From Faecalibacterium longum CLA-AA-H243 (GTDB lineage Bacteria; Bacillota; Clostridia; Oscillospirales; Ruminococcaceae), in assembly GCF_020687245.1 (NCBI RefSeq), contig NZ_JAJEQG010000019.1, forward strand, positions 1 to 53,089: a stretch of DNA of 53,089 nucleotides, written 5' to 3'. Position 1 is the first letter of the stretch, and every line of letters begins with the position of its first letter. Shown one piece after another: positions 1-53,089 of the stretch. The translations under genes were made by a program, and so were the position numbers. A model generated the notes under the pieces. It had not been told where the DNA came from and ran no database searches. It saw only the letters and a program-made list of their open reading frames with translations.

Positions 1-1487
1 TTCTGCTTTGCGGTTTTCAGTTTGAGCAGTTCCTCTTTAGCTTCCTTGTACTGCTCGTAGAACTTTGCCTTTTCGGATGCCAGCTGCGCATACTCGGCTT
101 CCAGCTCTTTCGGGCTGGGCAGCTTTGTGATGTTGTTTGCCTTGAAATAGGCTGCTGCCGCCCGGTACGCTGTCAGTTCTGCACGGTGCTGCTCCTCAAA
201 GGCTACGGGTCGCTTGGCGGTCTTTAACTGCTGTGCGACATTCTTGGTGCTGGTATAGGCTGCGACATGATAGCGCAGCTCTTTGTTGGCCTTCATGCAG
301 CTTTCGAGGTCTTTCACCACCGCCAGCGAGTCGTGATACTTGGTTTCCAGTTCGGCGATGCGCTGGTTCAGATCATCCTCGTTGAGCAAATCTTTCTCCT
401 GCAAGAGGATCAGAGTTTGTGCCATAGCTTTGAGGTTGAATTTCTTCGCCCAATGTTCGTAGCCAATGCCCTTGCCCTCAGTCAGCCTTGCCTGAATGTC
501 AATCAGTTTCCCGATTTTATTAGATTTCAGCGTAACCGTGTGCTTGCGTTCGGCATTTGCGGTCAGGGTGGCGAGTACGGCATCGCTGTCATAGTTGTCA
601 CCGAGATGCTTCGCTCGGATGAACTTCGTTCTGCCAGCGGGCAGATAGCTAAGCTGTCCACGGCTTTCCTTAACCGTGATGCCATACTGTTGCATGAGCT
701 TGTCAGAAAATTCTTCAAAGCTCGTGGCACGGTACAGCACTGAAGAAATCTGTTTCCGTAAAGTGTCTTTCACGGTTTCAAACTTCTTCTGCCGAGGCTG
801 CTGTCCAGCTGCGGTGAGGGCTGCGTTTTCACGATCAAGTTTCAACTGGCCGCGTCTACGCGCCCAATACTCAGCTTCGCTCACGCGCTCCTTGGAGCCG
901 TTGAGCAGGTCGATCTGGTACAGACCAGCACCCTCGCACAGCTCCATGACTTCGACACGGAGGTGTCGCATGGTCTGGGCTGTGCTGGAGTGCTTCATGC
1001 CCTCGCGCCAATCGCGAGGCTTCTGCATATAGGGCTTGCGTTCCACCTCTCGTGTTCGGATGCTGCCGATTACGATGTGGACATGGATATTTCCCGAATG
1101 GTTGTGCCCATCGGGGTGAGTGCAGACGATGGCGGGATGACCGGGGAAGTTTTCTTCGCAGAATTTCAGGCCAAGTGCCTGTGCCTTTTCCATGGTCAAG
1201 CCGTTGTCGGCTGCATCTCTTGGGTCAAAGCTGATGATATACTGGTGGCTTTTAATATCACCATGCTGGGTGTTCTTGCCATACTTGCGGTTTGCCAGCA
1301 GACAGGCCGTTGCAAATGAGAAATCACCGCACTCAAGGGTGTCGAGCAGGTAGGATTCCCGCAGCTTCGGCTTGCCCTGTTCATCCAGAAGCTGCTTTCC
1401 GGTGAACTCATCGTGTTGGTAGATCAGGTACGCTTCAATGGCGGTGTAGTCCGAGTTCTTAGAGGCGATATGCTTGAGCGTTGCCAT
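1..1487 (-). CDS. Relaxase / mobilization nuclease (MobP-like), C-terminus beyond window edge
   Basis: The reading frame starts with ATG at 1487 and stays open to base 1, giving at least 495 residues of a protein that continues outside the window. Near the N-terminus, around residues 128-137, lies GHNHSGNIHVHIVIGS, the metal-binding histidine cluster of Tyr relaxases, and tyrosines at about 20-23 (EAYLIYQ) could be the nicking residue. Such proteins nick oriT and pilot the single strand during conjugative transfer. The distal part is helical and Lys/Glu/Ala-rich, as in relaxase tails. The start overlaps the end of the MobC-like gene by 29 bp, so the two are translationally coupled and transcribed leftward. 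Family assignment rests on the histidine motif and the partner gene; the exact MOB class is inference. Confidence 0.88.
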   Translation of the reverse strand, partial: MATLKHIASKNSDYTAIEAYLIYQHDEFTGKQLLDEQGKPKLRESYLLDTLECGDFSFATACLLANRKYGKNTQHGDIKSHQYIISFDPRDAADNGLTMEKAQALGLKFCEENFPGHPAIVCTHPDGHNHSGNIHVHIVIGSIRTREVERKPYMQKPRDWREGMKHSSTAQTMRHLRVEVMELCEGAGLYQIDLLNGSKERVSEAEYWARRRGQLKLDRENAALTAAGQQPRQKKFETVKDTLRKQISSVLYRATSFEEFSDKLMQQYGITVKESRGQLSYLPAGRTKFIRAKHLGDNYDSDAVLATLTANAERKHTVTLKSNKIGKLIDIQARLTEGKGIGYEHWAKKFNLKAMAQTLILLQEKDLLNEDDLNQRIAELETKYHDSLAVVKDLESCMKANKELRYHVAAYTSTKNVAQQLKTAKRPVAFEEQHRAELTAYRAAAAYFKANNITKLPSPKELEAEYAQLASEKAKFYEQYKEAKEELLKLKTAKQ

Positions 1488-1893
1488 ACAGTTCACCCAG
1501 AACTTTCTCGGCGTGCAGCCGAAATGCGGTCAGGTCTGCAAGTTCTTCAAGGAGTTTCGCCCGCAGCTGTTCAGTGTCTGCGCCGCCGGAGTTGAAGTGT
1601 CGTGCGAGTTGGTTCAAATTTCCGCCCACCCTGCTGCACTGGGCAAGCAGGGTGGAAACGGCAGTCAGGGTTTCTTCTCCGCCGCCGGTAACGACAACAG
1701 TGCGCTCGATCTTCGCACTGTGCAGCGCACGGCGGATGAGGGTGGACAGGGAGAGATGAAGGAGTTTTGCTGTGCATTGGAGTTCCATCTTTTCAGTTTC
1801 CGTCACTCGGAACTTGATGATGTGCGTTTTGTTGTTCGGCGTGTCGTGGCGGTGGGTCGTGCTGGGATTCGCTTTGACATTCGTTTTGTTCAT
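1459..1893 (-). CDS. MobC-like relaxosome accessory protein
   Basis: A 144-residue basic protein. After a Thr/His/Asn-rich head comes a ribbon-helix-helix-like stretch (HIIKFRVTETEKMEL), then LSTLIRRALHSAKI and the typical MobC-type segment with VGGNLNQLARHFN near residues 90-102. MobC-type proteins bind oriT and help the relaxase open the strands. The start at 1893 is supported by AGGAGG a few bases upstream. The gene overlaps the relaxase start and sits directly beside the hairpin-rich oriT candidate, the usual order oriT-mobC-relaxase. Function is assigned from family pattern and context. Confidence 0.85.
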   Translation of the reverse strand: MNKTNVKANPSTTHRHDTPNNKTHIIKFRVTETEKMELQCTAKLLHLSLSTLIRRALHSAKIERTVVVTGGGEETLTAVSTLLAQCSRVGGNLNQLARHFNSGGADTEQLRAKLLEELADLTAFRLHAEKVLGELYGNAQAYRL

Positions 1894-1912
1894 TGAACCT
1901 CCTGTCTGTTCG

Positions 1913-2006
1913 ATAACTCCTCGGTGAAGTTATGTAAGCACGACACGCCGTTCTTTCGCACCGCAAGGTGCGAATATGAGCAGGGTTTGGGGCAGGCACG
2001 CCCCAA
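1913..2006 (-). other. Candidate origin of transfer (oriT) with three inverted repeats
   Basis: Directly upstream of mobC are three short inverted repeats in 94 bp: ATAACT/AGTTAT (1913-1918 with 1928-1933), TTCGCACC/GGTGCGAA around a GCAA loop (1955-1974), and TTGGGGC/GCCCCAA around a 6-nt loop (1987-2006). Between the first two is CCGTTCTTTCGC (1948-1959), which recurs with one mismatch inside the insertion that breaks the serine recombinase. Position beside mobC-relaxase and the hairpin array are what an oriT would show; the nick site cannot be placed from sequence alone. Confidence 0.5.
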
Positions 2007-2282
2007 CAAGATCACTTCGGAAATGCAGACGCATTGCAGAAGTGAAGTCCCGGTGGAACACAAGATTTTCAAGAATTGAAAATTTGTGGCCACAGGACGG
2101 TTCTTGCCCTCTACCGCTGCGCTCAAAACCGTTTCTGGGTAATTGTTTCCGAATTGTTAAGACGCAAAAAATAAGTAGCGGGGCTCTGCTCATGTGATGG
2201 GATCGCCGTTTGACCCGAACGAAGTTCCTGCCCCTGTTTATGCAGCGGCGTTGTCCGGCTCGCTCACGGAAAGTGTGAGGTC

Positions 2283-2399
2283 ATGGCACGGTATCACGTT
2301 CGGACGGCTTATGAAGGATTCAAGGTACAGTATGAAGAAAGCTGGGCGCAGTGCGGACACTACGTTCTGCTTCTTTCAAGCACAAAAATAACGCTTTGA
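2283..2399 (+). CDS. Possible small protein of 38 residues
   Basis: ATG at 2283 follows a GTGAGG-like ribosome site and gives a 38-residue peptide beginning MARYHVRTAYEGFKVQYEE and ending at TGA 2397-2399. The composition looks protein-like (Tyr, Glu, Lys rich), but I recognise no family and the flanks are otherwise noncoding. It may be a small element gene or the remnant of one. Confidence 0.25.
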   Translation: MARYHVRTAYEGFKVQYEESWAQCGHYVLLLSSTKITL

Positions 2400-3115
2400 G
2401 GCTGTGCTGCCAACAACCGAAAGAGAATTTCGGAGAATTGTACAACCACATAAGATTTTATTTGTGAAAAAGAAAAATACCGCCCACGCAGCGCAGCGAT
2501 GGATTTTGTCGGGGGAATCGGCGGCAAAATGAATCGGGTGTGTTGCGGGGCGGTAAATTCTTCGTGGACTTTTCCTCACGGAAGTGGTGGGTCTCACGGT
2601 GATAACCAACCACTTTCTGTGGCTGTGTTCAAAATGAACACGACCACATCTTGTGGATGAATTTGAACCAATCCACAAAATCAATGGGATTTACAAGAAA
2701 AATACCACGGCATGTAAAATGCGTCAAGAGGGTTTTGAAAAATTTATTGAAGTGAAGCAAGAAAAGTATGACACATCTTGTAGCTTTGGGAAAAAATACG
2801 CTATGTGAATCAGAACAAACCCCATTTTCTGTCTGCGGTAGATCTTTCTATTGCCGGCAGCAACAGGATGTTGCATTTTTGACCATTGTCTAACAATCGA
2901 TGCAAAAAAATGCAGGGAAAAAACCCCTCAGATGGTTAGGCAAAACAAATTCACGAAGTAAAAATAGCACTCCCACCGGGCGTTGTCAAGCAGAGACAGA
3001 CAAGTTTACAGGGGCGAATTTTTTTCGATGCGGGAAACGTTTTGCTTCCTCTATGCCGCAGGGGAGGCTCCAATAACGAAATCTTTTTCAAAATCTCCGA
3101 AAATGGCTAAACTCC
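2400..3115. other. About 0.7 kb without a convincing gene
   Basis: This stretch is AT-richer than the flanks and has only short open frames on either strand without ribosome sites or recognisable motifs. It separates the mobilization genes from the cargo operon. I see no RNA gene or clear repeat in it. Confidence 0.5.
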
Positions 3116-3144
3116 TTGACAGAGGAGACGGCAGGGCGTATTAT
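3116..3144 (+). promoter_or_regulatory. Near-consensus sigma-70 promoter of the cargo operon
   Basis: TTGACA at 3116-3121, a 17-bp spacer and TATTAT at 3139-3144. It points at the alpha/beta hydrolase gene at 3284 and leaves a leader of roughly 130 nt that contains the inverted repeat at 3189-3206. Confidence 0.75.
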
Positions 3145-3188
3145 TTTGGCAGAAGGACCGCTGAGAAGCGGCTTTTTATAAGACCAAA

Positions 3189-3206
3189 AGTTAGTTCCAC
3201 CTAACT
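3189..3206. promoter_or_regulatory. Operator-like inverted repeat downstream of the promoter
   Basis: AGTTAG and CTAACT flank a 6-nt centre, TTCCAC. The site lies about 45 bp after the -10 box, inside the transcribed leader, so a repressor or other DNA-binding protein could act here. No cognate regulator is evident nearby except the AraC-type gene at 9701. Confidence 0.35.
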
Positions 3207-3283
3207 CTAAACTCTGCCCTATACGAAGAAATATATCTCTTCTATTTACAGGTGGAAAATAAATAGAGAAGGAGCGTATCAGG

Positions 3284-4051
3284 ATGAAGATCTACTATTT
3301 TGGTGCAGAGGATGCCCCGGTGCTGTTGCTGCTGCCGGGCACCTGTTGCCATTGGAAAAGCAATTTCGGTGCCGTGATCCCGCTTCTGGCTGACAGCTTC
3401 CGGGTGCTGTGCGTCAGCTACGATGGCTTTGATGAGACTGAACAGACCGAATTTCCCACCATGCTGGAGGAGACCGAAAAGATCGAGGCCTACCTCAAGA
3501 CCCACTGCGGCGGTCACATCCGGGCGGCCTACGGCTGCTCTCTGGGCGGCTCGTTTGTGGGGCTGCTGGCGGCACGGCAGAACATCCACATGGACTGTGG
3601 CATTCTGGGCAGCTCCGATCTGGATCAGGCATCGCCGCTGGCGGCAAGATTGCAGACTGATTTTCTGCTGCCATTGATCTACCCTGTGGTGCGGGACGGA
3701 AAGATTAAGGCGAAATTTCTCCAAGAACGTCTGGACAAGTGTGCTAAAGAGCCGGGGGATTATGTCAAAGCCTTTCTGAAAATGTTTGGCGATGCCCGCC
3801 CTTATGTGACCATGCAGAGCTGTAAAAATCAGTTCTACTCCGATCTTATCACTCCGCTGCCGGATAAGATCCATGTGCCCGGTACCGAGATCCATATCTT
3901 TTACGCCCTGAAGATGGGCAAAAAATACCGTGTCCGGTATCAGCAGCATTTTGCACATCCTGTTCTCCATGAGCAGAACTTGCAGCACGAGGAATTGCTG
4001 GCCTGTCATCCGGTGCAGTGGGCGCATCTGGTAAAAAGCATTGCATTGTGA
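3284..4051 (+). CDS. Alpha/beta hydrolase
   Basis: A 255-residue protein. An N-terminal strand ends in LLLLPGTCCHW (oxyanion-hole region), and a nucleophile elbow GCSLGG places Ser86 as the likely catalytic residue. SYDGFDE at 45-51 is shared in form with the paralogue at 8487 (SFDGFDG), so the two come from duplication. No signal peptide, so it should act in the cytoplasm on a small ester, amide or thioester; the substrate is unknown. GAAGGAG lies upstream of the start. It is the first gene of the cargo operon. The last 50 residues are less typical, and the catalytic His could be in HEELLACHPVQW. Confidence 0.8.
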   Translation: MKIYYFGAEDAPVLLLLPGTCCHWKSNFGAVIPLLADSFRVLCVSYDGFDETEQTEFPTMLEETEKIEAYLKTHCGGHIRAAYGCSLGGSFVGLLAARQNIHMDCGILGSSDLDQASPLAARLQTDFLLPLIYPVVRDGKIKAKFLQERLDKCAKEPGDYVKAFLKMFGDARPYVTMQSCKNQFYSDLITPLPDKIHVPGTEIHIFYALKMGKKYRVRYQQHFAHPVLHEQNLQHEELLACHPVQWAHLVKSIAL

Positions 4052-4152
4052 ACGGTAAAACGTATCTGGAGCAAGCAGGATTTTGTAAGATCCAGAACCA
4101 CAAAAATAAAAAGGGCTGGCTGTGCATCACAGCACAGAAATGAGGTGTAATC

Positions 4153-5016
4153 ATGTCGAAAAAAGCAACGGAATTTCAAAGAAAAGCAATGAGCTGGATG
4201 TACCGGGGCAAGGAAATCTTCAAGCCTTTGAACACCGGCTGGATCGACGAGAATGTTGCCTGCGTACGCGAATGGGTGGCGAACATCTTCTTCTACCGCA
4301 AAGGCGATACGACCATTATGGTCGATGCGGGATATAACTACGACCGCCTTGCCGAAAAAATGGGCTGGCTTGGGATTGATCCGAAGTCGATACACCATAT
4401 CCTCATCACCCATCAGGACACCGACCATGTGGGTGCGGTGGAAGCAGACAGTCCGGGGCTGTTCCGGAATGCGAATCTGTACATCGGCGAGATCGAGAAC
4501 CGGTATCTCACCGGCGAGGTGCGGCGAAAAGTCATCTATCATCTCTATAAATTGCCGCAGGTCACGATCAACAACGAAAAGGTACTGCTGCACGATGGGC
4601 AGGTACTTGACATTGACGGCGTCAGAATCGAGTGTTTTCTGGTTCCCGGTCATACATGGGGACATATGGTCTACCTCATTGACGATAAGTACCTTTTTAC
4701 CGGCGACACGCTGTGGTTTGGCGCGGACGGCGGCTACAGCTTCATTTCCTCGCTGGCGGAGGACAATAAGCTGGCTGTGCAGTCACTGGCGGAGCTGGAG
4801 CGGAAACTGCGCGCACGTGGGCTGCATCCATATTTCATCACCGGTCACACGGGATGGACGGACAATTTTGCCTTTGCGTTTGCCCACAAAGGCAAGCACT
4901 GTTCACCATTCAAAAAACGAGTACACGACCCATCGGCACCCTATGATGCCTACGACGAATCGGACGACACCGAAGAAAATGCAAAGAGCGGCTTTCTGAA
5001 AGGCGTGGGAAGATGA
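4153..5016 (+). CDS. MBL-fold metallo-hydrolase
   Basis: A 287-residue metallo-beta-lactamase-fold protein. THQDTDHVG (residues 86-94) is the metal motif in the HxDxDH form seen in some glyoxalase-II-like members, where Asp replaces the second His of HxHxDH. Further metal ligands are VPGHTWGHM near 158-166 and FTGDTLW near 181-187, with a late His in ITGHTGW. Such enzymes hydrolyse thioesters, phosphoesters or lactams using one or two Zn/Fe ions; the substrate here is unknown. The Asp/Glu-rich C-terminus (about residues 255-275) is likely flexible. It overlaps the next gene by 4 bp (ATGA), so the two are translationally coupled. Confidence 0.87.
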   Translation: MSKKATEFQRKAMSWMYRGKEIFKPLNTGWIDENVACVREWVANIFFYRKGDTTIMVDAGYNYDRLAEKMGWLGIDPKSIHHILITHQDTDHVGAVEADSPGLFRNANLYIGEIENRYLTGEVRRKVIYHLYKLPQVTINNEKVLLHDGQVLDIDGVRIECFLVPGHTWGHMVYLIDDKYLFTGDTLWFGADGGYSFISSLAEDNKLAVQSLAELERKLRARGLHPYFITGHTGWTDNFAFAFAHKGKHCSPFKKRVHDPSAPYDAYDESDDTEENAKSGFLKGVGR

Positions 5017-5729
5017 AGGACAGCGAATTACAAATTGACCGTAGCTGCCATGTGCTATATTCCAAACCCTGCAAAAAGGAAATTCTGGCGAAAATCACTC
5101 TGCACTATCCGGAGGTGGAGCGCGAGGCTGTCTGGGGGCAGGTGCAGCTGAGATACGCAGAGCTTCTTTCCAAGTGGCGCACCGACCTCGGCGGTAAAAA
5201 GAATTTTCACAACGGCGTAGGCGGCACCTACGACTGCATCGCCATCATGTGCTTTTACGATGTGTGCCGGGATGTGGTCACATTCCGCGAAATGGAAGAG
5301 ATAGAAGAAAATCTGATCCTGCCGTCCTTCCGGAAGCTGCGATTCGTTGACATCAACAAGCCATTCTGGAAAAAGCTGATGTATCGGGCATTCAGCACCG
5401 CCCAAAAGCACTGTGACACATGGCATGATTACGAGATGGATGTTACGCCTTACGAAAACAGCAAGCCCATCTATTATGAATTTACGGCGTGTCCGGCGGC
5501 GGAATTTGCCAAGCGGTTCGGATTTGCGGACATTATGCCCGCCCTGTGCAATGTGGACTATGCGTCCATGGAACTGCTCCATGCCAAGCTCGTGCGGACG
5601 ACCACCTGCGTGGACGGCTGCCGATGCGACTATACCATCTGCGGCGACAAGGATCCGTACTTAAAGGAGCATCCAGAATACCGGGATGAAAACGGATACA
5701 GGAGGAACAGGGAATGCTCTTACAGGTGA
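5013..5729 (+). CDS. L-2-amino-thiazoline-4-carboxylic acid hydrolase family protein (copy 1)
   Basis: A 238-residue protein. The C-terminal half has the family pattern: TACPAAEFAKRFGFADIMPALCNVDY followed later by VDGCRCDYTICGD. The named family member in Pseudomonas opens the thiazoline ring of ATC on the route to cysteine, but most Firmicute members are uncharacterised. It has no signal peptide or membrane segment. It is coupled to the MBL hydrolase upstream by an ATGA overlap and overlaps the membrane protein downstream by 16 bp. Two further members lie at 7225 and 7864, so the element carries three divergent copies. Family call is good; the actual substrate is unknown. Confidence 0.82.
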   Translation: MKDSELQIDRSCHVLYSKPCKKEILAKITLHYPEVEREAVWGQVQLRYAELLSKWRTDLGGKKNFHNGVGGTYDCIAIMCFYDVCRDVVTFREMEEIEENLILPSFRKLRFVDINKPFWKKLMYRAFSTAQKHCDTWHDYEMDVTPYENSKPIYYEFTACPAAEFAKRFGFADIMPALCNVDYASMELLHAKLVRTTTCVDGCRCDYTICGDKDPYLKEHPEYRDENGYRRNRECSYR

Positions 5730-6199
5730 TTCTGGAAGGTCTTGGGTTGGGAGTTCTGCTGGTTCTGATCTGCGCTGCGGGCATCCGTAAGGGGGCTGTT
5801 GGGATGGTGCATCTTTACAGCCCGGCGGTGCAGCAGCGGTGCGTGAAACTGGGACTTACAACACACGAGAAAATCAAGCGCAATTCTCTACTTTTTAAAG
5901 CCGTCTGCGTCCCCGGCTATATCAGCTATGTGCTGGTCTGTGTCTATGGGATAAACGGTGCGCGCAGCTTTGCGGCGGGCTTCTGGCAGTTACTCGTTAT
6001 CTTGTCCGTTATGAATCTCATGGACCGCCTGTTGGTTGACGGCTATTGGGTGGGGCACACGAACGCATGGACGATCCCCGGAACAGAAGATCTGAAGCCG
6101 TACATCACCGCAAAAGACAAGCAGAAAAAGTGGCTGTTCGGCACGGTGGGCATGGCAGTCATATCGGCGGTGCTGGCGGCAATGATGACAGTACAGTAA
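5714..6199 (+). CDS. Small integral membrane protein of unknown function
   Basis: A 161-residue protein with about four hydrophobic segments: residues 5-25, 58-78, 84-103 and 140-160. Between segments 3 and 4 is a polar stretch with DGYWVGHTNAWTIPGTEDL. It overlaps the ATC hydrolase gene upstream, so the two are probably co-translated, suggesting a role in uptake, export or anchoring linked to that pathway. I do not recognise the family. Confidence 0.65.
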   Translation: MLLQVILEGLGLGVLLVLICAAGIRKGAVGMVHLYSPAVQQRCVKLGLTTHEKIKRNSLLFKAVCVPGYISYVLVCVYGINGARSFAAGFWQLLVILSVMNLMDRLLVDGYWVGHTNAWTIPGTEDLKPYITAKDKQKKWLFGTVGMAVISAVLAAMMTVQ

Positions 6200-6301
6200 T
6201 CGGAAAGACCCTTCCGTCAGCGGCTTTTTCCGGTTTCTCGCCAAGGTCGGGGACAACGGGATGAAAATGCAGATCGTGAGGATCGGATTTGGAGGCAAGC
6301 T

Positions 6302-7228
6302 ATGAAAATTCTGGTATATGGTGCAGGCGTTCTGGGGTGCAATTTAGCAAGAAATCTGCTGCGCGCCGGAAAGGATGTCACTCTGCTGGCGCGGGGAAAC
6401 TGGGCTGCGGAGATCAAGCAGAACGGCCTGCGGATCAAGGACAAATTTTCGCTCCGCACTTCGGTCAGCCGCATTCCGGTGGTGACGGAACTTGCACCGG
6501 ATGCAATGTAAGATGTGATCTTTGTGGTCCTGCGCTATACACAGCTGGATTCCGTTCTGGACACGCTGCGGGCGAACCGGACGAAGAACGTCGTTTTTGT
6601 GGGGAACAATGTGCAGGCGAGGGCGCTGGCGGCGGCACTGCCGGAAAAGAACGTCCTGTTTTCCTTTGCGCTTTCTGCCGGGCATCGGGAGGCTGACCGG
6701 GTGGTCTCCATCGACCTGAAAAAGATCACCATCGGACAGCTGCCGGATGCAACCTCCAATAAACAGTTGATCGGGCGCATCTTCTATGGCACGAAATATA
6801 AGGTTGTTTACGAGCCGAACATGGAGGACTATCTGCTCTGCCATGCCGCGTTTGTGATGCCTGCGGCTTTTGCTTGCTATAAGACAGACGGCGACCTGAA
6901 AAAGCTCAGGGGAGATACTGCATACCTGAACCGTCTGCTGGATGCAAACATCGAGGGATACCGCGCCATCAGAAATGCCGGGCACGCCATTCTGCCCAAG
7001 GAGGATGCGGATTTTGAAGGGGAAAAGTACCGCAAGACCTGCCTGCGCTTTTTCAAGCTGATGTGTGCCACTTCGCTGGGGAAACTCTGCGCCTCCGACC
7101 ACGCCATGAACGCCATCGACGAAATGAACGCACTGAACCGGGATCTCAAAAAGTTTTTCGATGCGAACGGCGCAGCCTACCCGGTGTGGCAGGCACTGGA
7201 AGCGGAAGCTGGGAGGTATCTGCAATGA
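6302..7228 (+). pseudogene. Ketopantoate reductase (PanE/ApbA)-like gene with an in-frame stop codon
   Basis: The first 69 codons encode an NAD(P)-binding start, MKILVYGAGVLGCNLARNLL, with GAGVLG as dinucleotide loop. A TAA at 6509-6511 then stops translation, and the same frame resumes at once with DVIFVVLRYTQLDSVL and runs to 7228, giving about 308 residues in total, a normal length for the family. Relatives usually have Tyr before DVIFVV, so one base change (TAT or TAC to TAA) explains the break. A GTG right after the stop could start a fragment lacking the cofactor site. The gene is inactive unless the stop is read through or is a sequencing error. The stop at 7226-7228 overlaps the next start. 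Confidence 0.8.
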
Positions 7229-7857
7229 AGTATGCCGGAATGCCTTTTGGAATGTGGGTGCTGTTTGCTGGCTCCTTTCAAAAGCAGCTGACCGCTGTGC
7301 TGGGCTATGATGCAGCCACCGCAAGAGCCATCACGAAAAAGGCAAAGTCGCAATACCGGCAGATCATCCGCAGGCTGCCGGAGTTTGAAAAAGCGGACCG
7401 CTTCAAGATGAACATCGTCAACTGCGCAATGCTCGGCGCGTTCATCCTCTCCATGCCGCAACGTCCGGAGGTGGACAGGCTGACGGATTACTACGCAAAG
7501 TCCATGATGACAAAGCCCATGCAGTGGTTCTGCCGCAAGAGCGGAAAAAGCAAGTTTACCCCCAAAGATATTTCCGGCATGAAGGCGACCGCCACCTTGA
7601 AAGCCGCCGACCGCAACCCATATTCGTGGAACATGGAGTTTTACGAATATCCCGACGGCAGCGGCTACGAGGGACGCTTCACCAAATGCGGCATCTGTGT
7701 GCTGATGAAGGAGCTGGGGCTGTACGACCTGACCCCTGCCCTGTGCCATCTGGACTACACCATGAGCGAAGCAGGCGGTGTGACAAATTTTGTGCGGCAG
7801 TACACCCTTGCCTCCGGCGGACCCTACTGCGACTGCGGGTACAAAAAGAAGGGGTAA
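7225..7857 (+). CDS. L-2-amino-thiazoline-4-carboxylic acid hydrolase family protein (copy 2)
   Basis: A 210-residue protein starting at ATG 7225, preceded by GGGAGG and overlapping the previous stop by 4 bp. The end carries the family pattern: FTKCGICVLMKELGLYDLTPALCHLDYTMSEAGG and then CDCGYKKKG. N-terminal residues MPFGMWVLFAG are hydrophobic but too short for a clear membrane anchor. It sits between the broken reductase and copy 3. Likely cytoplasmic; reaction inferred only from the family name. Confidence 0.8.
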   Translation: MKYAGMPFGMWVLFAGSFQKQLTAVLGYDAATARAITKKAKSQYRQIIRRLPEFEKADRFKMNIVNCAMLGAFILSMPQRPEVDRLTDYYAKSMMTKPMQWFCRKSGKSKFTPKDISGMKATATLKAADRNPYSWNMEFYEYPDGSGYEGRFTKCGICVLMKELGLYDLTPALCHLDYTMSEAGGVTNFVRQYTLASGGPYCDCGYKKKG

Positions 7858-7863
7858 CGGACG

Positions 7864-8466
7864 ATGAAGAGGAAGGAAACCTATCTTTCCCGTGATTTCC
7901 GGGAGACTGTGGCACTGCGCTTTCCCGCGCAGGCAAAGGAACTGAACACCGCTTTCGATATGCGCCTGAGTGCGCTGCTGGCTGAAAATGCAGATGCAAG
8001 CAAGGAAAAGCAATACCACCTCAAGCGGCAAATCTTACCGGGCATTGCGGCCTACGAGACCTTGCAGCGGGTCATGCCGAAAGAGGAGGCACTGCAAACC
8101 GTTCACGGCTATGTGGAGCGGCTGGCGAGAACGAGCCACAAACAGCTTGCCGCCCTGCTGCACATACCGGGGCTTTACCGCCTTGTTCCCGGCGTTTTCG
8201 TCAAATCCACCCGGAGTGTTTTCGGCCCGGCGGCGGGCTTTGCCCCAAAAGAACTGCAGACCGGCAACGGCGTCTGGCGTGTGGATATGATGGAGTGTCC
8301 CTATCACGACACCTGCACAGAATACGGCTGCCCGGAGCTGTGCCGCTGCTTTTGCGACAGCGACGACATCAGCTATACCGGGCTGCATCCGAAGCTGATC
8401 TGGGAGAGAACCATGACGCTGGGGCGTGGAAATGACCGCTGCGATTTTTGCATGAAGGTCAGATAA
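7864..8466 (+). CDS. L-2-amino-thiazoline-4-carboxylic acid hydrolase family protein (copy 3)
   Basis: A 200-residue protein with a strong C-terminal family signature: MMECPYHDTCTEYGCPELCRCFCDSDD, then TLGRGNDRCDFCMKVR. It is the most cysteine-rich of the three copies. It starts 7 bp after copy 2. The three copies are well diverged from each other, so this is an old duplication or separate recruitment rather than a recent repeat. Confidence 0.84.
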   Translation: MKRKETYLSRDFRETVALRFPAQAKELNTAFDMRLSALLAENADASKEKQYHLKRQILPGIAAYETLQRVMPKEEALQTVHGYVERLARTSHKQLAALLHIPGLYRLVPGVFVKSTRSVFGPAAGFAPKELQTGNGVWRVDMMECPYHDTCTEYGCPELCRCFCDSDDISYTGLHPKLIWERTMTLGRGNDRCDFCMKVR

Positions 8467-8486
8467 TAGCGGGGAGGCATATTGGC

Positions 8487-9233
8487 ATGGAGATCAAACG
8501 ATTCGGCAATATAGAGGGAAAGACCATGATGCTGCTGCACGGAAATCTTATGTGCTGGCGGCAGTTTGAGGATCTGATCCCGCTGCTGGAAAGGAAATTC
8601 TGCGTGTATGCCGTCAGCTTCGATGGCTTTGACGGAACAGGCAAAACAACCTACACGACCGCCCAGAATCAGGCGGACAAGTTGGCCGGTTATATTGAGA
8701 AAGAGCTTGACGGACGGCTGGATCTGCTTTTTGCAGAGTCGCTGGGCTGCGGACCGGCTGTTTTTCTGAAGGCTTCCCCAACCGTTCAGATCGATCGGAT
8801 GATCCTCAGCGGGCCGGAGTATCTGGATTTCGGAGTGCTGAATCGACTGATTTTGAAGGTCATGCCGCAAAAGCAATATCGAACGGCACACGAAAAGTAC
8901 ATGCCTGCATGGGCGCTGCGCTTTATGGGGCAGACGGAGCAGGGAATGCAGACTATGCTCCGCCGTATCCCGGATCATATCAGCTTGGAATCCGTCCGGG
9001 CCACTTGGGAGGCAGGACTTTATCTCTATCGAACGGACTTTTTGGTACAGCCCGATGCAAAGGTCGCCTGTTGGTACGGAGAAAAAGAAGGGCACATGAA
9101 AAAGGCCATCCAGCGGCTGCGGACGGCATATCCGAGCCTGATCGTCCGCTGCTTCACCGGTTTCGGCCATGGCGATATCATCAATCATCCAGCGCTGCTT
9201 GCGTCGGAGCTGGAACGCTTTTGGCTATTATGA
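8487..9233 (+). CDS. Alpha/beta hydrolase (paralogue of the gene at 3284)
   Basis: A 248-residue protein. The start is placed at ATG 8487 because GGGGAGG lies just upstream; the in-frame ATG at 8448 is inside the previous gene and has no comparable site. LLHGNLMCW is the oxyanion-hole loop, AESLGCG puts the nucleophile at Ser85, and FTGFGHGDIINH should hold the catalytic His. SFDGFDG near 44-50 matches the paralogue at 3284. Cytoplasmic; substrate unknown. It follows ATC hydrolase copy 3 closely and is probably part of the same transcript. Confidence 0.82.
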   Translation: MEIKRFGNIEGKTMMLLHGNLMCWRQFEDLIPLLERKFCVYAVSFDGFDGTGKTTYTTAQNQADKLAGYIEKELDGRLDLLFAESLGCGPAVFLKASPTVQIDRMILSGPEYLDFGVLNRLILKVMPQKQYRTAHEKYMPAWALRFMGQTEQGMQTMLRRIPDHISLESVRATWEAGLYLYRTDFLVQPDAKVACWYGEKEGHMKKAIQRLRTAYPSLIVRCFTGFGHGDIINHPALLASELERFWLL

Positions 9234-9255
9234 TTACGAACAGGAAGCGAAGAAA

Positions 9256-9345
9256 ATGAAGAAAGCAGAAACAAAGCAGTTTATCCGCTGGTGCATCGCG
9301 GCTGCGGTGTATGAGAAAAAGCACTCTGCGCACCTCGCAGGATGA
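9256..9345 (+). CDS. Possible 29-residue peptide or N-terminal remnant
   Basis: ATG at 9256 encodes a 29-residue basic peptide beginning MKKAETKQFIRWCIAAAVYE and stopping at TGA 9343-9345. It lies in the decayed stretch between the second alpha/beta hydrolase and the hydrolase remnant at 9410. It may be the severed start of another gene; I do not recognise it. Confidence 0.25.
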   Translation: MKKAETKQFIRWCIAAAVYEKKHSAHLAG

Positions 9346-9409
9346 CAGCGATTGCTGAATTGTCTGTGTTTTTTGCAGAAAGTGCATCCATAGCTTCCGG
9401 TGTGTATAT

Positions 9410-9649
9410 ATGCTGAAGGATTACTCGCCTTTCAGAGCAAATGATTTTGAATATCTGCGGGGGAGGATACTGATCCTTCTCCCGGAAAATGACATTTTCA
9501 AAAAAGAAAATCAGAAACGGTTCGCAGATCTGTTCCGGAAACTGGATGCAGAGATCCGCACGGTTCCGGGCGGTCATGTGAGCTTCATTGTTCAGGCGGA
9601 ACGGTATCTTGATTTGATGGAAACATTTTTGCAGAGAAATGGAATTTGA
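9410..9649 (+). pseudogene. C-terminal remnant of a third alpha/beta hydrolase
   Basis: 79 residues: a strand RILILLPENDIF that matches the acid-residue strand of alpha/beta hydrolases (Asp in END), and VPGGHVSFIVQAERYLDLMETFL that matches the catalytic-His region. The nucleophile half is missing and the sequence upstream is out of frame, so this is a leftover of deletion. It supports repeated gain and loss of hydrolases in this island. Confidence 0.6.
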
Positions 9650-9700
9650 CAGTTCACGTCTGCGAATCAGTAAGAAAAATCGAATCTTAAGGAAAAGAGA

Positions 9701-10657
9701 ATGGCTATATATAAATCATTTTTTGATTTTCCCCCGGAGCAAACTGCTTCCACGGCGATGCCCCGCACCGTCGTGTTCTCCAACGGAACGGGGAGCGGGA
9801 GTATGACCATCTGTCCACTGTTTTCGGGGGCAGAACTGTACTACAACGATATGCATCTTGTTTCCTTTGACGAGACTCCCGCACCAGCGCGGAATGTGAT
9901 CGAGGTCAACCACTGCCGCGTTGGGCGTTACGAGTGCAGTTTTGGGGCAAATAGCTGCTGCTATCTGGCAGCAGGGGATTTTGCGGTGTGTGCAGCAGCG
10001 CGCAAGAAATCCTCCTCCTGCTTCCCATTGCGGCACTATCACGGCATTACCATTCTGCTGGATCTGGATGCGATCTCGCCGGAAATGCGGAAACAAATGG
10101 AATGGTACGGCGTAGACCTTGATGTCATACGGCGGTACATCTGCACGGAAAACCGCTGCTGTATCCTGCGGTCAGAACCGACCATTGCCCATATTTTTTC
10201 AGAGCTTTACACAGCGCATTCTGTGCCGGACACCGGCTATCTTCGGCTGAAAGTGCTGGAGTTGCTGCATATTCTGACCCGGCTGAAAAACAGGGAAGAT
10301 GTGCAGCAGACAGAGTATTTCAATCAGCATCAGGTGGAGTGTGTGAAGCAGGCTGCGGCTCTTCTCACGCAGGAACTGACAGTTCACCGTACAATCGAAC
10401 AGCTTGCACAGGAGGTCGGCCTTTCGCCTACGGCATTAAAAAGCTGTTTCAAAGGCATTTACGGAAGCTCGGTCTATGCGTATCAGAAAGAGTACCGGCT
10501 GCAGCTGGCACAGAAGCTACTACTCGAAACCGATTGCACGGTTGCTGAAATCGCCCATCGGGTCGGGTACGAAAATCCGAATAAGTTTTCTTCTGCATTT
10601 CGGGAAGCAGCCGGCATGACGCCTACGGAGTATCGGAAGATGCGTCCGATTGGATAG
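9701..10657 (+). CDS. AraC/XylS-family transcriptional regulator
   Basis: 318 residues. The last 100 hold two helix-turn-helix units: RTIEQLAQEVGLSPTALKSCFKGIYG, then CTVAEIAHRVGYENPNKFSSAFREAAGMTPTEYRKM, the classic AraC signature. The N-terminal 200 residues form a ligand-sensing domain of unknown specificity that includes a Cys-rich stretch (GANSCCYLAAGDF, residues about 84-96). Its position before the ZinT-like lipoprotein and the ABC pair suggests it activates those genes, perhaps in response to a metal or metallophore; that is inference. Confidence 0.9.
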   Translation: MAIYKSFFDFPPEQTASTAMPRTVVFSNGTGSGSMTICPLFSGAELYYNDMHLVSFDETPAPARNVIEVNHCRVGRYECSFGANSCCYLAAGDFAVCAAARKKSSSCFPLRHYHGITILLDLDAISPEMRKQMEWYGVDLDVIRRYICTENRCCILRSEPTIAHIFSELYTAHSVPDTGYLRLKVLELLHILTRLKNREDVQQTEYFNQHQVECVKQAAALLTQELTVHRTIEQLAQEVGLSPTALKSCFKGIYGSSVYAYQKEYRLQLAQKLLLETDCTVAEIAHRVGYENPNKFSSAFREAAGMTPTEYRKMRPIG

Positions 10658-10699
10658 ATTCTGTCGATTTGGTTCTTGCGCAGAAAGTCCGGTTCCAGT

Positions 10700-10747
10700 A
10701 AAATCAGTATCGTGATTAGCTGAAGCTAACCCCGATATTCTGATTTT
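10700..10747 (+). promoter_or_regulatory. Nested inverted repeats just before the lipoprotein ribosome site
   Basis: Outer arms AAAATCAG (10700-10707) and CTGATTTT (10740-10747) enclose an inner TTAGCT-GA-AGCTAA (10716-10729). The repeat ends one base before the GTGGAGG ribosome site, so it could be an operator or an RNA hairpin that affects translation. It could also terminate the araC transcript, though the T-run is short. Confidence 0.4.
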
Positions 10748-10763
10748 GTGGAGGAAATTGATA

Positions 10764-11540
10764 ATGCGTTTGATGAAAAGAATTCTGAGTGCAGCTGCTG
10801 CGCTAGCTCTGTCTGCTTCTCTTCTGGTTGGCTGCAGCAGCGGCACGGCGAGCTCTGTTCCCGTTTCTGCAAGTTCTGCCGCAGAAAGCACTGTTTCTTC
10901 CGTAGAAGAGACCGCCTCTTCTGCTGTGGATGAAAACGAAGCTGCCGCTGCACAGCTGCTGAACGACCTAACAGGCAGCTATCAGGAACTGTGGCCGGTG
11001 ATTCTGGCGGACGAATATAAGCAGACATGGCTGGATGATTGTACCGCTCTCGTGGGCGAGGACAATGCCGAAGCTGCTTTTGAGAAGCTGTCCTCTATGG
11101 TGACAGGTGATGTTTACGGCGAAGATGCAGTCAAAGCGTATGCCAACGGCGGCGGAGCCTATTTCTGCGGCTTTACCAATAGCCTTGCGACCTTGACCTT
11201 CGATGGTGAAACTTCTACCATTTCCGGCACCGATAAGGACGGCAATGTGCTGTTCTCCCATACCTATCACTACATTGGCATGGAGCCTGTGCATGGACTG
11301 TATGAGTTTGAAAGTGATGATGCCGATTCCGGCGAGTTCACCTACTTTTTCCTCGCGCCAGACACCAGTGCGGAAACCTACCACATTGAGTTTCGCTATG
11401 GTTCGGATGCAGAAGCTCTGAGCCAGTACGATGCAGGCGAATATGCTTACTGGGTGGCATCTGGCATTTCTACGGATTGCGACCAGACTATGATCGACAA
11501 CTGCATTGAGCTGTTCTGTACTGAAAATCTAGCAGGTTAA
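10764..11540 (+). CDS. Lipoprotein with ZinT-like metal-binding domain
   Basis: 258 residues from ATG 10764, chosen for GGAGG 8 bp upstream. A signal peptide MRLMKRILSAAAALALSAS ends in lipobox LLVGC with Cys24, followed by a Ser/Ala-rich linker to about residue 60. The rest resembles ZinT/AdcA C-terminal domains: TWLDDCTALVG, FSHTYHYIGM, YHIEFRYGSD and YAYWVASGI. Such proteins bind zinc outside the membrane and pass it to importers. The His residues in HTYHYIG, EPVHGLY and YHIEF are candidate ligands. It lies between the AraC gene and the ABC pair, suggesting a metal-linked locus. Confidence 0.8.
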   Translation: MRLMKRILSAAAALALSASLLVGCSSGTASSVPVSASSAAESTVSSVEETASSAVDENEAAAAQLLNDLTGSYQELWPVILADEYKQTWLDDCTALVGEDNAEAAFEKLSSMVTGDVYGEDAVKAYANGGGAYFCGFTNSLATLTFDGETSTISGTDKDGNVLFSHTYHYIGMEPVHGLYEFESDDADSGEFTYFFLAPDTSAETYHIEFRYGSDAEALSQYDAGEYAYWVASGISTDCDQTMIDNCIELFCTENLAG

Positions 11541-11548
11541 TGCGCAGA

Positions 11549-11584
11549 ATGTGCTGTGGAGCAAAAACGCCACGGCACATTTTT
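11549..11584 (+). terminator. Rho-independent terminator after the lipoprotein gene
   Basis: Arms ATGTGCTGTGG (11549-11559) and CCACGGCACAT (11570-11580) with a 10-nt loop, followed by TTTT. It should limit read-through into the ABC genes, which start 31 bp further on. Confidence 0.7.
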
Positions 11585-11614
11585 GCATAAAAATTATTTG
11601 AAGGAGGTCTTTCC

Positions 11615-13384
11615 GTGAAAAAACAGTCCGATCTTTCCCGGCTGATGGGCTACGCCGGGAACTACCGATATTTCACCTACGCTTCGTGGGTGCTGTCTGC
11701 GGTCAGCGCGCTGGTGGCACTGGTGCCCTTTGTGTACATCTGGAAGATCCTGCGGGATGTGCTGAACGCCGCGCCGGACTATGCGCAGGCGGTGAACATC
11801 CCCCATTACGGCTGGATGGCAGTGCTGTTTGCGGTGCTGGCTTACCTCATTTACATTGCGGCACTGATGTGCTCCCATCTGTCGGCGTTCCGAGTGGCGA
11901 CCAATCTGCGGCTGGAGGTTTCCGAACACCTTGCCACACTGCCGCTGGGCTTTACGGAGACGTTTGGCAGCGGTAAGCTGCGCAAGATCATCCACGAGAG
12001 TACTGGCGCAGCGGAGACATTTCTCGCCCATCAGCTGCCGGACAAATATAATGCAATGGCAACACCCATAGGTCTGTTGGTTCTTTTGCTTGTGTTCGAC
12101 TGGCGGCTGGGTCTGCTGAGCCTTGCGCCGGTGGTGCTGGCTTTTCTCATTATGACGACCATGACTGGCAAGCGGATGGCTGAAAAAATGCGGCAGTACG
12201 GCAACGCCTTGGAGGCTATGTCCAATGAGGCCGTGGAGTACGTCCGGGGTATCCCGGTGGTCAAGACCTTCGGGCAGTCGGTGTTTTCCTTCAAAAAGTT
12301 CAAGGCCGCCATTGATGAGTACGAAAAGTGGGTCGTCTCCTACACCAAAGATCTGCGACTGCCCATGATGTTCTATACCGCCGCCGTCAACGGGGTGTTC
12401 GCCTTTTTGATCGCGGGCGGGCTGCTGTTCACGACCCACGGCGTCACCCCGGAGTTTCTGCTGAACCTGCTGTTCTATATCATCATCACGCCGGTGATCT
12501 CCCTGACTCTGACCCGTATGATGTATATGAGCGAGAACAAGATGGTGGTGGCGGATGCGCTGGCACGCATCGACTCGGTGCTGGAGGCGGCGCCCATGCA
12601 GGTGCAGGCTGTTCCGCAGTACCCGAAGGATTCCTCTGTCACGTTGCAGGATGTACATTTCAGCTATGACGGAGAAACCGAGGTCATCAAGGGCGTTTCG
12701 CTGGAGATTCAGCCGGGACATACCGTGGCTTTTGTAGGCCCCTCCGGCGGCGGCAAATCCACGCTGGCAAACCTTGTCTGCCGGTTCTTTGATGTGCAGA
12801 GCGGCAGCATCCGGGTGGGCGGAGCGGATGTGCGGGCTATCCCCAAGGAAGAGTTGATGGACACCATCTCCTTTGTATTCCAGAACAGCCGCCTGCTCAA
12901 GGGTAGCATTCTGGACAACGTCCGTCTGGGTAGGCCACAGGCCACCGAAGCCGAGGTGCTGGCGGCGCTGAAAGCTGCACAGTGCATGGATATCGTGGAG
13001 AAGTTCCCGGCGGGCATCCACACGGTCATCGGCACCAAGGGCGTGTATCTTTCCGGTGGCGAGCAGCAGCGCATTGCCATTGCCCGCGCCATGCTGAAAA
13101 ATGTGCCCATCCTGATCCTGGACGAGGCCACCGCCTTTGCCGACCCGGACAATGAAGCAAAGGTGCAGGCAGCCTTTGCCCAGCTTGCCAAGGGCAAAAC
13201 GGTGCTGATGATCGCGCACCGCCTGTCCACAGTCGCCAACGCCGACTGCATCTATGTGGTGCAGGATGGGCAGATCGCAGAATCCGGCACAAAGGATGAG
13301 CTGTGTGCACAGAACGGTCTGTTTGCCCGGATGTGGCAGGAGTATCAGGCGTCGGTGCAGTGGAAGGTCGCAAAGGAGGGGTAA
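11615..13384 (+). CDS. ABC exporter-fold transporter, permease-ATPase half 1
   Basis: 589 residues: a six-helix membrane domain (about 1-310) and a nucleotide-binding domain with Walker A GPSGGGKST (375-383), signature LSGGEQQR (479) and Walker B ILILDEATA (about 499). AGGAGG precedes the start. It is followed after 3 bp by a second half-transporter, so the product is a heterodimer. The opening MGYAGNYRYFTYASWVLSAV and PFVYIWKILRDVL resemble the YbtP/IrtA-like subgroup, which import metal-siderophore complexes in other bacteria, but a drug or peptide exporter role is equally possible. The ZinT-like lipoprotein next door favours metals. Confidence 0.9.
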   Translation: MKKQSDLSRLMGYAGNYRYFTYASWVLSAVSALVALVPFVYIWKILRDVLNAAPDYAQAVNIPHYGWMAVLFAVLAYLIYIAALMCSHLSAFRVATNLRLEVSEHLATLPLGFTETFGSGKLRKIIHESTGAAETFLAHQLPDKYNAMATPIGLLVLLLVFDWRLGLLSLAPVVLAFLIMTTMTGKRMAEKMRQYGNALEAMSNEAVEYVRGIPVVKTFGQSVFSFKKFKAAIDEYEKWVVSYTKDLRLPMMFYTAAVNGVFAFLIAGGLLFTTHGVTPEFLLNLLFYIIITPVISLTLTRMMYMSENKMVVADALARIDSVLEAAPMQVQAVPQYPKDSSVTLQDVHFSYDGETEVIKGVSLEIQPGHTVAFVGPSGGGKSTLANLVCRFFDVQSGSIRVGGADVRAIPKEELMDTISFVFQNSRLLKGSILDNVRLGRPQATEAEVLAALKAAQCMDIVEKFPAGIHTVIGTKGVYLSGGEQQRIAIARAMLKNVPILILDEATAFADPDNEAKVQAAFAQLAKGKTVLMIAHRLSTVANADCIYVVQDGQIAESGTKDELCAQNGLFARMWQEYQASVQWKVAKEG

Positions 13385-13387
13385 GGA

Positions 13388-15115
13388 ATGATCGAAAAAA
13401 TTCAACACGCCACAGCCAGCTCCCCGGAGGGCGCAAAGGGGCTTGTGAAGGGCGTTCTGGCCTGTGCGTTCCAGAACATGGCGTTCATGCTGCCCACCGG
13501 GCTGTTGTATCTTTTGGTAAAAGACCTGCTGGCAGGCTCCACGAGCGGGAGAAGCACCTTCTATCTGCTGGGGTGCCTTGCCTGCTTTGCACTGATTTTA
13601 CTGACCACATGGTTCCAGTACAACGGCACCTATTTTACCACCTATAAAGAGAGCGGCACCCGCCGCCTGACCCTTGCGGAGCGGCTGCGGAAGCTGCCCC
13701 TGTCCTTTTTTGGCAAGCGGGACCTTGCCGACCTGACAAGCACCATCATGGCGGACTGTGAGGTGTTGGAAAAGGACTGCTCCCACTTCATCCCCGGTCT
13801 GTTCGGTTCCCTCATTTCCACGGTGCTCATTGCCCTGAGCCTGTTTGCATTTGAGTGGCGGATGGCACTGGCGGCACTGTGGGTCATTCCGGTATCCGCT
13901 GCCATCGTGGTGGGCAGCTATCGGGTACAGGATAAGGTGCAGGCCAGGACCATGGCTGCGAAAATGGCCTGTGCGGACGGCATTCAGGAGTACATCGAGA
14001 CCCTCCGGGACCTGAAAGCCAGCAATGCGGAGCAGTGGTATCTGTCTGGCCTTTCCGACAAAATTCGGGCAGTGGAAAAGCAGTCTATTGTGGCAGAGCT
14101 GGAAACAGCGCTGTTTGTGTCCTCCGCCGGCATGGTGCTCAAGCTGGGCATTGCATCGGTGGCGCTCACCGGTTCGGTGCTGCTGGTGCAGGGCGGCATC
14201 GACGTGCTGACCCTGTTTCTGTTCCTGATGGCGGCATCCCGGATGTACGACCCCATGCAGGGGGCTTTGCAGAATCTGGCGGCGGTCATTGCCATGCGCA
14301 CCAATGTAGGACGCATGAATGAGATCTTGGACGCTCCCTTGCAGACCGGCAGCGAGCAGCTGACCAATCAGGGCTGCGATATCGTGTTCGACCATGTGGG
14401 CTTTGCCTATAACTCCGGTGAAACGGTGCTGCGGGATGTCTCCTTTACCGCGAAGCAGGGCGAGGTCACGGCACTGGTAGGCCCCTCCGGCGGCGGCAAG
14501 ACTACCGTTTCCCGACTGGCGGCACGGTTCTGGGACTACCAGAAGGGCAGCATCACTGTGGGTGGCATGGAGGTTTCCCGAATCGACCCGGAAAAGCTCA
14601 TGAGCCTGTATTCCATCGTCTTTCAGGATGTGACCCTGTTTGACAACACGATCCTCGAAAACATCCGTCTGGGGCGCAAGGGGGCCACCGACGAGGAGGT
14701 TCTGGCGGCGGCAAAGCTGGCAAACTGCGAGGAATTTGCCGAGAAGCTGCCGGACAAGTGGAACACCAATATCGGCGAGAATGGCTGCGCTCTTTCCGGC
14801 GGCGAGCGTCAGCGCATTTCCATCGCCCGTGCTTTTCTGAAGGATGCTCCCATCATCCTGCTGGACGAGGCCACCGCCAGCTTGGATGTGGAAAACGAAA
14901 CTGCCATTCAGGAGGCTCTATCCCGGCTCATAAAAAACAAAACCGTCCTCATCATCGCCCACCGGATGCGGACCGTGGCCGGTGCGGACCAGGTGGTGGT
15001 GCTGTCGGGCGGCATCGTGGCCGAGCAGGGCAGCCCGGCAGAGCTGTACGCCCGGAAGGGACTGTATGCCCACATGGTGGATCTGCAATCGGCAAGCCAG
15101 AATTGGACGATCTGA
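13388..15115 (+). CDS. ABC exporter-fold transporter, permease-ATPase half 2
   Basis: 575 residues with membrane helices over about 1-300 and an ATPase domain: Walker A GPSGGGKTT near 365, signature LSGGERQR near 468 and Walker B IILLDEATASLD near 488. Unlike half 1 (DEATAFADPD), it has the standard D-loop SLD, as is common in heterodimeric pairs with one degenerate site. The two genes are 3 bp apart and surely co-expressed. Transport direction and cargo cannot be read from sequence. Confidence 0.9.
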   Translation: MIEKIQHATASSPEGAKGLVKGVLACAFQNMAFMLPTGLLYLLVKDLLAGSTSGRSTFYLLGCLACFALILLTTWFQYNGTYFTTYKESGTRRLTLAERLRKLPLSFFGKRDLADLTSTIMADCEVLEKDCSHFIPGLFGSLISTVLIALSLFAFEWRMALAALWVIPVSAAIVVGSYRVQDKVQARTMAAKMACADGIQEYIETLRDLKASNAEQWYLSGLSDKIRAVEKQSIVAELETALFVSSAGMVLKLGIASVALTGSVLLVQGGIDVLTLFLFLMAASRMYDPMQGALQNLAAVIAMRTNVGRMNEILDAPLQTGSEQLTNQGCDIVFDHVGFAYNSGETVLRDVSFTAKQGEVTALVGPSGGGKTTVSRLAARFWDYQKGSITVGGMEVSRIDPEKLMSLYSIVFQDVTLFDNTILENIRLGRKGATDEEVLAAAKLANCEEFAEKLPDKWNTNIGENGCALSGGERQRISIARAFLKDAPIILLDEATASLDVENETAIQEALSRLIKNKTVLIIAHRMRTVAGADQVVVLSGGIVAEQGSPAELYARKGLYAHMVDLQSASQNWTI

Positions 15116-15147
15116 GAATGAGGGCGGCTTTTATTTTGGAAAAAGTC

Positions 15148-15178
15148 TTGCATTCAGTTAAAAACTGTGGCATATACA
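15148..15178 (+). promoter_or_regulatory. Weak promoter candidate before the serine recombinase
   Basis: TTGCAT at 15148-15153 with TATACA at 15173-15178, a long 19-bp spacer. CAGTTAAAAACTG, a small inverted repeat, lies in the spacer. The fit is poor, so this is only a candidate. Confidence 0.25.
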
Positions 15179-15977
15179 TTATACGAAACACTGTTTTGAA
15201 AGAACGCTCCACCGTTCAATGATGTATAAATGGGAGGTGCCTGCCATGACCGCCGTGATCTATGCCCGCTATTCTACTGATAGTCAGCGCGAAGAATCCA
15301 TTGAAGGTCAGATCCGGGAATGCACCGCCTATGCGGAAAAGAACGGCTTCACGGTGGTGAAGCATTACATTGACCGTGCCATCTCCGCCAAGACCGATAA
15401 CCGCCCGCAGTTCCAACAGATGATCAAAGACAGTGAGCGTGGCATCTTTGACATCATCATTGTCTGGAAGCTCGACCGCTTTGCCCGAAACCGCTACGAC
15501 AGTGCCCGGTACAAGACTCAGCTGAAGCGAAACGGCGTGAAACTGGTATCGGCAACGGAAGTCATTTCGGCTGGCCCGGAGGGCATTATTCTGGAATCAG
15601 TGCTGGAAGGCTACGCCGAATACTACTCGGCTGACCTGTCTGAAAAGGTCGTGCGCGGCATGACCGAGAACGCTCTCAAGGGCATTTATAATGGTGGCAC
15701 GATTCCGTTCGGCTACATGATCGATGAGACCCGGCATTACCAGCCAGACCCGCTGCTGGCTCCGTATGTGGAGCAGACGTTCCAGAAGTATGCGGACGGT
15801 GCGACCATGACTGACCTGCGGGATTGGTTAAAGGCGCACAACATCAAAAATTCGATGGGCGGAGAGATGTCCTATAACACAATTCAGCGGATGCTGAGTA
15901 ATCGCCGGTACATCGGCGAATTGCGTTTGCGGGATGTGGTACAGCCCAATGCGATCCCGGCACTGGTATCAGGTGAA

Positions 15978-16080
15978 CTTGTCGGGGCAAGGCCCCTCCA
16001 TCTTGCTACGCAAGACCGTTCTGTCGCTTAAAAGCCCCACTGGGGCTTTCATTGCTCCGCTTCGCTGCGCAAACGCGAAC
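15978..16080. mobile_element. 103-bp hairpin-rich insertion with oriT-like features
   Basis: This stretch splits the recombinase between codons for GE and LFNK; its length is 3n+1, so it shifts the frame, and TAA at 16029-16031 ends the upstream part. It holds GGGGC/GCCCC (15984 to 15996), CTTGC/GCAAG (16002 to 16014) and AAAGCCCC-ACT-GGGGCTTT (16031-16049). CCGTTCTGTCGC (16016-16027) matches CCGTTCTTTCGC of the oriT candidate at 1948-1959 in 11 of 12 positions, and in both places a hairpin follows. It encodes nothing. Confidence 0.65.
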
Positions 16081-16821
16081 CTGTTCAACAAGGTGCAGGA
16101 AAAGCTGGCGAAAAAGAAAAAGGCCCCTGCCCGTCATAAGGCAGAGGAAAGTTATCTGCTCACCACCAAGCTGTACTGTGGTAAGTGCGGAGCGCTGATG
16201 TTTGGCGAAAGTGGTGTCAGTCATACCGGCAGGATGTACACTTATTACAAGTGTGCTGCCGCCAAGAAGAAAAAGACCTGCGATAAAAAGGCAGTGCGGA
16301 AACAATGGCTGGAAGATTTGGTAGTGACCGAAACCATGAAGCTGGTGGAAGATGATGCTTCCATGAATGCCATCATTGCCAAGGTCATGGAGCTGCAAAA
16401 TCAGGAAAGCACTGACCTGCCTATCTACGAAAAGCAGTTGAAGGAAACGGAAACCGGCATCACCAATATGCTGAACGCTATCCAGATGGGCATTCTGACC
16501 AGCTCCACCAAGGAGCGGCTGGAAGCGCTGGAAGAACAGCGGAAGGAACTGCAAGCCCGCATTGCAGAAGAACGGCTGGCCAAGCCGAAGATGAAAGAAG
16601 AATTCGTCCGGTTCTGGCTGCTCCGTTTCCGTAAGCTGGATATGACCCAGCCGGAGCAGCGGCAGGCACTGGTAGATACCTTCATCAATGCCATCTATCT
16701 CTACGATGATAAGGTGCTTATTACCTTTAACTATAAGGAAGGTACAGAAACGGTCGCTTTCGGGGAAGCCGTGAAAGCGGAGAAAAGTTCGGATATGAGT
16801 GCGCGAGGTGCACCAAATTTT

Positions 16822-16855
16822 GAACGTCAAATCGAAAGATTTGACGTTCTTTCTT
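16822..16855 (+). terminator. Perfect 12-bp hairpin with GAAA loop
   Basis: GAACGTCAAATC (16822-16833), GAAA, GATTTGACGTTC (16838-16849), then TTTCTT. It lies near the 3' end of the recombinase frame, which suggests that the true coding part ends near here or that the hairpin terminates the transcript. It could also belong to the recombination site of the element. Confidence 0.55.
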
Positions 16856-16971
16856 TATGTAGGAAAGCGGCTGCACACTTTCTGCACACCGTTTGCACAT
16901 TTGCCCGAATCAGGGGCTTTTCTGCGCAAGGTTTGCACAGCCTGCTTTCCTTTGCATAAAAAGAAGAAATT

Positions 16972-17154
16972 TTAGGCGAACAAGGCTCTCGTCAATTCTC
17001 TGCGTTCGTCTGCGTCCATCAGCCGGATGGCTTCAAGGATCTCCTTACCGGAGATTTTTGTTGCCGCCGGCTTTTTATTTTGCTGGATCTGGGATGCTGC
17101 CGGGGTCAGGTCTTGGGAATAGAAGTTCGCTTCGATCTTCTCGGTCAGCTCCAA
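16972..17154 (-). CDS. Small conserved-looking protein fragment at the element boundary
   Basis: Read leftward, TTG at 17154 starts 60 residues, LELTEKIEANFYSQDLTPAASQIQQ onward, ending DADERRELTRALFA. The sequence looks like a real, helical, charged protein. No ribosome site fits the TTG, and the frame stays open upstream across the presumed junction near 17165, so it may be the C-terminal end of a gene cut at the element boundary. I do not recognise the family. Confidence 0.4.
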   Translation of the reverse strand: MELTEKIEANFYSQDLTPAASQIQQNKKPAATKISGKEILEAIRLMDADERRELTRALFA

Positions 17155-17169
17155 CCGGGGCTTGTCCTG

Positions 17170-17750
17170 CGTGTGGGCATATCCATTTTGCGTCCTTCTA
17201 TCTGCCCGGTGACTTTGTTCCGCACATTCGCATTATGAACACCGGCTATCAGACGGCCAGCCTGGGCAATCTGTTCGGCCTGCCTTATGTGGTCATGCGT
17301 AAACCGGCCCCCATTGATACGACGACGCTGAACTATAATTGGCAGATCTGGGAGACCAATGCGTTCAGCATTTATACCAAGGAAACGGACGAAGCTGACG
17401 AGCAGAGCGCACAGGAAGCCGTTGCCGCCGTGCTGCGGTATCTCAGCCGGGTCGGTTTACTGCGATACCACTGCCACAGCGGGTATCTGTCCACCGTCGT
17501 GCAGGAAAACGAGATGGCAAATGTACTCACCCCGGCGGGCGGGATCTTCCGCCGCTTCGTGGAGCCGGGACAGGAAGTGGAGTATGGTCAGAAAACGGGC
17601 GTGATCCTTGACCCGTTTACTGCAGAGGTGGAGGCAGAGATCACCTGTCCGACCAGCGGTGTTGTTTTCTTCGCTTTGAAAAAACCGCTGACAACAGAAC
17701 ATGAGATCGCATTTAAGGTGATCCGGCGGCTGCATGGGGGATGTTTGTAA
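17170..17750 (+). pseudogene. Succinylglutamate desuccinylase/aspartoacylase (M14)-family gene, N-terminus lost
   Basis: From GHIHFASFYLPGDFVPHIRI to the stop at 17750 there are about 190 residues of the C-terminal half of an M14/AstE-like zinc amidohydrolase: GNLFGLPYVVMRKP, LNYNWQIWETNAFSIYTKE (catalytic Glu region candidate) and a beta-rich tail GGIFRRFVEPGQEVEYGQKTGVI, typical of this group. The zinc-binding N-terminal part is absent; upstream in-frame sequence belongs to the mobile element. There is no start codon with a ribosome site. The simplest reading is that the element inserted in this gene and its other half lies left of the element. Confidence 0.72.
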
Positions 17751-17988
17751 ACAAGATTTTTGTATTTCGTAGAGAGCGAGTATAAAAATCAGATACAAGA
17801 CCCAACTAAGGAAGGTACAGTCCGTGATGTCGAGCTGTACAGCAATTTCAAAACCATTGCCGAAAGTATTCCCGAAACGTCGGTCTTGCTGTATAATGAT
17901 TCCGGACGGCCCGGCCAGGCAGGGCTTTGTAAAAACCATGACCGAAGCCGGTCTGCTGTAAATCATACCCCACAAGGAGGTCTGTTTC
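17751..17988 (+). other. Intergenic stretch with a gene remnant and promoter candidate
   Basis: TTCCCG (17869-17874), 17 bp and TATAAT (17892-17897) could drive the kinase gene. Overlapping it is a short open frame 17896-17961 reading MIPDGPARQGFVKTMTEAGLL, which looks like the severed C-terminal end of a larger enzyme or transporter gene. The stretch before it shows no complete gene. Confidence 0.4.
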
Positions 17989-19224
17989 ATGAATCTGACG
18001 CTGCGAAAGGATGCCGATGCCATCATCGCATCCAGCCTGAACGCTGTCCTGCCGGACGAAGCTGTCCGCCGCGCATTGAAAGCCTTTGCGCCCAAGGGCG
18101 GCAGGGTGCTGCTGGTCGCAGCGGGCAAGGCCGCATGGCAGATGGCACACGCGGCGGTGGAAGCGCTGGGCCGTGTGGACGGCGGCGTGGTCGTGACCAA
18201 ATACAAGCACGTCAGGGGCGAAATTCTGGGAGTAAATTGTTATGAAGCAGGCCATCCGGTGCCGGACGAGAACAGTTTTGCGGCCACCGAAAAGGCATTG
18301 GAGCTGGTGCGCGGCCTGGCGGCGGAGGATACCGTGCTGTTTCTGCTCTCCGGCGGAGGAAGTGCATTGTTTGAAAAACCGCTGCTCCCCGGCACAGAAT
18401 TGCAGGACATCACCGGCCAGCTCCTTGCCAGTGGCGCTGACATCGTGGAGATGAACACCATCCGCAAACGGCTTTCGGGCGTCAAGGGCGGGCGGTTCGC
18501 GCAGGCATGCTCCCCGGCTCAGGTATTCAGCATCGTGCTGAGCGATATTCTGGGCGACCCGCTGGATATGATAGCCAGCGGCCCGGCGGTGCCGGATACC
18601 TCTACTTGCGCACAGGCGCTTACCATTGCGGAGAAGTATCACCTGAAGCTCTCGGAACAGGCAAAAGTTCTTCTGGCGCAGGAAACGCCCAAGATGCTGG
18701 ACAATGTGACGACCCAGATCACTGGCAGTGTGCGGGAGCTTTGCACCGCCGCCGCTTCCGCCTGCCGGGAGCTTGGCTATGAGCCCGTCCTGCTGACCGA
18801 CCAGCTCTGCTGTGAAGCCCGGGAGGCGGGCAGCTTCCTTGGCTCCATCGTCCGGACCCACGCGGGGCAGGGAAAAAAGCTGGCCTACATCGCAGGCGGC
18901 GAGACGGTCGTCCACCTGACCGGCAAAGGCCTCGGCGGACGGAGTCAGGAGCTTGCCCTTGCAGCGGCTCCGGCGCTGGCCGGGCTGGATGCAGCAGTGT
19001 TCTCGGCGGGCAGTGACGGCACCGACGGCCCCACGGATGCTGCCGGCGGCTATGTGGATGGTGACACCCTCTCCGCACTGACCGCCAAGGGCTGGAATGT
19101 GTTCGACACCCTGCAAAACAACGACGCCTACCATGCACTGAAAGCTGTGGACGGCCTTATCATGACCGGCGCTACTGGCACGAATGTCAATGATGTTGCC
19201 GTGGCGCTGGTGGGGGAGAAGTAA
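17989..19224 (+). CDS. Glycerate 2-kinase (MOFRL family)
   Basis: 411 residues, the normal length of the DUF4147/MOFRL family. N-terminal VLLVAAGKAAWQMAHAA and LLSGGGSALFEKPL are the conserved Gly-rich and SGGGSAL loops, NTIRKRLSGVKGG is the conserved basic motif, and IVLSDILGDPLDMIASGP is diagnostic. The C-terminal MOFRL part has AGGETVVHLTGKGLGGRSQELAL and SAGSDGTDGPTDAAGG. It phosphorylates D-glycerate to 2-phosphoglycerate with ATP in the cytoplasm, feeding sugar-acid or serine breakdown into glycolysis. AAGGAGG precedes the start. The LysR gene 35 bp downstream is probably its regulator or co-transcribed. Confidence 0.93.
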   Translation: MNLTLRKDADAIIASSLNAVLPDEAVRRALKAFAPKGGRVLLVAAGKAAWQMAHAAVEALGRVDGGVVVTKYKHVRGEILGVNCYEAGHPVPDENSFAATEKALELVRGLAAEDTVLFLLSGGGSALFEKPLLPGTELQDITGQLLASGADIVEMNTIRKRLSGVKGGRFAQACSPAQVFSIVLSDILGDPLDMIASGPAVPDTSTCAQALTIAEKYHLKLSEQAKVLLAQETPKMLDNVTTQITGSVRELCTAAASACRELGYEPVLLTDQLCCEAREAGSFLGSIVRTHAGQGKKLAYIAGGETVVHLTGKGLGGRSQELALAAAPALAGLDAAVFSAGSDGTDGPTDAAGGYVDGDTLSALTAKGWNVFDTLQNNDAYHALKAVDGLIMTGATGTNVNDVAVALVGEK

Positions 19225-19259
19225 AAATGTGATTCCGGTATGAAAGAGGGGAGGCTCCC

Positions 19260-20204
19260 ATGTACGTCGATTGGGAATACTACAAAATTTTCTATTATGT
19301 GGCGAAGTATCAGAACTTTACGAAAGCGGCGCGGGTGCTGGGCAACAACCAGCCCAACATCACCCACTCGATGAACCGGCTGGAAAGCCAGCTGAACTGT
19401 GTGCTCTTTACCCGCTCCAACCGGGGCGTCACCCTGACGCCGGAGGGCGAGATGCTCTACTCCCGCATCGCCTCGGCGGCGGTGCAGATACAGGACGCGG
19501 AGGAAGAGCTGAGCGCCAGCGCCACCCTCGAGCATGGCTCCATCAGCATCAGTGCGACGGAGACGGCGCTGAACATCTATCTGGCTGAGAAGCTGCGGAC
19601 GTTCCACACCGAGTATCCCGGCATCCGGCTGCGCATCTCGAACCACTCTACGCCCCAGGCGGTGCAGGCTGTGAAGAACGGAGAAGTGGATTTTGCCATC
19701 ATCTCCACCCCGGCGGAAGTAGAACAGGGCCTGAAGACGGTGGAACTGAGACCGTTTTATGAAGTGCTGGTGGGTGGAAAGACCTTCACTGCACTGGCCA
19801 GCCAGCGCCTGACGCTGAAAGAACTGAGCTGCTATCCGCTTATCTCTCTCAGCGATGAGAGCATGACCCGGAGCTTCTACCGGCAGTTCTTCCTCGACCA
19901 CGACGCCGTGCTCCGGCCCGACACCGAGGCCGCCACCACCGACCAGATGCTCACGCTGGTGAAAAGTGAGCTGGGCCTTGCCTTCGTGCCGGAACCGATG
20001 ACGAAAGAGCTTCTGGCCCGCGGCGAGCTTGTCGAGCTGCATCTGCAGGAGATCATTCCATCCCGCTCTATCTGCCTCGTCTACGACCATCACCGTCCAC
20101 TGAACACGGCGGCCCGGAAGTTCCAGCAGATGTTGACAAAAGCGGAGCCGGGCCATCCGGCAGCGCCGAAGCAGGCGGAGGACGTCTCTTTCGCATCCCA
20201 ATAA
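19260..20204 (+). CDS. LysR-family transcriptional regulator
   Basis: 314 residues. Winged helix N-terminus: YYKIFYYVAKYQNFTKAARVLGNNQPNITHSMNRLE, with LFTRSNRGVTLTPEGEMLY as the family signature. A substrate-binding-like effector domain follows (residues about 92-295). LysR proteins sense small metabolites and control neighbouring genes. GGGAGG lies before the ATG. Here it is in line with glycerate kinase rather than divergent, so its target is uncertain. The 177 bp after it, before the convergent beta-glucosidase, show no gene or clear terminator. Confidence 0.93.
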   Translation: MYVDWEYYKIFYYVAKYQNFTKAARVLGNNQPNITHSMNRLESQLNCVLFTRSNRGVTLTPEGEMLYSRIASAAVQIQDAEEELSASATLEHGSISISATETALNIYLAEKLRTFHTEYPGIRLRISNHSTPQAVQAVKNGEVDFAIISTPAEVEQGLKTVELRPFYEVLVGGKTFTALASQRLTLKELSCYPLISLSDESMTRSFYRQFFLDHDAVLRPDTEAATTDQMLTLVKSELGLAFVPEPMTKELLARGELVELHLQEIIPSRSICLVYDHHRPLNTAARKFQQMLTKAEPGHPAAPKQAEDVSFASQ

Positions 20205-20381
20205 AATGATTTGTCGTTGTCCCATACCGGAAAGCTTCCCTTTTGATATGGGAATTTGTTGCAGCGCTTTCAGGCAGCAGTGCTATTATAAAAGAATTTG
20301 CAGGATGGGTAAGACGTATCTTGGATATGGCTGCAATATTCGTTCTGTATTGGAGAAACTGCCGCCCTTTTATTTTACAGG

Positions 20382-21743
20382 TCAGATGGACCCGCCGTTG
20401 GTCGCCGCAACTTCGCCATACCAGAAGGCACTGTCTTTCGGGATGCGCCGCCCGGAAGCGTAATCGACGTACACCAGACCAAAACGCTCTCTGTATCCGC
20501 TGTGCCACTCGTAGTTGTCCAGCAGGCTCCAATGGAAGTACCCTCGCACGTCGGCACCGGCCTGAATGCCCTCGGAGAGTTTTTCCAGATAGCGCGCCAG
20601 AAAATCAATTCGCTCCACGTCATGCACCTTGCCGTCCCGATAGATTTTGTCGGTGCAGGATAAGCCGTTCTCCGCGATGAACATGGGCAGTCCATACCGC
20701 TCCTGGATGTAACGGGGACCCCAGTTCAGGCTTTCCGGCTCTACCGGCCAGTTCATGGCTGTGTGAGCGTATCCCGCAGGGCGCTCCACATAACAGGGGC
20801 CATTCGTTCCCATCTGTACAGGCGCGGCATTGTAGATGTTCAGCCCGAGCATATCCGGTCTGCCCAGAGACAGGGCGTCGTTGATGTATTGCGGCACAGC
20901 ACCGATGCAGGCGGAAAGCTGCGGCCCACAGAGGTCCGGTCCGGGCCAGCGGCCAAGGCACAGAGGGTCGAGCGACATCGTGTGGGTAAAGGCCCAGTCC
21001 TCGTCCGGGCAGGCAAAGGTCAGAGCCCGGGCGGCGTCCACATCTGCTTTTGCCTCAGATACGGGGTAGCAGATGCGGCCTGTGGAGACGAAGCCCACTC
21101 TGTTTTCGGCGTCCGTATGGCGGAGCTCCTGCGCGGCAAGGCAGTGCGCATAGATGATATTCTGCCAGCAGGTGAACTGCCCTTCCAGCGGGAGTTTCAG
21201 CCCCGGCGCATGCTCACCTGTCCCATAGCCCATTTTCACGATACAGGCAGGCTCATTGAAGGTGAACCACTGGTGGACCCTGCCTTTGAAATGTTCTGCC
21301 ATTTTTGCCGTGTAGACTGCAAACGCCCGGGCGGTGTCCTCATTCTGCCAGCCGCCCTTTTCTTCCAGCGCCTGCGGCAAATCCCAGTGATACAGCGTAA
21401 TATATGGCTCGATGCCCGCTTCCAGCAAAGTATTCACAAGACCATCGTAATAGGCAAAGCCTTTTTCGTTCCAGTCCGTGCCGCCGGTGGGGGCGATGCG
21501 CGTCCACGCCACAGAGAAGCGATAGGCTTTCAGGTGCATCGACTTCAGCAGTTCGATGTCTTCCCGCCAGCGGTGATAGCTGTCGCAGGCGGTATCACCG
21601 GTCTCGCCCCGATAGGTGCGGCCCGGTGTGTGGGAGAAAACATCCCAGATGCTCCGGCCTTTTCCATCCTCGACGGCACCGCCCTCGATTTGATAGGCTG
21701 CAGTCGCAGCGCCCCATACAAATTCTTTTGGAAATACTGCCAT
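20382..21743 (-). CDS. GH1 beta-glucosidase
   Basis: 453 residues, full length for glycoside hydrolase family 1. FVWGAATAAYQIEGG is the N-terminal family signature, FTFNEP places the acid/base at Glu164, and FIAENG the nucleophile at Glu358; WSLLDNYEWHSGY is the C-terminal sugar-binding stretch. No signal peptide, so it acts inside the cell on imported beta-glucosides. It does not sit with a PTS, so uptake genes are elsewhere, and lack of an obvious phosphate pocket cannot be judged here. Expressed leftward from the promoter at 21807-21835. Confidence 0.95.
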   Translation of the reverse strand: MAVFPKEFVWGAATAAYQIEGGAVEDGKGRSIWDVFSHTPGRTYRGETGDTACDSYHRWREDIELLKSMHLKAYRFSVAWTRIAPTGGTDWNEKGFAYYDGLVNTLLEAGIEPYITLYHWDLPQALEEKGGWQNEDTARAFAVYTAKMAEHFKGRVHQWFTFNEPACIVKMGYGTGEHAPGLKLPLEGQFTCWQNIIYAHCLAAQELRHTDAENRVGFVSTGRICYPVSEAKADVDAARALTFACPDEDWAFTHTMSLDPLCLGRWPGPDLCGPQLSACIGAVPQYINDALSLGRPDMLGLNIYNAAPVQMGTNGPCYVERPAGYAHTAMNWPVEPESLNWGPRYIQERYGLPMFIAENGLSCTDKIYRDGKVHDVERIDFLARYLEKLSEGIQAGADVRGYFHWSLLDNYEWHSGYRERFGLVYVDYASGRRIPKDSAFWYGEVAATNGGSI

Positions 21744-21806
21744 GTTCGTTCTCCTTTTATCTCGTCAGATACATGTGTACAGGAACTTGAGATCCTTACT
21801 GATTAT

Positions 21807-21835
21807 AGTATACTCTTCTGTGGCTGCCGGTGCAA
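21807..21835 (-). promoter_or_regulatory. Promoter of the beta-glucosidase gene
   Basis: On the minus strand TTGCAC (21830-21835), 17 bp and TATACT (21807-21812), with a second TATAAT overlapping just downstream. It points at the GH1 start at 21743. Confidence 0.6.
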
Positions 21836-21859
21836 ATAGCATTTTATTGGTGACCATTG

Positions 21860-21888
21860 TGGAAATACACATCAGGATACGCTATACT
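21860..21888 (+). promoter_or_regulatory. Promoter candidate of the UvrA-like gene
   Basis: TGGAAA (21860-21865), 17 bp and TATACT (21883-21888). It diverges from the beta-glucosidase promoter and lies about 60 bp before the UvrA-like start. Confidence 0.5.
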
Positions 21889-21946
21889 AAAACAGAGAAC
21901 ATGGAATTCATCTGGCGCAAAAAAGCCAAAGGGAAGGGAAACCATA

Positions 21947-24424
21947 ATGATAGACAAAATGCTCGTGCGCGGGGCAAAGGTACACAACCTGAAAAACATC
22001 GACGTGGACATCCCGCTGAACAAGATCGTGGGCATTGCGGGCGTGTCGGGGTCGGGTAAATCCTCGCTGGCGCTGGGGGTGCTGTATGCCGAAGGCTCCC
22101 GCCGGTATCTGGAGGCGCTGTCCACCTACACCCGCCGCCGGATGACCCAGGCTTCGAAAGCCTCGGTGGAAGAGGTGCTGTATGTCCCGGCGGCGCTGGC
22201 GTTGCACCAGCGGCCGGGCGTACCGGGCATCCGCAGCACCTTCGGCACCGGCACGGAATTGCTGAACAGCCTGCGGCTCATGTACTCCCGCCTCGCAAGC
22301 CACCGCTGCCCGAACGGGCATTACATCCCGCCGACGCTGGCTGTTGCGGCGGGCAAGGAGCTAGTCTGCCCGGAGTGCGGTGCGCATTTCTATGCGCCGT
22401 CGGCGGAGGAGCTGGCTTTCAACTCTCAAGGGGCCTGCCAGAAGTGCAGCGGCACAGGCAGCGTCCGGACGGTGGACATGGCGTCGCTGGTGCCGGACGA
22501 CTCGCTGACCATCGACGGCGGCGCAGTGGCCCCGTGGAACAGCCTGATGTGGTCGCTGATGACAGATGTCTGCCGGGAGATGGGTGTGAGGACGGATGTG
22601 CCGTTCCGCGACCTGACCGAACAGGAAAAGGACATCGTCTACCACGGTCCAGCAGAGAAAAAGCATATCTTCTACCACGCCAGGAACTCGAATCAGGCCG
22701 GCGAGCTGGACTTTACCTATTACAATGCCGTCTACACTGTAGAAAATGCTCTTGCAAAGGTCAAGGATGACAAGGGCATGAAGCGGGTGGAAAAGTTCCT
22801 GCGGGAAGATGTCTGCCCCGAGTGTCACGGCTCACGGCTCTCAGCGGCGGCGCGTGCGCCGAAGCTGCGAGGCATCTCGCTGGACGAAGCCTGCCAGATG
22901 ACGCTGGAAGCCCTCGTGGAGTGGGTGAAGGGCGTGCCGGGCAGCCTGCCGGAAGAGATGCGCCCGATGGCGGAGAGCATCTGCGAGGCATTCGAAAGTA
23001 CCGCCAAGCGGCTGATGGACTTAGGTCTGGGCTATCTGACGCTTGACCGCTCGGCCTCGACCCTTTCCACCGGTGAGCGCCAGCGGATGCAGCTGGCCCG
23101 GGCCGTCCGCAACCGCACCACCGGCGTGCTCTATGTGCTGGATGAGCCGTCCATCGGCCTGCATCCGTCGAACATCGTGGGCCTGACCGGCGTGATGCAC
23201 GACCTCGTGGCCGACGGCAACTCGGTCATTCTGGTGGACCACGACACCCAGATCCTGAAAGAGGCCGACTGGGTGATCGAGATGGGGCCGGAAGCGGGAG
23301 CTAAGGGCGGACATGTCATTGCCGAAGGGACGATAGCTGATTTGGAGGCAAAGCCGGAGTCCCAGATCGGGCCGTTCCTCTCCGGAAAAGCTGAGACGAA
23401 ATTGCGCCGGTGTGCCAGGGAAGGAGAGCTGTTCGCAGAGGGGGGGATCCATCTCTCCACCGGCAGCATCCACACGGTCAAGCCTTTGGAGCTGGACATT
23501 CCCAAGGGGCGGCTCACCGTGGTAACGGGCGTGTCCGGCTCCGGCAAAACGACGATGGTGCTGGAAAGCCTCGTGCCGGCGCTGGAAGCAAAGATAAACG
23601 GCAGCGCCCTCCCGGCACATATCCGGGAGATTTGCGCCGAGGGCATCGCGCACGTCAAGCTCATCGACGCGACGCCCATCGGCATCAATGTGCGCTCTAC
23701 CGTGGCAACCTACGCGGGCGTCCACGACGAGCTGCGGAAGCTCTATGCCAGATCTCCGGACGCCAGGCAAAAGGGCTTCAAGGCCAGCGATTTTTCCTAC
23801 AATACGGGCAGTCTGCGCTGCCCCGGCTGCGACGGCACCGGTGAGGTGAGCCTGGACGTGCAGTTCCTGCCGGATGTGAACATCGTTTGCCCCGACTGCC
23901 GGGGTTCCCGCTACGCGCGGGTGGCTTACGGCGTGAAGCTGATGAACAAGGCGGAGCAGGCCGTCTCCCTGCCGGAACTGATGGATATGGACGTCAACTC
24001 CGCTCTTGAGTTCTGCGGCGGGATGAAGACAGTGAGCCAGCGCCTGCAGACATTGCAGCAGCTGGGTCTGGGCTACCTGACACTGGGCGAAGAGACGCCC
24101 AGCCTCTCCGGCGGCGAGGCCCAGCGCCTCAAGCTGGCCAGCGAGATCGGCCGCACCCAGACCGACTCGGTGTTCGTTTTCGATGAGCCCAGCATCGGCC
24201 TCCACCCGCTGGACGTGCAGGTGCTGCTGCGGGTGTTCCAAGCCCTGCTGGACAACGGCGCAACGGTCGTTGTCATCGAACACGACCTTGATGTCATCCG
24301 CAACGCGGACTATGTCATCGACATGGGGCCGGGCGGCGGCGAGAGCGGCGGCCGCGTCGTGGCAACAGGCACGCCGGAGGAGATCCAGGGAAACCCGGAG
24401 AGTATTACCGGAAGATATTTATAA
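21947..24424 (+). CDS. UvrA-like ABC ATPase (excinuclease subunit A paralogue)
   Basis: 826 residues from ATG 21947, preceded by AAGGGAAGGG; shorter than housekeeping UvrA at about 940. Two ATPase halves: Walker A GVSGSGKSS near 31 and GVSGSGKTT near 528, signatures LSTGERQRMQLAR and LSGGEAQRLKLAS, and twin DEPSIGLHP Walker B ends. Zinc modules CPECG, CQKCSGTG, CPECHGSR, CPGCDGTGEV and CPDCRGSR match UvrA. Canonical UvrA recognises DNA damage; shorter paralogues of this kind are linked to drug tolerance in some bacteria. No uvrB or uvrC lies nearby, which favours a specialised paralogue over the repair subunit. Confidence 0.9.
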   Translation: MIDKMLVRGAKVHNLKNIDVDIPLNKIVGIAGVSGSGKSSLALGVLYAEGSRRYLEALSTYTRRRMTQASKASVEEVLYVPAALALHQRPGVPGIRSTFGTGTELLNSLRLMYSRLASHRCPNGHYIPPTLAVAAGKELVCPECGAHFYAPSAEELAFNSQGACQKCSGTGSVRTVDMASLVPDDSLTIDGGAVAPWNSLMWSLMTDVCREMGVRTDVPFRDLTEQEKDIVYHGPAEKKHIFYHARNSNQAGELDFTYYNAVYTVENALAKVKDDKGMKRVEKFLREDVCPECHGSRLSAAARAPKLRGISLDEACQMTLEALVEWVKGVPGSLPEEMRPMAESICEAFESTAKRLMDLGLGYLTLDRSASTLSTGERQRMQLARAVRNRTTGVLYVLDEPSIGLHPSNIVGLTGVMHDLVADGNSVILVDHDTQILKEADWVIEMGPEAGAKGGHVIAEGTIADLEAKPESQIGPFLSGKAETKLRRCAREGELFAEGGIHLSTGSIHTVKPLELDIPKGRLTVVTGVSGSGKTTMVLESLVPALEAKINGSALPAHIREICAEGIAHVKLIDATPIGINVRSTVATYAGVHDELRKLYARSPDARQKGFKASDFSYNTGSLRCPGCDGTGEVSLDVQFLPDVNIVCPDCRGSRYARVAYGVKLMNKAEQAVSLPELMDMDVNSALEFCGGMKTVSQRLQTLQQLGLGYLTLGEETPSLSGGEAQRLKLASEIGRTQTDSVFVFDEPSIGLHPLDVQVLLRVFQALLDNGATVVVIEHDLDVIRNADYVIDMGPGGGESGGRVVATGTPEEIQGNPESITGRYL

Positions 24425-24430
24425 CAAAAA

Positions 24431-24460
24431 GGGGGCAGGTGCTGCATGGCACCTGCCCCC
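24431..24460 (+). terminator. Strong terminator after the UvrA-like gene
   Basis: Perfect 12-bp arms GGGGGCAGGTGC and GCACCTGCCCCC with a 6-nt TGCATG loop, 6 bp after the stop codon; A-rich before and moderately T-rich after. Confidence 0.8.
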
Positions 24461-24473
24461 TTCGTCAATATTC

Positions 24474-24590
24474 TTATTTGCTTTCCGGGACACCGCGCAG
24501 TTCGGCACGGAAACGCTCGGGAAGATCTTCTTCCCGGATATTTTTGACGACTCCCGGAAGCTTTGCGGTTTCACCTACGGGATAGACCAT
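24474..24590 (-). CDS. Small 38-residue frame, probable gene remnant
   Basis: On the minus strand ATG at 24590 gives MVYPVGETAKLPGVVKNIRE and ends at 24474. It reads like the last part of an enzyme (PVGETAKLP, then a charged tail), not like an independent small protein, and lacks a ribosome site. It lies between the transporter operon end and the terminator at 24431. Function unknown. Confidence 0.35.
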   Translation of the reverse strand: MVYPVGETAKLPGVVKNIREEDLPERFRAELRGVPESK

Positions 24591-24630
24591 GATGCACTTC
24601 TGATGCTTTGCTGACGATCAAAACAAAAAG

Positions 24631-25476
24631 TTAATTCTCGGAAGAAATATCCTGACCGAAATACTTCTCGCCCAGCTCCTTGAGGGTGCCGTCAGCGCGC
24701 AGTTCGTCGATGGCACTGTTGAGGGCGTCGAGGAAGGAAGAGTCTTCGCTCTTGACAATAGGGATCGCAACGTGAGAAGCATCTTCGGTCTGGGCGACCA
24801 GCTTGAAGTCGGCGTCCGGATGGACGTTCAGGTAGTCGTAGAAGGAGACGTTGGCGTTCAGGGTGGCGTCGATGCGGCCAGCAGTCAGCAGCTGGATGGT
24901 CTCTTCCAGCGTGTCGATGCCCTGCACGGTCGCGCCGTAGCTCTCGGCCAGCTCCATGTAGGTGGAAGCGAGGCTGTTGGCCGTGGTCTTGCCGGCGAGG
25001 TCCTCGAAGCTCTTGATGTCGTCGTTGTCCTTGCGGACGGCGAGGGCGGTGTGGATGTAGCCGTAGGGAGTGGTGAAGTCGTAGGTCTTGGCGCGCTCTT
25101 CGGTGACTTCGACGCCGTTGCAGACGAGATCGTAGCGACCAGCGTCCAGACCGGCAAACAGGCTGTCCCAGTCGCTCTCGACGTACTCGGGCTCGACGCC
25201 CAGCTTCTCGGCAATGGCACGGGAGACTTCGACGTCGTAGCCCACGAGGGTGTCGCTCTCATCGTGGAAGCTCCAGGGCTGCCATGCGCCTTCCAGCGCG
25301 ATGACCAGCTTGCCGTTGGACTGGATGGTCTCCAGCTTGTTGGCGGCAGCAGCGGAAGCAGAAGCAGCGATGTTGGAAGCAGTGGAGGCGGAAGTGTTGG
25401 AAGAGCAGCCAGCCAGCGAGAGAACACCGGCAGCGGCCATGACGCTCATGAGAGAAATAAAGGTTCTGCGTTTCAT
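24631..25476 (-). CDS. Polar amino acid ABC transporter, substrate-binding lipoprotein
   Basis: 281 residues. Signal peptide MKRRTFISLMSVMAAAGVLS with lipobox LAGC (Cys24) and a Ser/Ala-rich spacer, then a family-3 binding protein domain: ALEGAWQPWSFHDESDTLVGYDVEVSRAIAEKLG, GRYDLVCNGVEVTEERAKTYDFTTPY and GRIDATLNANVSFYDYL. It is anchored outside the membrane and delivers an amino acid, possibly cystine, to the permease. Last gene of a three-gene operon read leftward. The start at 25476 gives the intact signal peptide; longer in-frame starts lack one. Confidence 0.92.
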   Translation of the reverse strand: MKRRTFISLMSVMAAAGVLSLAGCSSNTSASTASNIAASASAAAANKLETIQSNGKLVIALEGAWQPWSFHDESDTLVGYDVEVSRAIAEKLGVEPEYVESDWDSLFAGLDAGRYDLVCNGVEVTEERAKTYDFTTPYGYIHTALAVRKDNDDIKSFEDLAGKTTANSLASTYMELAESYGATVQGIDTLEETIQLLTAGRIDATLNANVSFYDYLNVHPDADFKLVAQTEDASHVAIPIVKSEDSSFLDALNSAIDELRADGTLKELGEKYFGQDISSEN

Positions 25477-25492
25477 AGGTGATGATCCTTTC

Positions 25493-26299
25493 TTATTCAG
25501 TATGGGAAATTTTCTGAAGGAACTCACGGGTCCTTGCCTCTTTGGGATGGGCGAAGAACTCCTGCGAGGGGGCTTCCTCGACCACGACGCCGTTTTCCAT
25601 AAAGACGGTGCGGGACGAGACGTTGCGGGCAAAGCCCATCTCATGGGTGACGACCAGCATGGTCATGCCCTCCTGTGCCAGCTGCCGCATGACGGCCAGC
25701 ACCTCGCCGGTCAATTCCGGGTCGAGGGCGCTGGTGGGTTCGTCGAAATAGATGATCTCCGGGCCGGAGGCAAGAGCGCGGGCGATGGCCACGCGCTGCT
25801 GCTGACCGCCCGACAGCTGACGGGGGTAGTAGTCGGCACGGTCGGCGAGGCCGACCTTTTCCAGCATCTTCATGCCGACGGCATCAGCCTCCGCTTTGGG
25901 CATCTTCCGGGCGACGATGAGGCCCTCGGTGACGTTCTGCAGGGCCGTTTTGTTGCGGAAGAGGTTGTAGTTCTGGAAGACGAAAGCCGTCTTGCGGCGC
26001 AGCCGCGCGATGCTGGCGCGATCGGCGTGGGCGAGGTCGAAGGTCTCACCGTCGAAGGTGAGCTGGCCTGCGTCCGCCGTCTCAAGGAAGTTGAGACAAC
26101 GCAGCAGGGTGGTCTTGCCTGAGCCGGAAGGGCCGAGGATGGCCACGACGTCGCCCTTTTCCACCGTCAAATCGACGCCGCGCAGTACGTCCAGACTGCT
26201 GGTCGGCTTGGGGGCGCGGCCAAAGATGCCGGGATGGACGCCGGGCTTTGCGTAAGTATGGAAGGATTTGTGGACGCCGCGTATCTCTAACATTGCCAT
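25493..26299 (-). CDS. Polar amino acid ABC transporter, ATP-binding protein
   Basis: About 268 residues. Walker [11 protein letters not shown]-loop [13 protein letters not shown], signature LSGGQQQR, Walker [15 protein letters not shown] and H-loop VTHEMGF. These are the marks of HisP/GlnQ-type ATPases. The start at ATG 26299 fits AAAGGAG about 10 bp upstream; a GTG three codons earlier is possible. An unusual insert after HKSF ([20 protein letters not shown], about residues 14-33) lengthens the N-terminal strand region. It powers the importer from the cytoplasm. Confidence 0.93.
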
Positions 26300-26317
26300 A
26301 ACAGCCACACTCCTTTC

Positions 26318-27001
26318 TTACTGGAAGCCGTGGGCGTTGAGCTGGCGCTCCAGCAGCCCTTGCAGCTTGGTGATGACGGTACAGAACAGCAGATACACCA
26401 CGGCCACCTCACAGTAAATGGGCAGGAAGATGTAGGTGCGGGCGGCGACGCGCTGGCCGGCCATGAACAGCTCCGCTACCGTGATGTTGGAGGCCAGAGA
26501 GGTGTCCTTTATCATGCCGATGAGGGAGTTGGAGAGGGCAGGCACGGCGGTGCGCAGGGCCTGCGGCAGCACGATGCGGCGCATGATCTGCCACCAGCTC
26601 ATGCCGACGCAGTAGCCGGCTTCCAGCTGGCCCTGCGGCACGCTCTCGAGTGCGCCGCGCATGGTCTCGGCACAGTATGCACCCTCGTTGAAGGCGAAGG
26701 CGATGACTGCCGCCGGGAAAGCGTCCAGCATGATGCCCACGCTGGGCAGGCCGTAAAAGATGATGAAAAGCTGCACCAGCAGCGGCGTGCCGCGGATGAC
26801 CCAGATGTAGAACCGGGCCAGCTGGCTCAGCACCGGCACCCGGGCGTACTGCACCAGCGCCACAGCCACCGCCAGCACCATTGCCAAGGTGAACGAGACG
26901 AGGGTGAGGGGGATGGTCATGGTGAGGCCCGCCGAGAGGATGCGGGGAAGAGCCTCCCAGAGCACGCTGACGGTGCGGTTGGATAAGAGTGTTTCCAGCA
27001 T
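26318..27001 (-). CDS. Polar amino acid ABC transporter, permease
   Basis: 227 residues with five to six membrane segments and the HisMQ-type conserved loop EGAYCAETMRGALESVPQGQLEAGYCVGMSWWQ. It forms the membrane channel, probably as a homodimer. First gene of the operon, with AAAAAGGAG before ATG 27001 and a near-consensus promoter at 27055-27085. The SBP and permease resemble cystine-type importers, but substrate cannot be fixed from sequence. Confidence 0.93.
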   Translation of the reverse strand: MLETLLSNRTVSVLWEALPRILSAGLTMTIPLTLVSFTLAMVLAVAVALVQYARVPVLSQLARFYIWVIRGTPLLVQLFIIFYGLPSVGIMLDAFPAAVIAFAFNEGAYCAETMRGALESVPQGQLEAGYCVGMSWWQIMRRIVLPQALRTAVPALSNSLIGMIKDTSLASNITVAELFMAGQRVAARTYIFLPIYCEVAVVYLLFCTVITKLQGLLERQLNAHGFQ

Positions 27002-27054
27002 GGATACTCCTTTTTCAAAATTTGAATAAACAGACAGGACAAGTGGGTGGACAT

Positions 27055-27085
27055 ATTATATACCTTAAAGCAGGGTCGAAGTCAA
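27055..27085 (-). promoter_or_regulatory. Promoter of the amino acid ABC operon
   Basis: On the minus strand TTGACT (27080-27085) followed by TATATAAT; TATAAT lies at 27055-27060 and TATATA two bases nearer gives a 17-bp spacer. It lies about 55 bp before the permease start. Confidence 0.75.
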
Positions 27086-27228
27086 GAGGAAAAAATGAAA
27101 ATCCTACAAAACCTACCAGAATACTATAACATGATTTGGAAATGAACGCAAATGGTTTCGAAAAATTGCATGGTATAGACGAAATGGATGAAAAACAGGT
27201 GCTGACTTTGTGCAGAACGGCAGAGTAG

Positions 27229-27257
27229 TTGACGCGGCAGAAGCTTTCGGGTACAAT
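27229..27257 (+). promoter_or_regulatory. Promoter of the gpsA operon
   Basis: TTGACG (27229-27234), 17-bp spacer, TACAAT (27252-27257), about 80 bp before the gpsA start. Confidence 0.78.
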
Positions 27258-27339
27258 AGAACTGTATAGACCTGTAAAGGTACAAACAGGCCGCACGCCC
27301 CGCCAGACGGGAGCGCGGCGGATACGGAGGACAAACGTG

Positions 27340-28365
27340 ATGAAACGTATTGGTATTCTGGGCGCTGGCACCTGGGGCATGGCCCTTGCACGGATGCTGA
27401 CTGTGAGCGGGAATGATGTGCTGGTGTGGTCGGCCATCGAGAAGGAAATCGACAGCCTTTCCACCACCCGCAAGCACCCCAATCTGCCGCAGATGAAGAT
27501 CCCCGACGAGCTGCGGTTCACCAAGAGCATCGAGGAAGTCTGCAAAGACAAGGACATCCTGCTGTTCGCAGTGCCGTCGGTGTTCGTCCGCTCCACGGCG
27601 GCGAAGGCCCGGCCCTATGTGGCCGACGGCCAGATCATCGTGGACGTGGCAAAGGGCATCGAGCCCGACACCCTGTACACCATGACCGAAATCCTGGCCG
27701 ATGAGCTGGGCAAGGAAGGCGGCCCGAAGGGCGTGCGTCTTGTGGCCCTGTCCGGCCCCACCCACGCCGAGGAAGTGGCCATCGACCTGCCCACCACCAT
27801 CGTGTCGGCCAGCAAGGATATGGAGGCCGCTGCCTATGTGCAGGAGGTCTTCACCAACAATGTCATGCGCGTCTACACCAACGAGGACATCAAGGGTGTA
27901 GAGCTGAGCGGCGCCATGAAGAACGTCATCGCGCTGGGCGTCGGCATCTCCACCGGCCTCGGCTACGGCGATAATGCCCGCGCTGCCCTCATCACCCGCG
28001 GCATCGCCGAGATCGCCCGTCTGGGCGTGGCGATGGGCTGCAATGTCCACACTTTCGCAGGTCTGGCCGGTATCGGCGACCTCATCGTGACCGCCACCAG
28101 TATGCACAGCCGCAACAACCGCGCCGGTATCCTCATCGGCAAGGGCGAGACCCCGGAAAATGCCGTCAAGGAAGTCGGCATGGTGGTCGAGGGCATGAAC
28201 GCCCTGCCCGCTGCGCTGGAACTGGCCGAGCGGTATCAGGTGGAAATGCCCATCGTCCAGACCGTCAACGCCATCGTCAACAAGGGCATGAGTGCGGCAG
28301 AGGCTGTCAAGTCCCTGATGGAGCGCGGCCTGAAGAACGAGCTGCCGCAGGGCTACGAAAAATAA
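27340..28365 (+). CDS. gpsA: NAD(P)H-dependent glycerol-3-phosphate dehydrogenase
   Basis: 341 residues from ATG 27340, with ACGGAGG about 9 bp upstream. N-terminal dinucleotide loop GAGTWGMALA, then NPNLP-like HPNLPQMKIP, DVAKGIEPDT, ALSGPTHAEEVA and VELSGAMKNVIALGVGISTGLGYGDNARAALITRGIAEIARLG, the full gpsA signature with its catalytic Lys in AMKNV. It reduces dihydroxyacetone phosphate to sn-glycerol 3-phosphate for membrane lipid synthesis. The phospholipase-like gene follows after 18 bp and the MFS gene 12 bp later, so the three likely form an operon. Confidence 0.97.
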   Translation: MKRIGILGAGTWGMALARMLTVSGNDVLVWSAIEKEIDSLSTTRKHPNLPQMKIPDELRFTKSIEEVCKDKDILLFAVPSVFVRSTAAKARPYVADGQIIVDVAKGIEPDTLYTMTEILADELGKEGGPKGVRLVALSGPTHAEEVAIDLPTTIVSASKDMEAAAYVQEVFTNNVMRVYTNEDIKGVELSGAMKNVIALGVGISTGLGYGDNARAALITRGIAEIARLGVAMGCNVHTFAGLAGIGDLIVTATSMHSRNNRAGILIGKGETPENAVKEVGMVVEGMNALPAALELAERYQVEMPIVQTVNAIVNKGMSAAEAVKSLMERGLKNELPQGYEK

Positions 28366-28383
28366 ACGAAAAGGGGCGGTATC

Positions 28384-29169
28384 ATGCCTTCTACCTACGC
28401 ACACCGCCGCTTTGGTGCGGATGTTCTGGCCCTGCTGCCGGACGGTCTGCGCGCGACGCTGGAACAGCACCGGGAGCTTTACGACATAGGTCTCCACGGG
28501 CCGGACCTGATGTTTTATTACAAGGCCTTGCAGTCGAACCCGGTGAACCGTCTGGGTAATACCATGCACGAGCAGAAGGGCGAGGTGTTTTTCACCCGTG
28601 CCCGCACCGTGGTGGAAAATGCGCCGGACAAAGATGCTGCTCTGGCCTATGCGCTGGGCTTTGTCTGTCACTTCGCGCTGGACAGCACCTGTCACCCTTA
28701 TGTGGAGGCCTATGTCCGGGAGAGCGGTGTGGGACACTGCGAGATCGAGACGGAGTTTGACAACGCCCTGATGCGGGAAGACGGCCTCGACCCCATAAAG
28801 TTCTTCACGGCCAGCCACATCAAACCCAGCCGGGAGCGGGCCGAGGTCATCGCGCCCTTCTACGAAGGCGTCACGGTGGACGAGACGCTGGCGGCGATGA
28901 AGGGGATGATAACGGTGCATCATTTTTTGCAGGCGGCGAACCCCGTCAAGCGCTGGGTGGTGCTGACCGGGATGCGCGTCGCGGGCAAGTATGAGTTCAT
29001 GCACGGCCTTGTGGCGAATCCGCAGCTGAACCCCAAATGCGTCCAGAGCAGCCAGAAGCTCGAAGAGCTGTATAAAACGGCTGTGCCGCTGGCGGTAAGG
29101 CTCATCGAAGAGTATGCAGAGAACAAGCCGCTTGGGGCGGAGTATCAGCATACGTTTGGGGAGAACTGA
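28384..29169 (+). CDS. Zinc-dependent phospholipase C family protein
   Basis: 261 residues. MPSTYAHRRFGADVL, DIGLHGPDLMFYY, NTMHEQKGEVFF, YALGFVCHFALDSTCHPYVEAYV and HCEIETEFDNAL hold the spaced His/Asp residues that bind zinc in this family. No signal peptide is seen, so unlike secreted phospholipases it probably acts inside the cell; its natural substrate is unknown. It follows gpsA closely, a lipid-precursor gene, which hints at phospholipid turnover. Confidence 0.87.
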   Translation: MPSTYAHRRFGADVLALLPDGLRATLEQHRELYDIGLHGPDLMFYYKALQSNPVNRLGNTMHEQKGEVFFTRARTVVENAPDKDAALAYALGFVCHFALDSTCHPYVEAYVRESGVGHCEIETEFDNALMREDGLDPIKFFTASHIKPSRERAEVIAPFYEGVTVDETLAAMKGMITVHHFLQAANPVKRWVVLTGMRVAGKYEFMHGLVANPQLNPKCVQSSQKLEELYKTAVPLAVRLIEEYAENKPLGAEYQHTFGEN

Positions 29170-29181
29170 GAGGAGCACCGG

Positions 29182-30435
29182 ATGGAAAAGAGCGGTAAAT
29201 TCCGCCTGACGAGCTTGGAGCGGAACTGGATCCTGTACGACGTGGGCAACTCGGCCTTTGTGCTGATGGTGGCCACCCTTATCCCCATTTTCTTCAATGC
29301 GCTGGCGGAGGCCGGGGGCCTGAGCTCGGTGGAGTATCTGGCTTACTGGGGCTATGCCAGCTCGGCTGTGACCGTCATCACGGCTGTTTTGAGCCCCATT
29401 TTGGGGACAGTGGCTGATACGAAGGGCTTCAAGAAGCCTATCTTCATACTCTGCGTTTTCGTGGGCATCGTGGGCTGCTGCGCCATGGGCGCGGCGTCGG
29501 CGTGGCTGCCGTTTCTGGTCATCTTCGTCATCGCGAAGGTGGGCTTTTCGGGCAGCCTGGTGTTCTACGACTCCATGCTCGGGGATGTGACCACTCCCGA
29601 GCGGATGGACGAAGTGTCCAGCCGGGGCTATGCGTGGGGATACATCGGCAGCTGTGTACCCTTCGTGGTCTGCCTCGGTCTTGTGCTGGGGGCGGGGAGC
29701 ATCGGCATCAGCCAGATGACGGCGCTGAACCTGGCACTCCTGCTGACGGCGGCGTGGTGGCTGCTCACGACCCTGCCGCTGCTGAAAAGTTATAAACAGC
29801 TCCACTATGTGGAGGTGGAAAAGCACGCTGTCCGGCAGAGTTTTGCCCGCATCGGCCATACCCTGCGGCATCTGCCGGAGGATAAACAGGTGTTCTGGTT
29901 TTTGCTGGCGTTCTTCTGCTACATCGACGGCGTGTACACCATTATCGACATGGCGACGGCCTACGGCACGGCGCTGGGTTTGGACACCACCGGCCTTTTG
30001 CTGGCACTTCTTGTGACCCAGATCGTGGCGTTCCCGTCGGCCCTCATCTTTGGGCGGTTGTCGAACAAGTACCCCTCGGCAAAACTCATCCCGGTGTGCA
30101 TCGCGGCCTACGCGGGCATCGCAGTGTTTGCGTTTTTCCTGACCCAGCAGTGGCAGTTCTGGGTGCTGGCCGTCATCGTGGGCATGTTCCAGGGCGGCGT
30201 GCAGGCGCTCAGCCGCTCCCACTTTGCAAAGATCACCCCGCCGGAAAAGTCGGGCGAATACTTTGGCCTCTTCGACATCTGCGGCAAGGGCGCGTCCTTC
30301 CTTGGCACCATGATCGTCAGTGTGGGAAGCCAGCTCACCGGCAGCGCCAATGTGGGTGTCGGCTCCCTCATCGTGCTGTTCATCGTGGGATTCGTGCTGT
30401 TCAGAGTGTCGTTCCGTCAGGGTGAGACAGTGTAA
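29182..30435 (+). CDS. MFS transporter, UMF1/Atg22-like
   Basis: 417 residues with about 12 membrane segments. NWILYDVGNSAFVLMV at the N-terminus, GTVADTKGFKKP as the MFS loop 2-3 motif, and SRSHFAKITPPEKSGEYFGLFDICGKGASFLG near the end are characteristic of the UMF1 family related to the vacuolar amino acid effluxer Atg22. Substrate unknown; amino acid or lipid-related export is possible. Last gene of the gpsA operon, followed by a terminator. Confidence 0.92.
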   Translation: MEKSGKFRLTSLERNWILYDVGNSAFVLMVATLIPIFFNALAEAGGLSSVEYLAYWGYASSAVTVITAVLSPILGTVADTKGFKKPIFILCVFVGIVGCCAMGAASAWLPFLVIFVIAKVGFSGSLVFYDSMLGDVTTPERMDEVSSRGYAWGYIGSCVPFVVCLGLVLGAGSIGISQMTALNLALLLTAAWWLLTTLPLLKSYKQLHYVEVEKHAVRQSFARIGHTLRHLPEDKQVFWFLLAFFCYIDGVYTIIDMATAYGTALGLDTTGLLLALLVTQIVAFPSALIFGRLSNKYPSAKLIPVCIAAYAGIAVFAFFLTQQWQFWVLAVIVGMFQGGVQALSRSHFAKITPPEKSGEYFGLFDICGKGASFLGTMIVSVGSQLTGSANVGVGSLIVLFIVGFVLFRVSFRQGETV

Positions 30436-30446
30436 ATCGTTTTGAC

Positions 30447-30480
30447 CTCTGCTTTGTCTTCGGACAGGGCAGAGTTTTTT
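30447..30480 (+). terminator. Terminator of the gpsA operon
   Basis: CTCTGC/GCAGAG extended by wobble pairs around a TTCG tetraloop, followed by six T at 30475-30480. Confidence 0.82.
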
Positions 30481-30514
30481 GTTTACCAGCGAGTTATGAT
30501 TCACAAACCATTCA

Positions 30515-30543
30515 TTGTGTTTTGGCGGGTAGGATGATACAAT
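30515..30543 (+). promoter_or_regulatory. Promoter of the M16C peptidase gene
   Basis: TTGTGT (30515-30520), 17 bp and TACAAT (30538-30543), about 37 bp before the start at 30580. Confidence 0.65.
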
Positions 30544-30579
30544 AGAATCAAAATCCAGAAAATACAAAGGAGCAAGACC

Positions 30580-33336
30580 ATGAAACAATATCCCGGCTAC
30601 ACCCTCGTCAAGCGCGAGGACTGCCCCGAACAGCACGGAACGCTGACCGTGCTGACCCATGACGTCAGCGGGGCGGCTGTCCTGCTGGTGGAAAACGACG
30701 ACGACAACAAGGCCTTCGGCATCGGCTTCGGCACCTTCCCTTCCGACGACACCGGCGTGTTCCACATCCTCGAGCACTCGGTGCTGGCAGGCAGCGAGAA
30801 GTACCCGGTGAAGTCGCCGTTTTTGCAGCTGCTCAAGAGCAGCATGGCGTCCTTCCTGAACGCCATGACCTTCCCGGACAAGACGGTGTATCCCTTCGCT
30901 ACCCCCAACGAGACGGACTTCAAGAACCTGATGGACGTCTATCTCAACGCGGTGTTCTGCCCGCTGGCCATGGTGGACAAGGGCGTGTTCGAGCAGGAGG
31001 GCTGGCACCGGGACGAAGACGGCACGGTGAGCGGCGTCGTCTACAACGAGATGCAGGGGGCGCTGGCGACGCCGGACGCACAGCTGCAGAACGCTCTGAG
31101 CCGGGCAATGTTCCCGGATACGGCTTACGGCTTCGTCTCCGGCGGCGACCCGGCGTCCATTCCGGCGCTGACCTATGAGAAGTATGTGCGGGTCTACCGC
31201 CGCCACTACAGCGCCGATAACTGCTGCATCACCCTCTACGGCAAGATGGACATGGCCGAGAAGCTGGCCTTCCTCGACGAGCAGTATCTGAGCCGTATGC
31301 CCAAGAGCGCCAGCCGCCCCCGCCTGACGGTGCAGGACGAGCAGGCCGGTGCGAAGCGGAATATCCCGTACTATACCGAGAAGCCGGAGCCGGACGAGGC
31401 TCAGTGTGCGCTGGCGTGGTACACCGGTGCGTTCAGCGACCGGGAGCGCCAGCTGGGCGTGGAGATCCTGCTGGACGCCCTGCTGGGAACGAACCAGGCG
31501 CCTCTGAAAGCCGCTCTGCTGGAAGAAAAACTGGGCGCGGACATCGACGTGGGCTTCGATGACAGCACGCTGCAGCCGACCTTGGAGCTTGTGCTGCGGG
31601 GCGCGACGGAAGAGTCGGCGGGCAAGTTTGCCGCTGCAGTGCGCAAAGCCGTGGACGGCATCCTCGAGAAGGGCATCCCCGAGGAGCTGCTGATGGCAAG
31701 CCTCAACTCCACCGAGTTCGCTTCCCTTGAGCGGCCGGGCAGCATCCCGGACGGCGTGCTGGACGCCATTAATGCATCTACCGGATGGCTCCACACCGGC
31801 GACCCGGCCCTGCTGCTCCACACGAACGCTCTGTTCGCTTCCCTGCGGGAGAAGCTGGAACAGGGCTGGTTCAATGAGCTGCTGCGGGAGCTGTTCGCGC
31901 CTGCGCCGGTGGAGATCATCCAGGTGCCGACCCTGCCCAAGAAAGAGGAAGAGGGGCGCGCCGCCCGCACCGACGGCAAGCTGGTGCTGGACCATCCGCT
32001 GACAGCCGCCGACCTCGGCGAGGGCAAAAAGCAGACACCGGGCAGCAAGGAGCTGCTGGCGGGTGCAGAACTGCTGCACCACCCCTCGGCGGGCAATACC
32101 TACCTGTACCTTTACTATGATCTGGGCGGCATGGCACCGGAAGATATGTCCTGCCTGCATCTGCTCACGGATGTCATGGATGAGCTGGACACCGAAAAGC
32201 ACACGGCCCAGGAACTGAACACTCTGCGGAACACCTGGCTGGGAAGCAGTGGTGCGTGGATGGACTGCTGGACGGGACGGCAGGAAGGCAGGCCCTGCCA
32301 CGCAAAGCTCATCGTGGGGATGAGTATGCTGGAACGCAGCCTCGAAAAGGCTGTGGAGCTGGGCAGTGAGTGGCTGTATGAGACAAAGTTCAGCGGCCCG
32401 CAGGCCGAAGCTGCTATGGAGCGGGTGGCAAGCCAGCAGAAGCTGCTCATGGAGCAGAAGTTCCTGCGGGAGGGCCACGCCTTCGCCGCCATGCGGGCGG
32501 CGGCACATTTCTCGGTGGAATCCGCACTGAGTGAGCGCTGCAACGGCGTGAGCTACTACCACTATCTCTGTGAGCTGCTGGAAAAGGCCGACTGGACCGC
32601 TCTGGGCAAAAAGATGGAAGAGGTGTGGAAGAGCGTGCTGAAAAAGAACGCCCTGACCGTCAGCCTCCACGGCAGCGACGCGGCGCTGGATACCCTGAAA
32701 AAGCTTTTGCCGGGCAGTGCCTTCGCGGCAGAAAAGCGCGGCGAGGCAAAGCCCTACACTGAGGAGCTGACAGCTCCGGTGAACGAGGCCTTCATCATCG
32801 ACGGCGGCGTGAACTACGATGTGCTGGTCTGGCCCATGGAGCGGCGGTTGGAGCGGAAGGTGCTGGCCCGGGTGATGAGCTACGAGTATCTGTGGCACAA
32901 TATCCGCGAGGTGGGCGGCGCGTACGGCACCGGCATGGTGACCCAGAACGACGACACCGAATATCTCTACACCTACCGCGACCCGCACCTGAAAGAAAGC
33001 TATGAGACTTTCGCAAAGGGGCCGGCAGAACTGGCAGGCCGCGACTACACCGAGAAGGACATGAACGAGTTCATCGTGGGCGCGGCAGCAAAGCTGGACA
33101 CCCCGCGCAAGCCCCGGGAAGAGGCTGCGTCTACCGACTGCAAATATTTTTGCGGCATCACCGACGAGATGACTGCCGCCGAGCGCAAGAGCCTGTGCAG
33201 TGTGGATGCTGCCGCCCTCAAGGCCGAGGCGGCGGACCTGTCGGCCCGGATGGAGAAGGGCGTGAGGGTGGTCTTCGGCAGCAAGGAGGCTGTGGAGGCC
33301 GCAAAGGAGCTGTTTGACCGGGTGGAAACCCTGTAA
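30580..33336 (+). CDS. M16C (PreP-like) zinc metallopeptidase
   Basis: 918 residues, the usual length of presequence-protease-like M16C enzymes made of two fused halves. The inverted zinc motif HILEH gives His62, Glu65 and His66, followed by SVLAGSEKYPVKSPF and MNAMTFPDKTVYPF-like FLNAMTFPDKTVYPFAT, all family signatures; the third ligand Glu should lie near YNEMQGAL. These enzymes form a closed chamber that degrades short unfolded peptides. No signal peptide, so it acts in the cytoplasm. AAAGGAG precedes the start, and it is a single-gene transcript between a promoter and a terminator. Confidence 0.95.
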   Translation: MKQYPGYTLVKREDCPEQHGTLTVLTHDVSGAAVLLVENDDDNKAFGIGFGTFPSDDTGVFHILEHSVLAGSEKYPVKSPFLQLLKSSMASFLNAMTFPDKTVYPFATPNETDFKNLMDVYLNAVFCPLAMVDKGVFEQEGWHRDEDGTVSGVVYNEMQGALATPDAQLQNALSRAMFPDTAYGFVSGGDPASIPALTYEKYVRVYRRHYSADNCCITLYGKMDMAEKLAFLDEQYLSRMPKSASRPRLTVQDEQAGAKRNIPYYTEKPEPDEAQCALAWYTGAFSDRERQLGVEILLDALLGTNQAPLKAALLEEKLGADIDVGFDDSTLQPTLELVLRGATEESAGKFAAAVRKAVDGILEKGIPEELLMASLNSTEFASLERPGSIPDGVLDAINASTGWLHTGDPALLLHTNALFASLREKLEQGWFNELLRELFAPAPVEIIQVPTLPKKEEEGRAARTDGKLVLDHPLTAADLGEGKKQTPGSKELLAGAELLHHPSAGNTYLYLYYDLGGMAPEDMSCLHLLTDVMDELDTEKHTAQELNTLRNTWLGSSGAWMDCWTGRQEGRPCHAKLIVGMSMLERSLEKAVELGSEWLYETKFSGPQAEAAMERVASQQKLLMEQKFLREGHAFAAMRAAAHFSVESALSERCNGVSYYHYLCELLEKADWTALGKKMEEVWKSVLKKNALTVSLHGSDAALDTLKKLLPGSAFAAEKRGEAKPYTEELTAPVNEAFIIDGGVNYDVLVWPMERRLERKVLARVMSYEYLWHNIREVGGAYGTGMVTQNDDTEYLYTYRDPHLKESYETFAKGPAELAGRDYTEKDMNEFIVGAAAKLDTPRKPREEAASTDCKYFCGITDEMTAAERKSLCSVDAAALKAEAADLSARMEKGVRVVFGSKEAVEAAKELFDRVETL

Positions 33337-33387
33337 AAATACGCAGAGAGTCTCCCGGAGACTTTGCGCAGAAAATTGAGTGAAAGA

Positions 33388-33426
33388 TCCCCTGTCTGTG
33401 GAAAAGAACACAGGCAGGGGATTTTT
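33388..33426 (+). terminator. Terminator after the peptidase gene
   Basis: Arms TCCCCTGTCTGTG and CACAGGCAGGGGA (one G-T pair) around an 8-nt loop, then TTTTT. A smaller AGTCTCC/GGAGACT repeat lies between the stop codon and this hairpin. It separates the chromosomal operon from the phage module. Confidence 0.88.
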
Positions 33427-33564
33427 GTCACTTTGAAATATTACTTACAGGATAAAATATACAGTAAAATACAAATCTGAGGGCAAAAAGTATGTACTCC
33501 TGCGGCGGAGAAAAGCGTGGTATCCTTTTGCCAGCGACAGAACGAAAGGAAGTGAGAACACAGG

Positions 33565-33849
33565 ATGGGGCAGGAAAAGCAGACTGCGGCCAAGGGACAG
33601 GAAAGTCTCCGGAAAGCCACCGACACCCTGAGCACCATGCTGGCGCAGGAGGTGAAAGATTTGAATGCCCGCCAGCGCACGGCCCGCCGAGAGAACAGCA
33701 CCGACCCCGGAATCATGAAGGGACTGAAAGAAGCGACTGCTGTGCTGAAAGACCTGGCGGGCGTGTCGAAGACCCTGAACGACCAGGGCGTGGACGCAGA
33801 AGGGCGGGAGTGCGGCGTGGTGCTGCTGCCGCCGGTGGAGGATGTATGA
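33565..33849 (+). CDS. Small phage-module protein upstream of terminase
   Basis: 94 residues, charged and helical, Gln/Lys/Glu-rich with likely coiled coil over residues 5-45. AAAGGAAGTGAG lies before the ATG. It overlaps the terminase start, and this place is where a small terminase subunit is normally encoded, so that is a candidate role. I see no clear helix-turn-helix, so the assignment is by position only. Confidence 0.6.
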   Translation: MGQEKQTAAKGQESLRKATDTLSTMLAQEVKDLNARQRTARRENSTDPGIMKGLKEATAVLKDLAGVSKTLNDQGVDAEGRECGVVLLPPVEDV

Positions 33850-35294
33850 TGGCAGAAAACAAGAATGCGGGCGTCGTGTGGAGGCCTCAGCCGAGGCAGA
33901 TGGAATTTATGCGGAGGCCGGAGCCGGAAGCACTTTACGGCGGCGCGGCCGGCGGCGGTAAGAGCGACGCCCTCGTCATCGAGGCGCTGCGGCAGGTACA
34001 CATTCCGCACTACCGGGCGCTCATCCTCCGCAAGACCTATCCGCAGCTTTCCGACCTCGTGGACAAGAGTCAAAGCTATTACCGCCGGGCCTTTCCGGAG
34101 GCGCAGTACAACGCCACGAGCCATGTGTGGGTCTTCCCCAGCGGGGCGAAAATTTACTTCGGCTCGATGCAGTACACCAAGGACCGGACGAACTATCAGG
34201 GCAAAGCTTTCGATTTCATCGGGTTCGACGAGCTGACCCACTTCGAGTGGGAGGAGTACAGCTACATGATGAGCCGCAACCGCCCCACCGGCCCCGGCAC
34301 CCGGGTGTATCTGCGGGCCACCACCAACCCCGGCGGGGTGGGCCACGGCTGGGTGAAGGCGCGGTTCATCACGCCCGCTCCGCCCGGCACCCCCATCGTG
34401 GAGGAATACCCGGTGCGGATGCCGGACGGCACCGAAAAGGTGCTGCGGCGGGCGCGGGTGTTCATCCCGTCCAGCATCTTCGATAACCCAGCCCTTCTGG
34501 AAAATGACCCGGACTATCTGGCCAGCCTCGCGGCCATGCCGGAGGCCGAAAAGCAGGCGCTGCTCTACGGCAGCTGGGACAGCTTTTCGGGGCAGGTGTT
34601 CACCGAGTGGCGGAATGACCCGAACCACTACGAAGACCAGCGCTGGACCCACGTCATCGCGCCGTTCACCATCCCGAAGCACTGGAAAATCTACCGGGGC
34701 TACGATTTCGGCTTTTCGAAGCCGTTCTCGGTGGGGTGGTACGCGGCGGACGAGGAAGGGCGGCTCTACCGCATCAAGGAGCTGTACGGCTGCACCGGAC
34801 GCCCCAACGAGGGTCTGCGCATCGACCCGGTGGAGCAGGCACGGCGCATCCGGGAGGCCGAGCAGAACGACCCGGTGCTCCGGGGCAGAGTCATTCAGGG
34901 CATCGCCGACCCGGCCATCTTCGACGAGAGCCGGGGCGAGAGCATCGCCGCCATGATGGAGCGGGGGCCGAACTTTCTGCACTGGATGCCCGGCGACCAC
35001 ACCCGTCTGGCGGGCAAGATGCAGATGCACTACCGGCTGAATTTTGACGGCGAGGGCAGGCCGATGCTGCAGGTGTTCAATACCTGCAAGCACTTCATCC
35101 GCACCATCCCGAACCTCGTGTACGACGAGAGCAATGTGGAGGACATCGACACCCGGCAGGAAGACCACATCTACGATGAGTGCCGCTATGTGCTGATGGA
35201 AAATCCCATCTCGCCGCCCCGGCATACATCGGCCCCGCCGGTGCTGGATGACCCGCTGGAGCTGCATCGGAAGGCGAAATTTCTGAGGGTGTAA
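33849..35294 (+). CDS. Phage terminase large subunit
   Basis: 481 residues. Walker A ALYGGAAGGGKSDALV (about 28-43) and Walker B FDFIGFDEL near residue 124 form the packaging ATPase; RGYDFGFSKPFSVGW with its Asp starts the RNase-H-like nuclease, and GIADPAIFDESRGES supplies further acidic residues. It cuts and pumps DNA into the prohead. GGAGG at 33836-33840 fits ATG 33849 (8 bp); ATG 33846 is the alternative. No frameshift or stop, so the motor gene is intact. Confidence 0.95.
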   Translation: MAENKNAGVVWRPQPRQMEFMRRPEPEALYGGAAGGGKSDALVIEALRQVHIPHYRALILRKTYPQLSDLVDKSQSYYRRAFPEAQYNATSHVWVFPSGAKIYFGSMQYTKDRTNYQGKAFDFIGFDELTHFEWEEYSYMMSRNRPTGPGTRVYLRATTNPGGVGHGWVKARFITPAPPGTPIVEEYPVRMPDGTEKVLRRARVFIPSSIFDNPALLENDPDYLASLAAMPEAEKQALLYGSWDSFSGQVFTEWRNDPNHYEDQRWTHVIAPFTIPKHWKIYRGYDFGFSKPFSVGWYAADEEGRLYRIKELYGCTGRPNEGLRIDPVEQARRIREAEQNDPVLRGRVIQGIADPAIFDESRGESIAAMMERGPNFLHWMPGDHTRLAGKMQMHYRLNFDGEGRPMLQVFNTCKHFIRTIPNLVYDESNVEDIDTRQEDHIYDECRYVLMENPISPPRHTSAPPVLDDPLELHRKAKFLRV

Positions 35295-35297
35295 AGG

Positions 35298-35314
35298 CTC
35301 TCCCTTTGGGAGAG
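35298..35314. repeat. CTCTCCC/GGGAGAG hairpin between terminase and portal genes
   Basis: Perfect 7-bp arms around TTT, part of AAGGCTCTCCCTTTGGGAG. The form resembles short palindromic intergenic repeats common in Faecalibacterium-type genomes (from memory, not checked). It may process or stabilise the mRNA between the two genes. A GGGAGAG-bearing hairpin also lies after the module at 43345-43436. Confidence 0.5.
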
Positions 35315-35378
35315 GCTGGGGGCGGAGAAAAACGATAGCGCCCTGCAACAGAGGGCAGGAAGGAGAAAAACAAATACT

Positions 35379-37151
35379 ATGGATGAAGCAACAAAACTGC
35401 CCATCGGGCCGGAAGAGGTGGCTGAGGCTGCGCAGATCTTGCAGCGGTACAAGGCGGGCAAGGCCGCGCTGGACAAGCGCCTGGTGGACAACGAACTGTG
35501 GTTCCGGATGGGACACTGGAAGAACTACCAGAACCCCATGATGGAGGGCAAACCCCAGCCGTCCAGCGGCTGGTTGTTCAACTCCATCGCCAACAAGCAT
35601 GCCGACGCGATGGACAACTACCCCAGTCCCAACGTCCTGCCCCGTGCCGAGGACGACGAGGCAGCGGCACAGGCGCTTTCCAGCGTGCTGCCCGTGGTGC
35701 TGGAACAGGCTGACTATGAGCGGGTGTACAGCGACACCTGGTGGCGCAAGCTCAAGCAGGGAACCGGAGTCAAAGGCGTGTTCTGGGATTCGGAGCAGCG
35801 GGGCGGTGTGGGCGAGATCGCCATCCGGCCCATGAACCTGCTGATGCTCTACTGGGAGCCGGGCGTGGACAATATTCAGGCGTCGCCCCACTTTTTCTCG
35901 CTGAGTCTGGCCGACACGGCTCAGCTGGAAAGCCGCTGGCCCCAGCTGGCCGGACATACTGCCAGCGTGCTGGACGTGCCGCATTACATCCACGACGGCG
36001 GCCTTGATACCAGCGACAAGAGCGTCGTGGTGGACTGGTACTACAAAAAGCTTTCCCCCGAGGGCAGGAGCGTCCTGCACTACTGCAAGTTCTGCAATGG
36101 CGTGGTGCTCTACGCCAGCGAGAACGACCCGGCGCTGGCCGAAAGAGGCTTCTACGACCACGGCAAGTATCCCTTTGTGTTCGACGCGCTGTTCATGGAA
36201 GAGGACAGCCCGGCGGGCTTCGGGTACATCGATGTGATGAAGGAGTGCCAGACCGCCATCGACAAGATGAACCACGCCATGGACGAGAACGTCCTGCTCT
36301 CGTCCCGCCAGCGGTATGTGCTGAGCGACACGGCGGGCGTCAATGAGGAAGAGCTGACTGACCTGTCGCGGGACATCATCCATGTGGTGGGGCGCCTGAA
36401 CGACGACAGTTTCCGGCCGTTGCAGACGGCGGGTCTGCAGGGCAACAGCCTGAGCTACCGCAACAGCCGCATCGAGGAGCTGAAGGAGATCAGCGGAAAC
36501 CGTGACATGACCCAGGGCGGCACCGCAGGCGGCGTGACGGCAGCTTCGGCCATCGCGGCCTTGCAGGAGGCGGGTTCGAAGCTCAGCCGGGATATGCTCA
36601 AGAGCGCTTACAGGGCATTTGCCAAAGAGTGCTACCTTATCATCGAGCTGATGAGGCAGTTCTACGACGAGGAGCGCATCTTCCGCATCACCGGCAAGAG
36701 CGGCGAGAGCGAGTTCGTCCGCTTTTCGGGCCAGGTGCTCCGCGCCCAGCCTGCAAGAGTCGTGGGCGGCGTGGAGCTGGGCAGTCATGAGCCGGTGTTC
36801 GACATCGTGGTGAGTGCGGAGAAAAAGTCCACCTTCTCCCGCCTGTCGCAGAACGAGACGGCCAAGGAGTGCTATCAGCTGGGCTTTTTCGCCCCGGCCA
36901 ACGCCGACGCCGCGCTGGCGGCGCTGGAAATGATGGACTTTGAGGGCATCGAAAAGGTGCGCCAGAGGGTGCGTCAGAACGGCACCCTTGCCCAGCAGCT
37001 GGCGCAGATGCAGGCCCAGATGGCCCAGCTGACGGGTCTGCTGGAAGTGCAGAAAAAGTCCAAAGCCCCCAAGCTCAGCGGCCCGGCACAGGAGCTGAGC
37101 ACGGCTGCAATGGCGAGGGCGATGAAGACGCAGAAAGGAGAAATGAGATGA
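35379..37151 (+). CDS. Phage portal protein (podovirus-like)
   Basis: 590 residues. Features of large podovirus-type portals: WFRMGHWKNYQNP and GWLFNSIANKHADAMDNYPSPNVLP near the N-terminus, then DWYYKKLSPEGR, FGYIDVMKECQTAIDKMNHAMDENVL and EISGNRDMTQGGTAGGVTAASAIAALQEAG, the late helical part. The C-terminal 60 residues are Gln/Met-rich coiled coil. It forms the ring through which DNA enters and leaves the capsid and docks the terminase. GAAGGAG lies upstream, and its stop overlaps the next start by 4 bp. Confidence 0.9.
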   Translation: MDEATKLPIGPEEVAEAAQILQRYKAGKAALDKRLVDNELWFRMGHWKNYQNPMMEGKPQPSSGWLFNSIANKHADAMDNYPSPNVLPRAEDDEAAAQALSSVLPVVLEQADYERVYSDTWWRKLKQGTGVKGVFWDSEQRGGVGEIAIRPMNLLMLYWEPGVDNIQASPHFFSLSLADTAQLESRWPQLAGHTASVLDVPHYIHDGGLDTSDKSVVVDWYYKKLSPEGRSVLHYCKFCNGVVLYASENDPALAERGFYDHGKYPFVFDALFMEEDSPAGFGYIDVMKECQTAIDKMNHAMDENVLLSSRQRYVLSDTAGVNEEELTDLSRDIIHVVGRLNDDSFRPLQTAGLQGNSLSYRNSRIEELKEISGNRDMTQGGTAGGVTAASAIAALQEAGSKLSRDMLKSAYRAFAKECYLIIELMRQFYDEERIFRITGKSGESEFVRFSGQVLRAQPARVVGGVELGSHEPVFDIVVSAEKKSTFSRLSQNETAKECYQLGFFAPANADAALAALEMMDFEGIEKVRQRVRQNGTLAQQLAQMQAQMAQLTGLLEVQKKSKAPKLSGPAQELSTAAMARAMKTQKGEMR

Positions 37152-38101
37152 TAAAAGTAAACTACACCGAGCTGGATGGCCCGGCAGGCCCCACCTGTCG
37201 GCTGGAAGCTTCGGGCCATGCGGGCTATGCCCCCGCCGGGCAGGACATCGTGTGTGCGGGGGCCAGCACCCTGATGCAGACCCTCTGCGCCCTGCTGGCG
37301 GGCGAGGAAGGCACCAGGAGCGGCGTGTGGGATGAGCCGGACGGCCCGCGTCTGGCCGTGACGGCGGCAGCACCCCAGAAGCCGTGGGTGGAGGGGGCGT
37401 TCGAATTTGCAAAGGCGGGCTTTGCTCTGCTGGCAGAACGCTACCCGGACAATGTCCGCTTCGCCGATTTGAGCGGACGGGGAGAACAGTCGATGGTGGA
37501 TCTGCAGCTCTTTGCCTCGGAGGGCGGCGATGCCGCCGCCCCCTCCGCTCCTGCCCTCAGCCATGCACAGGCTCAGCAGGCCATCGCCTCCGGGACTATG
37601 AAGGCGGATGAGGGCCGGGAAGCTTCGGATGTGCCGACACCGGCGGCAGTGCAGGAGCCGGAAGAGCGTCCTGCACCGCCCGAACGCCCTGCGCCGCTGC
37701 CGCTCCCGCCCATCCCGGGCCTGAGAGAGGGCGCGAACACCGTCCGCGCCCTCCACGCCCGCTGGGCGGCGGAAGAGGCGATGCTTCGCCGGGATATGCC
37801 GGATTTTTCGCTCAAGCAGGAGCTGGCGAACCCCGAGATGCGCCGCCTGATGGAGCTGCCCGGGATGCGGATGGGTGACGCCTACCGTCTGGCCCACTAC
37901 AACGACGCTCTGCGTCAGACCGCCCAGACCGTGGAGCAGGGCGTTGTGGAGCGCATCCGCCAGCGTTCGGCCCGCCCGGCGGAAAACGGTACCAGCCCCG
38001 GTGGTGCGGCCATCACCCGGGCCGATGTGGCCAGCATGACCCGCGCCCAGCGTGAGGCACTGGAACGCCGTGCGATGCACGGGGTGAAGATCAGTTTTTG
38101 A
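37148..38101 (+). CDS. Prp-type cysteine protease fused to scaffold-like region with internal LQLFA site
   Basis: 317 residues. Residues 1-107 match the ribosomal-processing cysteine protease Prp: SGHAGYAPAGQDIVCAGAST gives His24 and Cys36, 12 apart as in Staphylococcus Prp, and the rest of the fold follows (VEGAFEFAKAGFALLAERYPDNV). Next comes MVDLQLFASEGG with LQLFA at 119-123, the kind of site Prp cuts in L27 and some phage proteins. Residues 125-317 are Ala/Pro/Glu-rich, then helical, like a scaffold. The gene lies between portal and capsid, the normal scaffold-protease place. Inference: the protein releases its own scaffold and also trims the capsid. It could instead be a stand-alone regulator. 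Confidence 0.88.
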   Translation: MIKVNYTELDGPAGPTCRLEASGHAGYAPAGQDIVCAGASTLMQTLCALLAGEEGTRSGVWDEPDGPRLAVTAAAPQKPWVEGAFEFAKAGFALLAERYPDNVRFADLSGRGEQSMVDLQLFASEGGDAAAPSAPALSHAQAQQAIASGTMKADEGREASDVPTPAAVQEPEERPAPPERPAPLPLPPIPGLREGANTVRALHARWAAEEAMLRRDMPDFSLKQELANPEMRRLMELPGMRMGDAYRLAHYNDALRQTAQTVEQGVVERIRQRSARPAENGTSPGGAAITRADVASMTRAQREALERRAMHGVKISF

Positions 38102-38129
38102 AAATTTTGATACAGAAAGGACAAATGAC

Positions 38130-39149
38130 ATGAAAAACTACAACCTGAAGATGGACCTCCAGCTCTTTGCCGACCCTTCTGCCAGCCTGCAGAACACCAC
38201 CGGCACCATGACCAACGAGATGAAGACCTTCTACGAGAAGCGTCTTATCGACCAGGCAGAGCCCCGTCTGGTGCATGACCAGTTCGCGGACTACTATCCC
38301 GTACCCCAGAACGGCGGCAAGACCATTGAGTTCCGCAAGTACGACAGCCTGCCCAAGGCCGATACCCCGCTGACCGAGGGCGTGACTCCCAACGGCCAAA
38401 CCCTGAATGTGACCACCATCACCAGCGACCTGCACCAGTACGGCGGCTGGACTCCGCTCACCGATGTGCTGCAGATGACGGCCATCGACAACAATGTGGT
38501 ACAGGCCACCCGCGTTCTGGCAAGCCAGGCGGGCCGCACCATGGACAGCATCACCCGCGATGTGCTGGCCGGCGGCACCAACGTCATCTATGCGCCGAAG
38601 CTTTCCGCAGACGGCACCGAGACTGCCGTCACCAGCCGCAAGGCGCTGGACAAGAGCTGCACCCTGACCCCGAAGCTGTTCTTCCAGGCTGCGGCACAGC
38701 TGGGCGCGATGAACGCTGACCCCATCGGCGACAGCTACATCGCCATCATCCATCCCTACGCCGCCTACGACCTCAAGACCTGCAAGGAGTTCATCGAGGC
38801 CCACAAGTACGCCGACCCCGACACCATGTACCGCGGCGAGATCGGCAAGCTGGGCAACATCCGCTTCATCGAGACCAGCGAGGCGAAGATCTGGAAGGAC
38901 GCTACCTGTCCGGAGGGTCTGGCCGTCTTTGGCACCCTCGTGCTGGGCGCCCACGCCTACGGCGTCACCGAGCTGGAAGGCGGCGGCCTGGAGCACATCG
39001 TCAAGCAGCTGGGCTACGGCGACGATCCGCTGAACCAGCGCGCCTCTGTGGGCTGGAAGGGTATGCGCGCCGCCGAGCGTCTGGTGGAGCAGTACATGGT
39101 GCGCATCGAGAGCGTGTCCAGCTATTCCACCACTGCGGCGGCAAACTGA
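38130..39149 (+). CDS. N4-gp56-family major capsid protein with N-terminal LQLFA motif
   Basis: 339 residues. DQFADYYPVPQNGGKTIEFRKYDSLPKADTPLTEG, YGGWTPLTDVLQMTAID and the GEIGKLGNIRFIETSEA region are typical of N4-gp56-type capsid proteins. The first residues, MKNYNLKMDLQLFADP, carry LQLFA at 10-14, like the cleaved leader of L27 in Firmicutes, so the mature protein may begin at Ala14. The putative protease is encoded directly upstream. AGAAAGGAC precedes the start. The sequence is intact, and the protein would build the icosahedral shell. Confidence 0.93.
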   Translation: MKNYNLKMDLQLFADPSASLQNTTGTMTNEMKTFYEKRLIDQAEPRLVHDQFADYYPVPQNGGKTIEFRKYDSLPKADTPLTEGVTPNGQTLNVTTITSDLHQYGGWTPLTDVLQMTAIDNNVVQATRVLASQAGRTMDSITRDVLAGGTNVIYAPKLSADGTETAVTSRKALDKSCTLTPKLFFQAAAQLGAMNADPIGDSYIAIIHPYAAYDLKTCKEFIEAHKYADPDTMYRGEIGKLGNIRFIETSEAKIWKDATCPEGLAVFGTLVLGAHAYGVTELEGGGLEHIVKQLGYGDDPLNQRASVGWKGMRAAERLVEQYMVRIESVSSYSTTAAAN

Positions 39150-39170
39150 GCCGGCCGGAAAGGAGAAGCT

Positions 39171-39386
39171 ATGGCAGAAAAGAAGAATGTCCGCATCCGG
39201 CTGTTCAAGGACAACAGCCGGTACAAGGGCGATCTGTTCGTGAGCGTCAACGGCGTGAACTACAAGATCCGCCGGGGCGTGGAGGTGGAAGTGCCGCCTG
39301 AAGTGGCCGAGGTGCTGGAACACAGCCAGCAGCAGGACGAGTACACCGCCGCCCGCATCGCTGCGGCAGAGACTGCGGCCCAGTAA
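39171..39386 (+). CDS. Small phage structural protein of unknown function
   Basis: 71 residues: basic N-terminus KKNVRIRLFKDNSRYKGDLFVSVNG, then NYKIRRGVEVEVPPEVAEVLE and an Ala/Gln-rich tail. A beta-rich core with a proline turn suggests a head decoration or completion protein; proteins like this often follow N4-gp56 capsids in clostridial phage modules. It ends just before the internal terminator. Confidence 0.75.
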   Translation: MAEKKNVRIRLFKDNSRYKGDLFVSVNGVNYKIRRGVEVEVPPEVAEVLEHSQQQDEYTAARIAAAETAAQ

Positions 39387-39399
39387 AATAAGACAACGC

Positions 39400-39445
39400 G
39401 GCCCGGCAGAAACGGCGGAGAAGGCCGCTTCTGCCGGGCCTTTTT
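39400..39445 (+). terminator. Terminator inside the phage module, after the capsid genes
   Basis: Perfect 12-bp arms GGCCCGGCAGAA (39400-39411) and TTCTGCCGGGCC (39429-39440) around a 17-nt loop, then TTTTT. It should reduce transcription of the downstream tail genes relative to capsid, a usual arrangement in phages. Confidence 0.85.
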
Positions 39446-39469
39446 GGAAAAAGCGAAAGGAGGCTTTTT

Positions 39470-39853
39470 ATGACGGTAGGAGAAGCGATGGAGCGAGCCG
39501 AAGAGCTGCGCCCGGGCAGCCGTGTCGCGGCCCGCACCCGGCAGCGCTGGCTGTGCGAGGTGGACGGGATGCTGCGGGAGAAATTTTTCCGGCCCAGCAG
39601 CGCCGACAGCCGGGAGGGCGTGGGCGCGGACATTGCGTGGGACAACGGCCTGCGGGATGACGACGTGCTGCTGGTGCCGCCGCCCTTCGACAGCCTGTAC
39701 CCGCACTATCTGTGCGCCATGACGGACGCCGCGCTGGGCGAGAACGACCGGTACGCCGGTGAGCAGGCTCAGTACAACGGCATCTTAGCCGAACTGGCCG
39801 CGTGGCTGCGGCGGAAGAATCTGCCCACCCGGGGCTGCAGCTGGCGTTGGTAA
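39470..39853 (+). CDS. Phage head-tail connector-like protein
   Basis: 127 residues, mostly helical: MTVGEAMERAEELRPG, then a Trp/Arg-rich region, and SLYPHYLCAMTDAALGENDRYAGEQAQYNGILAELAAWLRR near the C-terminus, the shape of small adaptor or connector proteins that bind the portal. AAAGGAGG precedes it. Family match is by position and helix pattern only. Confidence 0.65.
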   Translation: MTVGEAMERAEELRPGSRVAARTRQRWLCEVDGMLREKFFRPSSADSREGVGADIAWDNGLRDDDVLLVPPPFDSLYPHYLCAMTDAALGENDRYAGEQAQYNGILAELAAWLRRKNLPTRGCSWRW

Positions 39854-39865
39854 GGAGGGAGAAAG

Positions 39866-41749
39866 ATGATACTTTCGAACCGGAACGGCCTGAAAAACAC
39901 ACGGAACATGCTGCGGGTGTTCGGCGGGCTGAACGAGACGTACAGCTGCACCGAGGCAGAGTACAGCGCGGGCATCAACTTTTCGGCCCGGAATTTCCCG
40001 GCCCTGAGCACCCGTCTGCCCCGGCGGAAGCTGCGGGAGGAAGCAGACCTGAACGGGATGTATCACCTGAACGGCCTGTTGACCGTCTGCGGCAGAGACC
40101 TCGTCTACACGCCGGATGATGCTGATGAGATGGAAGTGACCCTGAAAGACACCGTGGAGAACGGCAGGAAAACGCTGGTGGGCATCGGAACGAAGATCCT
40201 GATCTTCCCGGACAAGCTGGCTTTCGACACTGCCAGCCGGAAGGTGAGCGCTCTGGGCGCGGTGTGGTCGGGCAAAAACACCAGCGTAGAGTTTGCACCC
40301 TGCGACGCGGAAGGCAAGGTCTACGAGGTGAGTGGCTGCGGCCCTGCTGAACCCGACAAGCCGACGGACGGCCAGCTTTTCCTGCGGGTGGAAGACCCGG
40401 AAAAGCCATGGAGCAGCGAGAGCACGCTGGAAGTATATAGTGAGGCGTCCGGCAACTGGTCGGCGGTGGTGCTGGACTACTGCCGCATCTCGGCAAAGGG
40501 GGTGGGAACAGACTTTGCAGCAGAGGACACCGTGACCCTCACCGGCTCTGCAGCAGAACAGGCCGGGCAGTGGAACGAGCTGGACGGCGACCGCATCGTC
40601 TACGACGCCGGCGCAGATGCTCTGCGCGTCAAGGCCGACCCGGGCGGCGAGTGGTTCTATGGCCGTCTGACCCGCACCGGCGCAGCGGTAAGATGGGTGA
40701 GTCTGGACGGCAGCGTCAGCCGGGAGTTCGTCTCGGCAGAGGTGGTGGAGCTGGAACGCCGGGTGCCGGATATGGACTACCTGACCGAGTGCGACAACCG
40801 GGTGTGGGGATGCTCCAACAAGGAGAACGTCATCTACGCCTGCAAGCTGGGCGACCCCACCAACTGGTTCTCCTACCGGGGTATTGCCGCCGACAGCTAT
40901 GCTGTGACCGTGGGCAGCGACGGGGCATTTACCGGCGCGGCTACCTGTATGGGATACGCGCTTTTCTTCAAGGAAAACACCCTTCACAAGCTTTACGGCT
41001 CCAAGCCCTCGGATTTCCAGCTCAGCAGCCTGCGCTGCCGGGGAGTGGCAAAGGGCGCTGCCCGGAGCCTCTGCGTCATCAACGAGACACTTTATTATCT
41101 CTCGCCCGACGGCGTGATGGCCTGGGACGGCAGCATCCCCACCAAAGTCTCGACGGCCCTCGACCCGGCCCGGCTGCGGAACGTGAAGTCGGCGCTGGGC
41201 GGCGCGCTGGACGGGCGGTATTATCTGCACCTCGTGCGGGGCAGCGGCGAAGCCCAGGCCGTGCGGCTGCTGGTCTACGACACCGAGCGGGGGCTCTGGC
41301 AGGAGGAAGATGTCTGCTCCTACGAGATGGCCGGAAGCGGCGGGCAGCTCTATCTCTGGGACGGAAAGGCCATCTGGGCCGCAGATGCAGACCGGGAGGA
41401 GAACTGGCAGCAGGCGGGCGGTATCGAGGACGGCGTGAGCTTCGAGCTCGTCAGCGGGAACATCGGGCTGGACAGCCCGGAAGAGCTGTATCTCTCCCGG
41501 CTGACGCTCCGGCTCGAGGCCGAGGTGAAGAGCCGCATCGAGGTGGCTGTGAGTTACGACAGCGGAGCGTGGGAGACACTGGCCCAGCTGACCGCCGACG
41601 GGCGGCGCTGCTTCGATGTTCCGTTTGTGCCGAGGCGGTGCGGGAGCCTGCGGTTCCGGCTGAAGGGCAGAGGTCAGCTCACCCTGCGCAGCCTGACCCG
41701 GACGAGCGCCGCCGCGAAGGGCGGCATTCTGGCACAGGAGGTGAACTGA
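39866..41749 (+). CDS. Large phage tail protein, tail-hub or stabilization-type candidate
   Basis: 627 residues, mostly short beta strands: RNMLRVFGGLNETYSCTEAEYS, then repeated GxxxxxW-type blades such as TECDNRVWGCSNKENVIYACKLGDPTNWFSY, YYLSPDGVMAWDG and GGQLYLWDGKAIWAADADRE. This looks like a beta-propeller, as in the P22-type tail-stabilization proteins that bind below the portal. AAGGAGGGAG precedes the start. No receptor-binding or enzymatic motif is visible. Role inferred from order and fold pattern. Confidence 0.62.
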   Translation: MILSNRNGLKNTRNMLRVFGGLNETYSCTEAEYSAGINFSARNFPALSTRLPRRKLREEADLNGMYHLNGLLTVCGRDLVYTPDDADEMEVTLKDTVENGRKTLVGIGTKILIFPDKLAFDTASRKVSALGAVWSGKNTSVEFAPCDAEGKVYEVSGCGPAEPDKPTDGQLFLRVEDPEKPWSSESTLEVYSEASGNWSAVVLDYCRISAKGVGTDFAAEDTVTLTGSAAEQAGQWNELDGDRIVYDAGADALRVKADPGGEWFYGRLTRTGAAVRWVSLDGSVSREFVSAEVVELERRVPDMDYLTECDNRVWGCSNKENVIYACKLGDPTNWFSYRGIAADSYAVTVGSDGAFTGAATCMGYALFFKENTLHKLYGSKPSDFQLSSLRCRGVAKGAARSLCVINETLYYLSPDGVMAWDGSIPTKVSTALDPARLRNVKSALGGALDGRYYLHLVRGSGEAQAVRLLVYDTERGLWQEEDVCSYEMAGSGGQLYLWDGKAIWAADADREENWQQAGGIEDGVSFELVSGNIGLDSPEELYLSRLTLRLEAEVKSRIEVAVSYDSGAWETLAQLTADGRRCFDVPFVPRRCGSLRFRLKGRGQLTLRSLTRTSAAAKGGILAQEVN

Positions 41750-41751
41750 AC

Positions 41752-41940
41752 ATGGCAAGTGTCACGGGACTTTCGAAGATCGGACTGCCCCATCTGAGCG
41801 AGAACATGGACGCGGAGGATGCCCGCGCCATCCGTAACTACTTATACCAGATGCAGGAGCAATTACAATATGTGCTCTGCAATCTGGACGTGGAAAATAT
41901 GTCGGAGCCGCTGCGCGCCCGGCTGAACAGCATCCAGTGA
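41752..41940 (+). CDS. Small phage protein, 62 residues
   Basis: ATG at 41752 starts MASVTGLSKIGLPHLSENMD and ends at 41940 after LRARLNSIQ. CAGGAGG lies upstream, overlapping the end of the tail gene, so it is co-translated. Helical, with NYLYQMQEQLQYVLCNLDVENM as an amphipathic stretch. A candidate small tail or plug protein; family unknown. Confidence 0.7.
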   Translation: MASVTGLSKIGLPHLSENMDAEDARAIRNYLYQMQEQLQYVLCNLDVENMSEPLRARLNSIQ

Positions 41941-41953
41941 GAAAGGAGAATTT

Positions 41954-43264
41954 ATGAGCACCGAGAAAAAGAAAGAACAGCAGCTGCTGGAAGATGTGAC
42001 TGCCCAGCCTGCAGTCCAGTCCTCCTACAGCACGGCGGGACTGAACAGCCGCAAAGAGGTGGAGAATGCACTGACAAATGCGGTGTACACCCCCGGCCAG
42101 AGCGTCACCGACGCAGCAGCGGACCTGAAAAACTGGCAGCAGAACCGTCCGGGCAAGTATGAGAGCACCTATCAGGGCCGCATCGAAGACCTCATCGGTC
42201 AGCTGCTGGAGCGGAACAGCTTCCAGTACAGCTATGCACAGGACCCGCTCTACCGCCAGTATGCCCAGCAGTACACCCAGAACGCCCGCAACGCCAGCGC
42301 GGACGCCGCCGCACAGGCTGCGGCCCTCACCGGCGGCTACGGCTCCAGCTATGCGGCCAGTGTGGCCCAGCAGGCGTACCAGCAGCAGATGGGCGCGCTG
42401 AACGACGCCCTGCCGTCCCTCTACCGGCTGGCGTTGGACACCTACAACAGTGAGGGCGACGATGTCGTGACCCGAATCGACCAGCTCAACACGCAGGAGC
42501 AGAACGCACAGGCGCAGTATAACGCGGAGCTGTCGGACTATTACAGTCAGCTCGACCGGAAGGGCAGCGCCTACAATGCTGCCTACGAGCAGGACTATGG
42601 TCGCTATCAGGACTATCTGGGCCGGCTGGACACCCTGTACGGCTACTATTCCAATCAGGAGCAGCAGGCCATCGCCAAGCGCCAGCAGACGTTCAATAAT
42701 GTGCTGAGCATTCTGGGCGTTATCGGCGACGCGGTGCAGCTGGCCATCACCGGGACCACCGGCATCGGCTCGCTGGTGGGTACGCTGGCCAACACCGGGT
42801 ATAATATGTATGCCAAAGACCGCGCCTACGCGGCCGAGCGTGCTGACGCTGCGTGGGACCAACAGATGCAGGAGACCCAGCGGCAGGACAGCCTTGCCCA
42901 GCAGAAGTACAAGAACGAGCAGGCGGAGCGGCAGTATCAGGACACCCTGCGCCAGCAGGAGTTCAACAACAATGTGACCAGCGAAAAGCTGAATATCGCC
43001 AAGGGCGAATGGGCGCTCAAGCAGTCCAAGGCAGCCCAGAGCGCCCAGCAGGCTGCGGCAAACGCCGGGGCAAAGAGTGCGGGCAGTTCGGGAGGCTCGG
43101 GCAGCGGGTCGGTGCTGTCGTCCGGAGGCGGCACCATCGTACCTTACAGCGCAGCCCGCCTCTACCGGCAGGGCAGGAGCGACACGGCCATCCGCAGCGA
43201 ACTGCTGAAGGAGGGCTACTCCAACGATGAGGTCGCCAATATCCTAAAGCAGTTGGGAAGCTGA
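41954..43264 (+). CDS. Phage internal/ejection-type protein candidate
   Basis: 436 residues, very rich in Gln, Ala and Tyr with long helices (residues 90-320) and repeated YxxY/QQ patterns such as YRQYAQQYTQNARN and YGYYSNQEQQAIAKRQQ. Around residues 250-285 is a hydrophobic Gly-rich segment (VIGDAVQLAITGTTGIGSLVGTLANTGYNM) that could insert in a membrane. This composition is typical of podovirus internal proteins that are ejected to form a channel. The tail end SGGSGSGS is a flexible linker before a small domain, RQGRSDTAIRSELLKEGYSNDEVANIL. AAAGGAG precedes it. Confidence 0.6.
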   Translation: MSTEKKKEQQLLEDVTAQPAVQSSYSTAGLNSRKEVENALTNAVYTPGQSVTDAAADLKNWQQNRPGKYESTYQGRIEDLIGQLLERNSFQYSYAQDPLYRQYAQQYTQNARNASADAAAQAAALTGGYGSSYAASVAQQAYQQQMGALNDALPSLYRLALDTYNSEGDDVVTRIDQLNTQEQNAQAQYNAELSDYYSQLDRKGSAYNAAYEQDYGRYQDYLGRLDTLYGYYSNQEQQAIAKRQQTFNNVLSILGVIGDAVQLAITGTTGIGSLVGTLANTGYNMYAKDRAYAAERADAAWDQQMQETQRQDSLAQQKYKNEQAERQYQDTLRQQEFNNNVTSEKLNIAKGEWALKQSKAAQSAQQAAANAGAKSAGSSGGSGSGSVLSSGGGTIVPYSAARLYRQGRSDTAIRSELLKEGYSNDEVANILKQLGS

Positions 43265-43274
43265 AAAATACGAA

Positions 43275-43320
43275 AAGGCCGCAGCGTAGAACACGGAAAG
43301 GTGCTCTGGGCTGCGGCCTT
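43275..43320 (+). terminator. Terminator at the end of the phage module
   Basis: Arms AAGGCCGCAGC (43275-43285) and GCTGCGGCCTT (43310-43320), 24-nt loop, then GGTTTGTTT. It lies 10 bp after the last phage gene. Confidence 0.75.
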
Positions 43321-43365
43321 GGTTTGTTTATAAAGTAGAAGAGGAGGGAGAGTAGCTCACGAGTT

Positions 43366-43419
43366 GCGCTTGCTGATTTTTCCGCAGCCCCTTGGCGGGG
43401 CCTTGAAAAATCAGAGCGC
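43366..43419. repeat. Structured intergenic element between phage module and tRNA genes
   Basis: GCGCT-TG-CTGATTTTTC pairs with GAAAAATCAGAGCGC (15 bp with a 2-nt bulge), and an inner GCCCC/GGGGC stem caps it. Flanks hold AGGAGGGAG and CACCTCCCT, which could extend the fold. It encodes nothing obvious. It may be a palindromic repeat of the genome or a phage boundary trace. Confidence 0.5.
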
Positions 43420-43492
43420 GGCCCCAGCCTCACCTCCCTGTTTCCGCCGCAGGCGGCGGTCGGTTCGGCTGCACTGGGCATCCCCACAATAG

Positions 43493-43528
43493 AAAAAGAC
43501 CCGCAAGCATATGCTCGCGGGTCTTTTT
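43493..43528 (-). terminator. Terminator of the tRNA operon
   Basis: AAAAAGACCCGC (43493-43504) and GCGGGTCTTTTT (43517-43528). Symmetric, so it can end transcripts from both sides: tRNA genes read leftward and phage genes read rightward. Confidence 0.85.
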
Positions 43529-43530
43529 AG

Positions 43531-43608
43531 TGGGGTGCCCAGTGGGACTCGAACCCACGGTCTCCAGATCCACAATCTGGCGCGTTAACCGACTACGCTA
43601 TGGGCACC
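43531..43608 (-). tRNA. tRNA-His (GTG anticodon)
   Basis: On the minus strand the acceptor arm GTGCCCA pairs with TGGGCAC, the anticodon loop is TTGTGGA (GTG), and the T arm is GTGGGTTCGAGTCCCAC. An extra G at 43608 faces the discriminator C, as required for tRNA-His, and CCA is encoded at 43531-43533. Confidence 0.96.
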
Positions 43609-43615
43609 ACATCAA

Positions 43616-43689
<74 letters not shown>

Positions 43690-43754
43690 ACGTTGTTATC
43701 CCATTGGGTTCTGATATGGTTCGCAGCTGTAAGTCGAAGCACGCTGCGAGAAGT

Positions 43755-43783
43755 ATAATACCATAGCCCCGGGGTTCTGTCAA
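43755..43783 (-). promoter_or_regulatory. Consensus promoter of the tRNA-Arg/His operon
   Basis: On the minus strand TTGACA (43778-43783), 17 bp, TATTAT (43755-43760), about 66 bp before tRNA-Arg. Confidence 0.85.
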
Positions 43784-43824
43784 GAGAAATTTGAAACTTT
43801 TTTGCGCTTTTTGCAAAAGGCTTC

Positions 43825-44364
43825 TCACAGCAGCCACATCCCCACAAAGCCGAACGTAAGCCCGAAGGCTGCGCCTGCCAGCACATCCCGGACGAAGTGC
43901 GCCCCAGAAAGCACCCGCAGCAGACAGATGAGGGCGGCGATGGCCAGCATCACGACGCCGACGGCAGGGTAGAAGTAGAGCCACACCATCCCGAGGACGG
44001 CGGCACTGAGTGCGTGGCGGGAAGGGCAGGAATTGCCGTGGGTCTCCTTAGATACCAGCGGCACGAAGCCCGGCTGCTCATAAGGGCGGGGAAAGTTGAG
44101 CCTCGCCCGCAGGATGGTTCCCAGCCCGAAAGCCAGACCCGGAACGAGAATGGCCCGGGCAATGACCTGCATAAAATCAAGAGCGCCGCCGCCCCGTCCG
44201 ATGGTGAGCATCGTGAACCACCGGAGGTTGAGCAGTACCAGAAGCACCGGATAGCAGACGAAAGGCACGAGGGGGAGCCAGCGGTTGAGCAGAATGATGC
44301 CCTCCCGCAGGGCGGGATGTCCCTCGAGCCAGTCTGTTAGTTTTTTATATCGTTCCGGTGTCAT
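43825..44364 (-). CDS. PAP2-family membrane phosphatase
   Basis: 179 residues with about five membrane helices. The three acid-phosphatase motifs are present with small changes: RARLNFPRP (Arg86 to Pro94), CPSRHA (114-117, Arg where Gly is usual in PSGH) and RVLSGAHFVRD with Arg150, His156 and Asp160. It removes phosphate from lipid substrates such as phosphatidic acid, PgpB-like phosphatidylglycerol phosphate or undecaprenyl pyrophosphate. Start placed at ATG 44364. It follows the DUF1643 gene by 21 bp, same strand. Confidence 0.9.
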   Translation of the reverse strand: MTPERYKKLTDWLEGHPALREGIILLNRWLPLVPFVCYPVLLVLLNLRWFTMLTIGRGGGALDFMQVIARAILVPGLAFGLGTILRARLNFPRPYEQPGFVPLVSKETHGNSCPSRHALSAAVLGMVWLYFYPAVGVVMLAIAALICLLRVLSGAHFVRDVLAGAAFGLTFGFVGMWLL

Positions 44365-44385
44365 GCAATTCCCTCCCTGAGAGAT

Positions 44386-44952
44386 TCAGTCAAAACAGGT
44401 GTTGAGATAGTTTTCTACATCGAAAGGCTCCGGCGTGGAGTCCTTGCGCAGGTAGAGGGGATGGTGGGGGTGGCCCTTTTTGCTGCGGGGGCCGAAGGTC
44501 ACCCAGGGGATGTTCTTTTCCCGCGTCAGGGCAACCATCTCCCGCATCAGGCCGGGCAGATAGTCCCGCTTTTCAATAAGAGTACCCCATGCGGCCCACA
44601 TGGTGGGCTCGGTCTGGGCCAGCACGGCCTGCAGCCAGCGGAGATTTTCGTCGCAGAGGGTGCGGTCAGGCGTTTTGTCCATGTCGTTGGGGTTGGTGGC
44701 CCGCTGGGGGTAGACGTTGAACATGATCCAGCTGTCGAAGCCGTTGGCGTTGGCCAGACGCTCGACGCTCTTCAGAGTGGGGTCCAGCGCACCGGGCTGG
44801 GCGGTGCTGGGGTTGATGCCGATGCACACCAGCGGGCGGCGGCCCACCCGCCCCAGCACATAGCGGTAGGGCTGGTAGGTGTGGGGCTCGTAGTACCACA
44901 GACCGCCGGGATATTCGTCGGCTTCCAGCCGGGGAAGAGTTTCACAAAGCAT
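44386..44952 (-). CDS. DUF1643 domain protein
   Basis: 188 residues. RPLVCIGINPSTAQPGALDPTLKSVERLANANGFDSWIMFNVYPQRATNP is the core of the DUF1643 family; TMWAAWGTLIEKRDYLP and RSKKGHPHHPLYL follow. The fold and motif (INPSTA, FN.YP.RAT, WG) recall uracil-DNA-glycosylase-like proteins, but enzymatic activity is unproven. TGAGG lies before ATG 44952. It is read leftward with the PAP2 gene and diverges from the BMP-type gene. Confidence 0.88.
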   Translation of the reverse strand: MLCETLPRLEADEYPGGLWYYEPHTYQPYRYVLGRVGRRPLVCIGINPSTAQPGALDPTLKSVERLANANGFDSWIMFNVYPQRATNPNDMDKTPDRTLCDENLRWLQAVLAQTEPTMWAAWGTLIEKRDYLPGLMREMVALTREKNIPWVTFGPRSKKGHPHHPLYLRKDSTPEPFDVENYLNTCFD

Positions 44953-44984
44953 AGCTTACCTCACAAGAAACGTGTGTTTCTTTT

Positions 44985-45013
44985 ATCGTACCTTAAAATT
45001 TGTGTGAAAGCAA
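44985..45013 (-). promoter_or_regulatory. Promoter of the DUF1643-PAP2 pair
   Basis: On the minus strand TTGCTT (45008-45013), 17 bp, TACGAT (44985-44990), about 33 bp before the DUF1643 start. A small AGAAAC/GTTTCT repeat (44966-44980) lies between promoter and gene. Confidence 0.6.
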
Positions 45014-45053
45014 CACCTTGCGGCGAGAAAGTCTCCCATAATTTCGATTTTCA

Positions 45054-45062
45054 TGCTATACT
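45054..45062 (+). promoter_or_regulatory. Extended -10 promoter of the BMP-type gene
   Basis: TGCTATACT at 45054-45062 is a good extended -10 box without a clear -35, about 59 bp before ATG 45121. Confidence 0.5.
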
Positions 45063-45120
45063 ATCCCTTAGAGGAAAGTATCCCTCTTCGCTTGCTGAAA
45101 AAGCAGAAGGAGTTTTGTTT

Positions 45121-47043
45121 ATGATAGAAGATTACCGCAGCGCCCAGCGTGCAGGCCAGCGTGCCTATCGGGCCAATGTGGCCCGGGGACAGTCGCCTTA
45201 TCTCGCGGTGCTGGACGACATCCTCACCGATGTGGACATCGTGGCGCAGGAGCCTCTGGGGCTGGTGGACATCCCGGCCGAGAGCATCGTGGGTACCAAG
45301 ACCGCCGGACGCCACACCGCCTTTGCCTCCAATTTCATGCCTCTTCTCGAAGACGACACCGAGTTTGCAGTCAAGTGGTCGAACCTCTGTGACGCCCATC
45401 TGGAAGAGGGCATCCACACCCCTATTATTGCCTTCGAATACCTGAACAAATTCTATGTGCAGGAGGGCAATAAGCGTGTCTCCGTCCTCAAATACTATGA
45501 GGCCGTGAAAATTCCCGGCACTGTCACCCGGCTCATCCCGGCAAAGAATGACACGCTGGAGAATAAGCTCTATTACGAGTTCCTTGATTTTTACAAGTTT
45601 TCCCGCATCAACTACGTCAGCTTCTCCCGGCTGGGGGGCTATGCAAAGCTGCAGACGCTGGCCTGTAAGGCCACGGGCGAGGCGTGGACGGACGACGACC
45701 GGCTGAATTTTTCGTCCCTCTACACCATGTTCAGCCAGCAGTTCTATGCGCTGGGCGGCGGCTCACTGGGCCTGACGCCGGGCGACGCGCTTTTGGTGTA
45801 CCTGTCGGTGTACCGTTACGCCGACGCCTGCGAGTCCACCCCGACCAAGGTGCGGGAGAATCTGGCCCGCCTCTGGGACGAGGTGAAAATTCTGGCAGAG
45901 CCCCACGCTGTGGAACTGCTGCTGGAGCCGAAGCAAAGCTCTGAGCCGCTGCTGAGCAAGCTGAACATTTTCAGCTCCCGCCCCAGCGAGCTGCGGGTGG
46001 TGTTCCTCCACGAGCACAACGCCCAGACCAGCGCATGGGTGCGCGGACAGGACAAGGGCCGCGCCGCGCTGGTGAAAGCTTTCCCGGATAAGCTCTATGT
46101 CAGCTGCCGGGAGAACGTCAACCCCGAGGTGGATGCAGAGCAGGTGCTGGAAGAGGTGGCCCATGACCATGCGGACATCGTCTTCACCACCAGCGCCCGG
46201 ATGCACACCGCCTGCCTGAAGGTCGCGGCCCAGCACCCCAAGACCCGTTTCTTGAACTGTTCCCTCAATGCGCCTCATCCGCTGGTGCGCACCTACTACC
46301 CCCGCACCTATGAGGTGACCTATCTGCTGGGAATGCTGGCGGGCATCGTCTCCCACAGCGACAAGGTGGGCTATGTGGCTGCAAACCCGGTGTACGGTGT
46401 GCCTGCGGCCATCAATGCCTTTGCTCAGGGCGTGCGTGCCGTCCGGCCCGACAGCCGGGTGGTGCTGCGCTGGGCCTGTCTGTGCGATGCGGCACACCCG
46501 CAGGATTTCTCTGACAGGAAAGACATCGAAGTCTTCTACAGTCAGGACTTCCGGGAGCCGGAAGGCACCTACCGCGATTACGGCCTCTGCCGCCGCCTGC
46601 CCGACGGCGTTCTGCAGCCGCTGGGCCTGCCGGAGTGGCGGTGGGACGTGTTCTTCACCGAGATCGTCCGCTCCGTGTTTGCCGGAACATGGGACAGCGC
46701 CCCCGGCGGCAGGGCGATCAACTACTGGTGGGGCCTCAAGAGCGGTGCCGAGCGGGTGGAATACCCCACCCGGCTGAACGACGGCACCATGCAGCTGCTC
46801 AAGATGGCAGAGCGCCAGCTCTGCGATGGGGAGATACAGGTTTTCCCGACCGAGAGCTACAGTCAGGGCCATGCCCTTCACCATGCGGCTTCCGGCATTT
46901 ATACGCCCAAGGAACTGATGGAGATGGACTGGCTGGAAGAGTGCGTGGAGGGCGAACTGCCCAGCTACGACGAACTGGACGCCAAGACCCGCAGCCTTTT
47001 GAACATCAATGGTCTGGACAACGTAAAGGGAACGCCGCAGTAA
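45121..47043 (+). CDS. Cytoplasmic ParB-like / BMP-domain fusion protein
   Basis: 640 residues from ATG 45121 (GAAGGAG upstream). The N-terminal part (about 60-200) has FEYLNKFYVQEGNKRVSVLKYYEA, a ParB/sulfiredoxin-like motif. Residues about 285-560 resemble a BMP/PBP1-ABC nucleoside-binding domain: RVVFLHEHNAQTSAWVRGQDKGRAAL, DIVFTTSARMHTACLKVAAQHP, TYLLGMLAGIVSHSDKVGYVAA and YGVPAAINAFAQGVRAV. There is no signal peptide or lipobox, unlike transport BMP proteins, so the sensor probably works in the cytoplasm. No ABC transporter is beside it. It may be a nucleoside-responsive regulator; this is inference. The metallophosphoesterase gene follows after 43 bp. Confidence 0.75.
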   Translation: MIEDYRSAQRAGQRAYRANVARGQSPYLAVLDDILTDVDIVAQEPLGLVDIPAESIVGTKTAGRHTAFASNFMPLLEDDTEFAVKWSNLCDAHLEEGIHTPIIAFEYLNKFYVQEGNKRVSVLKYYEAVKIPGTVTRLIPAKNDTLENKLYYEFLDFYKFSRINYVSFSRLGGYAKLQTLACKATGEAWTDDDRLNFSSLYTMFSQQFYALGGGSLGLTPGDALLVYLSVYRYADACESTPTKVRENLARLWDEVKILAEPHAVELLLEPKQSSEPLLSKLNIFSSRPSELRVVFLHEHNAQTSAWVRGQDKGRAALVKAFPDKLYVSCRENVNPEVDAEQVLEEVAHDHADIVFTTSARMHTACLKVAAQHPKTRFLNCSLNAPHPLVRTYYPRTYEVTYLLGMLAGIVSHSDKVGYVAANPVYGVPAAINAFAQGVRAVRPDSRVVLRWACLCDAAHPQDFSDRKDIEVFYSQDFREPEGTYRDYGLCRRLPDGVLQPLGLPEWRWDVFFTEIVRSVFAGTWDSAPGGRAINYWWGLKSGAERVEYPTRLNDGTMQLLKMAERQLCDGEIQVFPTESYSQGHALHHAASGIYTPKELMEMDWLEECVEGELPSYDELDAKTRSLLNINGLDNVKGTPQ

Positions 47044-47086
47044 CAGGCAAAGACCCAAGGATAGAAAAGAATGGAGCAAAAGCATC

Positions 47087-47725
47087 GTGAAAATACTTGC
47101 GATTTCGGATGTGCCGTCCAAACTGCTCTGGGACGAGAGCGTCCGCAAGCGGCTGGAAGGCATCGACCTTATCCTCTCCTGCGGTGATCTGCCGAAAAAA
47201 TATCTCGAATACCTCACAAACTTCACCACCGTCCCCATCCTGTACGTCCACGGCAACCACGACGGCAGTTACAAGGAGTCAGAACCGGGTGGCTGTATCT
47301 GTGTGGACGATGCGGTCTATGTCTGGAAGGGACTGCGCATCATGGGCCTGGGCGGGTGCAATCGGTACAACAGGGACGATACCTTCCAGTACACTGAGGC
47401 TGAAATGCGGCGGCGCGCCCGGAAGCTCTGGCTCGCGGCCCGGCGGGCGGGCGGCATCGACATCCTGCTGACCCATGCCCCGGCATCCGGCCTCAACGAC
47501 GGCACCGACAAGGCCCACAAGGGGTTTCAGGTGTTCAACGATCTGATGGACCTGTATCAGCCCAAGTGGTTCATCCACGGGCATATGCATCTGAATTATG
47601 GGGCAAACCTGCCCCGTGTCTGCACCCGGGGCGGCACGACGGTCATCAACGCTACCGAGCGGTACGAGTTTGAGATACCCGACCCCGTTCAGGTGCCGAA
47701 GCGGAAGCTGTTCGGGCGGGGATAA
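47087..47725 (+). CDS. Metallophosphoesterase
   Basis: 212 residues from GTG 47087. SDVPSK, SCGDLP, HGNHDGS, LTHAPASG and IHGHMHLNYG are the five calcineurin-type motifs in order. Motif I is usually DxH, but here it is DVP, so one metal ligand is missing or replaced. Substrate unknown; likely a cytoplasmic phosphoesterase. No strong ribosome site precedes the GTG (weak AGAAAAGAATGGAG), so expression may depend on coupling to the gene before it. Confidence 0.87.
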   Translation: MKILAISDVPSKLLWDESVRKRLEGIDLILSCGDLPKKYLEYLTNFTTVPILYVHGNHDGSYKESEPGGCICVDDAVYVWKGLRIMGLGGCNRYNRDDTFQYTEAEMRRRARKLWLAARRAGGIDILLTHAPASGLNDGTDKAHKGFQVFNDLMDLYQPKWFIHGHMHLNYGANLPRVCTRGGTTVINATERYEFEIPDPVQVPKRKLFGRG

Positions 47726-47750
47726 AAATCAAAGAAAAAGGAGAACGACA

Positions 47751-49247
47751 ATGGAGATAGAACGCGCCTTGCAGCAGCTGGAATTGCTGCAAAAGAAGCT
47801 GTACGCCTACCACTGTGCGGACAGCTCCCTTTATCTGGACGCTGTGACCACCGCGCCCAGCGATACCTCCGAGGGCCGGGGCGTGGCCATGAGCATTCTG
47901 GCGGGAGAAAGCCAGAAACTGATGACCTGCCCCGAGACGAAAGCGCTGCTGGATGAGCTGAGCGCCCGGGCCGGGGAGCTGGACCTCGTCCACCACCGCG
48001 AAGTGGAGGAGCTGCGCCGCAGCTGTGAGCAGCTGACCCGCATCCCGGCGGACGAATATATGGCCTACAAAGAGCTGTGCAACCGGGCGGACGACGTCTG
48101 GCACAAGGCCAAGGCACAGGACGATTTCGCCCTGTTCTGCCCCGTCTTGCAGGAGCTTGTAGATTACAATCGCCGCTTTGCCGGTTATTATGACGCCTCG
48201 AAAGCGCCCTATGACGCTCTGCTGAACGAGTATGAGCGCGGCGTGGATAGGAAGATGCTGGACAGCTTCTTTGCGACGCTGCGGGAGGGGCTGGTGCCGC
48301 TCATCCACAAAATCGGCGAGAAGCCGCAGATCGACGACAGCTTCCTCCATCAGGAGTATCCGGCAGCACAGCAGAAGGCCTTCGCCGACTATCTGATGGA
48401 GGTGATGGGCCTCGACCGCAGCCATTGTGGTCTGGGTGAGACGGAGCATCCCTTTACGCTGGAATTCAACAATAAGGATGTCCGCATCACCACCAACTAC
48501 GACGAGCACAATGTGGCATCCTCGATGTACTCTGTCCTTCACGAGGGCGGCCATGCTCTGTATGAACTGGGCATCCGGGATGACCTGCAGTACACCTGTC
48601 TTGCGGGCGGAGTCTCAATGGGCGTCCACGAGAGCCAGTCCCGTTTCTATGAGAACCTCATTGGGCGGTCGCGGCCCTTCGTGGAAGCTATCTATCCCAA
48701 GGTGCAGGAGTTCTTTCCCCAGCAGCTGGGCGGCGTGAGTGCAGAGCAGTTTTACCGCGCTGTCAATAAGGCTCAGCCCAGCCTCATCCGCACCGAGGCC
48801 GACGAGCTGACCTACTGCCTCCACGTCATGGTACGGTATGAGATCGAAAAGCAGCTCATCGGCGGCACGCTGGAAGCAAAAGATGTGCCGGCTGTCTGGG
48901 CGAAGCTTTATAAGGAATATCTGGGCATCGAGGTGCCGAATGACCGGGATGGCTGTTTACAGGACAGCCACTGGTCGGGCGGCGCGTTCGGCTACTTCCC
49001 GTCTTACGCGCTGGGCAGTGCCTACGGCGCTCAGATGCTCCGCCGGATGGAACAGGACGTGGACGTCTGGGGCGCGGCGGCAAAGGGCGACCTCACACCC
49101 ATCACGGCGTGGCTGCGGGAAAAAGTCCACCAGTACGGCGGGCTGATGGAGCCTGCCGACGTGGTGAAGAACGCCTGCGGTGATTTCAGTGCTGAGGATT
49201 ATATCCAGTACCTTACCCGAAAGTACACCGAACTGTACGGCTTATAA
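47751..49247 (+). CDS. M32-family metallocarboxypeptidase
   Basis: 498 residues, normal length. HEGGHALYE gives zinc ligands His264 and His268 and catalytic Glu265; ITTNYDEHNVASSMYSVLHE, MGVHESQSRFYENLIGRS, IRTEADELTYCLHVMVRYEIEK and DSHWSGGAFGYFPSYALGSAYGAQ are the family motifs, including the third ligand Glu in HESQSR. It trims C-terminal residues from peptides, in the cytoplasm (no signal peptide). AAAGGAG precedes ATG 47751. The gene follows the phosphoesterase by 25 bp and is closed by a terminator. Confidence 0.95.
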   Translation: MEIERALQQLELLQKKLYAYHCADSSLYLDAVTTAPSDTSEGRGVAMSILAGESQKLMTCPETKALLDELSARAGELDLVHHREVEELRRSCEQLTRIPADEYMAYKELCNRADDVWHKAKAQDDFALFCPVLQELVDYNRRFAGYYDASKAPYDALLNEYERGVDRKMLDSFFATLREGLVPLIHKIGEKPQIDDSFLHQEYPAAQQKAFADYLMEVMGLDRSHCGLGETEHPFTLEFNNKDVRITTNYDEHNVASSMYSVLHEGGHALYELGIRDDLQYTCLAGGVSMGVHESQSRFYENLIGRSRPFVEAIYPKVQEFFPQQLGGVSAEQFYRAVNKAQPSLIRTEADELTYCLHVMVRYEIEKQLIGGTLEAKDVPAVWAKLYKEYLGIEVPNDRDGCLQDSHWSGGAFGYFPSYALGSAYGAQMLRRMEQDVDVWGAAAKGDLTPITAWLREKVHQYGGLMEPADVVKNACGDFSAEDYIQYLTRKYTELYGL

Positions 49248-49253
49248 AAAAGA

Positions 49254-49289
49254 AAAGGCGTCTGCACAAATGACTGTGCAGACGCCTTT
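49254..49289. terminator. Bidirectional terminator between M32 and DUF6465 genes
   Basis: Perfect 15-bp arms AAAGGCGTCTGCACA and TGTGCAGACGCCTTT around AATGAC, with A-rich and T-rich flanks, so it serves both convergent genes. Confidence 0.9.
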
Positions 49290-49306
49290 GTTCGTGTTGA
49301 GGAACA

Positions 49307-49609
49307 TCACAGCTCCAGCTTGCCGGAGACTTTGTTGATGACATAGTAGGCCATACCCTCTTCAGGCTTGACGTAGACCTTGCAGGACTGGACGCCCACC
49401 TTATGAGTGGCGCGGTAGTCGGCCTTGGCGCGCTCGATGACATCGGTGATGTTGTACTGGTTGGTGCCGAACTCGACATAAACCTCCGGGGAGAGCGGGG
49501 GACGACCGCGCCGCTGTGCAGCACCAGAAGATTTGCGCTTCTTCGGCTCTGCCGCAGGAGCCTCAGGAGCAGCGACAGCTGCAGGGGCAGCAGACTTTTT
49601 CTCAGACAT
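49307..49609 (-). CDS. DUF6465-family small basic protein
   Basis: 100 residues. The first 40 are Ala/Pro/Glu/Lys-rich and disordered, ending in KKRKSSGAAQRRGRPPLSP, with an AT-hook-like RGRPP. Residues 44-100 (VYVEFGTNQYNITDVIERAKADYRATHKV to the end) form the small conserved beta-alpha domain. The family is common in Firmicutes and has no known function; the basic AT-hook-like stretch suggests nucleic acid binding, but that is inference. Single-gene unit with its own promoter. Confidence 0.8.
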   Translation of the reverse strand: MSEKKSAAPAAVAAPEAPAAEPKKRKSSGAAQRRGRPPLSPEVYVEFGTNQYNITDVIERAKADYRATHKVGVQSCKVYVKPEEGMAYYVINKVSGKLEL

Positions 49610-49737
49610 AGCTTATACCTTCTTTCCTGTATTCCACTGCAAATTGGAAACGTGGATGATTTCCGGGCCGGAAGCTGTATTACCGGTCAGTCCGACCGCT
49701 TTCTGTTCGTGCCAACGATTTGGAGCACTATACTTAT

Positions 49738-49766
49738 ATAATAGTTATTTCTTTGACGTTTGTAAA
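49738..49766 (-). promoter_or_regulatory. Promoter of the DUF6465 gene
   Basis: On the minus strand TTTACA (49761-49766), 17 bp, TATTAT (49738-49743). It leaves a leader of about 120 nt. Bases 49767 to 49931 show no gene. Confidence 0.75.
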
Positions 49767-49931
49767 GTATTTTTTGGAAAAATCATCCCCATATTTCTGC
49801 GCCCGGAGCACTAAATTCTGACAAAAAGGGGGAAGAATGCCCTAGAAAAAAGAAACTGTCCGGATTTGTGTGCGGCGCAGCGGAGAGAAAAGAAATGCAG
49901 CGCACGGGGAAAAGCAGAAATTTCCGGGGAA

Positions 49932-50411
49932 TTACCCGGCACAGCAGTCCTCGGCCCGCTTCACGACGGGGGCGAGAAGTTCCTCGTCCCAGTCTTCGGC
50001 GAGGACAAAAAGGGCCTGATCAATGACCTCCTGTGCGCAAGCGTCCGGGCAGCCCTGTGCCAGCCGGAATACTGCTGCCAGCAGCCGCAGTTTGAGGGCG
50101 CGGATGTCCTCCGGCGCGGCCCAGAGCCGGGCGAAGTCGTAGTTGTCGGTGTTGCCGCAGCGCATGGTGCAGGTGGCGCAGTTGGGGGCGACGCGGTGCT
50201 TTTCTGTCTCGACGATGCTGTACATCCGGCGCAGCGCGTCTTCGGCAGCGTCCGGGTCTGCAGCCAGCCGGAGACCGGAGGCCAGCACACGGTCGGTATC
50301 CTCGGTCTTCGGCTCGTTGACGGTGGAGCGGGCCAGTCCCACCAGCGCCCCTAACAGCGCGTCGCGCTGGCGCTGGGCGTCGGTAACGGGGGCAGAAAGA
50401 AAATGATTCAT
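49932..50411 (-). CDS. Unrecognised four-cysteine helical protein
   Basis: About 159 residues from ATG 50411, chosen because AAAGGAG lies 9 bp upstream; a longer start lacks a ribosome site. Mostly alpha-helical. CATCTMRCG (residues about 92-100) is a tight cysteine cluster, with further Cys in QGCPDACAQ and EDCCAG, so it could bind zinc or an iron-sulfur cluster. I do not recognise the family. Read leftward, away from the tRNA-Leu locus. Confidence 0.7.
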   Translation of the reverse strand: MNHFLSAPVTDAQRQRDALLGALVGLARSTVNEPKTEDTDRVLASGLRLAADPDAAEDALRRMYSIVETEKHRVAPNCATCTMRCGNTDNYDFARLWAAPEDIRALKLRLLAAVFRLAQGCPDACAQEVIDQALFVLAEDWDEELLAPVVKRAEDCCAG

Positions 50412-50516
50412 AGAGAGTACTCCTTTGGGTACGATGTTGTCTCTCTCAGTATACACGCCCGCGGCCCAAAAAGGGAGAGGAAATCTGCAGAAATTTGATG
50501 AGTTGTGAGCTGCATC

Positions 50517-50545
50517 TTGATTTTGAGAGAAAAATCCGCTATAAT
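50517..50545 (+). promoter_or_regulatory. Strong promoter of the tRNA-Leu locus
   Basis: TTGATT (50517-50522), 17 bp, TATAAT (50540-50545). The first tRNA-Leu-like head starts 27 bp further at 50573, so this is the native tRNA promoter; the complete tRNA lies 400 bp away. Confidence 0.85.
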
Positions 50546-50572
50546 AACTATGTTGTCTGTAAAACAGAATAC

Positions 50573-50758
50573 GCCGGTGTGTCGGAATGGCAGACGAGGG
50601 GGACTCAAAATCCGCTTCGTGATTTTTCGTGTCTGTGCGAGAAATTCACGAGTGCTCGTTAAATTTTGAAAGTTTGTCGAAGCAGGATTTCTTACATCCC
50701 TCCTGAACATCCCTCCAATCTTCAGAAACCGGTACTAATGTCCCAAAATTGAATATAA
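50573..50758 (+). repeat. Tandem unit 1: 5' half of tRNA-Leu plus about 145-bp tail
   Basis: The unit begins GCCGGTGTGTCGGAATGGC and continues to the anticodon loop GACTCAAAATC, then departs from tRNA into CGCTTCGTGATTTTTC and an AT-rich tail with inverted repeats (GCTTCG/CGAAGC). This first head differs from the next two (GAGGGGGACT instead of GCAAACGACT), so it may be the original host 5' half. The tail is nearly identical to unit 2. Confidence 0.8.
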
Positions 50759-50944
50759 GCCGATGTGGCGGAATGGCAGACGCAAACGACTCAAAATCCG
50801 CTTCGTGATTTTTCTTGTCTGTACGAGAAATTCACGATTGTGCGTTGAATTTTGAAGGTTTGTCGAAGCAGGATTTCTTACATCCCTCCTGAACATCCCT
50901 CCAATCTTCAGAAACCGGTACGAATGTCTCAAAATTGAATATCA
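50759..50944 (+). repeat. Tandem unit 2: 5' half of tRNA-Leu plus about 145-bp tail
   Basis: Exactly 186 bp after unit 1 begins a second copy, GCCGATGTGGCGGAATGGC to CTCAAAATC and the same tail. Its head is identical to that of the complete tRNA 186 bp further on. About 15 to 20 differences separate units 1 and 2, so the duplication is not new. Confidence 0.82.
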
Positions 50945-51023
50945 GCCGATGTGGCGGAATGGCAGACGCAAACGACTCAAAATCGTTCGGGAAACCATGT
51001 GGGTTCGAGTCCCACCATCGGCA
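50945..51023 (+). tRNA. tRNA-Leu (CAA anticodon)
   Basis: GCCGATG pairs with CATCGGC, the anticodon loop is CTCAAAA (CAA), the T arm is GTGGGTTCGAGTCCCAC, and the discriminator is A at 51023; CCA is not encoded. The variable region is about 11 nt, short for tRNA-Leu. It is the only complete copy here and abuts the integrative element on its 3' side. Confidence 0.9.
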
Positions 51024-51032
51024 CTTCATCAT

Positions 51033-51068
51033 AAAACAGCTTAGGATCGAAAGATTTTAGGCTGTTTT
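51033..51068. terminator. Terminator after tRNA-Leu
   Basis: AAAACAGC (51033-51040) and GCTGTTTT (51061-51068), with an inner imperfect stem closed by GAAA, followed by more T. It also faces the 3' end of the integrase gene. Confidence 0.75.
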
Positions 51069-51085
51069 TCTTTTTTGCCCATTTT

Positions 51086-52573
51086 TTATACTTTGGCGTT
51101 TTCTGGGAAGATATTGACGATTGCATTCGCCGAAGATACCTTACTGGAGAAATCCAGATGTGTATAAATGTTGCTTGTCGTGCTGATGTCGCTGTGCCCC
51201 AGCCACTCCTGAATCTCCTTCAGGCTCACGCCATTGGCATAGAGCAGACTGGCGCAGCTATGGCGCAGATCGTGAAAGCGGATACGCTTCATCTGGTGTG
51301 CGACCAGAAAATCCGGGAAATGTTGGCTCAGGAAATCGGGCCGAATCCGTTTTCCCATCGGGTCTACATAGATATAGTCAAGATAATCGGTGCAATAGCT
51401 TTTGCCGCAGACCTTCCGATTCTGCTCCTGCTCCTTTTTCATTTTATTGAGCATCTGCTCACAGGCAGGGATTAGGGGAAGTGTCCGGCAGCTCGACTTT
51501 GTTTTTGTCTTATCTCGTGCGATTTCTGTTAGCGTTCCGTTGACCTTTGCGGTCACAACCGTATGCTGAATGCTGATTTTCTTGTTTTCAAAGTCAATGG
51601 CATCCCATTTCAAGCCAACAACTTCACTGCGCCGCAGGCCGTAGAATGCAGCCATGATAACGCCAAACTCCGAAGGGTCACCTTGAATCGCTTTGAAAAG
51701 CTGCTCCAGTTCTTCACCGCTGTAAATCTCCGACTTGAACTTTTCCTTACGAGGACGTTCAACGCGATCTGCCGGGTTGGAACGGATCATGCCGATTTGA
51801 AAAGCGTACTGCAAGCATTTGCGGATGTTGGCGTGATAGTGAATGACGGTGTTTGCCGTAAGGCCACGATCCAACTCATGCTGGTAGAAGTCTTGGATGT
51901 ATTTGGGATGCTGTTCCATATCCTGCAATGTATAGTGGAGCGGTTCAAAATATGGGACGATCTTGTGAACGATTGCTCTTTCATAGCTGGTATAGGTTGT
52001 GATTTCCACTCGTGACTTCATCATTTTCAACCAGTCCGTGATGAAGTCGGTGAAAAGTACCGGGGAGTTATCAAGGCAGGGGTCAACTTCTTTGATGGGG
52101 CTGACCTTCAGCCAATTATTGTCAACGGCATATTGTAGGGCATCGGTCAACTCCTTGTGCCAATCCAGAAGCTGCTGTACACTGGCCTCCTCCTGCTGAC
52201 GCTCATAGCGGAAGAACGTTTCCAGATCGCGCGGAGAGAGTGCTTTCAAAGACAGCCGCTTCTTTTCAAAGTATGGGACAACTACTCTTCCCAGATCACT
52301 GCCATAGGTTTCGGGCGGAAGGTTCATCACGCTTTCTCGAAGCCAGCGGTTCAGATATTCCGATACCGGCAGGTCGGAAACCTGCTGCATCGTTTCAGGG
52401 TTAAACTCTTTTTGTGTTTTACGCAACAGAGATTCAGCTCTTTTTTTGTTTCCTTTAACAGGAAGTCCTGTGCTGATGGATTTGGTTCTGCGCTTTCCAT
52501 CTGTGTCTTTCCAGCTCAGAATCATCTGATACATACCGTTTTGTTCTCTTAAATGTCCGGCCACATTTGTCAT
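51086..52573 (-). CDS. int: Tyrosine site-specific integrase
   Basis: 495 residues. An N-terminal arm-binding domain (MILSWKDTDGKRRTKSISTG), a SAM-like core-binding domain (about 170-280) and a catalytic domain with AAFYGLRRSEVVGLKW (first Arg), RFHDLRHSCASLLYANG (His and second Arg), LGHSDISTTSNIYTHL (His and nucleophile Tyr). It integrates an element at the tRNA-Leu whose 3' end is 63 bp away, with the gene pointing towards att as usual. An insertion around 130-200 makes it longer than many relatives. AAAGGAG precedes ATG 52573. The element body lies beyond the right window edge. Confidence 0.95.
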   Translation of the reverse strand: MTNVAGHLREQNGMYQMILSWKDTDGKRRTKSISTGLPVKGNKKRAESLLRKTQKEFNPETMQQVSDLPVSEYLNRWLRESVMNLPPETYGSDLGRVVVPYFEKKRLSLKALSPRDLETFFRYERQQEEASVQQLLDWHKELTDALQYAVDNNWLKVSPIKEVDPCLDNSPVLFTDFITDWLKMMKSRVEITTYTSYERAIVHKIVPYFEPLHYTLQDMEQHPKYIQDFYQHELDRGLTANTVIHYHANIRKCLQYAFQIGMIRSNPADRVERPRKEKFKSEIYSGEELEQLFKAIQGDPSEFGVIMAAFYGLRRSEVVGLKWDAIDFENKKISIQHTVVTAKVNGTLTEIARDKTKTKSSCRTLPLIPACEQMLNKMKKEQEQNRKVCGKSYCTDYLDYIYVDPMGKRIRPDFLSQHFPDFLVAHQMKRIRFHDLRHSCASLLYANGVSLKEIQEWLGHSDISTTSNIYTHLDFSSKVSSANAIVNIFPENAKV

Positions 52574-52575
52574 AG

Positions 52576-52941
52576 TTATGCTCCTTTCTGTTCGCAGCCA
52601 AACGTCCTTTGCTTAGGCATCATAAGTTTAGAAGATTCTGGAGTGTTTTGCAAGGATGGCACAAGGGAGTTTGAAAGGTGCATCCCTCCAAGTTGCCGAT
52701 CCTGATCGAGCAGGTACTCTACCACGCAGAGTTTTGGTATCTTATAGCTGCGTCCTACACGCGCCGAGTGGATCTTATTCTGCTTGACCAACAGATACGC
52801 ATTCTTCCGGCAGATGCCAAGCATTTCCTGAAGATGCTCCACCGTCACCACATCCGGGTAGTCCTTGAACATCGTCAGATACCTCTCCGTCTTTCGGTCA
52901 GGCTCTTCCTGAATCAAAGTGCAGGCTGCGATCTCGCTCAT
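52576..52941 (-). CDS. Excisionase-like helix-turn-helix protein
   Basis: 121 residues. VVTVEHLQEMLGICRKNAYLLVKQNKIHSARVGRSYKIPKLCVVEYLL is the MerR/excisionase-type HTH plus wing that bends DNA at att sites. It sits 2 bp before the integrase start in the same transcript, the common xis-int order. The N-terminal 25 residues may be extra; a start at MFKDYPDVV would leave the core intact. The last 35 residues are unlike the family. Confidence 0.85.
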   Translation of the reverse strand: MSEIAACTLIQEEPDRKTERYLTMFKDYPDVVTVEHLQEMLGICRKNAYLLVKQNKIHSARVGRSYKIPKLCVVEYLLDQDRQLGGMHLSNSLVPSLQNTPESSKLMMPKQRTFGCEQKGA

Positions 52942-53089
52942 TCCTGTCCTCTCTTTCTAGTTCAATATGTCGATTATTCAGCAGAAAATACTATATGTAA
53001 AGAGCAAATGGTCTTTTTCGGGTACCATCGCCCTTGCCAAAGGAGATATTTGAGCTTAGAACTTCATCGGCAGTGCGTCTTTCCTGCAC
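52942..53089. other. Right-edge stretch without a recognised gene
   Basis: 148 bp of AT-rich sequence upstream of the excisionase-like gene, probably holding its promoter. Nothing else can be identified before the window ends. Confidence 0.4.

Follow-up and report, generated by a model that had tools for sequence, protein, structure and literature searches.

In staphylococcal phage 80alpha, the capsid and scaffold proteins are cut at an F|A bond by Prp of the host, yet phage with an uncleavable capsid or an uncleavable scaffold are still viable (PMC5744158). The N-terminal sequence of the scaffold is required but its cleavage is not, and the authors propose for it a part in folding or as a chaperone (PMC5744158); a chaperone role of Prp on L27 has been proposed in a review (PMC9405229). 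The protease of Streptococcus phage Cp-1, a stand-alone protein of 104 aa, is grouped with Prp in MEROPS C108 (PMC12445089); it cuts the head protein after about 40 or 48 residues, depending on the review (48: PMC12445089). It scores 18.5 bits against a Pfam cut-off of 27 and is also missed by the Prp profile of this analysis at the threshold used. In Enterococcus phage phiFL3A, Lactococcus phages PLgT-1 and TP712, and Oenococcus phage Krappator149, prp lies close behind the portal position, and LQxFA occurs near the scaffold and capsid starts (LQRFS in the TP712 capsid). A minor head protein gene between prp and scaffold is annotated in three of these phages and inferred in TP712, and their Prp is annotated as a peptidase, as a DUF464 domain or as unknown.

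The proteases of lambda and P2 belong to families other than Prp. In both phages, protease and scaffold are encoded in a single gene (PMC8508860). In herpesviruses, UL26 encodes an N-terminal serine protease followed by a release site, and UL26.5 is an in-frame overlapping gene for the scaffold only (PMC4498786). Closest to the present locus is FpGTA I, a gene transfer agent of Faecalibacterium published in 2026 and described as ten ORFs over about 10 kb, including TerS, TerL, portal, scaffold, capsid and phage-like hypothetical proteins (PMC12946183). Faecalibacterium FpGTA packages random host DNA, and in F. prausnitzii ATCC 27766 particles are built from proteins of the matching operon (PMC12946183). 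The authors allow that further structural or maturation genes may still be identified; the main text does not mention a protease, peptidase, cleavage or Prp, although a head scaffold is named (PMC12946183).

The DNA analysed here (the window) is 53,089 nucleotides of Faecalibacterium longum CLA-AA-H243, and all features given below lie on its forward strand. Like 80alpha, it has the F|A motif on the N-termini of scaffold and capsid, but the 80alpha enzyme is the L27-processing Prp of the host, whereas the window's Prp comes from a gene of the particle operon itself, as a fusion with the scaffold. With Cp-1 it shares a Prp-family member that is phage-encoded and trims, here by prediction, a head protein, although the Cp-1 enzyme is unfused. 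As in phiFL3A, PLgT-1, TP712 and Krappator149, Prp follows close behind the portal, but in those phages it is a separate gene. The design resembles that of lambda, P2 and UL26, namely one gene for protease domain and scaffold, read in one frame with a putative site between the predicted protease and the scaffold-like part; the protease family is Prp, unlike the serine protease of UL26.

The fusion gene and its predicted cleavage sites

The fusion gene (37148-38101, an ORF of 317 aa) is flanked by a P22-type portal (35379-37151; PF16510, 98.9 bits) and an N4-gp56 family major capsid protein (38130-39149, 339 aa; TIGR04387, 323.8 bits). The Prp-like N-terminus reported in the first-pass annotation is borne out: residues 1-103 (37148-37456) match Peptidase_Prp (PF04327) of Pfam with 49 bits against a cut-off of 27 (E 7.2e-13), and in Foldseek the AF2 model of the domain matches S. 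aureus Prp 7kld with E 1.6e-7 and a TM-score by target of 0.80. A second S. aureus Prp structure, 7jvs, is likewise matched by the model. By sequence and predicted structure, the N-terminus is a Prp fold. Its predicted catalytic core (37217-37255) comprises a His-Cys dyad, His24 (37217-37219) and Cys36 (37253-37255), both as named in the first-pass annotation, and the structural Asp33 (37244-37246), with spacings of 9 and 3 residues identical to those of H22, D31 and C34 in SaPrp (PMC9405229). All three are unchanged in every one of the 16 fused proteins aligned, a set that includes the window's and reaches down to 34% identity with it.

LQLFA occupies residues 119-123 of the fusion protein (37502-37516), where a predicted cut at F122|A123 would part the protease from the scaffold, and recurs at residues 10-14 of the capsid protein (38157-38171), which opens MKNYNLKMDLQLFADP and would be cut at F13|A14; both positions agree with the earlier reading. 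From composition, LQ[LMF]FA is expected by chance 0.0006 times in the fusion protein and 0.00003 times in about 20 N-terminal positions of the capsid, and its presence in both proteins is more than chance. In the same 16 aligned fused proteins, LQxF (L119, Q120, F122) is constant while the linker around it is variable. AF2 places the linker site within a short low-confidence helix, with no sign of docking. What follows (37517-38098) is scaffold-like in its position, its Ala/Pro-rich linker, its predicted helices (192-216, 251-275 and 299-310) and its match to phrog_13908, which is annotated as of unknown function. A second Prp-like domain considered in the scaffold of four related loci (L018, L020, L050 and L060) was dropped, with independent E-values above 100.

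Genome-wide in the host, a degenerate DNA pattern of the motif, in which the first place may also be F and the third also I, has 32 matches versus 7 for the reversed pattern. Thirty of these 32 have a locus; among them, the only frames of at least 100 aa with LQ[LMF]FA no more than 45 residues from their opening are the capsid, L227 and L240. The last two were rejected as additional host substrates, L227 being a sigma-factor-like fragment and the L240 site lying antisense to a sensor kinase.

We consider it probable that the gene is the head-maturation protease of FpGTA I, an N-terminal Prp on the scaffold that releases itself and trims the capsid. A Prp-family cysteine protease would be made at the N-terminus of the scaffold, and the scaffold part would ferry it into the growing procapsid. 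Prp would cut the F|A bond of its own LQLFA linker, freeing the scaffold, and the LQLFA of the capsid between residues 13 and 14; part of the free scaffold may come from an internal start just ahead of the site. Cutting is possibly not essential, because 80alpha with an uncleavable capsid or scaffold is viable.

The internal start could account for more than this. Met116 (ATG, 37493-37495) stands three residues ahead of LQLFA and is preceded by a possible ribosome-binding site, GGGGAG (37479-37484). The Shine-Dalgarno-like match before the site Met averages -6.7 kcal/mol, versus -3.5 kcal/mol at 265 internal-Met controls, in 28 genes that are homologous and hence not independent. Such a signal would suit two starts on one gene, with the two domains made mainly as separate proteins and the fused form a minor product. 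However, raised synonymous conservation near the internal start was not found in 20 genes, and three loci (L012, L014 and L016) have no in-frame start within 16 codons of the site, while L013 and L018 have distant ones only. It is possible, on this mixed evidence, that a start just before the site yields some free scaffold; that separate products predominate is unlikely. Lower again we place an account in which the main role of the Prp domain is to chaperone or tether, without cutting it, the LQLFA peptide that nucleates scaffold and capsid, any cleavage being incidental. The 80alpha scaffold, needed for its N-terminal sequence and not for cleavage, is a precedent, as are the chaperone roles proposed there and for L27, but the catalytic His and Cys, which a pure tether could do without, are unchanged in 50 of 50 aligned sequences, and we regard this account as improbable.

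Host Prp, L27 and related loci

The first-pass annotation supposed that the capsid could be matured independently of the host enzyme. The case is stronger than that reading had it: a search of the host genome at E up to 10 found no Prp besides the fusion gene, its sole PF04327 match. E. coli, included as a control, gave no PF04327 match. An effect on host L27, also proposed, fails for this host because its L27 is leaderless (it starts MAHKKGVGS); the L21 and L27 genes are adjacent, with no prp between them. L27 starts MAHKK, leaderless, in 15 of 15 readable Faecalibacterium genomes (the window's included; G015 and G018 were unparsed, and G006, G008, G013 and G016 gave no L27 match), and host L27 was rejected on this ground as a target in this host and the other 14. 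Identity with the L27-processing host Prp (ysxB equivalog) was rejected, as the order rplU-prp-rpmA with a long L27 is not found; the NCBIfam Prp equivalogs score far below cut-off against the fusion protein. Given the lack of another host Prp and the leaderless L27, the enzyme appears to be dedicated to the particle in the window's genome.

In each of the 20 genomes of the Faecalibacterium loci there is a single PF04327 match, or a pair in G004 and G014, from which a second module had been retrieved; for some genomes (e.g., G001, G004 and G014), coordinates confirm that match and retrieved module coincide. Outside the genus, 23 of 30 hosts have at least two PF04327 matches, a module Prp there coexisting with a host Prp; making up for a missing host Prp is thus no general reason for a module to carry one. 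One such match adjoins L27, and three fused loci (L095, L096 and L099) are in hosts of this kind. In the Prp gene tree, a weakly supported branch (74) sets the 23 host Prps apart, and the direction of origin is not readable from it.

Among 142 related capsid loci, which include redundant contigs (e.g., L001/L003 and L002/L005), Prp is fused in 41, separate just upstream of the scaffold gene in 80, and not found in 21, of which 12 are cut off. A site lies behind the Prp domain in every fused locus (38 LQ-type, three LC[QR]F). Even with filters off, no Prp is found in about 5 kb upstream of the capsid in L021, L045, L049, L114, L129, L138 and L145, and therefore a module-borne Prp is not universal; several of these seven carry LQ-type sites. 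On a tree of 74 deduplicated loci, from which loci without a Prp state were excluded, several changes are needed between the fused and separate states.

In 60 of 64 deduplicated loci, the scaffold and capsid sites either both have Q at P3 or both lack it. The sites were picked automatically for this comparison, with doubtful picks that include L121 and L133, and 10 of the 74 loci were dropped for lacking one or both picks. In the survey of all related loci, scaffold picks were rough for a few separate loci (e.g., L078 and L081-L083, which were re-read). In a tree-aware comparison, about three pairs changed the same way and none the opposite way for Q at P3 (p 0.25), and about two and none for A at P1' (p 0.5), the independent pairs being few. 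In some relatives whose cells also have a host Prp/L27 pair, the site types differ, with SLQHF|A in the host leader and, for example, LCRF|D or LRQF|D in the module. Tentatively, and at somewhat less than even weight, the gene transfer agent and related gut phages may have a counterpart of UL26/UL26.5 built with Prp, combining the fusion with free scaffold from an internal start, in which enzyme and two sites would have co-evolved to a private specificity, distinct in some relatives from the host Prp/L27 pair of the same cell.

The gene cluster and FpGTA I

The fusion gene belongs to a cluster of ten genes spanning about 9.7 kb (33565-43264). It begins with a small ORF at the position of the terminase small subunit (33565-33849), a TerS candidate found by tblastn in 15 of 17 genus loci and given its role from the FpGTA I description, and with the terminase large subunit (33819-35294, start codon assumed; PF03237, phrog_979). 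Behind portal, fusion gene and capsid lie p71 (39171-39386), p127 (39470-39853), p627 (39866-41749; phrog_511, 'internal virion protein'), p65 (41746-41940) and p436 (41954-43264). In family searches of the eight ORFs of 33.8-43.3 kb (six of them searched twice), the matches are of head, portal, terminase and internal-virion type, with none to integrase, replication or lysis genes.

FpGTA I and the window's cluster are alike in having ten ORFs, in gene order as far as it is named, in length, in the absence of replication genes and in genus-wide occurrence, and four FpGTA I strains are among the loci analysed (ATCC 27768 is L097, APC922/41-1 is L101, APC923/51-1 is L067 and APC923/61-1 is L079). 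The cluster is almost certainly FpGTA I, judging from its gene content, gene order and size and from the strains in common. The first-pass annotation had spoken of a phage module with its own Prp; the Prp stands, but the module is not an ordinary phage one. Of 31 genus genomes, 30 have the Prp, among them all 22 of high quality. The capsid family occurs in just 19 of 148 genomes sampled from the host's bacterial family, two of the 19 being Faecalibacterium. Over 17 loci of 15 genus genomes, hand-picked from 32 genus matches and mostly on large contigs, gene order is constant, a tRNA-His/tRNA-Arg/PAP2/DUF1643 flank is common to 12, and dN/dS of the Prp part has a median of 0.134 (15 pairs; the values are rough because dS is near 1). 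The lack of integrase, replication and lysis matches and a broken reading frame in one genus genome (L205) might suggest instead the head remnant of an ordinary cryptic prophage, its fusion decaying and non-functional; this is scarcely credible against this retention, low dN/dS and shared order and flanks, and against the published particles of ATCC 27766 with their matching-operon proteins.

As the head-maturation protease of FpGTA I, the fusion protein would supply a candidate maturation enzyme for a gene transfer agent whose genus is abundant in the human gut, and the capsid N-terminus in particles is predicted to be the Ala that follows LQLF. Prp has been studied for its ribosomal role and as an antibiotic target; these results suggest that gut phages and their kin also widely carry it for head assembly, including in hosts whose L27 needs no Prp.

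The Prp domain and its sites

Re-reading of the sequence bears out the first-pass annotation of the gene at 37148-38101, namely a Prp-like start, an LQLFA site at residues 119-123 and the same site at residues 10-14 of the capsid protein (38130-39149). In Pfam, Peptidase_Prp covers residues 1-103 of the 317-residue product (49 bits; cut-off 27). PHROGs assigns the same part to a 'peptidase' family and residues 197-317 to phrog_13908 (function unknown). The 3' neighbor encodes a major capsid protein of the N4-gp56 family (323.8 bits). Absence of a Prp fold had been named as a possible refutation; the AlphaFold2 structure, predicted from 50 aligned sequences, does give that fold. The Prp domain is confident (block means 82 to 98, residues 1-110), followed by a weak linker and then long helices (overall mean pLDDT 81.3, pTM 0.42). 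The top Foldseek match in the PDB is S. aureus Prp (7kld; E 1.6e-7, TM by target 0.80). The first 14 matches (E <0.001) comprise S. aureus Prp, SMU.848, an S. pneumoniae protein and TM1457, the last three of which we take to be Prp family members.

The number of LQ[LMF]FA motifs expected from composition is 0.0006 for the fusion and 0.00003 for about 20 positions at the capsid N-terminus. The earlier reading also depended on conservation of the site; on the linker side, LQxF is invariant in 16 of 16 aligned fused proteins (window included), as are H24, D33 and C36, and H24 and C36 are invariant across a 50-row alignment of fused and separate Prps. Some module Prps (L093, L095, L096, L099 and others) have lost the Asp before the catalytic Cys (GNIVC, GSIVC) and still keep the His and Cys; the His-Cys spacing varies among module Prps. 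A pattern scan of the host genome gave 32 motif matches vs 7 for the reversed pattern. Among 30 matches with loci, just three (capsid, L227, L240) place LQ[LMF]FA within 45 residues of the frame opening (frames of at least 100 aa). We rejected the last two as extra Prp substrates: L240 runs antisense to a sensor-kinase gene, and L227 (own genome C11:125921) is a fragment of a sigma-factor-like ORF starting ...LLTLLQFFASK, in which LQFFA is probably a chance match.

A possible internal start for a free scaffold is Met116, three residues ahead of LQLFA and preceded by GGGGAG. Shine-Dalgarno-like pairing at the pre-site Met, in the 28 fused genes that have one, averages -6.7 kcal/mol and is stronger than the -3.5 at 265 other internal Met, a difference whose p-value is inflated because the genes are homologous. 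Synonymous conservation near this start is not special (0.653 vs 0.628 in the Prp part; 20 genes), and L012, L014 and L016 lack any in-frame start within 16 codons.

Fused and separate layouts

The proposed search for fused Prp with an LQ-type site near N4-gp56-type capsids covered 142 loci with some redundancy, 62 from two viral-contig scans and the best 80 of 399 from a genome scan queried with a capsid alignment; Prp state was called with a Prp profile built in this analysis. Prp is fused in 41 loci, all with a site behind the domain (38 LQ-type, three LC[QR]F), is a separate gene in 80, and was not found in 21. Of these 21, 12 lie on contigs that begin no more than about 1.3 kb before the capsid, and two (L111, L131) are borderline; in L021, L045, L049, L114, L129, L138 and L145 no Prp was found in about 5 kb searched upstream, even with filters off. 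Portal-like sequence in L021 (at about 5001) is joined without a gap to the capsid frame, as would follow from loss of the Prp-scaffold gene or from misassembly.

A capsid tree was built from 74 loci after deduplication (fused 18, separate 56). Its starred branches require three or more changes between layouts, and the best tree has four. Ruminiclostridium-type hosts hold one fused group (L095, L096, L099); further fused groups come from Faecalibacterium and from viral contigs. Faecalibacterium itself contains both layouts, since the reading frames of Prp and scaffold differ in five of its MAGs (L078, L081-L083, L085). In a phage-record collection, tblastn with the fusion matched 21 records, four of which cover at least 80% of it; all four are unannotated faecal contigs, as are the six records that share closely similar DNA with the cluster. 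A short repeat (...GG[NC]RE..LGxR...) occurs in the fused-gene linker of L001 (~3949-4130) and L205 (~12596, minus strand), followed in both by a second LQxFA; the L205 frame is also broken. Similar repeats occur upstream of Prp in L017 (~3484) and just 3' of the window cluster (~43457, minus strand).

Scaffold and capsid sites could both be picked in 64 of the 74 loci. The Q-at-P3 state agrees between them in 60 loci and the A-at-P1' state in 51; P3 letters are identical in 48 (shuffled mean 36; 0 of 10,000 shuffles as high). Tree correction leaves about three informative pairs for P3, all in the same direction (p 0.25), and about two for P1' (p 0.5). Co-variation of the two sites is therefore only suggestive.

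The cluster as a gene transfer agent

Seventeen loci in 15 genomes of the genus keep the order TerL, portal, Prp-scaffold, capsid, p71, p127, p627, p65, p436, and the TerS candidate (33565-33849) is matched in 15 of the 17. Twelve share a flank of tRNA-His, tRNA-Arg, PAP2 and DUF1643; the flanks of L201, L215 and L216 differ, and two loci, L209 and L211, are second copies that have diverged. Of 31 genus genomes (window's included), 30 contain PF04327, among them 22 of 22 of high quality; it occurs once in 28, twice in G062 and G065, and not in G060 (80% complete). Among 148 genomes sampled across the whole family, 19 carry the capsid family, and two of these 19 are Faecalibacterium. Over 15 pairs against the window, second copies excluded, median dN/dS is 0.085 for capsid, 0.134 for the Prp part, 0.278 for the scaffold part, 0.378 for p127 and 0.327 for p436, and is 0.094-0.243 for flanking host genes (4 to 12 pairs), values that are rough because dS is near 1.

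FpGTA I is described as ten ORFs including TerS, TerL, portal, head scaffold and capsid, 10.5 kb long (9.6 kb from one strain's coordinates) and present in 12 of 12 Faecalibacterium genomes (Borodovich et al., 2026; PMC12946183). The 40-nm particles, without visible tails, carry 8.4-8.9 kb of host DNA; mass spectrometry detected capsid and portal, and tail and lysis genes lie at a second locus (PMC12946183). Because the cluster (33565-43264) matches this operon description in gene content, order and size, and four strains of that study are among our loci (L067, L079, L097, L101), we identify it as FpGTA I. None of proteas-, peptidase, cleav- and Prp appears in the main text of PMC12946183, and a search of a Faecalibacterium prophage paper (PMC11792537) gave no match for gene transfer agents.

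Second, divergent modules with fused Prp were seen in two Faecalibacterium genomes (L084/L209, L087/L211). Related copies on viral contigs of 38 and 70 kb (L020, L060) may be true prophages. Elsewhere in the window, 50945-52941 is probably another mobile element: a tyrosine-integrase-like ORF (51086-52573, minus strand) and a small excisionase-like ORF, labeled by eye, adjoin a tRNA-Leu gene at the right end.

Host Prp and known systems

Prp and long L27 have been treated before (PMC9405229). In the host genome (99.98% complete; E up to 10) PF04327 matches the fusion gene only; L21 adjoins L27, which starts MAHKKGVGSTKNG. Fifty host genomes from the 80 genome-scan loci were searched. Each of the 20 Faecalibacterium genomes has a single match, apart from two matches in G004 and G014, which each supplied a second module as well. 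Among the 30 others, 23 have more than one, and in each of these 23 a Prp adjoins L27. L27 is long in the 22 of these 23 in which it could be parsed (all but G048), and leaderless in the 14 of 20 Faecalibacterium genomes with a readable L27 and in G021, G046, G047 and G050. In G028, G029 and G031 the host L27 leader ends SLQHF|A, whereas the modules have LCQF/LCRF in the scaffold and LTQF/LRQF in the capsid, which hints at different site preferences of module and host Prp.

The isolated lactic acid bacteria phages (L195, L196, L197, L199), namely Enterococcus phiFL3A, Lactococcus PLgT-1 and TP712, and Oenococcus Krappator149, carry prp as a gene of its own, annotated as peptidase or unknown and nothing more. 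LQxFA or LQxFS lies near their scaffold and capsid starts. Cp-1 orf13, presumably the C108 protease that trims the Cp-1 head protein, scores 18.5 bits, below the Pfam cut-off. Such trimming by a C108 protease is described for Cp-1 (PMC12445089). In 80alpha, host Prp cuts capsid and scaffold at F|A, and the scaffold leader is required while its cleavage is dispensable (PMC5744158). Lambda and P2 make protease and scaffold from one gene (PMC8508860), with a herpesvirus counterpart in UL26/UL26.5 (PMC4498786). A search of open-licence papers turned up no account of a Prp fused to a scaffold, and to that extent the fusion is undescribed. The Prp-scaffold fusion is real and conserved, and is a new combination of known designs rather than a new kind of design.
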